Below are positions 1 to 64,000 of a DNA stretch of 64,000 nucleotides, piece after piece; the first letter of the stretch is position 1, and each line of letters opens with the position of its first letter. The notes beneath the pieces are model-generated. The model saw only the letters and a program-made list of their open reading frames with translations, was not told the origin of the DNA and made no database searches. The translations under genes were made by a program, and so were the position numbers. The DNA lies in contig CAMBDY010000007.1 of the NCBI GenBank assembly GCA_945865525.1, positions 30,165 through 94,164 on the forward strand. The letters run 5' to 3'. Origin of the DNA: Nitrospira lenta. GTDB lineage: Bacteria; Nitrospirota; Nitrospiria; Nitrospirales; Nitrospiraceae.

Positions 1-18
1 CGCTGAGGTCTCCTACTG

Positions 19-1848
19 ATGCCTATTCAGGAGCCAGGAAAAAATACCCAGCCCTTTAACGTTATCGTGGCAACCGACTGCGGGAGCACCACGACCAAAG
101 CTATTCTGATCGAGAAAGTCGGTAACGAATATCGGCAGACCTATCGTGGGGAAGCACCCACGACGGTGGAAGCGCCCTTCGAAGATGTGACGCGCGGGGT
201 ATTGAATGCAATTGCGGAAATTGAAGAGCTCTCCGGCCGGAAAATTCTTGACGGAGACAAGATTATCACGCCCTGCCACGATGCCAAGACTGGCGTGGAT
301 ATCTATATTTCCACCAGTAGCGCCGGCGGCGGGTTGCAGATGATGGTGACGGGGGTGGTTCAGAACATGACGGGGGAAAGCGCGCAACGCGCCGCGCTGG
401 GAGCTGGCGCGATTGTCATCGATGTGCTCGCCTCCAACGATGGCCGTCTGCCTCATGAAAAGATCGAACGAATCCGCACGATAAGACCAGACATGATTTT
501 GATGTCGGGTGGGACGGACGGCGGGGCGGTCACCCATGTGGTGGAGATGGCCGAATATATTTCCGCCGCAGAGCCTCGACCCCGCTTCGGGGCCACCTAC
601 AAGCTTCCCTTGATTTACGCAGGCAACAAAGACGCGCAGTCACAAGTACAGAAAATCCTGGGCGAGAAAGCGGCACTGGTGCTGGCTGACAATATACGCC
701 CTGTGCTGGAGCGTGAGAATCTCACGCCGGCGCGCGACAAGATTCACGACCTCTTTCTCGAACATGTCATGCAGCAAGCGCCTGGCTATAAGAAGCTGAT
801 TGAGATGACCGGTGCGCCGATCATGCCCACGCCAGCGGCGGTTGGGGTGATTATGGAAACGATTGCTAAGCGGGAGCATCTAAGTTTGATCGGGGTGGAT
901 ATCGGCGGTGCGACGACAGATGTGTTCTCGGTCTTCGAAGGCTTGTTCAATCGGACCGTTAGCGCGAACCTTGGTATGTCCTACAGTATTTCCAACGTGC
1001 TGGCGGAAGCGGGTCTTGCTAATATCATGCGCTGGGTGCCGTTCACGCTCGACGAACAGACCCTCCGCAACCGGATCAAGAACAAGATGATTCGGCCGAC
1101 GACGATCCCTCAGACATTGGACGAGCTGCAGATTGAACATGCGATTGCCCGTGAGGCGCTCCGGCTTGCTCTGATTCATCACAAGTCTCTTGCGACGGCG
1201 CTCAAGGGTATACAACAGGAACGCACGATCTCGGATGTGTTTGAGCAGCAGCAGTCTGGCAAGACCCTGATCGATATGCTTAAGCTTGATTTGATTGTGG
1301 GAAGTGGCGGGGTACTGTCCCATGCGCCGCGCCGCGTCCAATCGATGCTGATGATGGTGGATGCCTATGAGCCGCTCGCAGTGACACGGCTTTCGGTGGA
1401 CAGCATCTTTATGATGCCGCATTTGGGCGTGCTCTCGACGATCAATGAGCAGGCAGCCACCGATGTGTTCGTCCGCGATTGCATGGTCTATTTGGGGACT
1501 TGTGTCGCACCGATCGGGCAGGGCAAGGAAGGGGAACGCTGTGCAGACTATGCCATTACCTTGCAGGATGGGCGAGTGGACAAGGGGCAGCTCTTGTTTG
1601 GTGACCTGCGATTGGTGCCCTTGGCCAGCGATCAGAAGGCGTCAATTACGATCCAGCCGGCCAAACAGGTCAACCTCGGAGCTGGGGCTGGTGTCTCGGT
1701 TACACGCGAGGTACAAGGCGGCGTGGTAGGGCTTCTGCTCGATGGGCGAGGCAGGCCGCTACAGTTGCCGGTTGATCACGATGCCAGAGCGGCCATGCTG
1801 ACGAAATGGTTCAAAGCCGTCGGATTGTATCCAGAAAGTGATGTGTGA
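19..1848 (+). CDS. MutL/GlmL-type ASKHA ATPase (glutamate mutase L-like)
   Basis: 609 aa; VATDCGSTTTKAILIEK phosphate-binding motif, second GVDIGGATTDVFSV motif, resembles MutL family. Confidence 0.85.
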   Translation: MPIQEPGKNTQPFNVIVATDCGSTTTKAILIEKVGNEYRQTYRGEAPTTVEAPFEDVTRGVLNAIAEIEELSGRKILDGDKIITPCHDAKTGVDIYISTSSAGGGLQMMVTGVVQNMTGESAQRAALGAGAIVIDVLASNDGRLPHEKIERIRTIRPDMILMSGGTDGGAVTHVVEMAEYISAAEPRPRFGATYKLPLIYAGNKDAQSQVQKILGEKAALVLADNIRPVLERENLTPARDKIHDLFLEHVMQQAPGYKKLIEMTGAPIMPTPAAVGVIMETIAKREHLSLIGVDIGGATTDVFSVFEGLFNRTVSANLGMSYSISNVLAEAGLANIMRWVPFTLDEQTLRNRIKNKMIRPTTIPQTLDELQIEHAIAREALRLALIHHKSLATALKGIQQERTISDVFEQQQSGKTLIDMLKLDLIVGSGGVLSHAPRRVQSMLMMVDAYEPLAVTRLSVDSIFMMPHLGVLSTINEQAATDVFVRDCMVYLGTCVAPIGQGKEGERCADYAITLQDGRVDKGQLLFGDLRLVPLASDQKASITIQPAKQVNLGAGAGVSVTREVQGGVVGLLLDGRGRPLQLPVDHDARAAMLTKWFKAVGLYPESDV

Positions 1849-1915
1849 TGAGTGATGGGCGAGAGGGGGCCATGTGAAAACATACTTTTCCTACTCACCA
1901 TGCATCACTGATCAC
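1838..1915. repeat. Inverted heptad-repeat element (word GTGATGN)
   Basis: Left arm GTGATGT|GTGATGA|GTGATGG (1838-1858); facing arm TCACCAT|GCATCAC|TGATCAC (1895-1915). Confidence 0.75.
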
Positions 1916-1934
1916 GTATTACGGTATTAAGATT

Positions 1935-3062
1935 ATGGCCCATTCCTATACGCCAGGTTTAACTGTCACAGCGCAGGCAACGGTCCGTCGCCGACGGATG
2001 TTGTCTCTGCCAGGTACCGTGTTGGTTGCAGCCGGAGAAACCGTGCGTGCGAATCAGGCGGTGGCCCGCGCGGAATTACCAGGGAAGGTCTATCCCTTGA
2101 ATCTGGCCAATCAGCTGGGTGTCGCGCCGGATGAGATTAAGGAGTATTTGATCAAGAAGGTTGGCGATTCGGTCCAGAAGGACGAGATCCTAGCGGAAAA
2201 CAAACCGCTCATCAAATGGTTCAAGACAGAAATCCTCTCTCCTGTAACAGGCGTGGTGGAATCGGTTTCGACCATTACGGGGCAGGTCTTGTTACGGGAG
2301 CCGCCGCGCGTGCTGGAGCTGCTGGGCTATGTGGAGGGGCTCATCGTCGAAGTCATCCCGCAGCAGGGGGTCGTTGTCGAAACCCATTGCAGCTTGGTGC
2401 AGGGGATCTTCGGGATCGGCGGGGAAACTTGGGGCGAGATTGTGATCGCGGTGACTGCGCAGGATGAAGTCCTCTCGCCTCAGCACTTTACTCAAGCTAT
2501 GAAGGGCAAGGTGGTTGTGGGCGGTTCCTTCATCTCGTCGGACGGGTTGGCTCGTGCGAAAGAGGTGGGGGTAGCGGGGTTGGTTATTGGCGGTATTCAT
2601 GATAAGGATTTGCGCGCACTCCTGGGCTATGACCTTGGCGTGGCCATCACTGGCACGGAACAGGTCGGCTTTACCCTCATCCTCACCGAAGGGTTTGGCA
2701 CCATTCCCATGGCCGATAAAACATTTATGCTGCTGTCGGCCCATGAGGGGCAGTCGGCCTCCATTTCAGGTGCTACGCAAATTCGCGCCGGTGTTATTCG
2801 ACCAGAGATCATCATTCCCAAACACAGTACGGCTATTCATAGCCCTGCCGCCGTGCCCCAGCGCGAAGGCATCAGAATCGGCGATCAGGTGCGGATCATC
2901 CGGGATCCCCTGTTTGGGAAGATTGGCGAAGTCGCGAGCTTGCCATCCGATCTTCAGAAGATTCCCACCGAAAGTGACGTGCGGGTGCTGGAAGTCTGCT
3001 TTGCCGACGGCAGCCAGGTTATGATTCCGCGGACGAACATTGAATTGATTGAGGGCTCGTAA
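1935..3062 (+). CDS. Hypothetical protein with biotinyl/lipoyl-like (barrel-sandwich) segments
   Basis: 375 aa; LPGTVLVAAGETVRANQAVA and KVGDSVQKDEILAENK...SPVTGVVESVS pattern; same strand, between MutL and membrane genes. Confidence 0.7.
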   Translation: MAHSYTPGLTVTAQATVRRRRMLSLPGTVLVAAGETVRANQAVARAELPGKVYPLNLANQLGVAPDEIKEYLIKKVGDSVQKDEILAENKPLIKWFKTEILSPVTGVVESVSTITGQVLLREPPRVLELLGYVEGLIVEVIPQQGVVVETHCSLVQGIFGIGGETWGEIVIAVTAQDEVLSPQHFTQAMKGKVVVGGSFISSDGLARAKEVGVAGLVIGGIHDKDLRALLGYDLGVAITGTEQVGFTLILTEGFGTIPMADKTFMLLSAHEGQSASISGATQIRAGVIRPEIIIPKHSTAIHSPAAVPQREGIRIGDQVRIIRDPLFGKIGEVASLPSDLQKIPTESDVRVLEVCFADGSQVMIPRTNIELIEGS

Positions 3063-3063
3063 G

Positions 3064-3098
3064 CGTGAAACGTGAGACATTAGACGTGAAACGTGACA
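3064..3098 (+). repeat. Tandem heptad array CGTGAAA-type (5 units)
   Basis: CGTGAAA|CGTGAGA|CATTAGA|CGTGAAA|CGTGACA. Confidence 0.8.
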
Positions 3099-4369
3099 AT
3101 GCCCGTTCTGTATGCGTGGCCATTTTGCTGCTAGTAGCGGTCGTGTGTCTTCTTGGTAGACCAGCGTTGGCCCAGTCCCAGCACGGGAACCAGACGAAGA
3201 AGACCCTTTCCCCACCCCAAGATGTCCGCGCGTTTGATACTCCCAGCGACGGAGGGGGCAGTGTGACTGTCATATGGGCGCCGGCTGCCTACGATAGCGC
3301 TGCGACCAAGTATCAGATCCTTCTGAGCGAGGGACTAACGACTGATTCTGCTACGATGAAGGTCGTGGCGGAGTTCCCTGCGAATCAGCATTACGTCCGT
3401 GAATCCAAGTGGCCCTGGTGGACGAGGCCTGCGAGGGGAGATCAGCACCAGTTCACATTGAGGAATGGCCGGGGCGCCACGCTCACGAATGGGACTGTCT
3501 ATAGTATCGCTGTGGCAGCGGTGCTGACGGACGATCGAGGGATCAGTCAGCCTCTGCTGGTGACACCGCAACCGAATTGGGTAAACTGGAATCAGATCAA
3601 TAACCTTGTGCTGGCGCTCCTCTTCGGGGGGATTGTGTTCTACGCAATCAGCAGGGCCAGAACGCGGGAGATATTTCTTCGCCGTATTCCCGGCCTCGAT
3701 GCTGTCGATGAGGCCATTGGACGCGCGACGGAGTTGGGCAAGCCGATTCTGTACTTGACCGGCGCCCACGATATGAGTGATCCCTCAACGATCGCGGCGG
3801 CAGTCATTCTGGGGCGGGTGGCCAAACGGACGGCAGCCTACGAGACGCAGTTACTCGTGCCTCACCGAGATCCAATGACCATGGCCGTCTGCCAGGAGAT
3901 TACGAAACAGGCTTACCTGGAAGCGGGTAAGCCTGATCTCTACAAAGACGATTCGAATTTCTTCATTACGTCAGATCAATTTAGTTATACCGCCGCGGTG
4001 GACGGAATCATGCTACGTAAAAAGCCAGCAGCTAATTTTTTCATGGGGGCCTACTTTGCCGAGGCGCTGCTGTTAACTGAAACCGGCGCAAGCACCGGTG
4101 CGATTCAAATCGCTGGAACCGACTCGGATCACCAGCTCCCATTTTTCGTGACGACCTGCGACTACACCTTGATCGGAGAGGAGCTCTACGCTGCTAGCGC
4201 CTATCTCTCCAGAGAGCCGGTACAGGTCGGGACTTTGCTGGGGCAGGATATCGGTAAGGGGCTCATCCTCTGCATCCTCGCTGCCGGGACGGTGCTGGCC
4301 ATGTTGGGGGTGCTCCTCGATGCGCAGTGGCCCCAATTATTCCTAGATGTGTTTAAGGATGTGAAATGA
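3065..4369 (+). CDS. Secreted/membrane protein with FN3-like N-terminal region (DUF6754-like)
   Basis: Signal-like N-terminus, FN3-like PPQDVRAFDTPSDGGGSVTVIWAP, internal and C-terminal TM segments; start codon uncertain because it lies in the heptad array. Confidence 0.7.
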   Translation: MKRETLDVKRDNARSVCVAILLLVAVVCLLGRPALAQSQHGNQTKKTLSPPQDVRAFDTPSDGGGSVTVIWAPAAYDSAATKYQILLSEGLTTDSATMKVVAEFPANQHYVRESKWPWWTRPARGDQHQFTLRNGRGATLTNGTVYSIAVAAVLTDDRGISQPLLVTPQPNWVNWNQINNLVLALLFGGIVFYAISRARTREIFLRRIPGLDAVDEAIGRATELGKPILYLTGAHDMSDPSTIAAAVILGRVAKRTAAYETQLLVPHRDPMTMAVCQEITKQAYLEAGKPDLYKDDSNFFITSDQFSYTAAVDGIMLRKKPAANFFMGAYFAEALLLTETGASTGAIQIAGTDSDHQLPFFVTTCDYTLIGEELYAASAYLSREPVQVGTLLGQDIGKGLILCILAAGTVLAMLGVLLDAQWPQLFLDVFKDVK

Positions 4370-5016
4370 TTTTTCTGCGCCGACAGGTTCCACTACTGAT
4401 CACGCTCGTCACTGGGCTAGTGTTTGCGGTGCAGTATTATGTGCCGCATCCGGCCTCGGAGCAGATGCTGACCTCCGTGACTAAGTGGCTGCAGATCATC
4501 GGCGGGTTTGCTCTGGTGCTGGGCGTGAGCAGCCTATTTCATGTCCATGCGATGAAGATCAGGCGTAAGGAAGTAGGCTGGGGGTACAGTTTCGTACTCT
4601 ATGTGAGCATGTTGGGTACGATTGCGGTCGGCCTCTGGTCGAATGGGAAGGAAGCGATCGACGGAGCCATGACCTCCTTCGGTTGGATCTATAATTTCAT
4701 GATGGTTCCCTTGCAGGGGACTATGTTTGCCATTCTCGCGTTCTTCATCGCCTCGGCGGCCTATCGGTCGTTTCGTGCGAGGAGCCGTGAGGCGACGGTT
4801 TTGCTCATTGCGGCGATAATCGTGATGATGGGGCGCGTGCCGCTCGGAGAATATCTCATCCCGCTAAGTGGTGACCTGTCGCAATGGATTCTGAACGTGC
4901 TGAATGCGTCGGTGCGGCGTGCGATCCTGATTGGCGTAAGCCTTGGCACAGTCGCTCTTTCCATCAAAATCATCTTCGGTATGGAACGGTCGTATCTGGG
5001 GGGCGGGAAAGAGTAA
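4366..5016 (+). CDS. Multi-pass membrane protein, unknown function
   Basis: 216 aa hydrophobic; 4-nt overlap with previous CDS. Confidence 0.75.
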   Translation: MIFLRRQVPLLITLVTGLVFAVQYYVPHPASEQMLTSVTKWLQIIGGFALVLGVSSLFHVHAMKIRRKEVGWGYSFVLYVSMLGTIAVGLWSNGKEAIDGAMTSFGWIYNFMMVPLQGTMFAILAFFIASAAYRSFRARSREATVLLIAAIIVMMGRVPLGEYLIPLSGDLSQWILNVLNASVRRAILIGVSLGTVALSIKIIFGMERSYLGGGKE

Positions 5017-5018
5017 GG

Positions 5019-5105
5019 CGAAATTGAAAATGGACAATAAGAAATTCCTTGAATCCAGAGCGTGTCATCTTATTTTGTATTTTGCATTGTGTATTTCTCA
5101 TTGCG
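5019..5105. repeat. Inverted heptad-repeat element (AT-rich word)
   Basis: Left CGAAATT|GAAAATG|GACAATA|AGAAATT (5019-5046); right TATTTTG|TATTTTG|CATTGTG|TATTTCT|CATTGCG (5071-5105). Confidence 0.75.
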
Positions 5106-5115
5106 AGGGTCTCCA

Positions 5116-5961
5116 GTGACCTTTGCCGAGCGTATGTTGAAGATCGACAGGCGGCTCATCTTTCTGGTGATTGGCCTCTGTACGCTCTTACCTCTGCTCT
5201 ATCCGGTCGGGTTGCCGATCAAGATTTCGCCGGAAGTGCGCGGGGTTTATGACTACATGGAGTCACTCCCGGAGGGGTCTGTGTTTCTGCTCTCGCTGGA
5301 TTTTGATCCTGCCTCGAAGCCGGAGCTTCATCCTCAATCGCTTTCCTTGCTGCGTCATGCCTTCCGGAAGAACCTTCGTGTGGTTGCGATGACTCTCTGG
5401 GTCTCTGGGACTGGTATGGCGGATCAGGTTGTCACGCAGGTGGCCCGCGAGATGGGGAAAGAAAATGGGAAAGATTATGTGTTTCTTGGCTGGAGCCCCG
5501 GCGGAACCGCCGTCATCATGAACATGGGACAGGATCTCTATGGGGCCTTCCCGGTAGACTACAGCGGGAAACCGACGAAGGGTTTGCCGGTGCTCCAAGG
5601 GGTCACCAACCTGCGCGATGTGAACTATGCCATCAGTCTGGGCGCAGGGAATCCTGGCGTGGAAGCCTGGTATGTGTTCGGTAAGGACAAGTACAAGTTT
5701 GAATTGGGAGGAGGCTGCACTGGCGTGATGGCACCTGGCTTGTATCCTCTGCTACGTAGCGGTCAGATCAACGGACTCATCGGAGGCCTGCGCGGTGCAG
5801 CGGAATACGAAACCTTGATCGGCCAGAAGGGGAAAGCTATTGCCGGCATGGATGCCCAATCTTCCACACATCTCGCCATCATCGTGCTGGTGATCCTCTG
5901 CAATCTTTTTTACTTCTCGGTGCGCCGACAGGTCAAGCACCAAGGTCACTCTGGACTGTGA
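5116..5961 (+). CDS. Membrane-anchored protein of unknown function (N- and C-terminal TM)
   Basis: GTG start at 5116 preferred to the ORF-track start 5062, whose N-terminus is repeat-derived; TM helices near both ends. Confidence 0.65.
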   Translation: MTFAERMLKIDRRLIFLVIGLCTLLPLLYPVGLPIKISPEVRGVYDYMESLPEGSVFLLSLDFDPASKPELHPQSLSLLRHAFRKNLRVVAMTLWVSGTGMADQVVTQVAREMGKENGKDYVFLGWSPGGTAVIMNMGQDLYGAFPVDYSGKPTKGLPVLQGVTNLRDVNYAISLGAGNPGVEAWYVFGKDKYKFELGGGCTGVMAPGLYPLLRSGQINGLIGGLRGAAEYETLIGQKGKAIAGMDAQSSTHLAIIVLVILCNLFYFSVRRQVKHQGHSGL

Positions 5962-5967
5962 GGATCT

Positions 5968-6717
5968 ATGCCGATTGAAACGATCATTGGGGCCTGGGTG
6001 GCGACGGGGCTGACTCTGTTTATCTTTTCATTCCTCTATAGGGACAACCCGCTGTTTAAACTGGCAGAAAATCTTTACGTCGGCATATCGGTCGGCTATA
6101 CCATCGTTAAGACCTACGACACCGTGATCGTGTATCTCATCTGGAATCCGATCGTCAAGAATGGGGAATGGGCTCTGTTGATTCCCGTCGCCATCGGGAT
6201 GCTCATGCTGACGCGCTATATGCCGAAAGCCGCCTGGCTCTCGCGCTATGCCTTCGCGTTCATCGTGGGAGTCGGATCGGGGCTGGCGATCCCTCGGGTG
6301 ATTTCTTCTTACATTCTCAAGCAGATTGAAGATACGGTGCGCCCCCTTCTGATAATGGTGCCGGGTGAGGGGCTGAGCTTTACCTGGAGCCTCCTGAGCC
6401 CGGCCAGCAGTCTTAATACCATCATTATCCTGGTTGGGGTCAGTTCCGTGCTGTTTTATTTCTTCTTCTCCGTCGAACATACAGGGCTAGGCAAGGTTGT
6501 GGCCAGGACTGGCATCCTCTTTTTGATGGTCGCGTTTGGCGCGGCCTTCGGCTATACCGTGATGGCCCGTATGTCGCTCCTGATTGGACGGTTTGACGAC
6601 CTCATCGAGTTCACTGATCCCTCCTATGGCAGACCGAGCCTCTGGCTCATGGGTTTGACCATCCTCATCTTGGTCATGATGGCGCAGCGGTCCAGCCACA
6701 AGTCGGAAGAAGAGTAG
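5968..6717 (+). CDS. Multi-pass membrane protein, unknown function
   Basis: 249 aa, several hydrophobic segments, 6 nt after previous CDS. Confidence 0.75.
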   Translation: MPIETIIGAWVATGLTLFIFSFLYRDNPLFKLAENLYVGISVGYTIVKTYDTVIVYLIWNPIVKNGEWALLIPVAIGMLMLTRYMPKAAWLSRYAFAFIVGVGSGLAIPRVISSYILKQIEDTVRPLLIMVPGEGLSFTWSLLSPASSLNTIIILVGVSSVLFYFFFSVEHTGLGKVVARTGILFLMVAFGAAFGYTVMARMSLLIGRFDDLIEFTDPSYGRPSLWLMGLTILILVMMAQRSSHKSEEE

Positions 6718-6721
6718 GCCT

Positions 6722-6795
6722 ATCGCGTTTGTCTGGCTCATCTAGTTAGTCCCGTAGGCGCAAAGACCAAGCAGGCCAGATGGGCCAGATCGCGG
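6722..6795. repeat. Inverted nonamer-repeat element (word TCTGGCYCA)
   Basis: Left arm TCTGGCTCA|TCTAGTTAG; reverse complement of right arm TCTGGCCCA|TCTGGCCTG|CTTGGTCTT. Confidence 0.65.
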
Positions 6796-6823
6796 TTGCA
6801 GCGAGCGTAATTTCTTCGCTACA

Positions 6824-8092
6824 ATGGCGCTCCGATCAAGGAGCCCCATGACTATTACTAGCACTGCGAAAGATCCCAAACAGTATCCAGCTCTTCGCAA
6901 TCTACAATTCTCGCCGATCAAAGAAGGTGAGGAGCAGTTCATGGTCCTTTGGGACCCGACGGGCTTGAGCAAAGAAAAGCTCGTACTGCCGCTCAATTAC
7001 TTTTTTATCATTCAGCATTTCGACGGCGAGCATTCGCTGGCGGAAATCGGGGCGCTCTATCTGAAACGCTTCGGTGAATTTCTCGTGCCCAGCAAGATGG
7101 ATCAGTTGGTCATCGATCTGAATGAGAAATTATTCCTGGAGGGGCAGCGTGCCGAGGAGGCCAGGCGGCTAGCGCGGGAGGCCTATCGGCAGAGCCCGCT
7201 GCGTCGCGCGGCCCATGCGGGGCGGGGCTATGAAGCAGACAGTGCCAAGCTGAAGAAACAGATTGATGGATTCTTTACGTCAGAAGAAGGTCCGGATTTT
7301 AAGCCGTCAGAGAATGCGGGGAAGAAAATTAAAGGCCTTGTTGCCCCGACCTATGATTTAAAGCAAGCGGGGCCGATCTATGCCTGGGCCTATAAAGAAC
7401 TGCAAGAAGCGGAGCAACCGGACCTCTTCGTCATCATTGGGACTGCTTCTGCTGGATTGGACCATGTTTTTGCTGTGACGGATAAGGATTTTGAGACTCC
7501 CTTCGGGGTCGTGTCTGCTGACCTGCCAATCCTGAGTCGGCTTAAAGACAAGTTGCCAGAATTTTTCGAGGACGATCTCTGTCATCAGGCGGAGCAGGCG
7601 GTGGAGTTTCAACTTCCCTTTCTGCAGGACATTGTGGGGAAGAAGAAGCCTTTCACCATTGTCCCGATCTTGAGTGCCTTCTCCGCTGCGAGCCTGGGGG
7701 ACCCGACCGTGCGTCAAGCGGTCGAGCAGTTTCTGACCGGACTGCGAGAGGTTCTCATGCAATCAGGTCGGTCCTACTGTGTGATCGCAGCAGGAGAGTT
7801 GGCCCATTTGGGCATGAGATACGGAGACAAGGCGCCCCCGACGGACTTCTCCTTTCACCGCTGTATGCAGTTTGATCTGGAAATGTTGAAGCCGGTGGAA
7901 GAGCGGCAGCCGGAAGAGTTCGCCAACTACATCAGGAAAGAGCAGGACCAGCGCCGGATCTCGGGCTTCTCACCCATCTATTCCTTATTACGGTTGATTG
8001 ATGCGGAGAGTGGGCAAGTCCTGCGCTATGACCGTGGGATCACCGATCAATATAACTCGACTGTGACGTACGCTAGCATGGCGTTCTTCTGA
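6824..8092 (+). CDS. MEMO1-family / AmmeMemoRadiSam system protein B-like, degenerate metal site
   Basis: GLVAPTYDL, IIGTASAGLD, AEQAVEFQLPFLQ, LAHLGMRYGD align to MEMO motifs with His losses. Confidence 0.75.
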   Translation: MALRSRSPMTITSTAKDPKQYPALRNLQFSPIKEGEEQFMVLWDPTGLSKEKLVLPLNYFFIIQHFDGEHSLAEIGALYLKRFGEFLVPSKMDQLVIDLNEKLFLEGQRAEEARRLAREAYRQSPLRRAAHAGRGYEADSAKLKKQIDGFFTSEEGPDFKPSENAGKKIKGLVAPTYDLKQAGPIYAWAYKELQEAEQPDLFVIIGTASAGLDHVFAVTDKDFETPFGVVSADLPILSRLKDKLPEFFEDDLCHQAEQAVEFQLPFLQDIVGKKKPFTIVPILSAFSAASLGDPTVRQAVEQFLTGLREVLMQSGRSYCVIAAGELAHLGMRYGDKAPPTDFSFHRCMQFDLEMLKPVEERQPEEFANYIRKEQDQRRISGFSPIYSLLRLIDAESGQVLRYDRGITDQYNSTVTYASMAFF

Positions 8093-8093
8093 A

Positions 8094-8219
8094 AAGAGCG
8101 TACGGCTGATGGCCTATAGCTCATGGCGTAAGTCTTGGTCTTTCTGATTTCCTGTTCAATCCAGAGACATTTTCCCTCAGTTTGTGTCATCTGCTATAAG
8201 TTATCAGCAATCTGCTCTT
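8094..8219. repeat. Inverted heptad-repeat element (word NATRGCT) between convergent genes
   Basis: Left AAGAGCG|TACGGCT|GATGGCC|TATAGCT|CATGGCG (8094-8128); right TGTCATC|TGCTATA|AGTTATC|AGCAATC|TGCTCTT (8185-8219). Confidence 0.85.
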
Positions 8220-8222
8220 CGG

Positions 8223-8768
8223 CTACTCTTTGACCGTCATAATCATGGGGATCGGCTCTAAGGGATTATCGCAGTCGTCTCTGACTGCCGCAACGATCTT
8301 GTCCACCACATCCATGCCACGAAAGACCTCGCCAAACACTGTGTAGGTCCGGTCCAGTCCACTGTTGTCCGCGACGCTGATATAGAACTGCGAGCCGCTG
8401 TCGTTAAAGTCCCTCGTGCTGTTGCTCTCCCGTGGCACCTTGGCCATCGCGAGGGCGCCACGCTTATGAGGTCGGTCGCTCGTCTCGGGATTCAGCCAGT
8501 AGCCGGGGCTGCCGGATCCGTGCAGGGAGCGGTCCGAGTTTTTGCTCAAGGGATCGCCGCCTTGGATGATAAAGCCTGGGACGACGCGATGGAAGGTGGT
8601 GCCATTATAGAATTCCATCTTGACGAGCTTGATAAAGTTCTCGACATGGCGCGGCGCGTCATCGGGGTAGAAGCGAACTTTGATCTCACCGAAGGGCGTC
8701 GTGATGGTGACGCGGGGATCGATTTTTTGGAATTGCATCGTCATTGCAGGTAAATGTAGCAGGGGCAA
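8223..8768 (-). CDS. Cyclophilin-type peptidyl-prolyl cis-trans isomerase
   Basis: FHRVVPGFIIQGGDP, GSQFYISVADN, YTVFGEVFRGMDVVDKI. Confidence 0.93.
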   Translation of the reverse strand: MPLLHLPAMTMQFQKIDPRVTITTPFGEIKVRFYPDDAPRHVENFIKLVKMEFYNGTTFHRVVPGFIIQGGDPLSKNSDRSLHGSGSPGYWLNPETSDRPHKRGALAMAKVPRESNSTRDFNDSGSQFYISVADNSGLDRTYTVFGEVFRGMDVVDKIVAAVRDDCDNPLEPIPMIMTVKE

Positions 8769-8859
8769 GCTTCAGGCGGCAAGAGGAGGGACGAAGTGAT
8801 GACTGACCGGTGGGGGAGAAGAAGGAAGTAGGAACGAGGGTCGGTCCGATCAGTCCACA

Positions 8860-10185
8860 TTATGGATCACCCATCACATTTGTCAGCCCCTTGCCAGGAT
8901 CGACCTTGAACCAGAGGAGGCCCCCCAGGATGGCAATAGCCGCGGCCACGCCCAGTGCAATAGGCCAGCCCCAGTGATTGGCCAGCCAGGGAGTCAGGGT
9001 GGGGGAAATCGCCCCGCCGATATTGGCGCCGGTGTTCATGAGTCCAGATAGTGTGCCAGCATGGACTTTGGACAGATCAATCGTCGAGGCCCAGTAGGCG
9101 CCGATGGCAAAGTAGAGCCAGCCTGCTCCGAATGAGAGGCAGGTGATCGCGAGAAAGGGAGATTCGATGCAGGCTCCCAGAGCAATCGAGACTCCGGCCA
9201 GAATCATGCTGGTCATGCCTACCACAGCCCGCCCTGTGGTGAGCCCATAGGCGGCTGCGAGCCGATCGGTCGCCCAGCCTCCCAGGGGACACATGACCAA
9301 CATGGCTAGAAAGGGAGCAGAGGCATAGAGCCCTCCCCGAAGTACATCGAACCCCCGAACATTCACTAGATACAAGTAGAACCAGGACAGATAGACGTAG
9401 GCGACGTAGCCAAGGCAACTGTAGCTGAGCACTAGCCACCAGACGGTGGGGGTCTGTCTGAACGTTCGCCAGGGCACAGCGGTGTTGGTGGGTGGTTCAT
9501 GCAGAAGAAGCGCCCGCTCTCCTTCATTGACCCAGGGATGTTCATAAGGATGGCTGCGTGAGAGGAGCCACCAGAGAAGTCCCATCCCGAGTCCGAGCAG
9601 ACTGGCGAGATAGAAAACAGTTTGCCAGCCCCAGTTCACCATGACCCAGGCAGCGATAGGCGGGGTCATGGCTGAGCCTAATCCAATGCCACCGATTGCG
9701 ACCCCGATACCGAAGCCTCGCGCATGAGCCGGAAACCAATTGGTAATGGCGCGGTTGAAGGTGGGTAGGGCTACGGCCTCTCCAAGCCCCAGGCAGAATC
9801 GCACGAGCACTAAGGCGCCAACCGTTCCGACGAGGCCCCCGAGCCAAGAGGCGGCGACCATGGCGGTGAAGGCGGTACAGACCGACCACCAGAGGAGCGC
9901 GCCGGTTAGCACCACTCGCGCGCCGAAGCGATCGGCCATCCATCCACCGGGAATCTGGAAGAGCGCGTAGCCGATGACGAAGGCCGAGAAGATCCATCCC
10001 ATCTGTTGATCGGTAATGCCGTAGGCCGGCATCATTTGCCGCGCGGTTACAGAAATATTGACGCGGTCGATATAGGTGACGACGCTGACAAAAAAGAGCA
10101 GGGAAAGGATGAGCCAGCGTATTCGGGATGGGCGGGTAGTCGGTTGGTTCACAGAATTGGGTTGTGCGGTCTGTAACAGAGGCAT
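8860..10185 (-). CDS. MFS transporter
   Basis: 12-TM-like hydrophobicity, YIDRVNISVTARQMMPAYGI, GWMADRFGAR. Confidence 0.9.
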   Translation of the reverse strand: MPLLQTAQPNSVNQPTTRPSRIRWLILSLLFFVSVVTYIDRVNISVTARQMMPAYGITDQQMGWIFSAFVIGYALFQIPGGWMADRFGARVVLTGALLWWSVCTAFTAMVAASWLGGLVGTVGALVLVRFCLGLGEAVALPTFNRAITNWFPAHARGFGIGVAIGGIGLGSAMTPPIAAWVMVNWGWQTVFYLASLLGLGMGLLWWLLSRSHPYEHPWVNEGERALLLHEPPTNTAVPWRTFRQTPTVWWLVLSYSCLGYVAYVYLSWFYLYLVNVRGFDVLRGGLYASAPFLAMLVMCPLGGWATDRLAAAYGLTTGRAVVGMTSMILAGVSIALGACIESPFLAITCLSFGAGWLYFAIGAYWASTIDLSKVHAGTLSGLMNTGANIGGAISPTLTPWLANHWGWPIALGVAAAIAILGGLLWFKVDPGKGLTNVMGDP

Positions 10186-10370
10186 AGAGATTCTGGATTA
10201 TAGCGGGTTCAGACGGTTTCCTCATCTAGTGAAAGAGACAGGGGCGATGCGAGGATTTCCTTGTCCTGATGCAGGCTTAGTAGATTTCATGCAGGTGATT
10301 GGGTAAGATGCCTTACTCGTAGACCTGATGCGGTTTATCCCCCCGTATAACCGATCGTAGGGAGCAGGCG

Positions 10371-13300
10371 TTGGTTCGAAATCGCCGTATCATTATTCTG
10401 AGCGCCGTTGTGCTGATCGGCGTCCTCATGCTGATGGTTTTGCCCTCCCTTACCGGCGGTGAGTATCTCAAAGATTTCTTCCTGCAGCAGTTGGAGGAGG
10501 GGATCGGACGAAAGATTGACGTTCATCGCGCCAAACTGGTGCTCTTCCCCCGCCTTCGTTTGGAACTTACGCAGGTTGCGATTCACGATCGGAACTCCAA
10601 TGACATTTTGTTGTCTGCTAAAAGACTCGATTTAGTTCTGCGCTTGCTCCCGCTGCTGCGTAAACAGGTTGTGGGGAAGCGGTTGTTGATCGAGGAACCG
10701 ATTTTGACGCTCCGGCGCGATCAGAGTGGGCACTGGAATTTTCCTGATGAGGCCGCACAAGGAGGCGAAACCGAGGAAGGCCCCGTGCAGACGATCAGTC
10801 GAGTCTTCCGTATTCGTGAAGCCACGTTGGTTAAGGGGAAGCTGATCATTATCGATGATGCTCATCCGGATGGGACTCGATCGATGGCCCTGGAGTCGGT
10901 GGATGCGTCACTGGTGGTCAGGGCGGAGCGGGGCCAGGCGGATCTGCAGATCTCTGCCGCTCATGCCAGCGACAAGGGTCTGTCTACCCTCTCGTTGACG
11001 GGGATGATTACCACTGCGCCGCGTCCGCTCCTGGCCGCCAATGATTTTGTGGCCTCGCAGGTCCGGCTCCAGTTCGATGGCACCCTAGATGCTGCAGATG
11101 TGAATCTTCGGGATGTGGCAGACTTTTTCGGGCGGCGTCCAGTTCCTGAGCAGCTGCAGGGTGTCGTGAATGTGCGTAGTCTTGTGCACGCCGTCCCAGG
11201 CGTGGCCGGCTATGATGTCCTCCTGTCCGATCTCTCCGTGAACCTCAAACAGCTGTCCCTCACAGGCCAAGCGAGCCTCTCCGGTCTGCTGACGCCTCAG
11301 CCCACCTTTGCTGTGACCTTCGCGGCATCCCCAATCCAATTACGCCAGTTGCTCATGCAGTTGCCGGCTCAGTGGGTCCATCCGCAGTTGCCCGCGATCA
11401 TTCAGGAGCGGGAGATCGATGGGATCGTGGAGATCGTCTCGGCGAGGATCACGGGGTCATTGGCGGCAGGACCGCCGCGCTCGTTGACGGGGGAGTTTCG
11501 TGTGAGCCAGGCGCAGGCACTGATCGGGGAGAGTCGCGTCCCTGCCAAGGATGTGTCCGCAGTTGTGTCGGTCGAAGTTGGTCGCATCCGCGTGTCGAGT
11601 TTGAGCGGACTCTATGGTGCGCTCCATATGAATGATAGTAAGGCGCTCGTGTCATTTCTGGAGGCGGGTCCCTGGTTGGACATGGATATTACTGGGACGA
11701 TGGCTGCCGAAGACTTGACGAAGTTTCTCGCGAAGGCTGTCACGTCAGAACAGTTGTCGCGCGCGCTGGCCACCTCGCGCAATGTCGAAGGCATGGCTAG
11801 CCCCACGTTTCGGTTGGTTGGCCCGCTCAATCAGCCTGGTGGCATCACCTTTGCTGGGGGAGAGATTATCGTGCAGGGGATCAGCCTGACGAATGCGTTA
11901 TTACCGGAGCGGTTGACCGGCTTACAGGGTCGGTTTGTGCTGTCGGATGGCGGGACCAAGTTCGATCAGGTGACGGGACATTTTGGGGATCTGGCCTGGC
12001 AAGTGAGCGGGAGTATCATGGGTGGCCGTGCCAGTCTGTTTCAAGATTTCCTGATTCGGATCAACGGCGATGCAGGGCATATGATTCGGTTGCTACCCGC
12101 GAATAGCATTTCGGACAAAATGATTGACGGGCTGGTCAGTGGGGCTGTGGTCTTGACCGGTCCAACCCTGTCCCCGCATGTGCGGGGGGAGATGGTGTTG
12201 ACCGAGTCGAAAGTGACGCTGGCTGGCCTAGTGGAAAAACCAATTGGCGCCCAGGCGACGGTGGAATTCGAGGGGATAATTTCGCAGGCCGGAGCCTTGC
12301 TTGAGAGGATAGAGCTGATTGCTCCACCACTTCGGCTGCCAGTCAAAGGCAAGATTCAACTGGGTAAAGAGTTTGCCGTCGATGCCTCGTTATCGACCGG
12401 GACTCTGCCCTTGTCCCGTTGGCCGACATGGCTTACGAAGGGCAGCTTTGAGGCGGGGAGTATCGAGCTGTCACTTGAGTTGAAGGGGACGGGGCTAAAT
12501 TGGAGCGGAGTGCGAACCACCGGGTGGCTGGCCATGACCAATGGCTTGATGAATGCCACAGGGGCCGAGGGCCCGATCCAGGACCTGTATCTGCGGGTCC
12601 ACTTCGTGCCAAACGGCGCCGAGATTAAACGGCTGTCCTTCCGTCTATTGGGTAGCGACCTTGCGATGGAAGGGACGGTCCAGAATTGGCCGGCGAAACC
12701 GGCGATTAGAGCTAAGATCGAATCCAGTCAGATGGACCTCGACCTTCTCATTCCCAAAGGCAACCGGTCTCCAGTGCGAGATTTTCTTGAAACCCTTGCC
12801 GCGACCAGCACGGTCCAGGCTACGGTGTCGATGGCGCGTAGCCATTACGGTCATCTCAAGTTCGGGAATCTCTCCGCTCGGGTCACGATTCAAAACGGTG
12901 CCCTGGAGGTGGATCGGCTGTCCGGTCGGTCAGCCAGCGGGGAAGTGGCGGGCCATTTTGTGGTGCATCTGCCGCCCCATCAGCCAGCGGCTGCCGAGGT
13001 CTCGGTGCAGGCGACGGGCTTGCGGGTAGAAGATTTGCTGAAACTCCTGGGCGAGAAAGAAGCGAGTTTGGCGACGGGAGAGGTGCGGGTGACGGGGACG
13101 ATCAGCGGGCATGGACGGAATCCGAACGGACTTTCGCCTACGCTGAACGGGAAAGTGGAAGTCGCGCTTGAAAATGGGCGCCTATTGAAATCGCAGAAGC
13201 GAATGCTGTGGAAAATCATCAGCATTCTGAATTTACCGGCGGTATTGCAGGGGAAGGTAGATTTGGAGAAAGAGGGGTTGGCCTATAACAAGATTACGGC

Positions 13301-13730
13301 GACGATGGTTGCGAAGAACGGCCTACTCGAGACAGAGAACTTGATCATCGATAGCCCGATCGTCAAGATGACCGCCGCCGGCAGTTACGATGTGTCGACG
13401 GATCAAATCAACATGATCTGGGCTGTTAGTCCGTTTGGTTCCTATTCAAAACTTATCGACAGGATTCCGCTCTTCGGAAGGATTTTTGCCGGTGAGCGCA
13501 AAGGCTTAACCACGGCCCTATTCTCTGTCAAAGGGCCCATCCAGGATCCGGAGGTGGTGTACCTACCGATACAGTCGTTCGCCAGCGGTGTGACGGGGCT
13601 GGCGCAACTCGCGTTTGACATCTTGAAGAACACCGTGATGTTGCCGATTGATCTCATTACCCCTGAGGAGGGCAAGGGCGCCAAGAAAGATGTGATTCCT
13701 GCGCCAGAAGCGGCGCCAGCCGCGCCTTGA
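10371..13730 (+). CDS. AsmA-family protein
   Basis: 1119 aa, N-terminal TM, AsmA-like N-terminus and C-terminal region (GKVEVALENGRLL...). Confidence 0.85.
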   Translation: MVRNRRIIILSAVVLIGVLMLMVLPSLTGGEYLKDFFLQQLEEGIGRKIDVHRAKLVLFPRLRLELTQVAIHDRNSNDILLSAKRLDLVLRLLPLLRKQVVGKRLLIEEPILTLRRDQSGHWNFPDEAAQGGETEEGPVQTISRVFRIREATLVKGKLIIIDDAHPDGTRSMALESVDASLVVRAERGQADLQISAAHASDKGLSTLSLTGMITTAPRPLLAANDFVASQVRLQFDGTLDAADVNLRDVADFFGRRPVPEQLQGVVNVRSLVHAVPGVAGYDVLLSDLSVNLKQLSLTGQASLSGLLTPQPTFAVTFAASPIQLRQLLMQLPAQWVHPQLPAIIQEREIDGIVEIVSARITGSLAAGPPRSLTGEFRVSQAQALIGESRVPAKDVSAVVSVEVGRIRVSSLSGLYGALHMNDSKALVSFLEAGPWLDMDITGTMAAEDLTKFLAKAVTSEQLSRALATSRNVEGMASPTFRLVGPLNQPGGITFAGGEIIVQGISLTNALLPERLTGLQGRFVLSDGGTKFDQVTGHFGDLAWQVSGSIMGGRASLFQDFLIRINGDAGHMIRLLPANSISDKMIDGLVSGAVVLTGPTLSPHVRGEMVLTESKVTLAGLVEKPIGAQATVEFEGIISQAGALLERIELIAPPLRLPVKGKIQLGKEFAVDASLSTGTLPLSRWPTWLTKGSFEAGSIELSLELKGTGLNWSGVRTTGWLAMTNGLMNATGAEGPIQDLYLRVHFVPNGAEIKRLSFRLLGSDLAMEGTVQNWPAKPAIRAKIESSQMDLDLLIPKGNRSPVRDFLETLAATSTVQATVSMARSHYGHLKFGNLSARVTIQNGALEVDRLSGRSASGEVAGHFVVHLPPHQPAAAEVSVQATGLRVEDLLKLLGEKEASLATGEVRVTGTISGHGRNPNGLSPTLNGKVEVALENGRLLKSQKRMLWKIISILNLPAVLQGKVDLEKEGLAYNKITATMVAKNGLLETENLIIDSPIVKMTAAGSYDVSTDQINMIWAVSPFGSYSKLIDRIPLFGRIFAGERKGLTTALFSVKGPIQDPEVVYLPIQSFASGVTGLAQLAFDILKNTVMLPIDLITPEEGKGAKKDVIPAPEAAPAAP

Positions 13731-13755
13731 CCGACCTCCCACCCCGTGTTAAATT

Positions 13756-14916
13756 TTGAGTGTAATGAGTATGGCTTCATCGACTGCTGAGTCTCAACGC
13801 GCTACGGTCTTTATCGCTGCCAGCGAGAGCGATTCTAATCTCTATTACACGACGAAGTTTATCGCGCCGGACCCCTTTATCTATCTCGAGATCAAAGGGG
13901 AGCGGATTTTGGTGATGAGTGATCTCGAAATGGATCGGGCGAAGAGTCAATCGTCCGTCGATCGGGTGCTGTCCTACTCGGAGATCGAAGGCCGTGCAAA
14001 GAGGGAGGGTATCGCCGAGCCTGGTACGGTCGAGGTGGTCCATATCCTCCTGCGGGAAGCCGGCATCACGCAGATCCTGGTCCCGGCCAACTTTCCTTTC
14101 GGCCATGCCGTCAAGTTCCAGTCGTTGGGATATCAGCTCCACTCCAAGCGAGACCCCTTCTACGAACAACGGATGGTGAAGACCGCCGAGGAAGTGCGCT
14201 ATATCGAAATTGCACAGCGCGCGACTGAGCAAGCGGTTGCGGCGGCGCACGACCTACTGCGCCAGGCCTCGATCAAGAAAGATCAGCTCTGGTTCGAAGG
14301 TGCGGCGCTGACGTCCGAGCGAGTAAAGAAGTTCATTAATGTGGCTTTGATGGAGAACGACTGTGTGGCGCAGCATACTATCGTTGCCGGTGGGGAGCAG
14401 GCGTGTGATCCTCACAACGAAGGGAGCGGGCCGTTGCCTGCCCACCGCAGCGTGATTTTCGATGTCTTTCCCCGTTCGGCTTCAAACCGATATTTCGCCG
14501 ACATGTCACGAACCGTGGTACGGGGGACTCCAAGTTCCGAACTGAAGCGGCTCTATCAGACGGTCTTGGACGCGCAGGAAGAGGCCATCACGAAAATCAA
14601 AGACGGAGCGGATGGACAACGTATTCATCAAGGGATCTGTGCCAGGTTTGAAAAAGCTGGGTATAAGACTGGCCTTGTTGATGGCCGGATGCAGGGTTAT
14701 TTTCACGGCACCGGTCATGGCGTCGGCCTCGATATTCATGAAGCGCCCCGTATCAGCCGCACGGGATCGCTTCTTCAAGAAGGTCATGTGGTCACCGTCG
14801 AGCCTGGCCTTTATTATCCAGGTCTGGGGGCCGTTCGTATTGAGGACATGGTACTCGTCACGAAAGACGGTTGCCGTAACCTGACGAACTTCCCTAAGGT
14901 CTTCGAACTGGGCTGA
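13756..14916 (+). CDS. M24 family metallopeptidase (Xaa-Pro aminopeptidase-like)
   Basis: VIFDVFPRSASNRYFADMSRTVV, GTGHGVGLDIHEAPRIS, VTVEPGLYYPGLGAVRIEDMVLV. Confidence 0.92.
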   Translation: MSVMSMASSTAESQRATVFIAASESDSNLYYTTKFIAPDPFIYLEIKGERILVMSDLEMDRAKSQSSVDRVLSYSEIEGRAKREGIAEPGTVEVVHILLREAGITQILVPANFPFGHAVKFQSLGYQLHSKRDPFYEQRMVKTAEEVRYIEIAQRATEQAVAAAHDLLRQASIKKDQLWFEGAALTSERVKKFINVALMENDCVAQHTIVAGGEQACDPHNEGSGPLPAHRSVIFDVFPRSASNRYFADMSRTVVRGTPSSELKRLYQTVLDAQEEAITKIKDGADGQRIHQGICARFEKAGYKTGLVDGRMQGYFHGTGHGVGLDIHEAPRISRTGSLLQEGHVVTVEPGLYYPGLGAVRIEDMVLVTKDGCRNLTNFPKVFELG

Positions 14917-14920
14917 CGAA

Positions 14921-14981
14921 GTGCTGAGTTCTTAGCAATTCGTTTCTATCGACTCAGTTCGCAGCACTCATGGCTCGGCAC
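14921..14981. repeat. Inverted heptad-repeat element (word GTGCTGA)
   Basis: Left GTGCTGA|GTTCTTA|GCAATTC; right TCAGTTC|GCAGCAC|TCATGGC|TCGGCAC (14954-14981). Confidence 0.65.
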
Positions 14982-14987
14982 TAGCCT

Positions 14988-15941
14988 ATGCGTCTCACCT
15001 TCACCATTCAGCGATTTAACCCCGAAGTTGATTCTTCCGCCCATCCACAAGAGATCCGCCTCGACGTCGGGCGGGGGATGACTGTCCTCGATGCCCTCAT
15101 CCGTATCAAACAGGAGTGCGACGGGAGCTTGGCCCTCCGCTATTCCTGCCGCTCCTCGATTTGCGGCTCCTGCGCGATGACGATCAATGGTAGCGAGAAG
15201 CTAGCCTGCCGTACTTCGCTCAGGAAAGAGCTTGAGCGACATAGGCAGATTACGGTCGCGCCTTTGCGTAATTTTCCTGTAATCAAGGATCTGGTCGTGG
15301 ATATGGCGCCCTTCTGGGGGAAGATCCGTGATGTACAGCCGTGGCTCTCGCCAGGTAGTGCTTTGCCCAGAGCAGGTGGGGCTCATTCCCATCCGGAGTT
15401 TCACAATGTGGATGCCTGCATTATGTGCGGTGCGTGCGTCGCGGCTTGTACGGTGTATGAAGTGTCGAAGGGGTTTGCCGGTCCTGCTGCCTTGGCGAAG
15501 GCTGATCGGTTTCTTTCGGATCCGCGAGAAGCAGGCGCTTCGACGAGGGCCCGGTTGTCAGCGCTCCAAGGTGAGCATGGGATCTGGGATTGCACGCGCT
15601 GCAATTTTTGCGTCGAAGTCTGTCCGAAAGATGTTCAGCCGATGGAGGCGATCATTCGGTTGCGGCGGGCTTCGCTTGACCGGGGGATGACCACGACCGG
15701 TGGCGCACGCCATATTCTCGGTTTTACCTCATTGGTCGAGCAGCAGGGGCATTTGAACGAAGCGCTCATGCCACTGAAAGTGGTGGGGCTCTCGCCGAGT
15801 CGCCTGCTCCATATTCTGCCTCTGGGTATCAAGATGCTGCTTAAGGGGAAAATACCGAATCCTCTCGGCCATGCGTTCCCTGGCCTCAGCCATCTCAAGG
15901 CCCTGATTCGACGGGCGAAACGTCCCATGCCGCCGGTCTGA
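14988..15941 (+). CDS. sdhB: Succinate dehydrogenase/fumarate reductase iron-sulfur subunit
   Basis: CRSSICGSCAM, CIMCGACVAAC, CTRCNFCVEVCP. Confidence 0.9.
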   Translation: MRLTFTIQRFNPEVDSSAHPQEIRLDVGRGMTVLDALIRIKQECDGSLALRYSCRSSICGSCAMTINGSEKLACRTSLRKELERHRQITVAPLRNFPVIKDLVVDMAPFWGKIRDVQPWLSPGSALPRAGGAHSHPEFHNVDACIMCGACVAACTVYEVSKGFAGPAALAKADRFLSDPREAGASTRARLSALQGEHGIWDCTRCNFCVEVCPKDVQPMEAIIRLRRASLDRGMTTTGGARHILGFTSLVEQQGHLNEALMPLKVVGLSPSRLLHILPLGIKMLLKGKIPNPLGHAFPGLSHLKALIRRAKRPMPPV

Positions 15942-16104
15942 CTCTATGGATTGAACCCTTTTTTCTTGAAGAGATTGCATGTTCGCTCGTAAGGATGCAG
16001 GGCGAGCAGGCCGAGACAAGACGGCATATGGTGCGATCTTCGAGGCACAAGCGGAGGCGTGAGCTTAATCGATATCCCTTCAGCACCTAGGGAAGTAGCA
16101 GGAT

Positions 16105-17838
16105 CTAAGGCTTGAGTCGATGGCCATAGAGTAACGTGATATTAATGCGCCGGCTGAGATAGTCATCTTTAAAGCTGATCTCGTCAGTTTCGTGGAAGAG
16201 ATCGGAGTTGAAGACTACTGCGCGATTGGCCTGATAGGGAATCTTGATCGTCTGCGCACCCACCTCTTTGAGCCAGGTGAGAATTTTCGGTTTGTTTTGG
16301 TCGCTGTTATAGTCCTGAAAGTTCCATGTTCGTGGGGCTTCCTTGTTGTAGACGATCAACCCGCCCGTTTCTCGGTTTAGGTTGGCCTCGTCAGGCGTAA
16401 TCCAGAAATTCACATTGACCGCCGCGGCGTCAGCATGGATGCTGAGGCCACGGCGCGTGCTGTCGTGCTTAAACGCCCAGGCTTGGGTGAGCCGGTGCTG
16501 CTTGAAGATGCGAGGGAATTTGAGCCGCAATTCCTCGGCGATCTGGAGGAGCAGTGGTGAGGCGAACCCGTCTCCCAGGAAGGCCCCGCTATAACCATTT
16601 TCGTAATCCTTCTTCCAGATTGTGGACTCCCAACAGAACCGTCGCAACTCTTCCAGCGCTTCATTTTTAAGGAGCCCATCGATAAAGGTGGCTTCTGGCT
16701 GCTTGGCTAGATAGCGGGATTCCACTGCCTCCACGTCCAGGGCAGGATGAAGTGCGCCATTAGAAATAAGCTTAGTTTGGGCGCGATAGAGGAGCCGATT
16801 GAAGGAGGTAGCGACTGGCGCAAGCTCCTGGGGGGTAATGACAATTCGATTGCCACGATCGGGGCGGCGGGCTAATTCGTGATGGAGCAACTGGAGTGAA
16901 TGGAGATAGGGGCGCTGGTCATCGCGTAGCAGTTGCTGGTCAAAAAGATATTGGACTTGTTCCAAATCATGCTTGATACGTGAGCGATAGACGAAGGCGT
17001 CGGTGATTGGCTTGCCATGGTCATGTTTGGTCTGCGCCGAAAGTTGAAGACAGTTGATGGATTTTTCGTCTTTCCTAGCCCAGAGCCAGGCGATGCCGAG
17101 GTTGTAGAGGGCCTTCAGATAGCCAGGCATGATCGTGAGGGCCTGGGTGAATGATGCAATGGCCTCATCCAGCGATCCGGTTTCCATCAAGGCTAGGCCA
17201 AGATTGTTGAGGGCTTCGATATGCGTCGGTTTTAGTTGAAGGGCTTGGCGATAGGAGGTGATAGCTCTCGCCATCTGCCCCTGCTCCTTTAAGGCGACGC
17301 CTAGATTGTTGTGGGTATCCGCATGGGACGGATTGAGTGTCAGGGCTTTCTGGTAGGCTGCAATGGATTCGGGGATTGCACCTTGGTTTTTGAGTCCATT
17401 GCCCAGATTGATCCAGGCTTCCAGATGTTGTGGATTTAATGTGACGGCCTGTCGATAGGCATGAACGGCTTCGTTTGGTCGAGCAGCCTTCTGGCTCACG
17501 ACCCCGAGGTTAAACCAATAGAGGGGTGAGGCAGGGGCCTGTTCGATGGCGTGTGAGATTGCGGCAATGGCGTCGTCGAATCGGTTGAGCCGATAGAGTA
17601 CGAGTCCGAGACAATGCAAGGCCTCTGGATCATTCGGGGCTTGGCCCAGGGCTTGTCGATAGATCAGTTCGGCCTTTTGAAACGACCCGCTTTGGAGATG
17701 TCCCGTGCCTTCATTCAGCAAGGCTCGGATATCCGGGTTGTTCGGCGTGTCACTGACAAGGGCTTGAGGCACGGGAGGAGGACCTTTAATCGGTTTCATG
17801 CTGCGTTGAGGGTATACGAAAATTGAAGACGTGGTCAA
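16105..17838 (-). CDS. TPR-repeat protein with C-terminal 2OG-Fe(II) oxygenase-like domain
   Basis: Successive TPRs (GNGLKNQGAIPESIAAYQKALTLNPSHADTHNNLG) then GLSIHADAAAVNVNFWITPDEAN...VVFNSDLFHETD. Confidence 0.88.
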   Translation of the reverse strand: MTTSSIFVYPQRSMKPIKGPPPVPQALVSDTPNNPDIRALLNEGTGHLQSGSFQKAELIYRQALGQAPNDPEALHCLGLVLYRLNRFDDAIAAISHAIEQAPASPLYWFNLGVVSQKAARPNEAVHAYRQAVTLNPQHLEAWINLGNGLKNQGAIPESIAAYQKALTLNPSHADTHNNLGVALKEQGQMARAITSYRQALQLKPTHIEALNNLGLALMETGSLDEAIASFTQALTIMPGYLKALYNLGIAWLWARKDEKSINCLQLSAQTKHDHGKPITDAFVYRSRIKHDLEQVQYLFDQQLLRDDQRPYLHSLQLLHHELARRPDRGNRIVITPQELAPVATSFNRLLYRAQTKLISNGALHPALDVEAVESRYLAKQPEATFIDGLLKNEALEELRRFCWESTIWKKDYENGYSGAFLGDGFASPLLLQIAEELRLKFPRIFKQHRLTQAWAFKHDSTRRGLSIHADAAAVNVNFWITPDEANLNRETGGLIVYNKEAPRTWNFQDYNSDQNKPKILTWLKEVGAQTIKIPYQANRAVVFNSDLFHETDEISFKDDYLSRRINITLLYGHRLKP

Positions 17839-17899
17839 AGGGGGGGCGGCACGGTGACTTTCCGAAAAGTAGAAGTTATACTTCGAGGATGGTAGATCT

Positions 17900-18790
17900 A
17901 TGAAATATGCTCTCTATCCCGGTTGTGCAGCGCAAGGGGCGACTCCTGAGCTCTACCAATCGACAAGGGCGATCATCGGCCGATTAGGGATCGAGGTCGT
18001 CGAGCTTGCTGCCGCTTCCTGTTGCGGTGCCGGAGTTGTGACGGAGGTGCATCCCGATATGGCGCTGGCGATTAATGCCAGGACCTTTGCGCAAGCGGAG
18101 GCGCTGGGGCTGGACGTCATGACAATCTGCGGCACCTGCCAAGGGGTAATGAGTGCTGCCAACCAACGGTTGAAGACCGAGCCAGGGACGCTGGATCGTA
18201 TCAACGCTCTCCTGGCGCCAGAAGGATTGACCTACCAGGGTCATGTTCAAGTCAAACATCTTTTATGGATTGTGGTGCGAGACATCGGGCTGGCGCGCCT
18301 GGGAGACCTCGTGTCTGTACCAATGCGAGACTTCCACATCGCTCCTTTTTATGGGTGCTATATCCTGCGTCCTTCGTGGGATCTTGGGTTCGACGATCCG
18401 GAGAATCCGCAATCTCTGGAGCGTGTCATCACGGCGGTTGGTGGCGAGCCGGTGCCCTATGAAGGGAGAACCAAATGCTGCGGGTTTCCCATCATCCTTG
18501 AGAAGGAAGCCATTGCCGTGGCGATGGCGGGGGCGCACATGAGCGAGGCTAAGGATCAGGGGGCAGACTTTCTGGTGACGCCTTGTCCGCTTTGTCACAT
18601 GAGTCTGGATATTTATCAGGAGCGGGCCGGTCGCGCAGTCGGCCGCGAGCTCCATTTGCCGATCTTGCATCTGCCGCAGTTGCTCGGTTTGGCGATGGGG
18701 ATTTCAGCGAAGGACTTGGGGCTTGCCCATCATCTGATCTCGGTTGATTCTATCGTAGCGACGCTGGGGCGTCGGCAAACACATTCGTAA
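17900..18790 (+). CDS. HdrB-like / SdhE-type CCG-domain subunit
   Basis: Two CCG motif sets: YPGCAAQG, SCCGAGV, CGTC; YGCYILRP, KCCGFP, CPLC. Confidence 0.88.
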   Translation: MKYALYPGCAAQGATPELYQSTRAIIGRLGIEVVELAAASCCGAGVVTEVHPDMALAINARTFAQAEALGLDVMTICGTCQGVMSAANQRLKTEPGTLDRINALLAPEGLTYQGHVQVKHLLWIVVRDIGLARLGDLVSVPMRDFHIAPFYGCYILRPSWDLGFDDPENPQSLERVITAVGGEPVPYEGRTKCCGFPIILEKEAIAVAMAGAHMSEAKDQGADFLVTPCPLCHMSLDIYQERAGRAVGRELHLPILHLPQLLGLAMGISAKDLGLAHHLISVDSIVATLGRRQTHS

Positions 18791-18811
18791 ATTGCCTAAA
18801 GGAGTTAGTGT

Positions 18812-19132
18812 ATGAATGTCGTGAATTGGTCAGACTATCAACAGTTTAGCAGTGAGAAGATGAAAAAGAACAATATGTTTGAGACGCCACGATTCTTCTG
18901 CGATATCTACTGTTTTGAGCCTGGTCAGGAGCAGAAGGGCCATATCCATGGTGCGCAGGACAAGGTCTATTTCGTGCTTGAAGGGGAAGGCACGTTTCAG
19001 GTTGGGTCAGAGAAACGAGTGCTGGGTCCACGGCAGGGCACGCTGGCGCCGGCAGGAGAAGAACATGGAGTGAAGAATCATACAGCTCAGCGACTGAAAG
19101 TGCTGGTATTCGTATCGCCGAATCCTTCGTGA
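18812..19132 (+). CDS. Cupin domain protein
   Basis: GHIHGAQDKVYFVLEGEGTFQVG and PAGEEHGVKN cupin motifs. Confidence 0.88.
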   Translation: MNVVNWSDYQQFSSEKMKKNNMFETPRFFCDIYCFEPGQEQKGHIHGAQDKVYFVLEGEGTFQVGSEKRVLGPRQGTLAPAGEEHGVKNHTAQRLKVLVFVSPNPS

Positions 19133-19142
19133 GGATTCGGCG
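19116..19142. terminator. Perfect 11-bp hairpin overlapping the cupin stop codon
   Basis: CGCCGAATCCT-TCGTG-AGGATTCGGCG; no U-tract follows. Confidence 0.6.
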
Positions 19143-19254
19143 GGTTAGGTTAGGCACTGAGGGGGGATATGGCCCGGCTGAGCTGCGAAGGCGATAAGCG
19201 CAGGGGCTGACTACTGGCGGGGCCGAGGGGGTCGGATCTTGGCTTCGGGGATCG

Positions 19255-20235
19255 TCAGTGATGCTGCTTCTCGATGATCGGATCGATTTCTTTCTTTACT
19301 TCCTCGGACACGTTATAGCGGGTATAGCCATGATCCATCACCTCGTTGGCGTAGAGCCGCCCCGTCGGGGCCGGAACCGCGATATTGGCCTGCATGGATC
19401 CCTGGGGCCCGATGGTGATGGTTTGTTCGGTTGTCGTACGAATATAGGGATGCCAGACAACTAGCTTATAGGTGCCGGGCGGCACATTGGTCATGGTGAA
19501 CCGGCCCTGTTCGTCTGTCTTGGCAAAGTAAGGATTCCTAATGGCTAAGCCCCAGCTTTCCATGTAGGCGTGGAAGCCGCACTGCATGACGAAGATTCGA
19601 CGGCCCTTGCTGAGGTTGACCAATTGCTTCATTGGCGGACCAGCCATGTGTTTGTGGTATAGCCCAGCATCGCTGTGATCTTTGAAGTTGCGAGGATGCT
19701 GTGGGTTCATCGGCAGGGGCACGTTGAAGAGCACGCGTGCGCCTAACTTTGATGTTTCATAGGCCTGAAGGTCATGCATGACGGGGTCCATGTTGATCAC
19801 CGTCACGGTTTGATCGTCCCGAACGACCGTCGTGAAGGGCATGAACAGGCAGTCTTTGGCTTCGATTTGTGGCACCGTTTTTTCACCGAAGGGTTTGCCC
19901 TTTTCAATTCCCTCCAGATAGACCACGACGTCGCGGAACTCTCCCGCCGGTCCGACCTGGAAGGGTTGTAGGATGCGCCATCCTTGCCCATCGGAAATGC
20001 GCCCGCAATAGAACTGGTCCGGTAAGGTCGTCAGATTGTAGCCCTTCGGCTTCGGGACTTGGCCTTTGAGGGTCACGGTTCCCGTGATGCTGCCTCCGTC
20101 CGTGACGGTGATTTCTTCATAGGCCCAAGCCGGATTTCCAAAGCCGACTGCGGCGAAGATGAGTACAGCAAGTACAGAACTCATTAGGTCCTCCTGATTT
20201 TTAATCAGAGTTTCGACATGATTATGGTTGATCAT
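19255..20235 (-). CDS. Secreted cupredoxin-like protein with carboxypeptidase-regulatory-like domain
   Basis: Signal-like N-terminus; MDPVMHDLQAYE and VMQCGFHAYMESW (possible type-1 Cu ligands); GRFTMTNVPPGTYKLVVWHP. Confidence 0.75.
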   Translation of the reverse strand: MINHNHVETLIKNQEDLMSSVLAVLIFAAVGFGNPAWAYEEITVTDGGSITGTVTLKGQVPKPKGYNLTTLPDQFYCGRISDGQGWRILQPFQVGPAGEFRDVVVYLEGIEKGKPFGEKTVPQIEAKDCLFMPFTTVVRDDQTVTVINMDPVMHDLQAYETSKLGARVLFNVPLPMNPQHPRNFKDHSDAGLYHKHMAGPPMKQLVNLSKGRRIFVMQCGFHAYMESWGLAIRNPYFAKTDEQGRFTMTNVPPGTYKLVVWHPYIRTTTEQTITIGPQGSMQANIAVPAPTGRLYANEVMDHGYTRYNVSEEVKKEIDPIIEKQHH

Positions 20236-20672
20236 GCAGGTCGCTTAGTCATGTGCGAACATCATGCAATAATAACACATTTTCTGGGTAAAAAAAGGCA
20301 TTTGGTGTTGTGTCGGTTTCTCCTATTATCAAGGTGATGGTGCATCGGTAGGCCTTGCTCAACGGAGCTCTACGGGTGCCGTTACGGTCAGGGCTCCTGC
20401 TAGGTCGCCCCTTAGTTCACCGTGGTAGGTTCAGCAGGCTGGGAGGGAATAAGTCGGTGACCAAGGCCGCGAGCAGTCAGACCGTGAGACGAGGTTCAGA
20501 TCGAGAGAGAGCAGGAAAGTATTCAGTTGGATCGCCTTTGCGTAAAATCAAGTGGCCTTTGCCGTAGGGGGCTTCGGCCAGCTCCTGCAGTATTCGTTGG
20601 CGCATCGCTCCTGACAGAATGCTCAGGAGCGGAATGCCGGCTGACGCATGGGGCAGGGTGGCGCGGGCGAGT

Positions 20673-22553
20673 TCATTTCGTGATATTTTTGACGGCTTCG
20701 ATAATGGATCGTGCTCCGATGCCAAAGTGGTCCACGAGTTCGTCTGGTTTCCCGCTGTGTGGAATGGTGCGAACCGCAAGCTTGTATACTCGTACCCCTT
20801 CTGTTGCCACGGCGCTGAGGACTGCGTCGCCCAGTCCTCCGTGGGCATAGTGGTCTTCCACGGTGAGGATGCGGCCCTGAGTGGCTTTGGCACTTTCGGT
20901 GATGGTGGCACGGTCGATCGGTACGATGCTGTAGAGATCAATGACCCGCACAGAAATTCCTGCCGCCATGAGTTGATCGTAGGCCTTGAGCGCTTCGAAG
21001 AGGGTCACGCCGGCGGCTACGATAGTGAGCACGTCCGCGGCGCTCTGGCGAAGGACTTTTGAACCGCCGATCGTAAACTGCTCATCCGGTCCGTAGATAA
21101 CGGGAGACTTGGGCCGTCCTGCACGCAGGTACACCATGCCTTTGTGAGTAGCCGCTGCTTCGACTAGCCGATAAGTGCTGGTGGCGTCGGAGGGGTAGAG
21201 GACGACGACACCAGGCTGGGCTGCCATCATGGCAATATCTTCCAGCCCCATCTGTGACGGACCGTCTTCGCCAATGCTGACGCCAACGTGGGTGCCAACC
21301 AGCTTGATGTTTGAGCCGCTGATGGCCGCCATGCGAATGAAGTCGTAGCCGCGGGTAAAGAAGGCGGCAAAGGTTGCGACAAAGGGAACCTTGCCGCAGG
21401 CCGCGAGTCCTGCCGCCGCACCGAGCATATTTTGCTCTGCGATGAAGTTCTCGAAGAATCGGTCTGGAAATTTTTTGCCGAATTTGTCCGTATAGGTAGA
21501 GTTCTTGACGTCGGCATCGAGGGCCACGACGAGCGAATGGACGTCGCCTAATATCGCTAACGCGGTGCCGAATGCTTCACGTGTCGCGACCAAGTCGCCG
21601 AGCTTGTAGGGGGGTGTTGGCAAAGATCCGATTGATGTCTGTTTAGACGAACCCGTGTATGGTTGCTGGATCTGAATCTCCATCTGGCTTGGCTTGAGTT
21701 GCGCTGTCAGTTCAGCGATCGCCTTGTCCGTTTCTTCGCCCTTCTTCATGGGTTTACCGTGCCACTCCTGATGGTTTTCCATCACAGAAACACCCCGGCC
21801 CTTGAAGGTTTTTGCCAGTAGGATGGTCGGTTTCCCAGTGGTCCTGGCCGCCTCATCAAAGGCGAGTAGGATGGCGGAGAGACTGTGCCCATCCACGACG
21901 ATGGCGTGCCAGCCGAAACCGGCCCAGCGGGCTCGATAGGCTTCCATATCATGTTGCAGCATCGTGGGATCGCTTTGGCCAAGCCGGTTGATATCCACGA
22001 TGGCGCAGAGGTTGTCGAGGCGATGGTGGCGCGCCACTTCTGCTGCTTCCCAGACCGATCCTTCGACTGATTCGCCATCCCCCATGAGGACGTAGGTGCG
22101 ATAGCTCGTTTTGTCGACGAACTTGGCGTTGAGTGCAAGGCCGACACCCACGGGGAGTCCCTGCCCGAGGGAACCGGTAGCCATGTCGACAAAGGAGAGG
22201 CGAGGAGTCGGATGCCCTTCAAGGTCAGAGGTCAGAGTCCGTAGTTTGAGCAAGTCGCTTTTAGGGAAGAGCCCCGCTTCGGCCCAGGCGGCATAGAGGA
22301 GAGGTGCGGCATGACCTTTTGAAAGGACGAAACGGTCGCTGTTGGGAGCTTTAGGGTTCTTTGGATCATAGCGCATCACCGAGAAGAAGAGTGCGGCGAC
22401 TAGATCAGCGGCCGAGCAGCAGCTAGACGGATGGCCGCTTCCCGCTTCAGTGGTCGCCCGGATGCTCTCGATTCGAAGCTGGGTGGCCTTGTTGTGTAAT
22501 GCGGTGAGTACTGCCGGCGAAGGCGTTGAACTGGCCATCGAAACTCCCTTCAA
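20673..22553 (-). CDS. tkt: Transketolase
   Basis: TEAGSGHPSSCCSAADLVAALFF, LSKGHAAPLLYAAWAEAG, MGDGESVEGSVWEA; single 626-aa chain. Confidence 0.95.
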   Translation of the reverse strand: MKGVSMASSTPSPAVLTALHNKATQLRIESIRATTEAGSGHPSSCCSAADLVAALFFSVMRYDPKNPKAPNSDRFVLSKGHAAPLLYAAWAEAGLFPKSDLLKLRTLTSDLEGHPTPRLSFVDMATGSLGQGLPVGVGLALNAKFVDKTSYRTYVLMGDGESVEGSVWEAAEVARHHRLDNLCAIVDINRLGQSDPTMLQHDMEAYRARWAGFGWHAIVVDGHSLSAILLAFDEAARTTGKPTILLAKTFKGRGVSVMENHQEWHGKPMKKGEETDKAIAELTAQLKPSQMEIQIQQPYTGSSKQTSIGSLPTPPYKLGDLVATREAFGTALAILGDVHSLVVALDADVKNSTYTDKFGKKFPDRFFENFIAEQNMLGAAAGLAACGKVPFVATFAAFFTRGYDFIRMAAISGSNIKLVGTHVGVSIGEDGPSQMGLEDIAMMAAQPGVVVLYPSDATSTYRLVEAAATHKGMVYLRAGRPKSPVIYGPDEQFTIGGSKVLRQSAADVLTIVAAGVTLFEALKAYDQLMAAGISVRVIDLYSIVPIDRATITESAKATQGRILTVEDHYAHGGLGDAVLSAVATEGVRVYKLAVRTIPHSGKPDELVDHFGIGARSIIEAVKNITK

Positions 22554-22696
22554 GATGTAGTGTTATGGATGCCGGCGGACTTTTTCCCTACGGTCGGAAA
22601 TCGTCGGTAACGCGGCGGGGGTTGAGGCTAACAAAAAGGAAAGAGAGGAGTCAATGAAAGGATCGTGCGGCGGGGGTGGCCGCGCGCAGTGTCCGA

Positions 22697-23530
22697 TTAT
22701 GGGACGGTGCGGTCACGGAAAAAACGAAACAACAAGTAGGCGTTCAGGGCCATTACGATAGAGAGGATACTGTATGTAGTGAGCGCGGTGGCCATCTGTA
22801 ATTCAATGAGGACTCGTGACAATCCGAACGCGACAATCAGGGCGTCGAAGGCCATGCAGATTCGCCGGAATGATTCTGGCTCCATCCAGCGGATGAGATA
22901 GCTGCCAAGGGGAATGCCTAGCAGAACGCTAGGGATAATATAAGGAATGATCTCTAGGCTGCTGGCGCTATAGAGTCCGATGAAATAGTAGGCGATACCC
23001 GTTAAGACCGACTCACTCACACGAATGACGCCGAGTGCGGCCCGGAAATCTTGCTTGGCATAGCCTTGATTGTTGAACAGCAGCGCGAGGGGAGGGCCCG
23101 AGATGGTGGTGATCGAATAGAGGGTCCCGATGCCCATTCCAAAGGGGATCGCAATGGCTTTCTCAGCCTTGATAGGCCTTCGGATACCGGCTGCTTGGAG
23201 CAAGATCAACGGTAGCAGCATGACGTAGGTGACGAACTTGACCCAGGCCGGATGTACGAGAGAGAGGACATAGCTACCGATTCCGACACCGATCAAGAGG
23301 CCGATGAGAATCGGTGCCACGCGCCACCAAATGGCTGGAACGCTACGGCGGTTGATGAAGAGGACGTAACTATTGATAACCAGCTCGACTAGCACTAGGG
23401 CCGGATTCAAGATCCGGTTAGTGTAGAAGAGCAGCGCAACGGGAACGGTGATGGAAGAAAATCCGTACCCCAGGGCTCCATTGACCGTCGCGGCGACGAA
23501 GGTGATTAGTACGAGCACGATGAGGTCCAT
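22697..23530 (-). CDS. TauE/SafE (TSUP) family permease
   Basis: Multi-TM, NGALGYGFSSITVPVALLF, GPPLALLFNNQG. Confidence 0.85.
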   Translation of the reverse strand: MDLIVLVLITFVAATVNGALGYGFSSITVPVALLFYTNRILNPALVLVELVINSYVLFINRRSVPAIWWRVAPILIGLLIGVGIGSYVLSLVHPAWVKFVTYVMLLPLILLQAAGIRRPIKAEKAIAIPFGMGIGTLYSITTISGPPLALLFNNQGYAKQDFRAALGVIRVSESVLTGIAYYFIGLYSASSLEIIPYIIPSVLLGIPLGSYLIRWMEPESFRRICMAFDALIVAFGLSRVLIELQMATALTTYSILSIVMALNAYLLFRFFRDRTVP

Positions 23531-23532
23531 GC

Positions 23533-23967
23533 TTATCCTTCTCGATGCCCGAAGGCGAAGTCGCTGAGGGTGTAATGATCCAAAATGTTGGCGATAGCAT
23601 TGCGTACTTCACCCATCGCGGCTTGCAGGGGGCAACGGGGCTTTGAGGCATAGGGACAATCACGGCACTTTTGGTAGGCGGTTTTGCTAACACAGGCAAT
23701 CGGCGCGAGCGGCCCATCCAGAATGCGAATTACTTGGCCCAAGGTGATGTCGTTTGGCGACTTGATCAGCGCATAGCCCCCTTTGATGCCACGCCGGCTT
23801 GCGAGGAGGCCCGCGCGCTTCAGTGCGAGAAGAATCTGCTCCAAAAACTCCACCGGGATCTGCTGGCGCGTTGCGATCTGCTGGCGCTGAAGGGTTTCTT
23901 TGCCGTAGAGCTGCGTGAGTTCCAGGAGGGCTCGGAGTCCATATTCACTTTTCTTCGAGAGTTTCAT
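23533..23967 (-). CDS. Rrf2-family transcriptional regulator
   Basis: MKLSKKSEYGLRALLELTQLYGKETLQRQQIATRQQIPVEFLEQILLALKRAGLLASRRGIKGGYAL; Cys cluster CVSKTAYQKCRDCPYASKPRC. Confidence 0.93.
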   Translation of the reverse strand: MKLSKKSEYGLRALLELTQLYGKETLQRQQIATRQQIPVEFLEQILLALKRAGLLASRRGIKGGYALIKSPNDITLGQVIRILDGPLAPIACVSKTAYQKCRDCPYASKPRCPLQAAMGEVRNAIANILDHYTLSDFAFGHREG

Positions 23968-24010
23968 CGTAGATTCGCCAAATCAAGAGTGAGTCAGTCA
24001 ACTTTGTTAG

Positions 24011-24039
24011 ACAATAGAGTATTGTTGAGGTCGCGTCAA
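24011..24039 (-). promoter_or_regulatory. Predicted sigma70-type promoter of rrf2-tauE with palindromic operator over the -10
   Basis: Minus strand TTGACG (24034-24039)-17 nt-TATTGT (24011-24016); palindrome ACAATA-GAG-TATTGT at 24011-24025. Confidence 0.6.
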
Positions 24040-24235
24040 GATCCGATAGGCAAGCGAGTGTCGACTGATGCTCCATTCGCCTATTCGGATCGATGGAGAC
24101 AATGAAAAAAGAATTTCGACGCAACTCCTTGAACATAGAGGGATTGTTTCTTGACAGGCTCAAGGCGTTCCTGTTAGCTTCTTCCCTCGTTTCCGGCTAT
24201 GAACGCGGCAATTTTATGACCTCACAGGGCTGACT

Positions 24236-25177
24236 GTGACTTTCCAAGATCTCATCCTTACATTGCACCATTACTGGGCCGAGCAGGGCTGCGTCATCCA
24301 TCAACCCTATGATCTGGAGATGGGAGCCGGCACCTTTCATCCCGCTACCTTCCTCAAGTCCCTTGGCCCGGAGCCCTGGCGGGCTGCCTATCCACAGCCT
24401 TGTCGCCGTCCGACTGATGGGCGATATGGTGAAAATCCGAATCGCATGCAGCACTACTATCAGTATCAGGTCGTACTGAAGCCGGCGCCGGACAACATTC
24501 AAGCCTTGTATTTGGAGAGTCTGGCCCAATTGGGAATCGACCCGAAGCAGCACGACATCCGGTTCATTCAAGACGATTGGGAGTCGCCCACACTGGGCGC
24601 TTGGGGCTTGGGCTGGGAGGTCCGTCTTGACGGGATGGAGATCACACAGTTCACCTATTTCCAGGAAATCGGCGGGATTGAGTTAAATCCCATTACGGTT
24701 GAAATTACGTATGGGACAGAGCGGATTGCGATGTATCTGCAGCAGGTGAATAAAGTGTTCGACTTGGCTTGGAACGATTCCATTTCTTACGGAGACATCC
24801 ACCACGAAACCGAAGTCCAGTTCTCGACCTATAACTTTGAAGAAGGCGACGTGGCGATGCTCAAGGCCACGTTTCAATCGTTCGAGGGAGAATGTCAGCG
24901 GCTATTGGCGAATCGCGAGAAGCGGCTGACGCTCCCGGCCTACGAGTTCTGTATCAAGTCCTCGCACCTCTTTAATCTTCTTGATGCTCGCGGGGCGATC
25001 AGCGTAGCGGAGCGGACCGGCTATATCGCTAGGGTCCGTGCTTTGGCCCGACAATGTGCCGAACGCTACATCGAAGAGCGGGCAATGATGGGCCATCCGT
25101 TGCTTAATCGGGTGCTGGGACCGGATGGCGTGAAGGCATCAGGCTCCCGTTCGAAAACTGTGGCCCGCCGCTCATAA
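24236..25177 (+). CDS. glyQ: Glycyl-tRNA synthetase alpha subunit
   Basis: [47 protein letters not shown]. Confidence 0.97.
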
Positions 25178-25195
25178 AGAAACGCAGAAGGGTTC

Positions 25196-27382
25196 ATGCC
25201 AAAGATTCAGACACTTCGTCGTCCCGCTCCTTCTGCGAAAAAAGGAGCTCCCGCTTCCGCAGCATCTACTGCCGAGCTGCTCCTTGAGATCGGTGTGGAA
25301 GAACTGCCCTATCAGTTTATTGCACCAGCCTTGGTAGCCCTTGAAAATTCGGCCGAGCAACTCTTCAATGAGCAACGGCTTTCGTTTCAATCCATCCGCA
25401 CCGTAGGTACCCCGCGGCGGTTGACCCTGGTGGTCGAGGGCCTCGCAACCCTACAAACCTCGATGGTCAAGGAAGCGATGGGGCCTTCTAAGTCTGTGGC
25501 ATTCAATTCGGCTGGCGAACCGACTCGAGCGGCGATGGGATTTGCCGTAGGGCAGAAAGTGTCTGTTCAAGATCTACAAATTCGCCAGACTCCAAAAGGA
25601 GAGTATCTGTTTGCGGTGAAGCAGGAAGACGGGCGAGCCGCGAAGGTAGTCCTGGAAGAGCTTCTGCCTCAGTTGATTGCAAAACTTACTTTTCCGAAAG
25701 CGATGAAATGGAATAGCGCCGGCGCCAGGTTTGCTCGCCCAGTACGGTGGTTGGTGGCCCTATACGGAGGGGCTACACTGCCGATTGCAGCGGCGGGGAT
25801 TACCGCCGGTAATAAGACTGCAGGCCACCGTGTGTTAGGGAGCCCCAAAGGGCTGGTGGTTCGAGATGCCGAGTCCTATCTGAAGGGGCTGGAACGGCAG
25901 GGTGCCATAGCCGATCCGCAGCGCCGCCGCCACATGATCGAAGAACAGATCGCAGCCCTGTGCAAGGAAAATAGATTTGTGTTGAATGGGGATGAGGCCT
26001 TGCTAGATCAGGCGGTTTATACGACCGAATGTCCTAACGCCATTATCGGCTCCTTCAAGCCTGCCTATTTGGAAGTGCCACAAGAGATTTTGATCACCTC
26101 CATGAAAGAGCACCAGGGGTTTTTCTCCTTGCTGCACAAAGAGACTGGGAAGCTGGTCCCCCATTTCATCGCGGTAACCAACACTCGCGCCAAAGACATG
26201 GGATTAATTCGTGAAGGCAACGAGCGAGTCCTGGCTGCGCGCCTGGCCGATGCCAAGTTCTTTTTTGATGAAGACCGGAAGATCAAACTTGCCGAGCGGG
26301 TGGCGAAACTGGCCGGAGTCACGTTTCACCAGAAGCTTGGGACGATGGAGAAGAAGCAGCAGCGGGTGAGGAAGCTGGCCGGCTTTATCGCATCAAGCCT
26401 GCGGCCACAAGATACCGAGCTGAAAAAGATTTGCGAGAGGGCTGCGGATCTCTGCAAGGCTGACTTGCTCACTGGTGTGGTCGGTGAGTTCCCGGAGCTG
26501 CAGGGCATCATGGGGGGTGAGTACGCCAAACATGACGGTGAGGCAGACACGGTCAGTCGGGCCATCCGGGAACAGTATTTGCCACGATCAATTGAAGGGG
26601 AATTGCCGAAGACCATAGCGGGTCAAGTGCTGTCCTTGGCCGATCGGGTGGATTCGGTGGCGGCGTTCTTCTATGTGGGGCTCGTGCCGACCGGATCAGA
26701 AGATCCCTTTGCCTTGCGTCGGAATGCCACGGCTATTGTCCGGATTATTCTTGAGGGGCAGCTACGTATCGACGTGGGCAGTTATGTGGATACAGCGAGA
26801 AGTTTGGTCATGGCCGATGGTCTCAAGGGGGCTCCACACTCTGAGCAGGAGGGCCGCCGTTTGATGACCGATTTTATTTTTGAGCGGGTTCGACATTACG
26901 CCAGGATCGTTCATGTTTTGCGAGACGATGTAATTGAAGCGGTGCTCAAGTCAGCGCATGCTACGGTCGATCTGGTGGATCTCGTGCAGAGAATGAAGGC
27001 GATAGAGTCCGTGACGACGAAACCTGAATTCGATCCCTTGATCGTGGGGTTCAAGCGGGCGCATCGGCTTGTCGAGAAGGAACAGTGGGATCGCAAGCCG
27101 ATCGATATGGCGCGGTTTGAGAATTTGACTGAGTCGGCGCTTTATCAGGCGACAGTGGATGAACGGGCAAAGATGAAGTCCGCGATGACTCGTGGAGATT
27201 ATGACCAGGCCCTAGACGCGCTGGTACGGATGAAGCCGGCCATCGATGCGTTTTTTGCTGCGGTCATGGTTAATGCGGAGGATCCGGCTGTCCGGAGTAA
27301 CCGTTTGTCGCTGCTCCAGCAAGTGGACGACGTCTTTGGTTCATTCGCGGACTTTTCGCAGATTGTGGTGCAAGGGGGATAG
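25196..27382 (+). CDS. glyS: Glycyl-tRNA synthetase beta subunit
   Basis: LLLEIGVEELP, KAMKWNSAGARFARPVRWLVAL, downstream of glyQ. Confidence 0.97.
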   Translation: MPKIQTLRRPAPSAKKGAPASAASTAELLLEIGVEELPYQFIAPALVALENSAEQLFNEQRLSFQSIRTVGTPRRLTLVVEGLATLQTSMVKEAMGPSKSVAFNSAGEPTRAAMGFAVGQKVSVQDLQIRQTPKGEYLFAVKQEDGRAAKVVLEELLPQLIAKLTFPKAMKWNSAGARFARPVRWLVALYGGATLPIAAAGITAGNKTAGHRVLGSPKGLVVRDAESYLKGLERQGAIADPQRRRHMIEEQIAALCKENRFVLNGDEALLDQAVYTTECPNAIIGSFKPAYLEVPQEILITSMKEHQGFFSLLHKETGKLVPHFIAVTNTRAKDMGLIREGNERVLAARLADAKFFFDEDRKIKLAERVAKLAGVTFHQKLGTMEKKQQRVRKLAGFIASSLRPQDTELKKICERAADLCKADLLTGVVGEFPELQGIMGGEYAKHDGEADTVSRAIREQYLPRSIEGELPKTIAGQVLSLADRVDSVAAFFYVGLVPTGSEDPFALRRNATAIVRIILEGQLRIDVGSYVDTARSLVMADGLKGAPHSEQEGRRLMTDFIFERVRHYARIVHVLRDDVIEAVLKSAHATVDLVDLVQRMKAIESVTTKPEFDPLIVGFKRAHRLVEKEQWDRKPIDMARFENLTESALYQATVDERAKMKSAMTRGDYDQALDALVRMKPAIDAFFAAVMVNAEDPAVRSNRLSLLQQVDDVFGSFADFSQIVVQGG

Positions 27383-27518
27383 GGATAGGTAACCCGGAGA
27401 GTTCCTCGTGCTCACGGAATGCGCGTACTGAGAAGGGCCTCGTTGGACGCGCGCAGTTAGGGACTCGCCTGACGACCTGTTAGGCAAAGAGACGAATCAG
27501 AGTCAATTCGGGTAGGGA

Positions 27519-28010
27519 ATGGATCAACCATTGTCAGACGATCAGCGTCAGGCGAAGAGCATCCGTCGGTTCACCACCTGCGTCTCTCTTATCCTGATGA
27601 CGCTCTGCAATGTGATTGTGCTGGTTGGGTTATGGATTAGCGGAATCAACCTCGATGAACTGGCATCCACCCCCGATGCATTCAACTCCAAGCGGGATAT
27701 TTGCTTGCGGCTTAGATGGCAGCCCGTCACAGGGGTATCTGACCCGGTGCCCCTCTGCGCGGAATGGATCAATCTCTCCGATCCGTCAGGCCAGACCCAT
27801 CAGATTCAACGAGAAATCACGCTTCGGCAGGGGCCGGCCGGGCAGTATTATGCGAATCAGAGGATTTACGCCGACTATCAGTTGCTCATATTGGTGCTGT
27901 TTGTAATGGCGGTGATCGCGTTAGGGCTGGCAGCAAAGTGGTATTTAGTCAGCCGGTATCGGCGGCGCCTCGAATCCGCCGCTGGCCCTGGGGCCTCACT
28001 CGTACATTAA
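27519..28010 (+). CDS. Hypothetical membrane protein (2 TM)
   Basis: 163 aa, TM near both ends, immediately upstream of ppdK. Confidence 0.6.
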   Translation: MDQPLSDDQRQAKSIRRFTTCVSLILMTLCNVIVLVGLWISGINLDELASTPDAFNSKRDICLRLRWQPVTGVSDPVPLCAEWINLSDPSGQTHQIQREITLRQGPAGQYYANQRIYADYQLLILVLFVMAVIALGLAAKWYLVSRYRRRLESAAGPGASLVH

Positions 28011-28039
28011 ACTGAATTTAACGCGAAGGAGAGGGGAGC

Positions 28040-30868
28040 GTGGCAAAGAAATACGTGTACTACTTTGGCGACGGCAAAGCCGAAGGCGCATCTAATATGA
28101 AAGAGCTGCTAGGTGGAAAAGGTGCTGGGCTTGCCGAAATGACGAACCTTGGCATCTCCGTTCCGCCCGGCTTCACGATTTCCACCGAAGCCTGCGTTGA
28201 ATATTACAGAAACGGAAAGAAATATCCGCCCGGGATGTGGGACGATGCGCTGAAGTCGCTCAAGCGGATTGAGCGGTCGATGGGCATGGGGTTTGGCGAT
28301 CCTGAACGGCCTCTATTGGTCTCAGTCCGCTCCGGCGCCAGGGCCTCAATGCCTGGCATGATGGACACGGTGCTGAATGTCGGTTTGACGACTAAAACGG
28401 TCGAGGGACTGGCGGTCAAAACCCGTAACGACCGCTTTGCGCAAGACAGTTATCGGCGTTTCGTCGCAATGTATGGCAGCATCGTGATGGGTGTACCACG
28501 TGAGCATTTCGAAGCGATTCTTAAGCATAAGAAGGCTAAAGTCGGTGTAGCGCATGAGACCCATCTCGATGCACGGCATCTGCGGGAGCTAGTGGCCAGC
28601 TTCAAGGCACTCGTTAAGGAAGAAACCAAAAAAGAGTTTCCCGATGAGCCACTGGAGCAGCTGCGTTTGGCCGTGAACGCCGTCTTTTCGTCCTGGTTTG
28701 GCGCGCGGGCTGTGACCTATCGACGCCTCTACGGGATTCCCGATTCGTGGGGCACGGCTATCAATGTGGTCGCGATGGTCTTTGGAAACATGGGAGAGAC
28801 GAGCGGGACGGGGGTGGCTTTTACGCGCGATCCGGCATCCGGCAACAAGAACTTTTTTGGTGAGTGCTTAATGAACGCCCAGGGCGAGGATGTCGTTGCT
28901 GGTATCAGGACGCCGCTTCCAGTGAATGCCCTCGCAAAGAATGTACCTGAGGCCTACAAGGAATTGGAGCACACCTATAAGAAACTCGAAAAGCATTACC
29001 GAGATATGCTTGATTTAGAGTTCACGATTCAAGAGGGCAAGCTCTACATGCTGCAGACTAGAGTCGGCAAACGGACTGGCATTGCGGCTGTGAAGATTGC
29101 CGTCGATATGGTCCGGGAAGGCCTGATCTCGAAGAAAGAAGCGGTCCAGCGGATTGGGCCTGAGCAATTGTCGCAATATCTCTATCCAATTTTTGATACG
29201 AAAGAAGAGTCGAAGTCCAATCCCCTAGGGAAGGGCCTTCCAGCTGGTCCTGGTGCAGCCGCTGGGAAGATCGCCCTCACGCCGGATAAGGCTGTCGAGA
29301 TGAAAGCAAATGGGGTCCGCGTCGTGTTGGTCCGACAGGAGACGAGCCCAGACGATATTCATGGCATGAACGCTGCGGCTGGATTTTTGACGGCGCGGGG
29401 TGGAATGACGTCTCACGCCGCGGTGGTCGCGCGGCAAATGGGTAAGGTCTGCGTGGCCGGCTGCGACGCGGTGGAGGTGTTGGACGACGAGTCCGTCCGT
29501 ATTGGGGCCAAGGTGTTCCGCGAGGGAGATTATCTCTCGATCAACGGTTCCACCGGTAATGTGTATGAGGGGGACCTGCCCGTCGTCGAATCTGAAATTA
29601 TTCAAGTCATTCAGGGGAAGCTAAATGCGAAGAAGTCGGACAAGTACCAGCGGTTCGCCTTGATTCTCTCTTGGGCCGATAGTGTGCGGACGATGCGCGT
29701 TCGCGCCAATGCGGATGTCCCAGACCAGGCGAAAATTGCGCGAGGCTTTGGCGCCGAAGGGATCGGACTCTGCCGGACAGAACATATGTTCTTTGCTGAG
29801 GATCGCATTACGATCATGCAGAAGATGATCTTGGCACGAACCAAAGAGGAACGGGAAAAGTTTCTTGACCAGCTCCTACCGCTGCAAAAACAGGACTTCA
29901 TTGGGCTTTATCGCGAGATGGCCGGGTTCCCAGTGACCATTCGACTGCTCGATCCGCCGTTGCATGAGTTTCTGCCGAAGCGTGAAGACTTAATGGTAGA
30001 GATTGCGCAACTGGAACTGACCGGGCGCGACGGAGCTAGGCTGGAAGAGAAGCGCCGTCTGTTGGCCCGCGTGGAAGAGCTCCATGAGTTCAATCCTATG
30101 CTTGGACTCCGCGGGTGCCGGCTTGGTATTACGATGCCGGAGATTACCCGTATGCAGGCGAGGGCGATCATGGAGGCGGCTTGCGAGCTGGCTAAGGAAA
30201 GAAAAAAGATCGTTCCTGAGATCATGATTCCGTTGGTGGGGATGGTATCCGAAATGAAGGCGCAAAAGGATTTGATTCGAGAGGTGGCACAGGAGACGAT
30301 GAAGCGGTACAACGTGAAGCTCTCATATCTCGTAGGGACGATGATCGAGCTGCCACGCGCCGCCGTGACAGCGGATCGTATTGCGACCGACGCGGAGTTC
30401 TTTTCCTTCGGCACGAACGATCTCACTCAGACCACGTTCGGTTTTTCCCGCGACGATGCGGCGAAGTTCATCGATTTTTATCGCACCGCTAATATTATGG
30501 ATGCGGACCCCTTTGCGACGCTCGATCGGGAAGGGGTCGGGGCCTTAATGAAGCAGGCTATTGTCGGAGGCCGAAAGACCCGCCCTGGGATCAAGCTTGG
30601 CATCTGTGGTGAGCATGGGGGCGACCCCAGTTCCGTGGAGTTCTGCCATCAGCTCGGCTTGGACTATGTGAGTTGCTCGCCCTATCGCGTCGCCATTGCG
30701 CGGTTGGCTGCGGCTCATGCGGCCTTGGCCGAAGAGGGTGCAAACAGTGTTGCTCCCACGCGTAAGCAGTCAGGGGCTCGTGCAAAGGCGACGAAAACTA
30801 CGAAGGCAACAACCAAGACGAAGTCGGCTCCTCGCAGCCGATCGCGTATCACACGCAAGGAACGGTGA
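28040..30868 (+). CDS. ppdK: Pyruvate, phosphate dikinase with basic C-terminal extension
   Basis: FGDGKAEGASNMKELLGGKGAGLAEMT, GGMTSHAAVVARQMGKVCVAGC; C-terminal Lys/Thr/Arg-rich tail. Confidence 0.96.
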   Translation: MAKKYVYYFGDGKAEGASNMKELLGGKGAGLAEMTNLGISVPPGFTISTEACVEYYRNGKKYPPGMWDDALKSLKRIERSMGMGFGDPERPLLVSVRSGARASMPGMMDTVLNVGLTTKTVEGLAVKTRNDRFAQDSYRRFVAMYGSIVMGVPREHFEAILKHKKAKVGVAHETHLDARHLRELVASFKALVKEETKKEFPDEPLEQLRLAVNAVFSSWFGARAVTYRRLYGIPDSWGTAINVVAMVFGNMGETSGTGVAFTRDPASGNKNFFGECLMNAQGEDVVAGIRTPLPVNALAKNVPEAYKELEHTYKKLEKHYRDMLDLEFTIQEGKLYMLQTRVGKRTGIAAVKIAVDMVREGLISKKEAVQRIGPEQLSQYLYPIFDTKEESKSNPLGKGLPAGPGAAAGKIALTPDKAVEMKANGVRVVLVRQETSPDDIHGMNAAAGFLTARGGMTSHAAVVARQMGKVCVAGCDAVEVLDDESVRIGAKVFREGDYLSINGSTGNVYEGDLPVVESEIIQVIQGKLNAKKSDKYQRFALILSWADSVRTMRVRANADVPDQAKIARGFGAEGIGLCRTEHMFFAEDRITIMQKMILARTKEEREKFLDQLLPLQKQDFIGLYREMAGFPVTIRLLDPPLHEFLPKREDLMVEIAQLELTGRDGARLEEKRRLLARVEELHEFNPMLGLRGCRLGITMPEITRMQARAIMEAACELAKERKKIVPEIMIPLVGMVSEMKAQKDLIREVAQETMKRYNVKLSYLVGTMIELPRAAVTADRIATDAEFFSFGTNDLTQTTFGFSRDDAAKFIDFYRTANIMDADPFATLDREGVGALMKQAIVGGRKTRPGIKLGICGEHGGDPSSVEFCHQLGLDYVSCSPYRVAIARLAAAHAALAEEGANSVAPTRKQSGARAKATKTTKATTKTKSAPRSRSRITRKER

Positions 30869-31983
30869 CTGTCACCACTACGCACCTCCACTTCATGACT
30901 CTGGCGCTTCGTCTCGCAGCGAAGGGCCGAGGTAAGACAAGTCCGAATCCCATGGTCGGTTCCCTTGTGGTTAAGAACGGTGGGATCGTTGGCCGCGGGT
31001 ATCACCACGGGCCCGGGCAACCCCACGCAGAAATTCTTGCCCTGAAGCAAGCAGGGCTCCACGCCAAGGGCGCGACCCTCTACGTTACGCTCGAACCCTG
31101 TTGCCATCTCCTGAAGCGGACCCCTCCGTGTGTGCCGGATATCATTGCGTCAGGGGTCAAAGAGGTGGTGGTAGCGATGACCGATCCCAATCCTTTGGTG
31201 AAGGGGCGTGGTATCGCCGCCTTGCGTAAGGCTGGCCTTATTGTGACGACCGGGATTGCGCAAGAGGGCGTAGCGGAGTTGAATCGCGCCTATCTCCATT
31301 GGGTGACGACAGGTCGTCCCTATGTGATTCTTAAGGCTGGTATGACGTTGGACGGAAAGGTGGCGACGGCGCAGGGGGAATCGCGATGGATCACTGGGCC
31401 GCTCGCGAGACGCCATGCCCACTGGCTGCGGAGTCAGGTGGATGCAGTGCTCGTCGGGGTCGGCACGGTGCTCAAAGATAATCCCTCGTTGACTGCGCGA
31501 CTGTCGGATCGTCCACTCAAGCTGGCGCCGGAGCAACCGTTGCGTGTTGTGCTCGATAGCCAACTCAGGACGAAGCCGAAGGCGAAGGTCTGTGCCGGGC
31601 AAGATGTGGCGAAGACTTTGATTGCGACCACGAACCGTGCGTCAGGCGCACGTCGCCGACTGCTCGAACTAGCAGGGGCGGAAGTCGTCTGTCTTGCGGG
31701 ACAGAGCGGGCAGGTGTCGTTTTTGGCTCTGTTGAGGGTCTTGGGCAAGCGAGGTATCACCTCCCTACTCATCGAGGGAGGTAGCACCGTGAATGCGGCA
31801 GTGTTACGGGCCAAGCTGGTCAATCATGTGTTGCTCTATCTCGCGCCGACTCTGATGGGAGGGCAGGATGCCAAGGCCATGATCGGCGGCCGTAGCCCAA
31901 AACGTTTGGCTCAGGCATTGTCTTTACATCACGTCATGGTCCACCGTATCGGGGACGATTTGGTTGTGGAGGGAGATTTGTGA
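30865..31983 (+). CDS. ribD: Bifunctional riboflavin deaminase/reductase
   Basis: HAEILALKQAG...LYVTLEPCCH..TPPC, KAGMTLDGKVATAQGESRWITG. Confidence 0.95.
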   Translation: MTVTTTHLHFMTLALRLAAKGRGKTSPNPMVGSLVVKNGGIVGRGYHHGPGQPHAEILALKQAGLHAKGATLYVTLEPCCHLLKRTPPCVPDIIASGVKEVVVAMTDPNPLVKGRGIAALRKAGLIVTTGIAQEGVAELNRAYLHWVTTGRPYVILKAGMTLDGKVATAQGESRWITGPLARRHAHWLRSQVDAVLVGVGTVLKDNPSLTARLSDRPLKLAPEQPLRVVLDSQLRTKPKAKVCAGQDVAKTLIATTNRASGARRRLLELAGAEVVCLAGQSGQVSFLALLRVLGKRGITSLLIEGGSTVNAAVLRAKLVNHVLLYLAPTLMGGQDAKAMIGGRSPKRLAQALSLHHVMVHRIGDDLVVEGDL

Positions 31984-32164
31984 CGAGTCGGCTCTGCCCA
32001 GAGCGTTCCTACGCTACCCTTGGTGCCTCTCGCGGCCGACTTGGATGCTGCGTTGTATTTTACTGGGCCAGTGGATTTTGAAAACTTACAATGCGATCTG
32101 TTGTGCGTCTCTTCTAGCAGTCGGTTAACGATGATTCGTTGATGTTACCGCAGACTTTGATCCA

Positions 32165-33004
32165 TTGCTGTGCTCGATCCATCCACCAATGATCTTCAAA
32201 GGGCGTTGTTTGCCAAAATCCTACTGTCTGTGGTTGGCCGTCGTGCTGTGGCTGAGTACGGACGGTTACGTCCTCGCCGCGCAAGTGGAAATCTGTTCCT
32301 TGCCAGCCCAGCTTGCAGGGGTAGCCTTCCCAGTGGAACTGGTTGAGGCGGACTGGCTGTGCCGGATGCAGCCGATCGTCAGCAACTATACAACGGCGAA
32401 TAAGCTCGGCCCGCTGCGCACTCCGCTGTCTGAATCGGTCTACTCTCATCTCTTGGACCATCCGCCCATGACCGCATCCCTCATGAATCGCCTCGGTCTC
32501 GCACCCTATCAATCGGAGCCACGGGGTCCCCTACGCTATTGGGGTAATGATGGCGAGGGGACAGAGGGGATCGTCCAGCTCGTCTATCAGGACCGCGCGA
32601 ACCGAATTTATTACTTAGAAGGATCGCATCAGAGCCACTTTCTCCCGCGCATTACTGGAAAGGCCGTGGTGTTGCTCAGGATGAATCAGGTGACGGACTC
32701 GAGTGGGGTAGAGGCGATGGAGAGCACGTTCGTCTACTACACGAGATTAGACAGCCGTCTCCTCTCAGGAATCGCCTCGCTGCTTCGGCCCCTTGTGGGC
32801 AGTATGGTAACCAGGAAGCTAGAGCGGGGTGTCGATTCCGTCAATCGCTTGAGTCAGGCGATGAGGCAGCAGCCCGATCGAGTCATATCTGAAGCGGCAA
32901 AACCACCGGCCTTATCTTCCGACGAGACAGTCTTCTTGAAGGAGGCACTGCAGGCTCTTCGTCATTTAGGAAGGGCCACACCATCGAAGGTGGTGGCGCC
33001 ATGA
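32165..33004 (+). CDS. Hypothetical secreted protein
   Basis: 279 aa, signal-like N-terminus, overlaps start of the MFS gene by 4 nt. Confidence 0.65.
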   Translation: MLCSIHPPMIFKGRCLPKSYCLWLAVVLWLSTDGYVLAAQVEICSLPAQLAGVAFPVELVEADWLCRMQPIVSNYTTANKLGPLRTPLSESVYSHLLDHPPMTASLMNRLGLAPYQSEPRGPLRYWGNDGEGTEGIVQLVYQDRANRIYYLEGSHQSHFLPRITGKAVVLLRMNQVTDSSGVEAMESTFVYYTRLDSRLLSGIASLLRPLVGSMVTRKLERGVDSVNRLSQAMRQQPDRVISEAAKPPALSSDETVFLKEALQALRHLGRATPSKVVAP

Positions 33005-34197
33005 CGACCTCACGTAGCTTCACCTTGCTCTGCACCGTCGGCGTCTTCTGCTTTATCAGCTACAACATGGTCCGGATGCCGGTGCTGGCTTTGTTTGCAG
33101 AATCGCTAGGGGCTAGTCCTGAACGGATTGGGCTCATTCTGTCGGTCTCGACCCTCACCGGGGTGTTTCTTAAATTGCCGTCCGGGGCGCTATCCGACAT
33201 CTATGGACGGCGCTATCTCTTGCGGATCGGCGTGGTTGCCTTCGGGCTCCCGCCATTTCTCTATCCTTGGATAACCGATCTCGATGTCTTGACCACCTTG
33301 CGCATGTTTCACGGGCTAGCCACCGCCATCTTTGCCCCGAGCGCTCTGGCGACCGTGGCAGATCTCTATCGTGAACGGCGAGGCGCTGCGCTCGGCACCT
33401 ACACGGCCTCGACACAATTTGGGGCCTTGCTGGGCCCCTTCATCGGTGGCTATCTCATCTATGCATCGGGATTCTCTATGGCCTTCTTGACGGCAGGCCT
33501 CTTCGGCTGTATCGCCATCGTGATTTTCTATAGCCTACATCTTACGCCGCCTCCCCCGCGTGTGCAGGAGAAGGGGATGGCCCCGTTGCTGGCAGAGATG
33601 TGGAAGGGCTTCCAAGTGGTGGTTAAGAATCGCAAGCTCCTCGTCACCAGCGCAACAGACGCGGCCAAGATGATGGCGAACGGGGCCTTGATGGCCTTTC
33701 TTCCGCTTTATGGCATTTCGGTGGGATTGAATCCTGGAGAAATCGGGTTGCTCTTCACGGTACAAGCCCTTACGTCGCTGGTGTCCAAGCCGATCATGGG
33801 GCGGGTGTCCGATCGCGTTGGGCGGCAGCCGCTCATCGTCATTGGCCTTATGATCTGCGCCGCAACCTTTGCCTGTATTCCTCAGGTCTCGATGTTCTGG
33901 TTGCTGTTGGTGTTGTCGGCTGGCTTTGGATTCGGCGAAGCCGTCGTCTCCTCTTCTTCGTCCGCGCTGGTTGCCGACAGTTCAGAATTCAAGACGCTTG
34001 GAGCGGGGATGGGGATGCAGGGGGCGATTGGAGACATTGGCCATGCCAGCGGGCCGCTCCTAGCAGGCATTCTCATCGCGCATTTGAACTATGCCAATGC
34101 CTTTGCCATTATTGCAGGAGTCCAGCTGGTTGCGGCATCATTGTTCTGGATAACGGTGAGACGGGCGTCGTATGAGTGGGATATAATCCGCCGATGA
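33001..34197 (+). CDS. MFS transporter
   Basis: LPSGALSDIYGRRYLLRIG, GRVSDRVGRQPLIVIG, 12-TM pattern. Confidence 0.92.
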   Translation: MTTSRSFTLLCTVGVFCFISYNMVRMPVLALFAESLGASPERIGLILSVSTLTGVFLKLPSGALSDIYGRRYLLRIGVVAFGLPPFLYPWITDLDVLTTLRMFHGLATAIFAPSALATVADLYRERRGAALGTYTASTQFGALLGPFIGGYLIYASGFSMAFLTAGLFGCIAIVIFYSLHLTPPPPRVQEKGMAPLLAEMWKGFQVVVKNRKLLVTSATDAAKMMANGALMAFLPLYGISVGLNPGEIGLLFTVQALTSLVSKPIMGRVSDRVGRQPLIVIGLMICAATFACIPQVSMFWLLLVLSAGFGFGEAVVSSSSSALVADSSEFKTLGAGMGMQGAIGDIGHASGPLLAGILIAHLNYANAFAIIAGVQLVAASLFWITVRRASYEWDIIRR

Positions 34198-34310
34198 TGA
34201 CGACTAGTGCGACTACGAATATGGTGATTGGCGCTTTGGCCGTTCTTGGCCTGCTGGTGCTGATTGCTGTATTTGTCTATGTTGTGAAACGCCTTATGAG
34301 GGATGAGTAA
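34194..34310 (+). CDS. 38-aa single-TM small protein
   Basis: MMTTSATTNMVIGALAVLGLLVLIAVFVYVVKRLMRDE; 4-nt overlap with the MFS stop and 1-nt overlap with ribE ATG; absent from the ORF track. Confidence 0.6.
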   Translation: MMTTSATTNMVIGALAVLGLLVLIAVFVYVVKRLMRDE

Positions 34311-34936
34311 TGTTCACAGGTATCGTTGAAGAGCTCGGCGCTATCGTCTCGATTGATAAGGCTCTCACAGGAACGCGGGTGACGATTTTGGCTTCAACCG
34401 TGATGGGTGATCTCAAAATTGGAGATAGTGTCAGCGTCAATGGCACCTGTTTGACCGTGGTCAGTAAGAGCGAGCGCAATTTCTCGGTGGAGGTCTCTCC
34501 TGAAACTCTTTCCGTCACGACTCTCGGGCTGCTCACAGCCGGATCGCCACTGAACCTGGAGCGGGCGATGAAGCTTAATGAAAGGCTGGGCGGACACCTC
34601 GTGTCTGGTCACGTAGATGGCATCGGCACGGTACGCAGACGCCAGCAGGACGGAAATGCGATTTTGTTCACGATCGAAGCTGCGTCGGAGATTCTGCGCC
34701 ACTGTGTTGTGAAGGGGTCTATCACGGTTGACGGCATCAGCCTGACGATTAACCAGGTGACAGACCGTAGCTTCTCCGTCGGGATTATTCCACACACGGC
34801 GACGATCACCAGCCTGGGTCTCAAGCAAGTGGGCGACCAGGTCAATCTCGAATCAGATCTGATTGGAAAATACGTCGAACGATTATTGGAAGAAAGGGCG
34901 CAGCTCCATACCAAGCCGACTCCTGTGATCGATTAA
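34310..34936 (+). CDS. ribE: Riboflavin synthase alpha chain
   Basis: MFTGIVEELG, GHLVSGHVDGIG, duplicated lumazine-binding domains. Confidence 0.96.
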   Translation: MFTGIVEELGAIVSIDKALTGTRVTILASTVMGDLKIGDSVSVNGTCLTVVSKSERNFSVEVSPETLSVTTLGLLTAGSPLNLERAMKLNERLGGHLVSGHVDGIGTVRRRQQDGNAILFTIEAASEILRHCVVKGSITVDGISLTINQVTDRSFSVGIIPHTATITSLGLKQVGDQVNLESDLIGKYVERLLEERAQLHTKPTPVID

Positions 34937-34972
34937 GATTATATTCAGAAGCGCAGGCTCCTTTAACAGGAG

Positions 34973-35120
34973 GCTGAAACAGTTCGCCAGCGTCGTTCTC
35001 GGCTTGTCAAAATCCCCAACGTGCCCCTGAGGGTTCGCCTCCGGCTCAGTTCGCCTGCGGCTTTACAGGACGCACTGTTTGAGCATCCTGTGGGTGTACG
35101 CGGCAGTTTCTTCTAACCTG
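34973..35120. repeat. Dispersed repeat-like intergenic element
   Basis: GCTGAAACAGTTCGCCAGCGTCGTTCTCGGC resembles 59687-59717; internal imperfect repeat GTTCGCCTCCGGCTCAGTTCGCCTGCGGC. Confidence 0.5.
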
Positions 35121-35182
35121 GTAATCCACGATTGGTAGCTGTCAAGCTTAGCCCACAGGCTCGACGGCTGGAAAGAGTTTAG

Positions 35183-35920
35183 ATGGCGCAGAAGTCTTCA
35201 TTATCGTCTAAACGGTTCACCGTGGATCGGCTCCTCTCAAAGCTGGGGGTTGCTTCTCGTGGCACGAGCCAGGAATGGATTCGTGCAGGGCGAGTCCAGG
35301 TGAATGGGCGAGTCATTCGAGATCCAGCTACGTGGGTCCTGTGGCCGAAAGATGCACTCGCGGTTGACGATAAGTCGATCAAAGATTCGGCTAAACGGTT
35401 TATCCTCTTTTATAAACCCAAGGGGGTCATCACGACGCACAGTGATGAAAAAGACCGGAAGACGATTTTCGATGTCTTACCGACAGACCTAGGTTATCTG
35501 CATGCGGTTGGGAGACTCGATCAGGCGACTAGCGGGCTTCTTCTCCTTACGAACGATTCGACTCTGTCGAGCTATCTCACCGATCCTAGGCACAAAGTGC
35601 TGAGGACCTATTTAGTCTCTGTGCGGGGAGAATTCACGGAGGGTCAAGCCAAAGATGCCACAATTGGAGTGGTCGAAGAGGGCGAGCGCCTTCAGTGCCA
35701 CAGCGTCAAGATTCAAAAAAGCTCAGGGCGAGAATCACATCTGGAGGTGGTACTGGTTCAAGGGAAGAACCGTGAAATCAGAAGACTTTTCAAGGCTTTG
35801 GGGCATGAAGTGACCAGGCTTAGGCGCATTCAGTACGGTCCCTTTAAATTGGAAGAGCTCGAGCCCGGAGCTTGGCGCGAGATCCCGATCGCGGACGTGA
35901 GGAAGGCGCTCCGACTGTGA
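35183..35920 (+). CDS. Pseudouridine synthase (RsuA/RluB/E/F family)
   Basis: S4 domain, VGRLDQATSGLLLLTNDSTL, GKNREIRRLFKALGHEVTRLRRIQYGP. Confidence 0.93.
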   Translation: MAQKSSLSSKRFTVDRLLSKLGVASRGTSQEWIRAGRVQVNGRVIRDPATWVLWPKDALAVDDKSIKDSAKRFILFYKPKGVITTHSDEKDRKTIFDVLPTDLGYLHAVGRLDQATSGLLLLTNDSTLSSYLTDPRHKVLRTYLVSVRGEFTEGQAKDATIGVVEEGERLQCHSVKIQKSSGRESHLEVVLVQGKNREIRRLFKALGHEVTRLRRIQYGPFKLEELEPGAWREIPIADVRKALRL

Positions 35921-35965
35921 CCAGCTTTTCGCTCCCTTCGGCGCCCTACCATCCCCACTTGGCAA

Positions 35966-37600
35966 TTAAAAATTTCCCGCCTGCACCACATCATCTAGGC
36001 TGTTGATGTCGAGCCAGTGGCCTGCCGTATAGAGGACCCGGATCGGATAGTCGCGCTGCAACAATTCTTGGATGAGCTGGGGGATGGCGGCTTTGCGGTT
36101 GGCGGGCTTGGCCAGTATCTCTGCAATGATGCTGGTGATGAGGGTGGTGGCGCTGGGTGAGACTTTGAGGAAGCCCATCCAGACCCCGTGGATGGATTCG
36201 TGGGGAAGCGTGGCTCCCAATTGCTTGAGGTAGATCTTGGCATTGAAGGCTTTTCTCGAATTGGGAATGGTGCATTCGGCAAATCCGCCAAGGCGGGCAT
36301 AGCCGCCCTGCTCCTGCCAGTTGCTGTCGACGAAAATTACACAGTCATCAGTCTCCTGGCAGAGAGACTGGGGAATGTATTTATTGAAGAGGACGTCGCC
36401 ATAGGAAATGATCGTGCTTTGGGCCGGTCCTTTTCTGGATTGGAGGGCCTTGAGCAGGGAATCCAGTTCGCCAGTGTCCGCAAAGTCGTTGTTGTCGACA
36501 TAGGTCAGGTTAGGCAGATTCACGGCTTCTTTCTTATACCCGCGCACGACGACGATATCTTTAATGCCCACGGCATTATAGGCATCGACGATGTGGGAGA
36601 GGATCGGCGCGCCCTGGATCTTGACCATCGTTTTGGGCTGCTGCTCGGTGAGTGTTTCCAGTTCCTTCCCTCGGGAGGCGGCTAGCACAATGGCCGAGGT
36701 GCCTTCGGCGCCTTTGGGGAAGTAGCGGTCTTCGGCTTCCTGGAGCTCTGCAGCGTTTTGTAGGCGAAAAATTTCTGAGACCGACGCGACCTTGTCTTCA
36801 ATGGAGAGCAGATGCTCCTGCTCTTTGAGCGTCTTTGCGGTTTTCTGCATGGCGGTCACGGAGGACCGCAGCATATGGTTAGCCCAAATCACCATTGAGA
36901 AACCCTGTTGGCGAAACACATCGGTTGGTGTGGCATAGTACTTCGTCGGCACGATCACGACCGGGCAGCGGCTGCCCCATTCCTGCTTGAACGCTAGAAT
37001 TTCATCCGGTACAGAGAGGGCGCTGTGAATAAGAATGCCGTCCGCTCCCGCCTCATGATAGGCCTCGGCGCGGCGTAAGGCCTCCGCCAGACCCCAGCCG
37101 CAGATGAAAGCCTCGACTCTGGCAATGATGGAAAAATTCGGATCGGTCTGGGCGTCTTTGCCTGCCTTGATCTTGCCACAGAACTCCTGCATGTCCGCCA
37201 TGGGCTGGGTACCACCCTTGATGAAGCTGTTAGTTTTGGGAAAGAGCTTGTCTTCGATACAGACCGCGGCAATTTTGCGTTGTTCCAGCTTGCGGACCAG
37301 GCGCTGCATGTTGTTGAAATTGCCATAGCCCGTGTCGCCATCCAGGAGGATGGGAATTGCGGCGGCATCGGACATGAATTCCAGATCCTCCAAGACTTGC
37401 GTCCAGCTGGCCTCGTTGTTGTCACGGACGCAGAATTGAGCGGAAATGGACAGGCCACTGGCCCAGATCCCTTTGAAACCAGCCTCCTGGACGATTTTGG
37501 CGCTGAGGCCATTATGGGCTTCACAGATAAATTCCAGCTGCTCCGATGTGAGGAGCTTCCGAAATTGATGTGCTGCGGTGATGCCTGTAATCAAACTCAT
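35966..37600 (-). CDS. Phosphoenolpyruvate mutase fused to a nucleotidyltransferase domain
   Basis: [14 protein letters not shown]-mutase signature, [14 protein letters not shown]-terminal [31 protein letters not shown]. Confidence 0.9.
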
Positions 37601-37646
37601 GGAGTCCTTTCCTGCTAGGCGCCGAGTGGGCCAGAGCGGCCTGACG

Positions 37647-37862
37647 CTATGGCTCGTTCTCTGCTGAGGACCGGTAGGCGAAATAGAGTGCCATCGCTCC
37701 TCCGACGGCGATGAGCAGGCCCGCCCAGAGTCTGGAGGGAAAGCTCAGGGGGCTGATGTAACGGTGGTAGAGGAGGGGCAGCAGAATTGAGGCCAGTAGA
37801 GCCATGGCAAGACCCAGCATGTGACGCTTGCGATAGATCGGTTCGCCCGGTTTACGTGTCAT
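37647..37862 (-). CDS. Small membrane protein, unknown
   Basis: [32 protein letters not shown]..., two hydrophobic segments. Confidence 0.6.
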
Positions 37863-37872
37863 ATTGGCTGTT

Positions 37873-39762
37873 TCAATCTTCAATCGTTGAGATATCGCCA
37901 AGGTCCTGCCCTAGCTCTTTTGCTTTGAGCACCCGCCGCATGATTTTGCCAGACCTAGTTTTGGGGAGCGACGCCACAATGTCGACTTCAGACGGCACAG
38001 CAATTTTCCCCAACTCCTTCAGCACTTGATCCTTGATCGACTGGATCAGTGCGGGGCTTTCCATTTCCCCCTGTTTTAAAATAATAAAGGCTTTAATGGA
38101 CTCGCCGACGAGTTTGTGCGGTTTGCCGATCACCGCGGCTTCCGCCACCGCATGGTGGCTGACTAGCGCGCTTTCCACTTCGGCGGTGCCAAGCCGGTTG
38201 CCGGCCACTTTAATCACATCGTCGGCACGGCCCATGAACCACAAATAGCCGTCTTCATCTTTGTGGCAGATATCGCCGGCGGTGTAGCAGTTCGGAATCG
38301 TGTTCCAGTAGGTTTTGTACCGTTCCGCATCTTTGTAGATGGTACGCATCATCGCGGGCCAGGGTTTCCTGATCACGGCAAAGCCGCCGGTGTTGGCCGG
38401 AAGGCTGTTGCCCTGGCTGTCCACCACATCGGCTTCGATGCCGAGGAAGGCGCGAGTGGCGGAGCCTGGCTTCAAGGGGACGGTCGGCAGTGGAGTAATC
38501 ATGATGGACCCGGTTTCGGTCTGCCACCAAGTATCCATGATTGGTTTGTCCCCCCCAGTCGCGCGGTGGAACCATTCCCAGGCTTCCGGATTGATCGGCT
38601 CGCCCACGCTGCCCAGAATACGGAGAGTGGAGCGATCGTATTTCTTAGGCCAGTCTTCGCCATAGCGCATGAGCAGGCGAATAGCGGTGGGCGTCGTATA
38701 GAAAATCGAGACGCCGTAGCGTTCAATGAGATCCCACCAGCGGCCAGGGTTGGGATAGTCTGGTTTACCCTCAGCGGTCACGATCGTTGCGCCGTTTAGG
38801 AGGGGACCATAGACAATGTAGCTGTGGCCTGTGACCCAGCCTGGGTCTGCAACACAAAAATAGACATCATCATCTTTAAGGTCGAAGACGTATTTGGTAG
38901 TGATGTAGGTCCCGACCATATAGCCACCATGGACATGGACTACGCCCTTCGGCTTGCCGGTGGTGCCGGAGGTATAGAGGATGTAGAGGGGATGTTCGGC
39001 GTCGAGATGTTCGGCTTCGCAGACCGCTTTCTCAGCTTTTAGCCAATCGTGCCAGTCGATTTCCTTCGGCGTGGTTAAGGCCAGTGCTGGAGTCTGCCTC
39101 CGTAAGACTACGAGATGTTCGACGGTGGGGGAGTTGGCGACGGCTTGGTCAACCACCGACTTGAGGTCGAAGACCTTACCACGGTCGAACCCGACGTCGG
39201 CTGTAATGACCAGTTTGGCTTCTGCATCTTGAATGCGGTTTGCGAGGGCCGGGGCGCTGAATCCCGAATAGACCACACTGTGAATGACGCCGATACGGGC
39301 GCAAGCGAGCATGGCGACGATCTGTTCGGGAACCTTCGGCAGGTAGATCGTGACTCGGTCGCCCTTCTGGAGCCCCAGTTTCTTGAGCGCATTGGCGCAG
39401 CGATTAACTTGCCGATAGAGTTCGCCGTAGGTGATGATCCGTTCCTGGTCGTTTTCACCCACCCAGATGATGGCAACTTTGTTCTTGCGCCAGGTTTTGA
39501 CGTGACGGTCTAAACAGTTATAGGTAATATTGCAGGTGGCGCTAACGAACCACTTGGCCCAGGGATAGTTCCATTCCAGCACCTTGGTCCAGGGGGAGAA
39601 CCATTCGAGTTCCGAGGCGACGCGGCTCCAGAAGCCTTCCGGGTCTGCAATCGACTGTTTGTAGGCGCTCTCGTAGTCCTGAATATAGGCGGCGGCTTTG
39701 GTGCGAGGGGTCGGCTGGTAGACGCGGCTTTCTTTCAGGAGAGTGTCGATGTTCTCTGACAT
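37873..39762 (-). CDS. acs: Acetyl-CoA synthetase
   Basis: YTSGTTGKPKGVVHVHGGY, WWQTETGSIMITPLP, KTRSGKIMRRVLKA. Confidence 0.96.
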   Translation of the reverse strand: MSENIDTLLKESRVYQPTPRTKAAAYIQDYESAYKQSIADPEGFWSRVASELEWFSPWTKVLEWNYPWAKWFVSATCNITYNCLDRHVKTWRKNKVAIIWVGENDQERIITYGELYRQVNRCANALKKLGLQKGDRVTIYLPKVPEQIVAMLACARIGVIHSVVYSGFSAPALANRIQDAEAKLVITADVGFDRGKVFDLKSVVDQAVANSPTVEHLVVLRRQTPALALTTPKEIDWHDWLKAEKAVCEAEHLDAEHPLYILYTSGTTGKPKGVVHVHGGYMVGTYITTKYVFDLKDDDVYFCVADPGWVTGHSYIVYGPLLNGATIVTAEGKPDYPNPGRWWDLIERYGVSIFYTTPTAIRLLMRYGEDWPKKYDRSTLRILGSVGEPINPEAWEWFHRATGGDKPIMDTWWQTETGSIMITPLPTVPLKPGSATRAFLGIEADVVDSQGNSLPANTGGFAVIRKPWPAMMRTIYKDAERYKTYWNTIPNCYTAGDICHKDEDGYLWFMGRADDVIKVAGNRLGTAEVESALVSHHAVAEAAVIGKPHKLVGESIKAFIILKQGEMESPALIQSIKDQVLKELGKIAVPSEVDIVASLPKTRSGKIMRRVLKAKELGQDLGDISTIED

Positions 39763-39846
39763 GATGCAATAACTCCTTTATCGAGGTGCTGCCCCCCCCT
39801 CTCCAGCCTTGCTTTCAAAACCCGTGAAGCCTATTTCGTGGGCGAG

Positions 39847-39874
39847 AAGAGCGTATGGCTCATGGCTGATAGCT
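39847..39874 (+). repeat. Heptad-repeat half element, related to 8094
   Basis: AAGAGCG|TATGGCT|CATGGCT|GATAGCT. Confidence 0.75.
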
Positions 39875-40085
39875 GAAATCAAAACGCCCCGATTGACTTC
39901 GGACCCCCATGCTAGTGGCGACAGCGCTTTTCTTCGGACGAGATACGAATGACGGGCAAAGCGTTGGGCCATTATGCTGAAGGGCCAGTAATAACTCAAC
40001 TGTGACGCTGGTGTGGGTCTCAGTCCGCCGTTTCTTGACAGTCAATCAGAGGCGAGAGTAGGCTCGCTCCATTCCACACCACACA

Positions 40086-41486
40086 ATGAGGCCGGTGCAA
40101 TTTATGCTGTCGATCCTATCCCGACCATCCTTCTTTTTTGTACTGCTTGCCGCTTCGCTGATCGTGCTGCTCTGTCCCGTACCCTCGTCTGCCCAAGTGG
40201 GGAAGCCGGAGGGGCTCTATTATAAGTCGTGGGCTATTGTCATCGGGGTTGAGAACTACCTGCTGGCTCCGAAAATCCCCGGCGCGATCGAGGATGCCAA
40301 GGCTATGGCTCAAACCTTCCGCCAACTGGGATTTGACGAGGTCGTTGAGCTCTACGACAAGGATGTAAGTTTCCGCCGTTTGCAGCAGACCCTTTCGGAT
40401 TTCCTGCCCCGCAAGGTCGGTCGGTACGATCGGCTCGTGCTCTATTTCGTAGGCCATGCAGGCGTTACGCAGGATCTGGCCGGCAAGGAACTTGGGTACC
40501 TCGTCCCCTGGGATGCGCAGATCGGGAACGTGTCTAAGTCGGTGACGTTTGAACAGTTAAAAGAGTTCAGCCGGCGAAGTGCCTCCAAACATACCCTTTT
40601 CCTGGTAAATGCCGCCGTGCGCGGGTGGGAGGTGAGTACGGCTCAGCCCCTGTTGCTCGAAGGACGATTGGCACCGGAAGAGGATACGGATCGGCGAGCT
40701 GTGCAAGTGTTGACGGCGGGAGATAAGGGCGAGCCCTTGAGCCAAGAAGAGGGGAAGAGTCTGTTTGTGCAGATCTTGGTAAAGGGGCTGGCTGGTCAGG
40801 CGGATCGGAATAACAATGGCTGGCTCATGGCCTCAGAAGTCGGGGATTATGTGAAGCAGCAAGTTCTGGAACGGTCGAAGGGAGCCCAGCATCCCCTCTT
40901 TGCGCAGCTGGAAGGGGATGGGGATACGGTGTTGATTGAGGGACGAAAGTCCGCGTTTGTCTTAGGGGCAGGGCCCCAGTCTCCGGCTGAACGGCGGGCG
41001 GCGGCCAAGACGCAATATGAACTGGCCTTCGCGCTACTTAAAACGGGGAAGCCGGCGGAGGAGGCGTTAGAGCGGCTGAACAACGCATTGGGATACGATC
41101 CTACGTTCGGTGATGCCTACGTGCTCAAGAGCTATGTGTTGTTAGAAGTCCTGCCGAGTCTTGACGGCGCCTTGTCCTCGGCGAAGCTGGCGGTGCAGTA
41201 TGCACCAACAAATCCAGACTCCCAGTATACGCTCGGGTTGATTTACGAAAAGCGCGGGCAGTTTGCCGAGGCGGAGCGTGCGATGCGGGAGGCGTTGGGA
41301 GTCAATCCCAACTATGTGGATGTCTATTTCTCGCTCGGCCTTCTCTATGCTGACGCGATGAAGGATCAACCGAAATCGGTTGAGGCCTTCACTCGCTACC
41401 TCGAACTCGGGGGGAACCACGCCCGTGCCGTAGCTGCCGTGGCACAGTCACGCTCCTCCGCGCCTATCCCGCTCTCCAAACCGTAG
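40086..41486 (+). CDS. Secreted caspase-like (peptidase C14-like) protein with TPRs, catalytic Cys missing
   Basis: WAIVIGVENYLLAPKIPGAIEDAKAMAQTF, LYFVGHAG, GYLVPWDA, LFLVNAAVRGW; C-terminal TPRs. Confidence 0.85.
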   Translation: MRPVQFMLSILSRPSFFFVLLAASLIVLLCPVPSSAQVGKPEGLYYKSWAIVIGVENYLLAPKIPGAIEDAKAMAQTFRQLGFDEVVELYDKDVSFRRLQQTLSDFLPRKVGRYDRLVLYFVGHAGVTQDLAGKELGYLVPWDAQIGNVSKSVTFEQLKEFSRRSASKHTLFLVNAAVRGWEVSTAQPLLLEGRLAPEEDTDRRAVQVLTAGDKGEPLSQEEGKSLFVQILVKGLAGQADRNNNGWLMASEVGDYVKQQVLERSKGAQHPLFAQLEGDGDTVLIEGRKSAFVLGAGPQSPAERRAAAKTQYELAFALLKTGKPAEEALERLNNALGYDPTFGDAYVLKSYVLLEVLPSLDGALSSAKLAVQYAPTNPDSQYTLGLIYEKRGQFAEAERAMREALGVNPNYVDVYFSLGLLYADAMKDQPKSVEAFTRYLELGGNHARAVAAVAQSRSSAPIPLSKP

Positions 41487-41521
41487 CGGCTGTGAAGAAA
41501 TCGCTACGTGCGGAGTCCTGG

Positions 41522-41692
41522 TCAGGGCTTTTCTCCGCCTTTGAGATACCCCAGCCCAATTTTAACCGCTTTGCGTGTAATTTCTGGCCACCGGACTTGG
41601 GGGTATTCCGCAAGAATTGCAGCGGCTTTGGGGTCTTGCACTTCCATGTTCAGAATTTTAATAATACCGTCATTAATCTGAATGTCTGCCAC
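41522..41692 (-). CDS. Small conserved-looking protein, unknown
   Basis: GTG start with AGGAGAG SD; VADIQINDGIIKILNMEVQDPKAAAILAEYPQVRWPEITRKAVKIGLGYLKGGEKP. Confidence 0.55.
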   Translation of the reverse strand: MADIQINDGIIKILNMEVQDPKAAAILAEYPQVRWPEITRKAVKIGLGYLKGGEKP

Positions 41693-41862
41693 GGGTACTC
41701 TCCTTATTCCAGTGAGACGGTCAGCCTCCGCCCGCAAGTTCTTTGACTGGCTGAGGGGCTCATGCTAGCATGAACATACGTAAATTCTCGAGCATTTGTC
41801 TCAGGTATCTGTTACTGGTACGCCGTCATTTTGCGAGTGACCATTACCAAGGAGGCCGGCAC

Positions 41863-42429
41863 ATGAATAGGGCATTAGGGTTTAAGTCGAGCGTGGTTGG
41901 GAGCGGAGTGGCAATTGCCCTGATGATTGGACTTGTTGCTTGTGGCGGCCCTCCACAATGGGTGAAGCAGGGATCTGGAGCGTTTAACGAGAAAGACAGC
42001 AAGGCCTTTTATGGCGTCGGGTCCGTGGTCGGTGTTCGGAACGAGCCGTTGGCCTGGGATGCAGCGGAGAACCGCGCCCGCGCTGAAATCGCAAAAACCT
42101 TTGAAACGTATACTGGCTATTTGATGCGGGACTTCGCTGCCTCCACGACGGCTGCAGACTTTACCAAGAATACAGAAGAGCAGAGCGTCGAGCGGGCTAT
42201 TAAGACGATAACCACCGCGACCCTCAGCGGCGTGCGTTCTATCGACCGCTACAAGGATGAGAAGACGAACACGTACTATGCATTGACTAGGCTGAGCCTT
42301 CAGGAGATGAAGAATAATCTTGAGCAGGCGAAAGAACTCAATTCACAGGTTCGGGACTACGTCAAAAAGAACGCCGATAAACTGTTCGATCGGCTTGAGA
42401 AAGAAGAAGACAGGCGGGCGCCTAAGTAA
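41863..42429 (+). CDS. LPP20-like lipoprotein
   Basis: GLVAC lipobox, PQWVKQGSGAF...FYGVGSV; SD AAGGAGG upstream of ATG 41863. Confidence 0.75.
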   Translation: MNRALGFKSSVVGSGVAIALMIGLVACGGPPQWVKQGSGAFNEKDSKAFYGVGSVVGVRNEPLAWDAAENRARAEIAKTFETYTGYLMRDFAASTTAADFTKNTEEQSVERAIKTITTATLSGVRSIDRYKDEKTNTYYALTRLSLQEMKNNLEQAKELNSQVRDYVKKNADKLFDRLEKEEDRRAPK

Positions 42430-42480
42430 GGACTCCAGTTTGATCAATCGTCGATGGATGTATTGGCTAGGAGGTATCGT

Positions 42481-43092
42481 GTGACCATGATGAATCGAGG
42501 GCGAATTGGGCTCGTTGCGCTGACGCTGTTGTCGCTGGCTGCCTGTGCACAAGAGACGAAAGTTACCAGAATCGACGCTGGAGTCGTAACGGATCTGAGC
42601 GGTCGTTGGAACGATACCGATTCTAAAATGGTTGCGGAGTCCATGATCAAAGAGGCGCTGGAGTATCCCTGGCTCAACAACTTCGCGAGTTCGAAGCGCC
42701 GCCAGCCGGTTGTCGTGGTCGGGGCCATTCAGAATAGCAGTCACGAACATATCAACGTCGGCACGTTCGTGACGGATCTCGAACGTGAGCTTACTAACTC
42801 CCAGAAAGTAACGTTTGTGGCAGGCAAGGGTACTCGCGAGGAGCTTCGCACCGAGCGCAAAGAGCAAGCAATGTATGCGCGCGAGGATACACAGAAAGGC
42901 CCTGGCAAAGAGATTGGTGCCGATTATATGATGAAGGGTACGATTGCTACGATCCTCGATGAGGCCGGAGGGACAAAGGCGGTGTTCTATCAGATCGATT
43001 TACAGATGATCGATTTGGAGAGTAATGCCAAGGTCTGGTATGGTCAAAAGAAGATCAAGAAAGTCATCGAAAAGAAGCGGTCCATTTTTTAG
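42481..43092 (+). CDS. LpoB-like lipoprotein (penicillin-binding protein activator family)
   Basis: SLAAC lipobox, DLSGRWNDTDSKMVAESMI, VVVVGAIQNSSHEHINVGTFVTDLEREL; SD AGGAGG. Confidence 0.85.
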   Translation: MTMMNRGRIGLVALTLLSLAACAQETKVTRIDAGVVTDLSGRWNDTDSKMVAESMIKEALEYPWLNNFASSKRRQPVVVVGAIQNSSHEHINVGTFVTDLERELTNSQKVTFVAGKGTREELRTERKEQAMYAREDTQKGPGKEIGADYMMKGTIATILDEAGGTKAVFYQIDLQMIDLESNAKVWYGQKKIKKVIEKKRSIF

Positions 43093-43101
43093 GTTTCACG
43101 A

Positions 43102-44670
43102 GTGCCGCTGAGTCATCTTTTGTCACGCCCCACGGCCGTTCTGTCGGTACGGTGGGGCGCTGTTGTCTTCACCGGATTTCTCCCTGCCCTGCTAGCTCTA
43201 CTGTTGTTGGCCGGTTGCGGCCCCTCTGTGAATCGGTACCTCCTCATTGAAACAAGTCTTCGCGCCCACGACCCTAAAGGCGCCGATGTGATTCTCCAGC
43301 AGGTTGAAAAAGAATATGGTGAAAAAAATCTGGTGCTCTATGGTATGGATCGAGGGATGATCCTTCAACTGGCCGGCGACTATCAGCAGAGCAACGCCGT
43401 CTTAGAGGGGGCTGAGGAGGAACTGGATCGTCTCTACACAAGCAAGATTCGAACGGAAACCCTTGCGTTCCTGACGAACGATACGGCCTTGCCGTATGTG
43501 GGCGAGCCCTATGAACAAGTCTTGCTCAATGTGCTCAAGGCCCTTAACTATGCACAGCTAGGTGAGTGGCAAGGGGCGCTGGTTGAATCTCGCCGTATTG
43601 ACCATCGGCTCAATGTGTTATCCGATCAAGCCAGCGCGGCGAATGCCTATCGGGATGACGGCTTCGCACGGTATCTGAGCGGGATTTTCTATGAGAGTAC
43701 CGGGGATGTGAATAATGCGTTCATCGCTTATCGAAATGCTTATAAGATATTCCAGACGACCCGCGGATGGTCGCAGGTGGCTGTTCCCTCTCAGCTACGG
43801 ATCGATTTACTACGAACGGCTGAGGCGCTACAGTTCACCCAAGATCTGGCCACGTATCAACAAGCGTTTCCTGAGACTAAGTGGGAGACTCAGGAGGTGT
43901 TACAACCGCTCGCTCACGTTGTCGTGATTAGCTATAATGGCCTCGCGCCTTTCAAGGAAGACCAGTTTTTTGATCTGCCCATCAGCCTTGATGCGCTTCA
44001 ATTGATGCGCCTCAATCGACAGAGAAAGGCTAGTGCCTTGGATGCAAAAAAGACTACCGCCAACAACACGCAGATCTCAAGGGCAAAGGGCCAAAAGCAA
44101 CGTTCGCAACAGATTGAGGACAGTGTCGAGGATAGTGTCTTGGATGGGCTCGGTGGACAGGTGGTGCGCGTGGCGTTACCACGGCTCGTCTCGCAGAAGA
44201 CACTGGTGCCGATCGATCCGGTGAGTCTTATTGGGGAGAATGGCGTGAGGGTAACGGTGAATATGGAATTGGCGCATGACGGGACGGCGTTGGCCGAGAA
44301 AGCGTTGTCGGAGCGGATGGCGAGTATCACCGTCAAGGCCCTCTCGCGTGCCGCAACGAAGCTTGCGCTGGCCGAGATTGCCGCACTTGGGGCACAGGCT
44401 GCAGCCGGAAAAGATGCGGGGCCCTTGGTTGGTCTTCTCGTGGGGGGGCTGGCGAAAGCACTAGCGAGGGCTTCGGAAAAAGCAGACAAACGAAGCTGGC
44501 AAACTTTGCCAGATGAAATTCATCTCGCGCGTGTTTGGGTTCCGGCTGGCTCCTACCAGGTGCAGAGTCAGCCAGCCGGGTCCAATGACCCGCTGAGGCC
44601 ACAAACTATGCGGACCCTGTCGCTTAGGCCAGGCGAGACCACCGTACTCATTCAACGGGTGATACCATGA
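43102..44670 (+). CDS. COG3014-like lipoprotein
   Basis: LLAGC lipobox; AYRDDGFARYLSGIFYESTGDVNNAFIAYRNAY; follows LpoB-like gene. Confidence 0.78.
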   Translation: MPLSHLLSRPTAVLSVRWGAVVFTGFLPALLALLLLAGCGPSVNRYLLIETSLRAHDPKGADVILQQVEKEYGEKNLVLYGMDRGMILQLAGDYQQSNAVLEGAEEELDRLYTSKIRTETLAFLTNDTALPYVGEPYEQVLLNVLKALNYAQLGEWQGALVESRRIDHRLNVLSDQASAANAYRDDGFARYLSGIFYESTGDVNNAFIAYRNAYKIFQTTRGWSQVAVPSQLRIDLLRTAEALQFTQDLATYQQAFPETKWETQEVLQPLAHVVVISYNGLAPFKEDQFFDLPISLDALQLMRLNRQRKASALDAKKTTANNTQISRAKGQKQRSQQIEDSVEDSVLDGLGGQVVRVALPRLVSQKTLVPIDPVSLIGENGVRVTVNMELAHDGTALAEKALSERMASITVKALSRAATKLALAEIAALGAQAAAGKDAGPLVGLLVGGLAKALARASEKADKRSWQTLPDEIHLARVWVPAGSYQVQSQPAGSNDPLRPQTMRTLSLRPGETTVLIQRVIP

Positions 44671-45803
44671 TCAACCGACTTCTGGAGATGAAGAACGTCG
44701 TCCTAGTCCTCTCTACCATTGGCGCACTTTCCGGCTGTGGAGGGTTGGGAGACCAGATGAAGCCTGACTGGATCGATGGAGTCAGTGCCGCCTATCCATC
44801 GGGACAATATCTCCTTGGCGTCGGACAGGCGGAGAGTCGTACGGTCGCTGAAGGCCATGCGTATGTAGCCGTGGCCCGTATTTTTAAAGCGGAGATCAGC
44901 GCGCACGCGAAGGATTGGGAGTCGTATTTCTTGATTGAGCAGCGAGGACAGAGCAGCGCAGAGCGACGATTGACGCTCGAAAATCTCACGCGCGTGTCGA
45001 CTGACAAAGTGTTGGAGAATGTTCGGATCGTTGATCGGTGGATGGATCGGGAGAAGAAACTTCATTATGCCTTGGCGGGGATGCATCGGCCTCAGGCCGA
45101 GACTGCGTTTCTGGAGAAGATTACGGAGTTAGATCGATTGATCAACGACGATGTCGTGGCGGCCCACCGCGCTTCCGAGAAGCTCGCCAAAGTGAGAGCC
45201 TTGCGGCAGGCTACCAGAAACCTAGTGCTGCGGGAGACCTATAATGCCGACCTTCGCGTAATTCGTCCAAGCGGCCAGGGCACCGCCTCCTCCTATCGCG
45301 TTAGCGAACTGACCCGTGAGCTCGAACAGTTTCTCTCGGCGAATTTGGTGCTGGCAGTTGCGGTGACCGGCGATCAGGTTGAGACGGCGCAACGGGCTTT
45401 GACAGAAGGACTACTGAAGGCAGGCTTGCAAGTGACGAGTCAACCTTGGAGTGGAGAGCGTTCGCTCGGGAGCGATTCCAGCATGCCTCTTCCGGAGTTG
45501 TTGCTGCGGGGTGTTGTGCGGTTCTGGTCGATTGATGTGCACGATCCGCAATTCAAGTACGTGCGGTGGTGTAGCGACTTTGAAGTCGTCGATTTGACCA
45601 GCCAGCGGGTGGTCGGTGCCCTGTCGAAGGGCGGGAAGGAAGGCCATTTGTCGGAGGGTGAGGCGACTGCGAAGGCGGTGCGTGTCATGCAGCAAGATTT
45701 TTCTACTGATGTGGCGAAGGCCATTGCGGCGCATGTCTATGGAGAGTTGGAATTGTCGGTGCAGACGAGCCAGCCTGCAGGATGTCTAAGAGCGGCTCAG
45801 TGA
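44667..45803 (+). CDS. LPP20-like lipoprotein
   Basis: ALSGC lipobox, PDWIDGVSAAYPSGQYLLGVGQAES; overlaps previous CDS by 4 nt. Confidence 0.75.
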   Translation: MINRLLEMKNVVLVLSTIGALSGCGGLGDQMKPDWIDGVSAAYPSGQYLLGVGQAESRTVAEGHAYVAVARIFKAEISAHAKDWESYFLIEQRGQSSAERRLTLENLTRVSTDKVLENVRIVDRWMDREKKLHYALAGMHRPQAETAFLEKITELDRLINDDVVAAHRASEKLAKVRALRQATRNLVLRETYNADLRVIRPSGQGTASSYRVSELTRELEQFLSANLVLAVAVTGDQVETAQRALTEGLLKAGLQVTSQPWSGERSLGSDSSMPLPELLLRGVVRFWSIDVHDPQFKYVRWCSDFEVVDLTSQRVVGALSKGGKEGHLSEGEATAKAVRVMQQDFSTDVAKAIAAHVYGELELSVQTSQPAGCLRAAQ

Positions 45804-45875
45804 CTGACTCAAAGTTGACACCGTTTTGTTCAATCAGGGCAACTTGGTCGACAGGTCAGTACGGAAGAGACAGAG

Positions 45876-46601
45876 TTAGCGGCATTGATAGTCGGCAATG
45901 AGCGAGTCGATGGCGGTTTCCCAATCAGCGGCTACCTGCTTGAGCGAGAGGGCTTTTACGGTCCGTGGCCCTGGTGTTCGGCTTTCGCGCGTGAGCATCG
46001 CGAGGGCTTGTTGGACGTTGTTCTGGGCTAACGAGAGGCTTCCGCAGATTCCGGAGGAGACGGGTAGTTGGCCTCCAGCTCGGCGAAAGAGGGCCATGGC
46101 GCGATAGCTATGTTCCTGTGAACGGAAGAGGGCGTCTGCTCCTTGAAACAGGCGCATAGCCGAGCCATCCTCCTGATGGGTTTTGGCCAGAAATTTGGCC
46201 ACGAGTGCCGCACGGCCCATGGTGATGGCGGCGCCTTCTGGGTCGTCACTTGCCATTGCTTCTTCTGCTTTTTCCTGCAAGCGATCCATTTCCGCTTCAT
46301 TGCCGATCACTTGCGCGGTGGCCAGATTTGCGGTCATGAGCGTCGTCATACAACAGAGAGCGAACAGCCGCCGTAGGGTGGCAAGGTTGGTGGGGGGTGC
46401 TCCTGTCACGAGTGGATCCCTTCGAGTAGTCACGGGTGAACGACGTCGGCTCACTGTACTGAACGTATATCGGTTGGTGCAAGTTGCAAGCCTGGGAGAG
46501 CGATCAGTATAATCCCGCGACAGTCGCCACCCGAGAAGACTACAGGGGCAATAAAGGAGGGTACGCGTGCAATATTGGGTAAAAATCGTGTTTGTCGACA
46601 A
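45876..46601 (-). CDS. Hypothetical protein
   Basis: 241-aa ORF; true start probably internal. Confidence 0.5.
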   Translation of the reverse strand: MSTNTIFTQYCTRTLLYCPCSLLGWRLSRDYTDRSPRLATCTNRYTFSTVSRRRSPVTTRRDPLVTGAPPTNLATLRRLFALCCMTTLMTANLATAQVIGNEAEMDRLQEKAEEAMASDDPEGAAITMGRAALVAKFLAKTHQEDGSAMRLFQGADALFRSQEHSYRAMALFRRAGGQLPVSSGICGSLSLAQNNVQQALAMLTRESRTPGPRTVKALSLKQVAADWETAIDSLIADYQCR

Positions 46602-46761
46602 TCAGGAACTCCTGGTCAAGGATGCAATCCGCCATACCATCAGTGACGATATGGAAGTGCTGGAGGTGGATTCGGCAAAGGAAGTCATCATCGTTCCGAT
46701 GAGACAGATCAAATACCTTGCGTGCGATGCGACGGTGTTCGCCACGAAGAAGCCTGCCTAG
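46567..46761 (+). CDS. Hypothetical small protein
   Basis: 64 aa, GTG start preceded by AAAGGAGG; overlaps 5' part of the opposite ORF. Confidence 0.55.
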   Translation: MQYWVKIVFVDNQELLVKDAIRHTISDDMEVLEVDSAKEVIIVPMRQIKYLACDATVFATKKPA

Positions 46762-46845
46762 GGCTTGTCCGTTAAGAGTTTTTGCCCAAGGCGTCGGGCT
46801 AATCAGACCATGCCGGTCGATCGATCGGCTGGATTGAGCAACATA

Positions 46846-48039
46846 ATGACTATTCATAATGACAGTCCACGCGGTCAGGTCCGGCTCGCCCCCGCGCGCG
46901 CGGTTGGGGTGCCGGGGCATCTTTGGATCTATGCAGGCTATGTCGCCTCGGTCAGCGGCGAACCGGTTGCCGGCGATGTGGTGGATGTCCTGGCGCCGAA
47001 TGGGCGATTTATCGCGCGCGGGCTCTACAATCCCGCCTCCAAGATACGCGTGCGGATCATAACCTCTGAGAATGAACCAATCACGGAACAGTTTTGGAAA
47101 AGCCGTGTCGCACAGGCAGTCCGGCTGCGGCAGAAGATTGTCACGGGGACGAACGCCTACCGCCTCGTCTATGGAGAAGCGGATCATCTTCCTGGTTTGA
47201 TTGTGGATCGCTACGACGATGTCCTGGTCATGCAGACCCTCTCTGTCGGCATGGACCTCCGGAAGGACCTATTGGCCAATCTTTTATGTCAGGAATCAGG
47301 AGCCACACGGGTCTATCTGCGCAATGACGCGAAGAGTCGTGTTTTAGAAGGGCTACCATTGGAGCGAGGGTTCCTTCGAGGAGGCGGCACGACGACGGTC
47401 GAGGTGTATGAGGGAACGGCCAGATTCCTCGTCGATATCGAGCGGGGGCAGAAGACTGGCTGGTTTTGCGATCAGAGGGAGAATCGATTGGTGGCGGCAC
47501 GGTTCGCAGCTGGCGCGGAGGTGCTGGAGGTGTTTGCCCATACCGGTGCCTTTGGGATCCATGCGGCACTCGCGGGAGCCAAGTCGGTCGAGGGGCTGGA
47601 TGTGAGCGAGGAGGCCCTCGTCCTCGCGCGCAGCCATGCGGCCTTGAACAAGGTCGAGGACCGTTGTCTCTATCGTATGGCGGATGCATTTGAGGAGATG
47701 CGAACGCTGGAACGGGCTGAACGCCGCTACGACTTGGTGTTACTCGATCCCCCTGCTTTTGCGCGTAGTAAACAGGCTGTGCCTCGCGCCTTGGCCGGAT
47801 ACAAAGATGTCAATCTTCTCGGAATGAAGCTCACGAAGCCGGAAGGGGTTCTGGTCACGAGTTCTTGCTCGCACCATGTCACGGAGCAGGAATTATGGAC
47901 GGGAATTCGGCTGGCCGCGCGAGATGCGAAACGGCAGGTTCGTCTACTTGAACAACGTGGACAGGCCAGCGACCATCCCATTCTCGCTACCATGCCGGAA
48001 ACCCGCTATCTGAAGTGTTTTATTCTACAGGTATTGTGA
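46846..48039 (+). CDS. RlmI-like class I rRNA methyltransferase
   Basis: PUA-like N-terminus, GWFCDQRENRL, VLEVFAHTGAFGIHAA, DLVLLDPPAFARSK; start set at ATG 46846. Confidence 0.88.
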   Translation: MTIHNDSPRGQVRLAPARAVGVPGHLWIYAGYVASVSGEPVAGDVVDVLAPNGRFIARGLYNPASKIRVRIITSENEPITEQFWKSRVAQAVRLRQKIVTGTNAYRLVYGEADHLPGLIVDRYDDVLVMQTLSVGMDLRKDLLANLLCQESGATRVYLRNDAKSRVLEGLPLERGFLRGGGTTTVEVYEGTARFLVDIERGQKTGWFCDQRENRLVAARFAAGAEVLEVFAHTGAFGIHAALAGAKSVEGLDVSEEALVLARSHAALNKVEDRCLYRMADAFEEMRTLERAERRYDLVLLDPPAFARSKQAVPRALAGYKDVNLLGMKLTKPEGVLVTSSCSHHVTEQELWTGIRLAARDAKRQVRLLEQRGQASDHPILATMPETRYLKCFILQVL

Positions 48040-48170
48040 GCAAGACAAACAAGATTTGCGCGTGAGGTGCCCCTCAAAGGCCCAAGACTGGAGTGTAAAA
48101 TTCCGAAGACTTCAGTTTGTCTCACTCGTCCTACTTTTTGCGTATCGTCGGGTAAGTCTTGCGGGAATAA

Positions 48171-48632
48171 TTAGTCGTTTGGGGGCTCGAAGTGACCGGA
48201 TGGCCGGTTCTGCCAGGGAACCGTCGCCTGTTTGGTTTGTTTGACGAGGCTTTGTAAATTCACCTCCGCTGCACGGAGCAACTTCGGTTCACCGCTTTGG
48301 ATGATCGCCGTTAATAGAACGTAGAGCGACCGGTCCATTCGTGATCCGGCGAGAATGCGTTCGGTGACAGGATCCGGTCCAGGCGGGATGGCGCTGTCTG
48401 CTTCCTCCGGACCTTCAAAGAGAGTGCAAAACGCAGTGGGGTGGTGAAAGAGCCAGGCGGGAGGAATCTTTAACGTGGCGGCGAGCAATTCGAGCGTCGA
48501 GGCTGCGGGATCAGTTTCTTCAGTTTCAATGGCCTCGAGAGCCTGAAGCGAAAGAGACGATTGGGTGGCTAAATAGTCGGTTGAGTGGCCTCGCGAGATG
48601 CGCCAAGCCCGAATCTGTTGTCCCAGCGCCAT
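48171..48632 (-). CDS. XRE-family HTH protein
   Basis: LGQQIRAWRISRGHSTDYLATQSSLSLQALEAIETEETDPAASTLELLAATLKI. Confidence 0.8.
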   Translation of the reverse strand: MALGQQIRAWRISRGHSTDYLATQSSLSLQALEAIETEETDPAASTLELLAATLKIPPAWLFHHPTAFCTLFEGPEEADSAIPPGPDPVTERILAGSRMDRSLYVLLTAIIQSGEPKLLRAAEVNLQSLVKQTKQATVPWQNRPSGHFEPPND

Positions 48633-48804
48633 GGCATCATGATACTGAATAGGGGCCGCCTTCGCAACCTCACGTTAGTCGTGTCGCGGTAGTCCGCCCT
48701 TGTAAATCAATGGCTTATCGCTAATTTCGTTTAGTGGAAGGTGAGAAGTGAAATCAGGTATAATACTTCTTTGACTGTATTGTCGATTCAGTGAGGAGGC
48801 GTTC

Positions 48805-49146
48805 ATGTTGGGGACAGATATTCGGGGAATCCTCGCAGAGGAAGAAGAAGTGCAGCGGCGTAAGGAAGCGTTGAAGTCGCTTCTGACCATGCGGTCTAAG
48901 CAGTTGCGGGAGTCGCTGCAGCAGCGGATCAAGCGGGCGCGGACGAGCGGCAACTGGATTCAGTTTTCTAAGGAAGAATGTGCCGCCCTTCACAAGCGGG
49001 AAAAACTTCATCTCAAGTCTCAGTTCGATATGCTGCAGCATGAGCAGGATCGAACTCGAGGGAAGCTGACGGCACTCAGACGAGCGAAGCTACGGGCTCA
49101 ACGGATTCGGGCTGCCGAAGCCGCGTCCGGGCGGAAACGCCGCTGA
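48805..49146 (+). CDS. Hypothetical charged coiled-coil-like protein
   Basis: 113 aa Lys/Arg/Glu-rich; SD GAGGAGG. Confidence 0.65.
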   Translation: MLGTDIRGILAEEEEVQRRKEALKSLLTMRSKQLRESLQQRIKRARTSGNWIQFSKEECAALHKREKLHLKSQFDMLQHEQDRTRGKLTALRRAKLRAQRIRAAEAASGRKRR

Positions 49147-49176
49147 GCCCTCGCTGTTCAGTGTTGATTTACTAAC

Positions 49177-49977
49177 GTGGCTCTCCCTCTCCTGACGCGT
49201 ACGCAAGGCTCATACATTCGGGAGCTCCTCCAAGAGAGACGTGTGCGAGCAGCCGAAGGTGTCTTCGTAGTCGAAGGCACCCATGCGGTGCGTGATCTCT
49301 TGAGTGGGTACCCCGAACAAGTCCGTACGATCGTAACCACCCCTGGGTATCTGCTCAAAGAAGGGAGGGACGACGGGTTCGCTCGGCTTCCTGCCTCCGT
49401 GCAGCAGTATTCCTGCCCTGATTTTCAATTTTCGAAATTATCAGACTTGGAAGCCCCGCAAGGTATTCTCGCTGTCGTGCGGCAGCCGGCATGGGATGAA
49501 GCTGCGATTCTTCAGCAGCCGATGATCCTAGGGATTTTTGGCGAGCAGCTGCAAGATCCCGTCAATGTGGGGGCTATTATCAGAACGGCGGCCGCGCTGA
49601 ACGTATGTGCGCTATGGCTCACCCCTGAATCGGCCGATATCTATCATCCAAAGGTGGTACGGTCGGCGAGTGGCACCCTCCTCGCGTTGCCGATTTTTTT
49701 TACCAAGAATGGGGCCGGTTTGATTCAGCACGGTTGCCAGATCTTCACGGCAGAAGTAGGAGGACCTGAGGTTGTTTCGATTGATGCGATCCACCAGGCG
49801 CCACGGAAGCTGGTGGTTGCTGTTGGTAATGAAAGCCGCGGTTTGTCAGCGCAGATCCGCACCCAAGCCACGACTCGATTCACGATCCCTCTCAGCCGCG
49901 ACGTAGAATCCTTGAATGTTGCGGCAACCGTGGCCATCGCCACGTTCTACTTCTCCCGACTTCCCAAAGAGAAATAG
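49177..49977 (+). CDS. TrmH/SpoU-family RNA methyltransferase
   Basis: QDPVNVGAIIRTAAALNV, VAVGNESRGLS, IPLSRDVESLNVAATVAIATFYF. Confidence 0.93.
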   Translation: MALPLLTRTQGSYIRELLQERRVRAAEGVFVVEGTHAVRDLLSGYPEQVRTIVTTPGYLLKEGRDDGFARLPASVQQYSCPDFQFSKLSDLEAPQGILAVVRQPAWDEAAILQQPMILGIFGEQLQDPVNVGAIIRTAAALNVCALWLTPESADIYHPKVVRSASGTLLALPIFFTKNGAGLIQHGCQIFTAEVGGPEVVSIDAIHQAPRKLVVAVGNESRGLSAQIRTQATTRFTIPLSRDVESLNVAATVAIATFYFSRLPKEK

Positions 49978-50250
49978 CTCAATTCTCATTCCTAGTTGAA
50001 AAATGTGGCATATCTGGGCTCTCACGCCCATCTTCTTTACTGTGGTGCCTCGTTAGCCGGTACGTCAGCTGGCTGGAATGGAAGAAGAGATTGGCCGAGT
50101 CTTGTAGGCTTCATAACCAATCAATGGTCATGCAGTCGAGCTTTCACGCAACGGCTGTCGTGGGTGAAGCAGGATGAGGCTGTATTCAGAGGAGCAGGCA
50201 GGAAGGAAGAAAAAAAGAAGCTGAGCCTCGCAAACGTTTTGAATGGGATG

Positions 50251-50326
50251 TGGTGCCGAGGGACAGAATTGAACTGTCGACACCAGCCTTTTCAGGGCTG
50301 TGCTCTACCAACTGAGCTACCTCGGC
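50251..50326 (-). tRNA. tRNA-Phe (GAA)
   Basis: GCCGAGGTAGCTCAGTTGGTAGAGCA...CTGAAAA loop...CCTCGGCACCA; encoded CCA. Confidence 0.95.
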
Positions 50327-50426
50327 ACGATTCGCGGCAAGAAGAGCGAGGCACTGTTACAGGACTGATGGACAAAAATCAAGTCTCTGTCGATCTCTCC
50401 TTGGCAAGTGCCGGCGGACCAAGCTG

Positions 50427-50519
50427 TGGCGGAGAGAGAGGGAATTGAACCCTCGGTAAGGGTTTTGCCCCTACGACGGTTTAGCAAACCGTTGCCTTCG
50501 ACCACTCGGCCACCTCTCC
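50427..50519 (-). tRNA. tRNA-Ser (GCT)
   Basis: GGAGAGGTGGCCGAGTGG...ACGGT-TTGCTAA-ACCGT...long variable arm; CCA encoded. Confidence 0.95.
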
Positions 50520-50815
50520 ACGGGTCTCAGCTCTGTGCGGGGTTCCCGATCACCGATGCTGTTAGGTGATGATCGTAGGATAACCAGCGATCACACGGTC
50601 ATCTTACCTCAGGCCCTATGAGAGGTACAAGCCATTCGCGAGACGGAGCAAGAAAAACTCTTGGGAGGACGGCGAGGGTTCAGACGTCTCTTTGTTTATT
50701 CCACTGAAGGCTGTTGCCCGTTGATGCGCTTAGATTTGAGAGGGATTTTGCAACGGGGTGAGGATAAGAGACAGAAGAATCGGCTGCTTCAGGCGATCAA
50801 TCGAACTGCATGGTT

Positions 50816-50905
50816 TGGCGGAGGGGGCGAGATTTGAACTCGCGGACCCCTTGCGAGGTCTCCAGTTTTCAAGACTGGCACGTTCGACCACTCCGTCACC
50901 CCTCC
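50816..50905 (-). tRNA. tRNA-Ser (TGA)
   Basis: GGAGGGGTGACGGAGTGG...CCAGT-CTTGAAA-ACTGG...long variable arm; CCA encoded. Confidence 0.95.
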
Positions 50906-50969
50906 GGAAATCACTCGTTGGCCCGAGGCGCTTGTCGTTCAGGCGCGGTGGGCGGGATCCAATAGTAAC

Positions 50970-52256
50970 CTATTCTGTGCGAATCTGCGCAAGCCCGCCC
51001 ATGTAGGGCCGTAATACGGTCGGTATCGTAATGCTCCCATCTGGCTGCTGGTAGTTTTCCAAGATGGCCACGAGGGTGCGGCCGACGGCCAGCCCCGATC
51101 CATTGAGCGTATGGACGAACTCGGTCTTGGCGTCTTTTTTTCCCGCTACGCTCTTGTAGCGAATGCTCCCTCGCCTGGCTTGAAACCCTTCAAAGTTGCT
51201 GCAGGAGGAGATTTCTCGGTAGTGGTTCTGGGACGGGAGCCAGACCTCAATATCGTACGTCTTCGCTGCGGAGAATCCGATATCGCTGGTGCAGAGGGTG
51301 ACGACCCGGTAATGCAGTTCCAAGCCTTGCAAGACCGCTTCTGCATGACGAGTGAGCCGTTCCAATTCCTCATACGACTCGTCCGGTTTGGCGAAGATGA
51401 CCAATTCCACCTTATTGAATTGGTGGAGACGAATGAGCCCTTTGGTGTCTTTGCCATAGGAGCCAGCCTCGCGCCGAAAACAGGGGGTATAGGCCGTATA
51501 CCGGACTGGCAGGGCAGTTTCGGGGATAATTTCGTCCCGATGGAGATTGGTGATAGGGACTTCGGCCGTGGGGATCAAGAAGTAGTTTTCGTCCCGGAGG
51601 TGAAAGAGATCCTCTTCGAACTTAGGCAACTGGCCGGTGGCCGTCATGCTCGCGTGATTGACAAGGAGCGGCGGCAGCACTTCCCTATAGCCATGCTGCG
51701 TCGTGTGCAGGTCAAGCATATAGTTGATGAGGGCTCGTTCCAGTCTTGCGCCAGCTCCAGTGAGGACCGCAAATCGTGCGCCAGCAATTTTCGCCGCCCG
51801 GTCGAAATCCAGAATACCAAGGGCTTCGCCAAGCTCCCAATGGCTTTTGGCCGGTGCAGTGAAGGCGGGAGGCGCGCTCCAGCGTCTGACTTCCTTGTTG
51901 CTGTCGGCGTCTTTTCCTGCTGGCACTGACACATGGGGGAGATTGGGGATGTGGAGATTCAGATCGGTCAGGGACTCCTCGACGCCACGGAGTTCGTTTT
52001 CAATCGCTTTAATCCGTTCGCCAACAGCTTTCATGGCGGTCATAGCGGTATCAGCTGGCTGCGCGTGTCTCTTCAGCGTGGCGACTTCTTCCGATCCTTT
52101 TTTGAGCTCTGAACGCAGCTGCTCGACCTGGCTGGTCAAAGCGCGACGTTGTGTAATCAGCTCCCGGAGGTTGTCCCAGGGAACGTCGGCGCCGCGAGGA
52201 CCCAATTGTGTCCGGAGGTTATCTAAATTGTCGCGTAAATAGCGTAGATCGTACAT
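50970..52256 (-). CDS. serS: Seryl-tRNA synthetase
   Basis: [60 protein letters not shown]. Confidence 0.97.
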
Positions 52257-52452
52257 GGTGTCCTATTCCAGAAAGCGGCTGGAATCTAACATCGGGGTAG
52301 GGGTTAGTCAATCGAGCGGGCGGTAGGATGCTGTGATGATCATGTGGCTGGTCCGTTGACAGGAACCGGAAGATCGAGGACCATGCGCGGTGTCCTGCGA
52401 TGAATCGACCGTGGCCGCAGTAGTGAGGGAACAGAGAGGAAGGGAAGCAACA

Positions 52453-52821
52453 ATGAAACATAATCCAGGTTTTCTGAAATTGGTGAATGCAGCGAGAGCG
52501 AGGGTGAAGGAATGGACGGTAGCGCAGGTGAAGGCGCGCCTCGACAGGGGTGAGGTGCAGCACTTTCTCGATGTACGCGAGGACGAGGAGTTTGCGAAGG
52601 GCCATGCGAACGGCGCCTGCCATCTGGGGAAAGGGATTATCGAACGCGATGTGGAGACGCGCATTCCCGATAAAGCGGCGTCAATTGTGGTGTATTGTGG
52701 AGGCGGTTACCGGTCGGCTTTGGCTGCGGACGCGCTTCAGCAGATGGGCTATTCGAACGTGGTGTCGATGGATGGGGGAATTACGGCCTGGCGGAATGCG
52801 GGCTATCCGATGGAGCAGTGA
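52453..52821 (+). CDS. Rhodanese-like domain protein
   Basis: LDVREDEEFAKGH, YCGGGYRSALAADAL, GGITAWRNAGYP. Confidence 0.92.
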   Translation: MKHNPGFLKLVNAARARVKEWTVAQVKARLDRGEVQHFLDVREDEEFAKGHANGACHLGKGIIERDVETRIPDKAASIVVYCGGGYRSALAADALQQMGYSNVVSMDGGITAWRNAGYPMEQ

Positions 52822-52850
52822 GGGGACCTCGGCCACTCCGAGATCCCCTC
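52820..52850. terminator. Bidirectional hairpin terminator between convergent genes
   Basis: GAGGGGA-C-CTCGG-CCACT-CCGAG-A-TCCCCTC. Confidence 0.7.
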
Positions 52851-52857
52851 AGAAGAG

Positions 52858-53421
52858 TTACTTGCTGTTAATGCGGTCAAACTCTTTGATGACTTGCTCG
52901 GTCAAATCGATGGTGTCTTTATTGTAGATCACAATTTTGACCGTTTGCTCGCTACCCCTATCGAGGACCAGTGCGAATCCACCTTTTTGCGCGACCGCCT
53001 GCGTAGCCGTCGCAATCTTCTTCATGTACTCATCGATCAATTCTTTCTGCTTCCCTTGCAGCTCCTGATTAAATTCCTGTGCGCGCTTCTGATAATCTTG
53101 GATTTTAGCGCGGAACTTGGCCTCTTTTTCTTTCTTTTCCGTCTCGTCAAGCTTGGCGAGCTGTTCTTTCATCGTTTTCTCAGTAGTCCGCAACTCCTCT
53201 TCGTCACGGGACAGCAACTTCTGTCTGGTGGCGACATACTCCTTAAGTCCGTCCAGAGCTTTTTTGCCTGCTTTTGACCTCTCTAACACGACTTGCGGAT
53301 CGATGATGCCCATTTTGAAGGCCTCGGCGGCTTGTGCCACAGGAAGAGCGACGAGCAGGATAATAGCCGCAGCGGCGGCGAGGAGAGTGATACGCCGGAA
53401 TATATTTTCCATGGCATGCAT
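52858..53421 (-). CDS. OmpH/Skp-family periplasmic chaperone
   Basis: Signal peptide, MGIIDPQVVLERSKAGKKALDGLKEY, coiled-coil Lys/Glu-rich centre. Confidence 0.88.
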   Translation of the reverse strand: MHAMENIFRRITLLAAAAAIILLVALPVAQAAEAFKMGIIDPQVVLERSKAGKKALDGLKEYVATRQKLLSRDEEELRTTEKTMKEQLAKLDETEKKEKEAKFRAKIQDYQKRAQEFNQELQGKQKELIDEYMKKIATATQAVAQKGGFALVLDRGSEQTVKIVIYNKDTIDLTEQVIKEFDRINSK

Positions 53422-53830
53422 AACAGGGGCTCCTTGTGGATAAACGATGTGATGAATCTAACGGCTCCGAGAATAACTGGGGGGCCAGTTGCTGTCAAGA
53501 GATCGGCCGCGGCAGGATGTGTCAGCAGTTTGTCCCGTACGGCCGTAACAAGTGAAAAACTACGCTCTGAACGATGCGCCAGGAGCGTTGAGCTCACCAG
53601 CGTCTTCTTGCTATAACTCATCGTCCATCGTCTTTTTGGAGCCCGTGCATGTGAGTATTTGTGCGGTAGGCGGGAGAAATGACGAAGGCAATAATCTCTT
53701 TTCATCTGTTGCCCATGATGAAGGGCCGCGTGGATGTCTCTCCTCCAACGCGTCCGAGATGGGCATTGTGAGTCTGCACTGCGCGTCGGTAGCATCCGTC
53801 GTGCGAGTCGTTTAAACGCTAAGCGATACG

Positions 53831-54466
53831 ATGAAGAACTCGACCCACATCGTCTGTTTTGGAGATAGTCTGACAGCGGGGTTTCAATCGCCCACTGCCG
53901 ACAATCCGCAGGGATCCACGACTCCCTATGGAACGTTCCTGCAAGAACTCACTGGACCGTCCGCACGTGTATCGGTGAGCGGTTTCTGTGGGGAGCTGAC
54001 CAACGATATGGCCATCCGGTTTCGGTCGGCTGTGTTGGTCGATAAACCGACCTGTGTGGTGATTCTCGGCGGCACGAACGACCTGGGTTGCAATGTCACG
54101 CCCGCAGCGATTCTCGGCAATCTTCTTCAGATGTATGAATTGGCTACCGCAGCGGGAGTGACACCAGTGCCGGTAACCGTCCCGTCGATCAGGATAGGTG
54201 ACGACCTGTTGCGTGAGGCTGAGGGCCGATGGTTTGCCGAACATCTCGATCGGCGGCGCCAGCTCAACGGATTGATTGTTCGTTCTGCCGAGTTAAAGCG
54301 GTTGGCAGTCTTTGATTTATTCTCGGCCACCGTGGAGGAGGGGACGCAACAGCTGGCAGCCCAGTATTCGAACGACGGACTGCATCTGACCACGGCAGGC
54401 TATCGGCTGATGGCAGAACGGTTGTATGCGGAGGTCGTTGCTCCGATGTTGGCGAGGAGATCCTGA
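53831..54466 (+). CDS. SGNH/GDSL hydrolase
   Basis: CFGDSLTAGF, LGGTNDLG, DGLHLTTAGYRLMAE. Confidence 0.92.
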   Translation: MKNSTHIVCFGDSLTAGFQSPTADNPQGSTTPYGTFLQELTGPSARVSVSGFCGELTNDMAIRFRSAVLVDKPTCVVILGGTNDLGCNVTPAAILGNLLQMYELATAAGVTPVPVTVPSIRIGDDLLREAEGRWFAEHLDRRRQLNGLIVRSAELKRLAVFDLFSATVEEGTQQLAAQYSNDGLHLTTAGYRLMAERLYAEVVAPMLARRS

Positions 54467-54777
54467 TGCGTGAGGTAACTGACCGGGACTTCGACCGTCT
54501 GGTGGCGCAGGCAGCCGTCCCGCTACTGGTGGAGTTTTGGAAGCCTGGCTGCGGGAGTTGCCGCTCGTTGATGCGCGAACTTGAACAGGTGGAGCAGGAA
54601 GCGGCAGGTAGGGTGCTGATCCTGACCATGAACGTCGAGGAGCAGTTCCAGATTCCAGCGGAGTTGGAGATCGTATCGCTGCCAGCTCTGGCGTTCTATC
54701 GACAGGGGATGTTCGAGCGGTTTATTGGCGGGCTCGGAACAAAGGCGGAGATTCTGAAGCAATTAAATCTGCCATGA
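54466..54777 (+). CDS. Thioredoxin-like protein
   Basis: LVEFWKPGCGSCRSLM, SLPALAFYRQGMFERFIGG. Confidence 0.9.
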   Translation: MREVTDRDFDRLVAQAAVPLLVEFWKPGCGSCRSLMRELEQVEQEAAGRVLILTMNVEEQFQIPAELEIVSLPALAFYRQGMFERFIGGLGTKAEILKQLNLP

Positions 54778-54811
54778 TGTGAGTCGCTACAGAGTCCTCG
54801 GGGCCCGCCTG

Positions 54812-55714
54812 TCATTCGCCCGACCGGCGCACCGCATGGCCACCGAAGGCGTTGCGCAACGCGGCCAGCGTTTTCTCGGCGAAGGATTCGCTTTGCCGCG
54901 ATCGGAAGCGCGTAAAGAGGGCTGCTGCAAGCGCCGGAACCGGGACATCCTTCTCAGCTGCATCGAGAAGCATCCAGCGACCTTCGCCGGAGTCCTGGAC
55001 ATAGCCTTTGAGATGTTCGAATTGCGGATCGTTTTTGAGGGCACCAGCTGTCAATTCTAGGAGCCAGGAACGGACGACACTACCATGCATCCAGAGGTCG
55101 GCGATCTTGGCGAGGTTGAGCTGGTAGTCGCTTTTCGCCATCAGTTCGAAGCCTTCGGCATAGCTCTGCATCATGCTGTACTCGATTCCGTTATGAACCA
55201 TCTTGACGTAATGGCCTGCGCCGGCCCCTCCGACGTGGGCCCAGCCCTGTTCCGGAGCCAGCGTCGTGAGAATTGGCGCGAGGTGTTTCACCGGCGCTTC
55301 GTCCCCTCCAACCATCAGGCAGTAGCCGGCGGTCAGACCCCAAATACCTCCGCTGGTGCCGACATCGACATAGTGGATCTGTTGCGTCTTGAGATGTGTG
55401 GCCCGCCGCACATCGTCATGAAATCTGGTGTTGCCGCCATCGATGACGGTGTCGCCCGCTTGGAGGAGCGCTGCGAGGGCCTGTACGGTATCTTCCGTTG
55501 GCGCGCCGGATGGGATCATAATCCAGACGGCGCGCGGGGCGCTCAATTGGCGCACGAGATCCGCGAGTGAAGAGGCGCCGACACACCCAACGTCGACGGC
55601 CTGTTTGACCAGCGCCGCCGAGTGATCGTAGGTGACCACCCGGTGCTGGTCTCGTTGCAGCCGGGTGACCATATTCATGCCCATTTTCCCTAGTCCAATA
55701 AATCCAATATCCAT
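54812..55714 (-). CDS. gnd: 6-phosphogluconate dehydrogenase (decarboxylating, short type)
   Basis: MDIGFIGLGKMGMNMVTRL, VDVGTSGGIWGL, MVHNGIEYSMMQ. Confidence 0.94.
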   Translation of the reverse strand: MDIGFIGLGKMGMNMVTRLQRDQHRVVTYDHSAALVKQAVDVGCVGASSLADLVRQLSAPRAVWIMIPSGAPTEDTVQALAALLQAGDTVIDGGNTRFHDDVRRATHLKTQQIHYVDVGTSGGIWGLTAGYCLMVGGDEAPVKHLAPILTTLAPEQGWAHVGGAGAGHYVKMVHNGIEYSMMQSYAEGFELMAKSDYQLNLAKIADLWMHGSVVRSWLLELTAGALKNDPQFEHLKGYVQDSGEGRWMLLDAAEKDVPVPALAAALFTRFRSRQSESFAEKTLAALRNAFGGHAVRRSGE

Positions 55715-55861
55715 AGAAACTCCTTCTGGTGCGGTAGTGGCGGACAGGATCAAGCAGGTGCAATCGTTACAGATGAGTCTATCGTCTTAGGGGGTGCTGC
55801 CTCCACGAATGCCAGATAATCTACATGTGAGGGCGGAACGCTTGGCGAACCCGTATTCCTG

Positions 55862-56647
55862 TCAGTCGATTCTGGCAGGATTGGGCACGTCCTTAAAGAG
55901 CAGATTGGCAAGGTCATGTGCGATATTGAGCTTTTCGGCTAGGGCGGTGGCGGCCAGGAATCGCCCGGCTAGATCTCCCAGCGTGGCGTCACGGGAGGCC
56001 ATGAACTTGAGTGAGTCCACCGGTGCGGTCAGCCAGAAGCCCCGTAGCCGGAAGAAGGCGTTGACGGCGTCGTCGAAAAACATCGCCAGCAGATATTGTG
56101 CGGTGGCCGGTCTGTCGGTCAGATCACGGGCCTTCCCCAGACAGTGGAGACAGTCCGCCTTCATGCGGATCTGTTCATTGATGTTGAGGGGGGGTGGTCC
56201 CTGCCGGAACCGTTGATTGGCTCGTTCCAGCAGTTTGGCACCGAGGCTTTCGTGGTCAAAGAGGATGCGGGCTTTGCGGAGAAGTGAGGGGAGGCGCGGT
56301 GAGTAGGGGAGGTCCTCTTCCATCTCGCGATATCCGCGGTACCGGATGTCAGCGAGGCGATCGCCGGCTCGGAGCATTTCGTGGCCGTCAGCTTGTCCCT
56401 TGACGAGCGCAATGAGATCGATGTCGCTATGAGTGGTGATGGCACGCCGCACGCTTGATCCCACCAGAATCACGCTGACGAGATCGCCTCCTCGGCGGCC
56501 GCGGACATGGCGTAGGGCGATAGCCACAAGCTCTTCGTATCCCGGTTCGACAATCGGGTCAGGCTGCTCCGGCGGCTCCGGTATGGCGAGCAGTTCGGCG
56601 TTCAATTCTTCTGAACTGGGGGTTGGGTGCGTGACGGGACTATCCAT
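55862..56647 (-). CDS. Nucleotidyltransferase-domain protein with C-terminal helical domain
   Basis: VSVILVGSSVRRAITTHSDIDLIALV; start MDSPVTHPT at 56647. Confidence 0.78.
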   Translation of the reverse strand: MDSPVTHPTPSSEELNAELLAIPEPPEQPDPIVEPGYEELVAIALRHVRGRRGGDLVSVILVGSSVRRAITTHSDIDLIALVKGQADGHEMLRAGDRLADIRYRGYREMEEDLPYSPRLPSLLRKARILFDHESLGAKLLERANQRFRQGPPPLNINEQIRMKADCLHCLGKARDLTDRPATAQYLLAMFFDDAVNAFFRLRGFWLTAPVDSLKFMASRDATLGDLAGRFLAATALAEKLNIAHDLANLLFKDVPNPARID

Positions 56648-56649
56648 GG

Positions 56650-56877
56650 TTAGGTTCCCTGTGCGAGCTGAATATGTTTCGGGAGCGATCCCAGCCAGTC
56701 GTCGAATGGTTGATCCGCATCGACGATGATTTCCAGTTTGCCATTGGCTAACTTCCGGACGAGACCTGGACTTTCCGGAGACAAAGGAATTTCTACCCAC
56801 TCACGATTCAGGCCGAGCGAGTCGGTGAGCTCTAGTATCCGGCTGATCTGTTTGAACGAGACAACATCTAACGGCAT
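56650..56877 (-). CDS. Hypothetical small protein
   Basis: 75 aa, 2 nt upstream of the nucleotidyltransferase gene. Confidence 0.6.
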   Translation of the reverse strand: MPLDVVSFKQISRILELTDSLGLNREWVEIPLSPESPGLVRKLANGKLEIIVDADQPFDDWLGSLPKHIQLAQGT

Positions 56878-56937
56878 GGGTCATCCATGAGGAGGCATTC
56901 TAGATTTCAGTGGGGGAGGTGTCAATGAGCGGGCGGC

Positions 56938-58011
56938 TCATCCCTTCAGAACACGGGCAAAAATTTCGCAGGCGTGATCGGCCATGGCGCTCGAGACATC
57001 CAGGTGGGTGACGGCGCGATAGCTAGTACCGCCGAGAGAGTTGATCAAGAGCCCCTCCTGTTTTAAGGCTGCAAGCAGTGCGGGGGTCTGCAGCCTGTGG
57101 CCGATGACGTCGAAAATGACAATGTTTGTCTCGACATCTTGCGGGCTGATTCTCACCGTGGGGATCTGTTGCAGCCGCTGTGCCAGTTTCTTGGCGTGGT
57201 CGTGGTCGAGCTTCAAGCGCGCGACATGGTGTTTCAGCGCATAGATCCCGGCAGCGGCCAGGATGCCGGACTGTCGCATAGCCCCGCCATACATCCGGCG
57301 CAGCCGTTTGGCCCTGTCCAGGAGGGTCAGATCATTCATCATGAGGAGTGATCCAGCCGGTGCGCCTAGGCCTTTTGAGAGGCAGACTGATAGGGTGTCA
57401 AAGTACTGGGCGTAGGAGGCCGGCGGCAGAGTAGTAGCGGTGATAGCATTGAACAGCCTAGCCCCGTCCAGATGCATCGGAATGCGGTGGGCATTTGCGA
57501 CGGCACGAATCCGTTCAATCGTCGCCAGCGGATAAATCGTACCGCCGCCGTTATTATGGGTATTCTCGAGGCAGATCAGACCTGTTTGAATCATGTGCGG
57601 GTCCGTGGGGCGGATGGCCGTTTCCACTTGCTCGGCTGTGATGAGGCCACGGTTTCCCACGACCCAATGGAGCTGCACTCCGGCCAGTGCACCGGCTGCG
57701 CCCTGTTCGTATCGTACGATATGGGCCTTACTTTCGACGATGACTTCCTGGCCCGATTGTGTGTGGAGGCGAATGGCGAGTTGATTGCCCATGGTGCCGG
57801 AGGGCACGAAGAGCGCGGCTTTTTTCCCGAACATCTCCGCCGCCATCTCTTGGAGGCGGTTTACGGTAGGATCTTCGCCATACACATCGTCTCCCACCTC
57901 CGCGCTGGCCATGGCTGTGCGCATGGCGTCGGTGGGTTTCGTGACGGTATCGCTGCGTAAGTCGATCATCAAATATACGTGAGCCTGTCGCACGTCCTTT
58001 GGGTTCGGCAC
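56938..58011 (-). CDS. ltaE: Low-specificity threonine aldolase
   Basis: IDLRSDTVTKPTDAMRTAMASAEVGDDVYGEDPTVNRLQ, HLDGARLFNA, SVCLSKGLGAPAGSL. Confidence 0.95.
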   Translation of the reverse strand: MPNPKDVRQAHVYLMIDLRSDTVTKPTDAMRTAMASAEVGDDVYGEDPTVNRLQEMAAEMFGKKAALFVPSGTMGNQLAIRLHTQSGQEVIVESKAHIVRYEQGAAGALAGVQLHWVVGNRGLITAEQVETAIRPTDPHMIQTGLICLENTHNNGGGTIYPLATIERIRAVANAHRIPMHLDGARLFNAITATTLPPASYAQYFDTLSVCLSKGLGAPAGSLLMMNDLTLLDRAKRLRRMYGGAMRQSGILAAAGIYALKHHVARLKLDHDHAKKLAQRLQQIPTVRISPQDVETNIVIFDVIGHRLQTPALLAALKQEGLLINSLGGTSYRAVTHLDVSSAMADHACEIFARVLKG

Positions 58012-58293
58012 ATTCTAGCAAATTTTTTGCTTGCACGGGAGAGGGGAGCCCTCATCAGGCTACCGTCTTATGGCCTGGCGTCATGGTGTCCTTTCTTCGG
58101 TGATAGATGCAGGACCAGGGAACCAGTCTTAGCGGGCTGGACCGTGTAGCGGGTTACTCGAAAAGACGAGGATGTGCAGTGCTCATGGATGTCTGACCGC
58201 TCTGTCTCGGTTGTTTACTGTCGGGAAAATCGCATGCTATAGTCTGCGCTCATCGTCTGTTAATTATGTCAAATGATCGTATCGGCCTGACAT

Positions 58294-58307
58294 TTCACGT
58301 TTTACGA
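58294..58307 (-). repeat. Two heptads CGTAAAA|CGTGAAA (fragment of heptad family)
   Basis: Plus strand TTTCACG|TTTTACG, same word as 3064-3098. Confidence 0.45.
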
Positions 58308-58315
58308 GGTTCAAG

Positions 58316-59680
58316 ATGCCTGAAGTTCCTGTTAAGATTTACATAGATAAACTATTGAAAGATTGCCGTATTATGAAAAGGCACCTCGCGCTGTTGACGG
58401 GCCTTACTAAGGATAGGGCGTTGCGCGCTATGGCAGACCGGTTGGCGGCTGACGAAGAAAAAATTTTGGCGGCGAACGAAAATGACGTGGCTGCGGTCGG
58501 GAAGTCCTTCGAGGCTGACATAATCAAGGACCGGATGAAGGCCGCCGTCGCCCGTGTGCGTATGACGTCGGACGACATTAAGGAGATGGTCGACCGTCTT
58601 CGCCTGATTGCCGATCTACCGGATCCGGTCGGCGCCGTGACTTCACGATGGGAACGGCCGGACGGATTACAGGTCAGCCGTGTGCGTGTACCAATTGGTG
58701 TGATCGGCGTCATCTCAGAGCTGAGTCCCCTCGTGGCGGTGGAGTCGATAGCCCTTTGCTTCAAGTCAGGCAACCTCTGCGTATTTCGTGGCGGGCCGGA
58801 GTGGGGGTTGACGCACGAGGCGATTGGAACAGGCCTGCGTGAAGCGGCAGAGGCCAATGGAGTGCCGGCTGGCTCATGGGTGATCATTGAACGGCCCGAC
58901 AAAGAGGTGGCGGTTGAGCTGATCCGATCCGGTAAGGGCCTTGACGCCATTATCCCACGCGGAGGAGCGGGCCTCCGCAAGGTCGTGGTTGAGCAGGCCA
59001 AGATGCCGGTGCTCTGCAATGACGGGGGCCTCACGCATATGTATGTGGATGCCGACACCGATATGCCGATGGCGCAAAACATCGCGATTAGTTCCAAGGT
59101 CCAGAAGGCGATGGCCTCGAACTCCCTAGATACGTTGCTCGTGCAGCAGGTAATCGGTCGGCAGTTCCTGCCTCCGCTAGTGAACCGCCTGCTCGAAGAA
59201 TTTAAGATCGAAGTCCGGGCCTGCCCCAAGACCATGTCCCTGATGGGGCAAATGGCGATAACGGGCCATACCTCGATCATTCCGGCAAAGGAAGAGGACT
59301 GGCATACGCAATTCCAGGGGCGCGTGTTGGCCGTTAAAATGGTGACGAATCTCGACGAGGCCTTGGCGCATATCGTGGCGCAGGGTCCTTGTCTCACTGC
59401 GGTGATTGCGACGACAAGCTATGAGGCGGCTATGCGGTTTACGCGTGAAGTCGATGCCAGCGCGGTGTTTGTAAATGCCTCGTCTCGGCTCAATGCTGGT
59501 GATAGCTACGGGTTTGGGGCCGATATTGGCCTCAGTGGCTCGCGGCTCTATGCTAAGGGCCCAATCGGACTGGAGCAATTGACTTGTGAAAAGTATGTGT
59601 CATTTGGGTCTGGCCAGCTGCGGTATCCGCATCCGGTCCCAGAGGCGTATTTTGACGCCATCATGCTCAAGAGACCGTAG
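58316..59680 (+). CDS. proA: Glutamate-5-semialdehyde dehydrogenase
   Basis: GVIGVISELSPLVAVESIALCFKSGN, IIPRGGAGLRKVV, NASSRLNAGDSYGFGADIGLS. Confidence 0.96.
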   Translation: MPEVPVKIYIDKLLKDCRIMKRHLALLTGLTKDRALRAMADRLAADEEKILAANENDVAAVGKSFEADIIKDRMKAAVARVRMTSDDIKEMVDRLRLIADLPDPVGAVTSRWERPDGLQVSRVRVPIGVIGVISELSPLVAVESIALCFKSGNLCVFRGGPEWGLTHEAIGTGLREAAEANGVPAGSWVIIERPDKEVAVELIRSGKGLDAIIPRGGAGLRKVVVEQAKMPVLCNDGGLTHMYVDADTDMPMAQNIAISSKVQKAMASNSLDTLLVQQVIGRQFLPPLVNRLLEEFKIEVRACPKTMSLMGQMAITGHTSIIPAKEEDWHTQFQGRVLAVKMVTNLDEALAHIVAQGPCLTAVIATTSYEAAMRFTREVDASAVFVNASSRLNAGDSYGFGADIGLSGSRLYAKGPIGLEQLTCEKYVSFGSGQLRYPHPVPEAYFDAIMLKRP

Positions 59681-59686
59681 TCCCTT

Positions 59687-59740
59687 GCTGAACAGGTTCC
59701 GCAGCGTCGTTTTCGGCCCTCCTGAAAAACGTTTTAGGCT
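59687..59740. repeat. Dispersed repeat-like segment related to 34973
   Basis: GCTGAACAGGTTCCGCAGCGTCGTTTTCGGC. Confidence 0.5.
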
Positions 59741-59760
59741 GGTGGCCTCAGAGTGCATTC

Positions 59761-60945
59761 ATGATTAACGACTCACGGGTGCCGTCGCTCCATGTACATT
59801 TAGCGTGGTGGGGTCTCAGGCGCTTCACGCTGGACGATGCCTATTTCCAGTGGCAGAGGGAAGTTCTCTCGCCGGATGAGATCGCCACCTTACATCGACA
59901 GGTTGAGCAGAAACGTCGCGGATCGTCGATCGACGAGGTAGCGTTTTACGATGCCACCGCTCACTCGAATATTCTTCCGGTCCTCTATAGTCAGCGGTAT
60001 GACTATTATCTGGCGATCGGCCAGCGCGTGGTCGATCGTATCGGTGCAGCCCGCTCTATTCTGGATGTGGGCTGCGGTGTCGGCATCTTGACGACATTCT
60101 ATGCGAAACAATATCCGAACAAGACTTTTGTCGGCATAGATCGCTCGCCTATTTCAATCGCGCGCGCACAGGAACAGGCTGTGGCATTGGGTCTGACCAA
60201 CGTGCGATTCGAGTGTGTGGAGCTTGATCAGGCATCTCCCGCAGGCTCCTATGATGTGATCATTGCCACCCATGCCCTCCTGCAAGCGGAACAGGACCCC
60301 GGTCTTCCCAGCCGCAGCTGGAAGACGTTCGAGCGCGCAAGTGTCAGTCAGCCACAAGCAGCTTTTGAGCAGCGAACGGGGATTGGCCCTAGGCTTGATC
60401 GCCTGCGCGTGCTCCTTGCTGTCGGTGGGCGCATGATCCTCTTTGAAAAAACACGGCAGCTGGCGCGGCGAATCCCGTGGCAACGGGCCTTGGCGGCGCG
60501 GGGCTTTGGTTTGATCGAGCAGCCTGAGTTAATCCGCTATCGTCTTGTGGAGGAAGTAGCCGACGATGGGCCTTTCTATCTGCTGGGAATGCGAGAGGCG
60601 TGCCAGTTTCATTGGGATGAAGCACCAGAGCTGGATGAAGGCCCTCTCTTCGACCGAGTCAAATTGAAAACCGCCTCGCCCGATTCAGGTGAACCGCTCT
60701 ATGAGAATCATTGGCCCTCTGCACAAACTGTCTGGGAGCAACTTCGGGCGAAGCAGCTCTTGAAAGGGACCACGAAGCAGGAGCCGGATGATCGTCAATT
60801 GCATGTCGAGCTAGGGCAGGCAGAGGAGGGGGTCTATCTCTATTGCGCCAACACCGAGGACCAGCGCCAGCTAGTCCTTGTCGAACCCGCCAGCAGGGCC
60901 ATACTGGAAGTGTACTATCAGGACATTGTGTCCAGTTCCCCATAG
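59761..60945 (+). CDS. SAM-dependent methyltransferase
   Basis: ILDVGCGVGILTTFYAKQYPNKTFVGIDRSPISI. Confidence 0.85.
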   Translation: MINDSRVPSLHVHLAWWGLRRFTLDDAYFQWQREVLSPDEIATLHRQVEQKRRGSSIDEVAFYDATAHSNILPVLYSQRYDYYLAIGQRVVDRIGAARSILDVGCGVGILTTFYAKQYPNKTFVGIDRSPISIARAQEQAVALGLTNVRFECVELDQASPAGSYDVIIATHALLQAEQDPGLPSRSWKTFERASVSQPQAAFEQRTGIGPRLDRLRVLLAVGGRMILFEKTRQLARRIPWQRALAARGFGLIEQPELIRYRLVEEVADDGPFYLLGMREACQFHWDEAPELDEGPLFDRVKLKTASPDSGEPLYENHWPSAQTVWEQLRAKQLLKGTTKQEPDDRQLHVELGQAEEGVYLYCANTEDQRQLVLVEPASRAILEVYYQDIVSSSP

Positions 60946-61029
60946 CGGCCTAGCAACACTGAACAATGTCAGTGAGAGTGCGATTCCGGAAGTCCCTCCC
61001 AGCGGGCGGTAGCGAATGCCGTTGAGGGG

Positions 61030-61281
61030 TCAGGGGCAGCTGTGTGCGCGTTGCTTGATGGCGAGGATGAGGAGCGCTGGGTCTCGAATCACATAGAGGA
61101 TGCGGTAGTCACCACCGCGTACCCGGTAGAGATGGTCTAGGCCTTCAAGTTTTTTTGCGTCAGGGGCGCGTGGCTGATGTTTAGTCGTCTGGATCCATTT
61201 GACGAGCGCCTTCCGGAGTGGTTTGTCGAGAGCCCGGAGTTGTTGTTCGGCAGGCGGGGCCAGCAAAATTGTAGAGAGCAT
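61030..61281 (-). CDS. RelE-family toxin
   Basis: ALRKALVKWIQTTKHQPRAPDAKKLEGLDHLYRVRGGDYRILYVIRD. Confidence 0.9.
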   Translation of the reverse strand: MLSTILLAPPAEQQLRALDKPLRKALVKWIQTTKHQPRAPDAKKLEGLDHLYRVRGGDYRILYVIRDPALLILAIKQRAHSCP

Positions 61282-61289
61282 GGATTCGC

Positions 61290-61544
61290 TCAGAGCCCTA
61301 GTTCCTTGAGAATGGTATCGAGCGCCGGTGCGCCTTTTTTGTTGGCCTGAGCCAAGGCGGCTTTGGCATCGACGAGATCGATGCGATCTTCCAGATCTTC
61401 CAGAAACCGCAGATCCTCAATGGGCACGACGGCCGCTACGGCCCGGCCTCGCCGGCGTAGGAGGACCCGTTCCTTACCGAATGCCGCACGATTGATTGCA
61501 TCGGCGAATCCGTCTCGTTCCTTTTTGCCTTCGGGATTCCCCAC
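61290..61544 (-). CDS. Phd/YefM-type antitoxin
   Basis: GFADAINRAAFGKERVLLRRRGRAVAAVVPIEDL; GTG start with GGAGG SD. Confidence 0.82.
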   Translation of the reverse strand: MGNPEGKKERDGFADAINRAAFGKERVLLRRRGRAVAAVVPIEDLRFLEDLEDRIDLVDAKAALAQANKKGAPALDTILKELGL

Positions 61545-61737
61545 TCGATACCTCCGCAGATGGTTCGCTTGACTGCTGCAAGCTGTACAGGGGGAAAGCG
61601 CTGAAGTCAATCGACTGCAGAGGCAAATTTAGGTTATTACGTATTCATTTTTTCGTGCAATTAAGGTATATAGTTGGTGGCGCGAGGGCATTGCCCGCGA
61701 TATATCGTATCCACCTATTTATCAGAGGAGAGCTCAC

Positions 61738-61836
61738 ATGGCCAAAGGGATGACACAGAAGAAAATGACCAAAAAGAAGCCAGCGATGACCGCGAAGGAA
61801 AAGCGCACCGCGAAGATCGCAAAGAAGAACCAATAA
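61738..61836 (+). CDS. 32-aa Lys-rich small protein
   Basis: AGAGGAG SD; MAKGMTQKKMTKKKPAMTAKEKRTAKIAKKNQ. Confidence 0.6.
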   Translation: MAKGMTQKKMTKKKPAMTAKEKRTAKIAKKNQ

Positions 61837-61992
61837 TACAATTTGTGCTTCGGCCGTTCCGATCCGAAGCAGGAGCGTGGGGGCCGTCAGCGTCGATTGG
61901 CTAGGGCCACGTACGCTGGCGGTTATGTGTTTCGCTCCCTCCGTAGCCTCGCTTTTAGACAAGTCCGTGACACAGAAAAAGTTGTATCGTGC

Positions 61993-62544
61993 TCATTCAT
62001 CTAAGGCGTTTTTCAGGACCCTCAATTCAAGGTGCAGGGTGTGTGTCCCATCCGCTATCCAGACCTGCCCCTCTTGCACAGTGCATTCCAGCTGCATGCT
62101 GGATTGTGCGAGCGGCGCCAGAGCACGGCTCCCATCTAGCGGCAGATTGATCACCGCCAGATTATGCAGGTGAGCTAGGTTGGCCTGGTTCTTCTCCCAC
62201 CATTGGTCGGCACCACGGCCTCCATAGGTATAGAGGTAGACCTGCTTCGCTTTCCCGCAAGCTTGGCGTAGGCGTTTCTCCTCGCGTTGGCCCACGTCGA
62301 TCCAGAGATCGATTGCGCCAGTCAAATCCTTTTGCCAGAGATCCGGTTCGTCCTCTGTGCTGAGCCCGCGGCCAAAAGCCAAGGCCTCATGCGCATGCAG
62401 GACAAAGCTCAGCAGGCGCATCATCATCCGTTCATCGGTTTCAGATGGATGGCGTGCCAGAGTCAGGGCATGGTCCTGATAGTACTGTCGGTCCATGTCG
62501 GAAATTTGCAGCGTAGCTTTAAAAATAGTCGCGTTTGGGGCCAT
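61993..62544 (-). CDS. yaeQ: YaeQ-family protein
   Basis: MAPNATIFKATLQISDMDRQYYQDHALTLARHPSETDERMMMRLLSF. Confidence 0.93.
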   Translation of the reverse strand: MAPNATIFKATLQISDMDRQYYQDHALTLARHPSETDERMMMRLLSFVLHAHEALAFGRGLSTEDEPDLWQKDLTGAIDLWIDVGQREEKRLRQACGKAKQVYLYTYGGRGADQWWEKNQANLAHLHNLAVINLPLDGSRALAPLAQSSMQLECTVQEGQVWIADGTHTLHLELRVLKNALDE

Positions 62545-62596
62545 GGGGAGGTCGCTTCAGTGATGGCTACGGAGTTCAGTCACTCGCGGTGATCGT

Positions 62597-62833
62597 TCAC
62601 AGGTCTTTATAGGCGATGTACCAGCCTTCGACTCGTTCGCGCGCCCAAGGGGTTTTACGGAGAAAGGTGAGGCTAGATTTGACGCTGGGGTCGTGGAGAA
62701 AACAGCGGATCGGGACCCGTTTGCCCATCGCTTCCCATCCATGCCGGGCGACGAGTTCCTTGATGATGGTCTCCAACGTGATCCCATGCAGAGGATCACG
62801 AGGATGCACGGTGGGTGGTGGTGGTTGTGTCAT
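62597..62833 (-). CDS. VF530-family (DUF2132) protein
   Basis: [57 protein letters not shown]. Confidence 0.9.
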
Positions 62834-62904
62834 TTGGTTAGGTGCTGCCTGACCGAGACGGGGTTTTGCCTATCCGATGAATTCACCGGAATCCGATGTT
62901 GTGT

Positions 62905-63996
62905 TTACACATTGAAGCGGAAGTGCATCACATCGCCGTCCTGCACCACGTATTCCTTACCTTCGAGCCGCATCTTTCCTTTTTCCTTGGCACCCGCCTC
63001 GCCTTTGCAGGCAAGAAAGTCCCCATAGCTGATTACTTCTGCACGAATAAAGCCCTTCTCAAAATCACCATGAATGACGCCGGCAGCCTGCGGGGCCGTA
63101 TCGCCGATATGAATCGTCCAGGCGCGGACTTCCTTTACCCCAGCGGTAAAGTAGGTCTGCAGTCCCAATACCTGGTAAGCCGTACGGATTAGGCGGTTGA
63201 GTCCCGGCTCGGCCATGCCGGCATCGGTTAGGAATTCCAGTTTTTCTTCATCGGAGAGCCCGGATATTTCAGACTCCAGTGCCGCGCAAATGGCCACGAC
63301 CGGCGCTCCTTCTCGTACGGCAAATTCTTCTAGGCGGGTCAAGAGGGGATTCGCGGCGAAGCCTTTTTCTGCCACGTTGGCCACGTACATGACAGGCTTG
63401 ATGGTGAGGAGGCAGAGCGGCTTGAGCAAGGCGATCTGTGCTGCATCCAGCTTCATCGAGCGGGCCGGCGTGCCCTGATTCAAACAGACCGCCACTTGCT
63501 CTAGCAGTTCCCCCAGTTTAGCCGCGTCTTTATTCCCGGCGCGTACGAGTTTTACGTTTTTTTCCTGGGCCTTTTCCACGGTGGTCAGGTCCGCTAGCGC
63601 TAGCTCCGTCACGATGGTGGCAATGTCAGAAATTGGATCGACTTTACCTGCGACATGAATGACGTTGTCGTCCTCAAAGCAGCGCACCACGTTTACGATC
63701 CCGTCAGTTTCCCGAATAGTGGCTAAAAATTGGTTGCCTAATCCTTCGCCCTTCGAGGCGCCGGCGACCAGTCCGGCGATATCGACGAACTCGGTAGTGG
63801 CATACTGCATTTTCTGGGGGCTGACGATGTCGGCTAATGCTTGCATGCGTGGATCCGGCACTTCAACGATACCGATATTCGGCTCGATGGTACAAAAGGG
63901 ATAGTTTTCCGCTGCGATTCCTGATTTAGTCAGGGCATTGAAGAGGGTGGACTTACCCACGTTGGGCAGCCCGACGATTCCGCATTTCACGCTCAT
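62905..63996 (-). CDS. ychF: Redox-regulated ATPase YchF
   Basis: [44 protein letters not shown]-type C-terminus. Confidence 0.97.
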
Positions 63997-64000
63997 GATA

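Follow-up and report, generated by a model that had tools for sequence, protein, structure and literature searches.

Facing heptanucleotide arms between Nitrospira genes as the probable ends of small S23p elements

Tandem arrays of heptanucleotides are found in several phyla, where they have until now stood as separate puzzles. For instance, the STRRs of cyanobacteria are intergenic tandem 7-mers with changing words, usually described as single direct arrays. A different body of work concerns the intervening sequences (IVSs) of 23S rRNA genes, such as that of Coxiella burnetii, in which an ORF for the IVS protein S23p (PF05635/TIGR02436) lies between pairable inverted ends with heptamers adjoining; some 30 years after IVSs were described, we know of no function for this protein. 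In Coxiella, GACAGAT heptamers stand directly before S23p, an observation that was not generalised (PMC4990558). In Geobacter metallireducens, the arms of site pairs of classes 1–3 each consist of four 8-mers or five 7-mers, and the pairs were read as IHF/HU sites (PMC2700814), while Beggiatoaceae harbor intergenic TAACTGA heptamers in two to six copies (PMC4679880). In the literature covered, which took in few subscription journals and no preprints, no paper made a general link between S23p and heptads.

Here we describe elements in a window of Nitrospira lenta DNA, the window being the whole 64,000-nt stretch analyzed (assembly GCA_945865525.1, contig CAMBDY010000007.1, positions 30,165 to 94,164). 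Like STRRs, they are intergenic tandem 7-mers with changing words, but their arms face each other, and an identity between the two is a candidate only. Facing arms and variable spacing they share with the Geobacter pairs. The Beggiatoaceae repeats, in contrast, have one word in direct orientation before start codons, with no S23p link reported (PMC4679880). Compared with rRNA IVSs, the Nitrospira elements lie between protein genes, occur in many copies, mostly lack an ORF and carry a word specific to an S23p subfamily; they are related to IVSs and work like them, but are not rRNA IVSs. All those of the window and the genus are intergenic, and only the S23p locus of Azospirillum lipoferum (L364) sits inside a 23S rRNA gene (Rfam, whole length), with facing heptad arms, as a classical IVS.

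Facing arms of period 7 and 9 in the window

The original prediction placed two facing 35-nt arms, each of five in-phase heptads, at 8094–8219, and the sequence confirms them. The element fills the entire gap between two convergent genes, one MEMO1-like (stop at 8092) and one for a peptidylprolyl isomerase (stop at 8223). Recurrence of the design was also claimed, and the examples at 1836–1923, 3064–3098, 5019–5105, 6722–6792 (period 9), 14920–14982 and 39847–39878 are all present as described; the array at 58294–58307 has two units only. The features are as follows, with the profile that recovers an arm in brackets.

1836..1858, plus strand: left arm, GTGATGN
1893..1923, minus strand: facing arm of family F2, word AGTGATG, S23p subfamily THKDLxVWKKAMDLA (F2 profile)
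3064..3098, plus strand: single arm, CGTGAAA, the word adjoining genes of S23p subfamily KPHKKLDAW
5021..5103, no strand: AT-rich facing pair, AATGCAA/AATACAA
6722..6757, minus strand: left arm of period 9, family F9, word AAACCAGAY, S23p subfamily LTRFEDLDCWKEARQ (F9 profile)
6763..6792, plus strand: facing arm of period 9
8094..8128, plus strand: left arm of family F1, five heptads AAGAGCG TACGGCT GATGGCC TATAGCT CATGGCG; F1 word AAGAGC-[NNATRGC]n, S23p subfamily MAFRFETLEIWQMAKEY (F1 profile)
8129..8184, no strand: ORF-free loop, partly common to the shorter loop of an orthologous element in G030 (L043/L174)
8185..8219, minus strand: right facing arm of family F1, five heptads AAGAGCA GATTGCT GATAACT TATAGCA GATGACA (F1 profile)
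14920..14938, plus strand: left arm, GTGCTGA
14955..14982, minus strand: facing arm of family F3, word AGTGCTG, S23p subfamily RRFEDLIAWQKARELT (F3 profile)
39847..39878, plus strand: F1 arm, AAGAGCG TATGGCT CATGGCT GATAGCT (F1 profile)
39938..39965, minus strand: facing arm of family F5, word CGTNNNN, S23p subfamily NFRDLEVWKLGK (F5 profile)

The F5 arm, which follows the F1 arm of 39847..39878 at a distance of 60 nt downstream, was missed on first reading. It leaves an F1 arm (plus strand) opposite an F5 arm (minus strand) across 39847–39965, a mixed pair that matches composite repeats of genome G005, where CGT heptads lie outside AAGAGC arms.

Periodicity was examined in 844 kb of the 1.80-Mb genome (39 contigs), a sample containing 111 kb of intergenic DNA, with gene calls from a hexamer model and both dinucleotide shuffles and length-matched coding DNA as controls. 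Arrays were scored on four units with at least 64% match. At period 7 the sample holds 23 intergenic arrays, against 0.9 ± 0.9 in shuffles and 1 in coding DNA, and at period 9 it holds 6 against 0; periods 8, 10, 11 and 12 gave one array each, at or near background. Period-7 enrichment over shuffles and coding DNA had been named as the test on which the observation should stand or fall, and it stood. The reading of one fixed intergenic design, in which arms of period 7 or 9 face each other and the words vary, is supported.

The further claim that the words are locus-specific, and in this unlike a REP or MITE family, did not hold: they form dispersed families, each belonging to one S23p (PF05635) subfamily. 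Families recur across loci and species, and AAGAGC-[NNATRGC]n is common to the elements at 8094 and 39847. The F1 word was found in all 32 genomes of the genus, where arm matches reach 131 in a single genome and a reversed control gives 0–1. Since many F1 copies have flanks and loops in common, and some are nested in one another, they count as dispersed copies.

These words are recovered in the window by profiles that were derived solely from arms beside S23p genes in other genomes, with thresholds set at about one false match per 111 kb. The F1 profile (threshold 7.9) scores 29.8 at 8105–8132, 15.4 at 8188–8215 and 27.1 at 39851; the others score 13.7 at 1896 for F2 (threshold 9.8), 16.0 at 14955 for F3 (5.2), 21.3 at 39938 for F5 (12.6) and 20.1 at 6722 for F9, of period 9 (9.2). 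In the window's genome, F1 gives 13 intergenic matches and none in the coding sample. The arm at 3064..3098 was left out of scoring for its gene-boundary position, and the AATGCAA word of the 5019–5105 pair has no partner among the S23p genes sampled. Unit number is five in 66 of 119 distinct F1 arms, four in 46 and more than five in 3. Other arms adjoining S23p ORFs mostly have four (69 of 108 at period 7), which is also the length of the detection window, and "five" is clear for F1 only.

Words and periods are specific to S23p subfamilies

Some F1 pairs lie ~480–540 nt apart with an ORF inside, and this ORF encodes S23p (PF05635/TIGR02436; E 5.8e-30, for the ORF at 1097–1456 of locus L222, and 2.2e-28). 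An S23p ORF inside the element is found in the full-length relatives of families F1–F12, and S23p genes are present in 28 of the 32 genus genomes. The window's own genome has no PF05635 gene, and the window copies contain no ORF. The genes of each S23p subfamily are flanked by facing arrays with a distinct word of their own, the arms directly preceding the S23p start codon.

Among 100 S23p ORFs of the phylum, 56% have two-sided arrays of period 7, 16% of period 8 and 6% of period 9, compared with ~1% for shuffles. At a slightly lower cut, 80 of the 100 are two-sided and 74 of those 80 are facing; mean arm similarity is 0.71 inverted versus 0.45 direct. In a non-redundant Nitrospirota set, from which proteins more than 70% identical had been removed, ~80% of 49 S23p genes are two-sided at period 7, 8 or 9, as opposed to 0–1 of 185 other ORFs. 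One-sided arrays are of no use as a control near window genes, whose flanks themselves carry such elements.

Word and period follow the protein. S23p proteins at least 60% identical have the same period in 98–100% of pairs and a word in common too; word similarity is 0.69–0.76 above 60% identity and at background, 0.50, below 50%. A Mantel test below 70% identity gives p at most 0.0005. Arms thus accompany S23p genes, their word and period are those of the subfamily, and the same words stand in the window. The agreement could also arise if ORF and arms were simply inherited as a unit, with no recognition between them.

The F1 S23p gene occurs in 8 of the 32 genomes, as a single copy in each and in at least 7 of them at the same junction, and has evolved under purifying selection (dN/dS 0.04–0.14). 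The median number of F1 arms is 90 in genomes that have the gene and 14 in those that do not (p 0.0003), although the carriers are partly related, so that the test is not fully independent, and most genomes compared are metagenome bins.

Turnover at fixed junctions

The junction preceding a thioesterase-like gene affords a direct view of how ORF-less arm pairs arise. It is empty in G029 and G030, where stop codon and following ATG abut; G026, G028 and G014 have an F1 element there with the S23p ORF intact, and in G005, G027, G015 and G016 the ORF of the F1 element is damaged. An F5 element with its ORF occupies the site in G025 and G021, F5 arms are kept around an internally deleted ORF in G019, G017, G020 and G003, and in other genomes the site holds a short element of period 9. 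The two empty sites revealed no target-site duplication at this junction, where divergence is high.

Elsewhere, F1, F6, F11 and F12 pairs alternate among species in the gyrA–gyrB gap, and exactly two heptads have been lost there in G027/G028. In the same gap of G008 (L378/L392), a TCAGCNN facing pair surrounds a ~300-nt stretch in the place of S23p. At the window junction at 5017–5115, a comparison of 45 species brings out nine different words or more; two-sided period-7 arrays are present in 28 of the 38 species whose orthologous gap is long enough, 27 of the 28 being facing, and in none of the shuffled gaps. This stop–start junction has been reoccupied repeatedly, for which target preference or its being the sole tolerated spot are candidate reasons. 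The window copies, having lost their ORF, are therefore best seen as passengers or remnants of S23p elements of the IVS type.

A proposed mechanism and its rivals

We consider it probable that the facing heptad and nonad arms are the ends of small selfish elements of the IVS type that encode S23p. A full-length element would consist of four to five copies of the word, the S23p ORF (PF05635) and four to five copies of the word's reverse complement; the window copies would have lost the ORF and been kept in intergenic gaps because insertions in genes were purged. The arms may serve as recognition sites for S23p, whose ring, a homopentamer in solved relatives, would bind one unit per subunit. Once bound, S23p might hold the ends close to each other or tag the hairpin RNA or single-stranded DNA, and a host enzyme would then do the copying. 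The working analogy is TRAP, the trp RNA-binding attenuation protein, an 11-mer ring that reads regularly spaced triplets, one per subunit; TRAP and S23p have no homology. The F1 S23p model is a four-helix bundle (pLDDT 95.9) that matches 2GSC (TM 0.92), 2RLD and Avd; 2RLD has five chains, and 2GSC, XCC0516, is a homopentamer (PMC4990558). In F1, the best-studied family, unit number stops at five, the 3 longer arms among 119 apart. The variable positions of 48 facing F1 pairs do not covary (identity 0.303 versus 0.357 with shuffled partners), which favors recognition of each arm's word and not of pairing. From the pentameric relatives, the five-unit F1 arms and this lack of covariation we infer one unit per subunit.

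It is unlikely, in our view, that hairpins came first, that is, that imperfect palindromes with heptads born of slippage were kept as RNA or DNA hairpins, for transcript ends or mRNA stability, and that S23p was a later passenger. The window elements do fold well as RNA (z −4.45, −3.28 and −2.50), the first value being that of the 8094–8219 element on the plus strand (−3.25 on the minus strand) and the second that of 1836–1923. Heptads are also gained and lost in place, as with the two missing from gyrA–gyrB in G027/G028, long expanded arrays exist in Pseudanabaena, and heptamer number varies among Coxiella strains (PMC4990558). However, the 14920–14982 pair folds no better than shuffles. Neither is the suggested transcript-end function favored: an intrinsic terminator (short G+C stem, then T run) has no match at any of five loci, and flanking genes are co-directional in 25 cases, convergent in 10 and divergent in 6, with no significant convergent excess. 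An Rfam scan of the whole window returned tRNAs only. The hairpin account is further at odds with the absence of covariation, the capped F1 unit number and the power of S23p subfamily to predict word and period; F1 orthologues suggest that arms keep the word while losing pairing. Still less likely is an autoregulatory operator, whereby S23p would bind heptads solely to control its own mRNA through a TRAP-type leader, and ORF-less pairs would be captured regulatory sites, themselves immobile. Arms directly before the S23p start codon suit this idea, as do pairs in the 5' leader of bioA-like genes of several species. Yet arms are just as present 3' of the ORF, facing each other; pairs lie between convergent genes, as at 8094, the 25/10/6 orientations show no leader preference; and words swap between species at one junction.

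We give very little weight to mobility of the REP type, driven by a REP-associated tyrosine (Y1) transposase (RAYT), or to a retroelement that depends on a reverse transcriptase resident in the genome. Small dispersed intergenic palindromes, and an S23p fold that is also that of Avd, the reverse-transcriptase partner of diversity-generating retroelements (DGRs), speak for it, but the F1-rich genomes G026, G027 and G028 (70, 131 and 103 arms) have no PF01797 or PF00078 match, and the anatomy is one of tandem heptads with no REP tetranucleotide or conserved REP hairpin. No Y1 transposase was found in G000, G026, G027 or G028, and a resident enzyme of either kind was rejected for its absence from the three element-rich genomes; mobility through one since lost or diverged is possible. 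An equally improbable reading, put forward for the Geobacter look-alikes, is that the pairs bind IHF/HU, a global regulator that bends DNA: the anatomy is the same, with opposite-strand pairs, variable spacing and four octamers or five heptamers (PMC2700814), but at least 10 unrelated words exist within one genus, tied to S23p subfamilies. We also rejected an origin by telomerase-like addition to the two ends of a break: arms that face each other would follow from it, but a constant AAGAGC heptad on the outside and the connection with S23p would not.

The arms are real and widespread, and their identity is largely explained; the link with S23p also accounts for a class of intergenic repeats that colonize the junctions of operons and in some cases end up within proteins. 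The link supplies S23p with candidate ligands, some ten protein–word pairs with natural specificity swaps, and subfamily-specific words make the role of S23p directly testable. Outside Nitrospira, plasmids searched at the protein level yielded S23p from cyanobacteria and from a small number of other sources; of 15 such loci, 13 have two-sided arrays of period 7 or 8, 11 of them facing. The cyanobacterial flanks carry facing heptanucleotide arrays such as GGAACAG, AGTCAGA and GGTGTAG, in support of the analogy with STRRs first drawn from the window. Tentatively, S23p elements may constitute a minimal selfish class found across bacteria, in which each arm presents five tandem words of 7, 8 or 9 nt for a pentameric ring to read, one for every subunit, the word being re-specified in each subfamily; rRNA IVSs, STRRs, the Geobacter pairs and many orphan heptamer arrays might then be members or relics.

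In cyanobacterial plasmid CRISPR-cas operons, arm-bearing S23p genes stand exactly at gene junctions, in the order cas6–S23p–cas4 (L353 and L362) or cas10/cmr2–S23p–cmr3 (L354). Heptad arms are also translated in frame inside conserved proteins, FdhA-like (L176, L169) and helicase-like (L164, L175), so that elements add peptide strings to proteins, among them YQPSAIGHQPFAL, SAISHQPSAIS and SRFTLHASRFTLH.

Other repeats share these gaps. A second, unrelated family of large palindromes, GGCTGCTGAAA...CGTTCTCG...CAACGTACCC...GGGTACGCCT...GAGCAGCC, fills the same gaps in many Nitrospira species (L072-L085, L099, L371, L379, L381). A third, REP-like family, GGGCAGCCTGGTC...CTCGTTCGACGCGCGCA...GACCAGGCTGCCC, lies 3' of the peptidylprolyl isomerase gene (L044, L048, L051, L055, L059), and at L052 its loop contains a nested pair of period 9.
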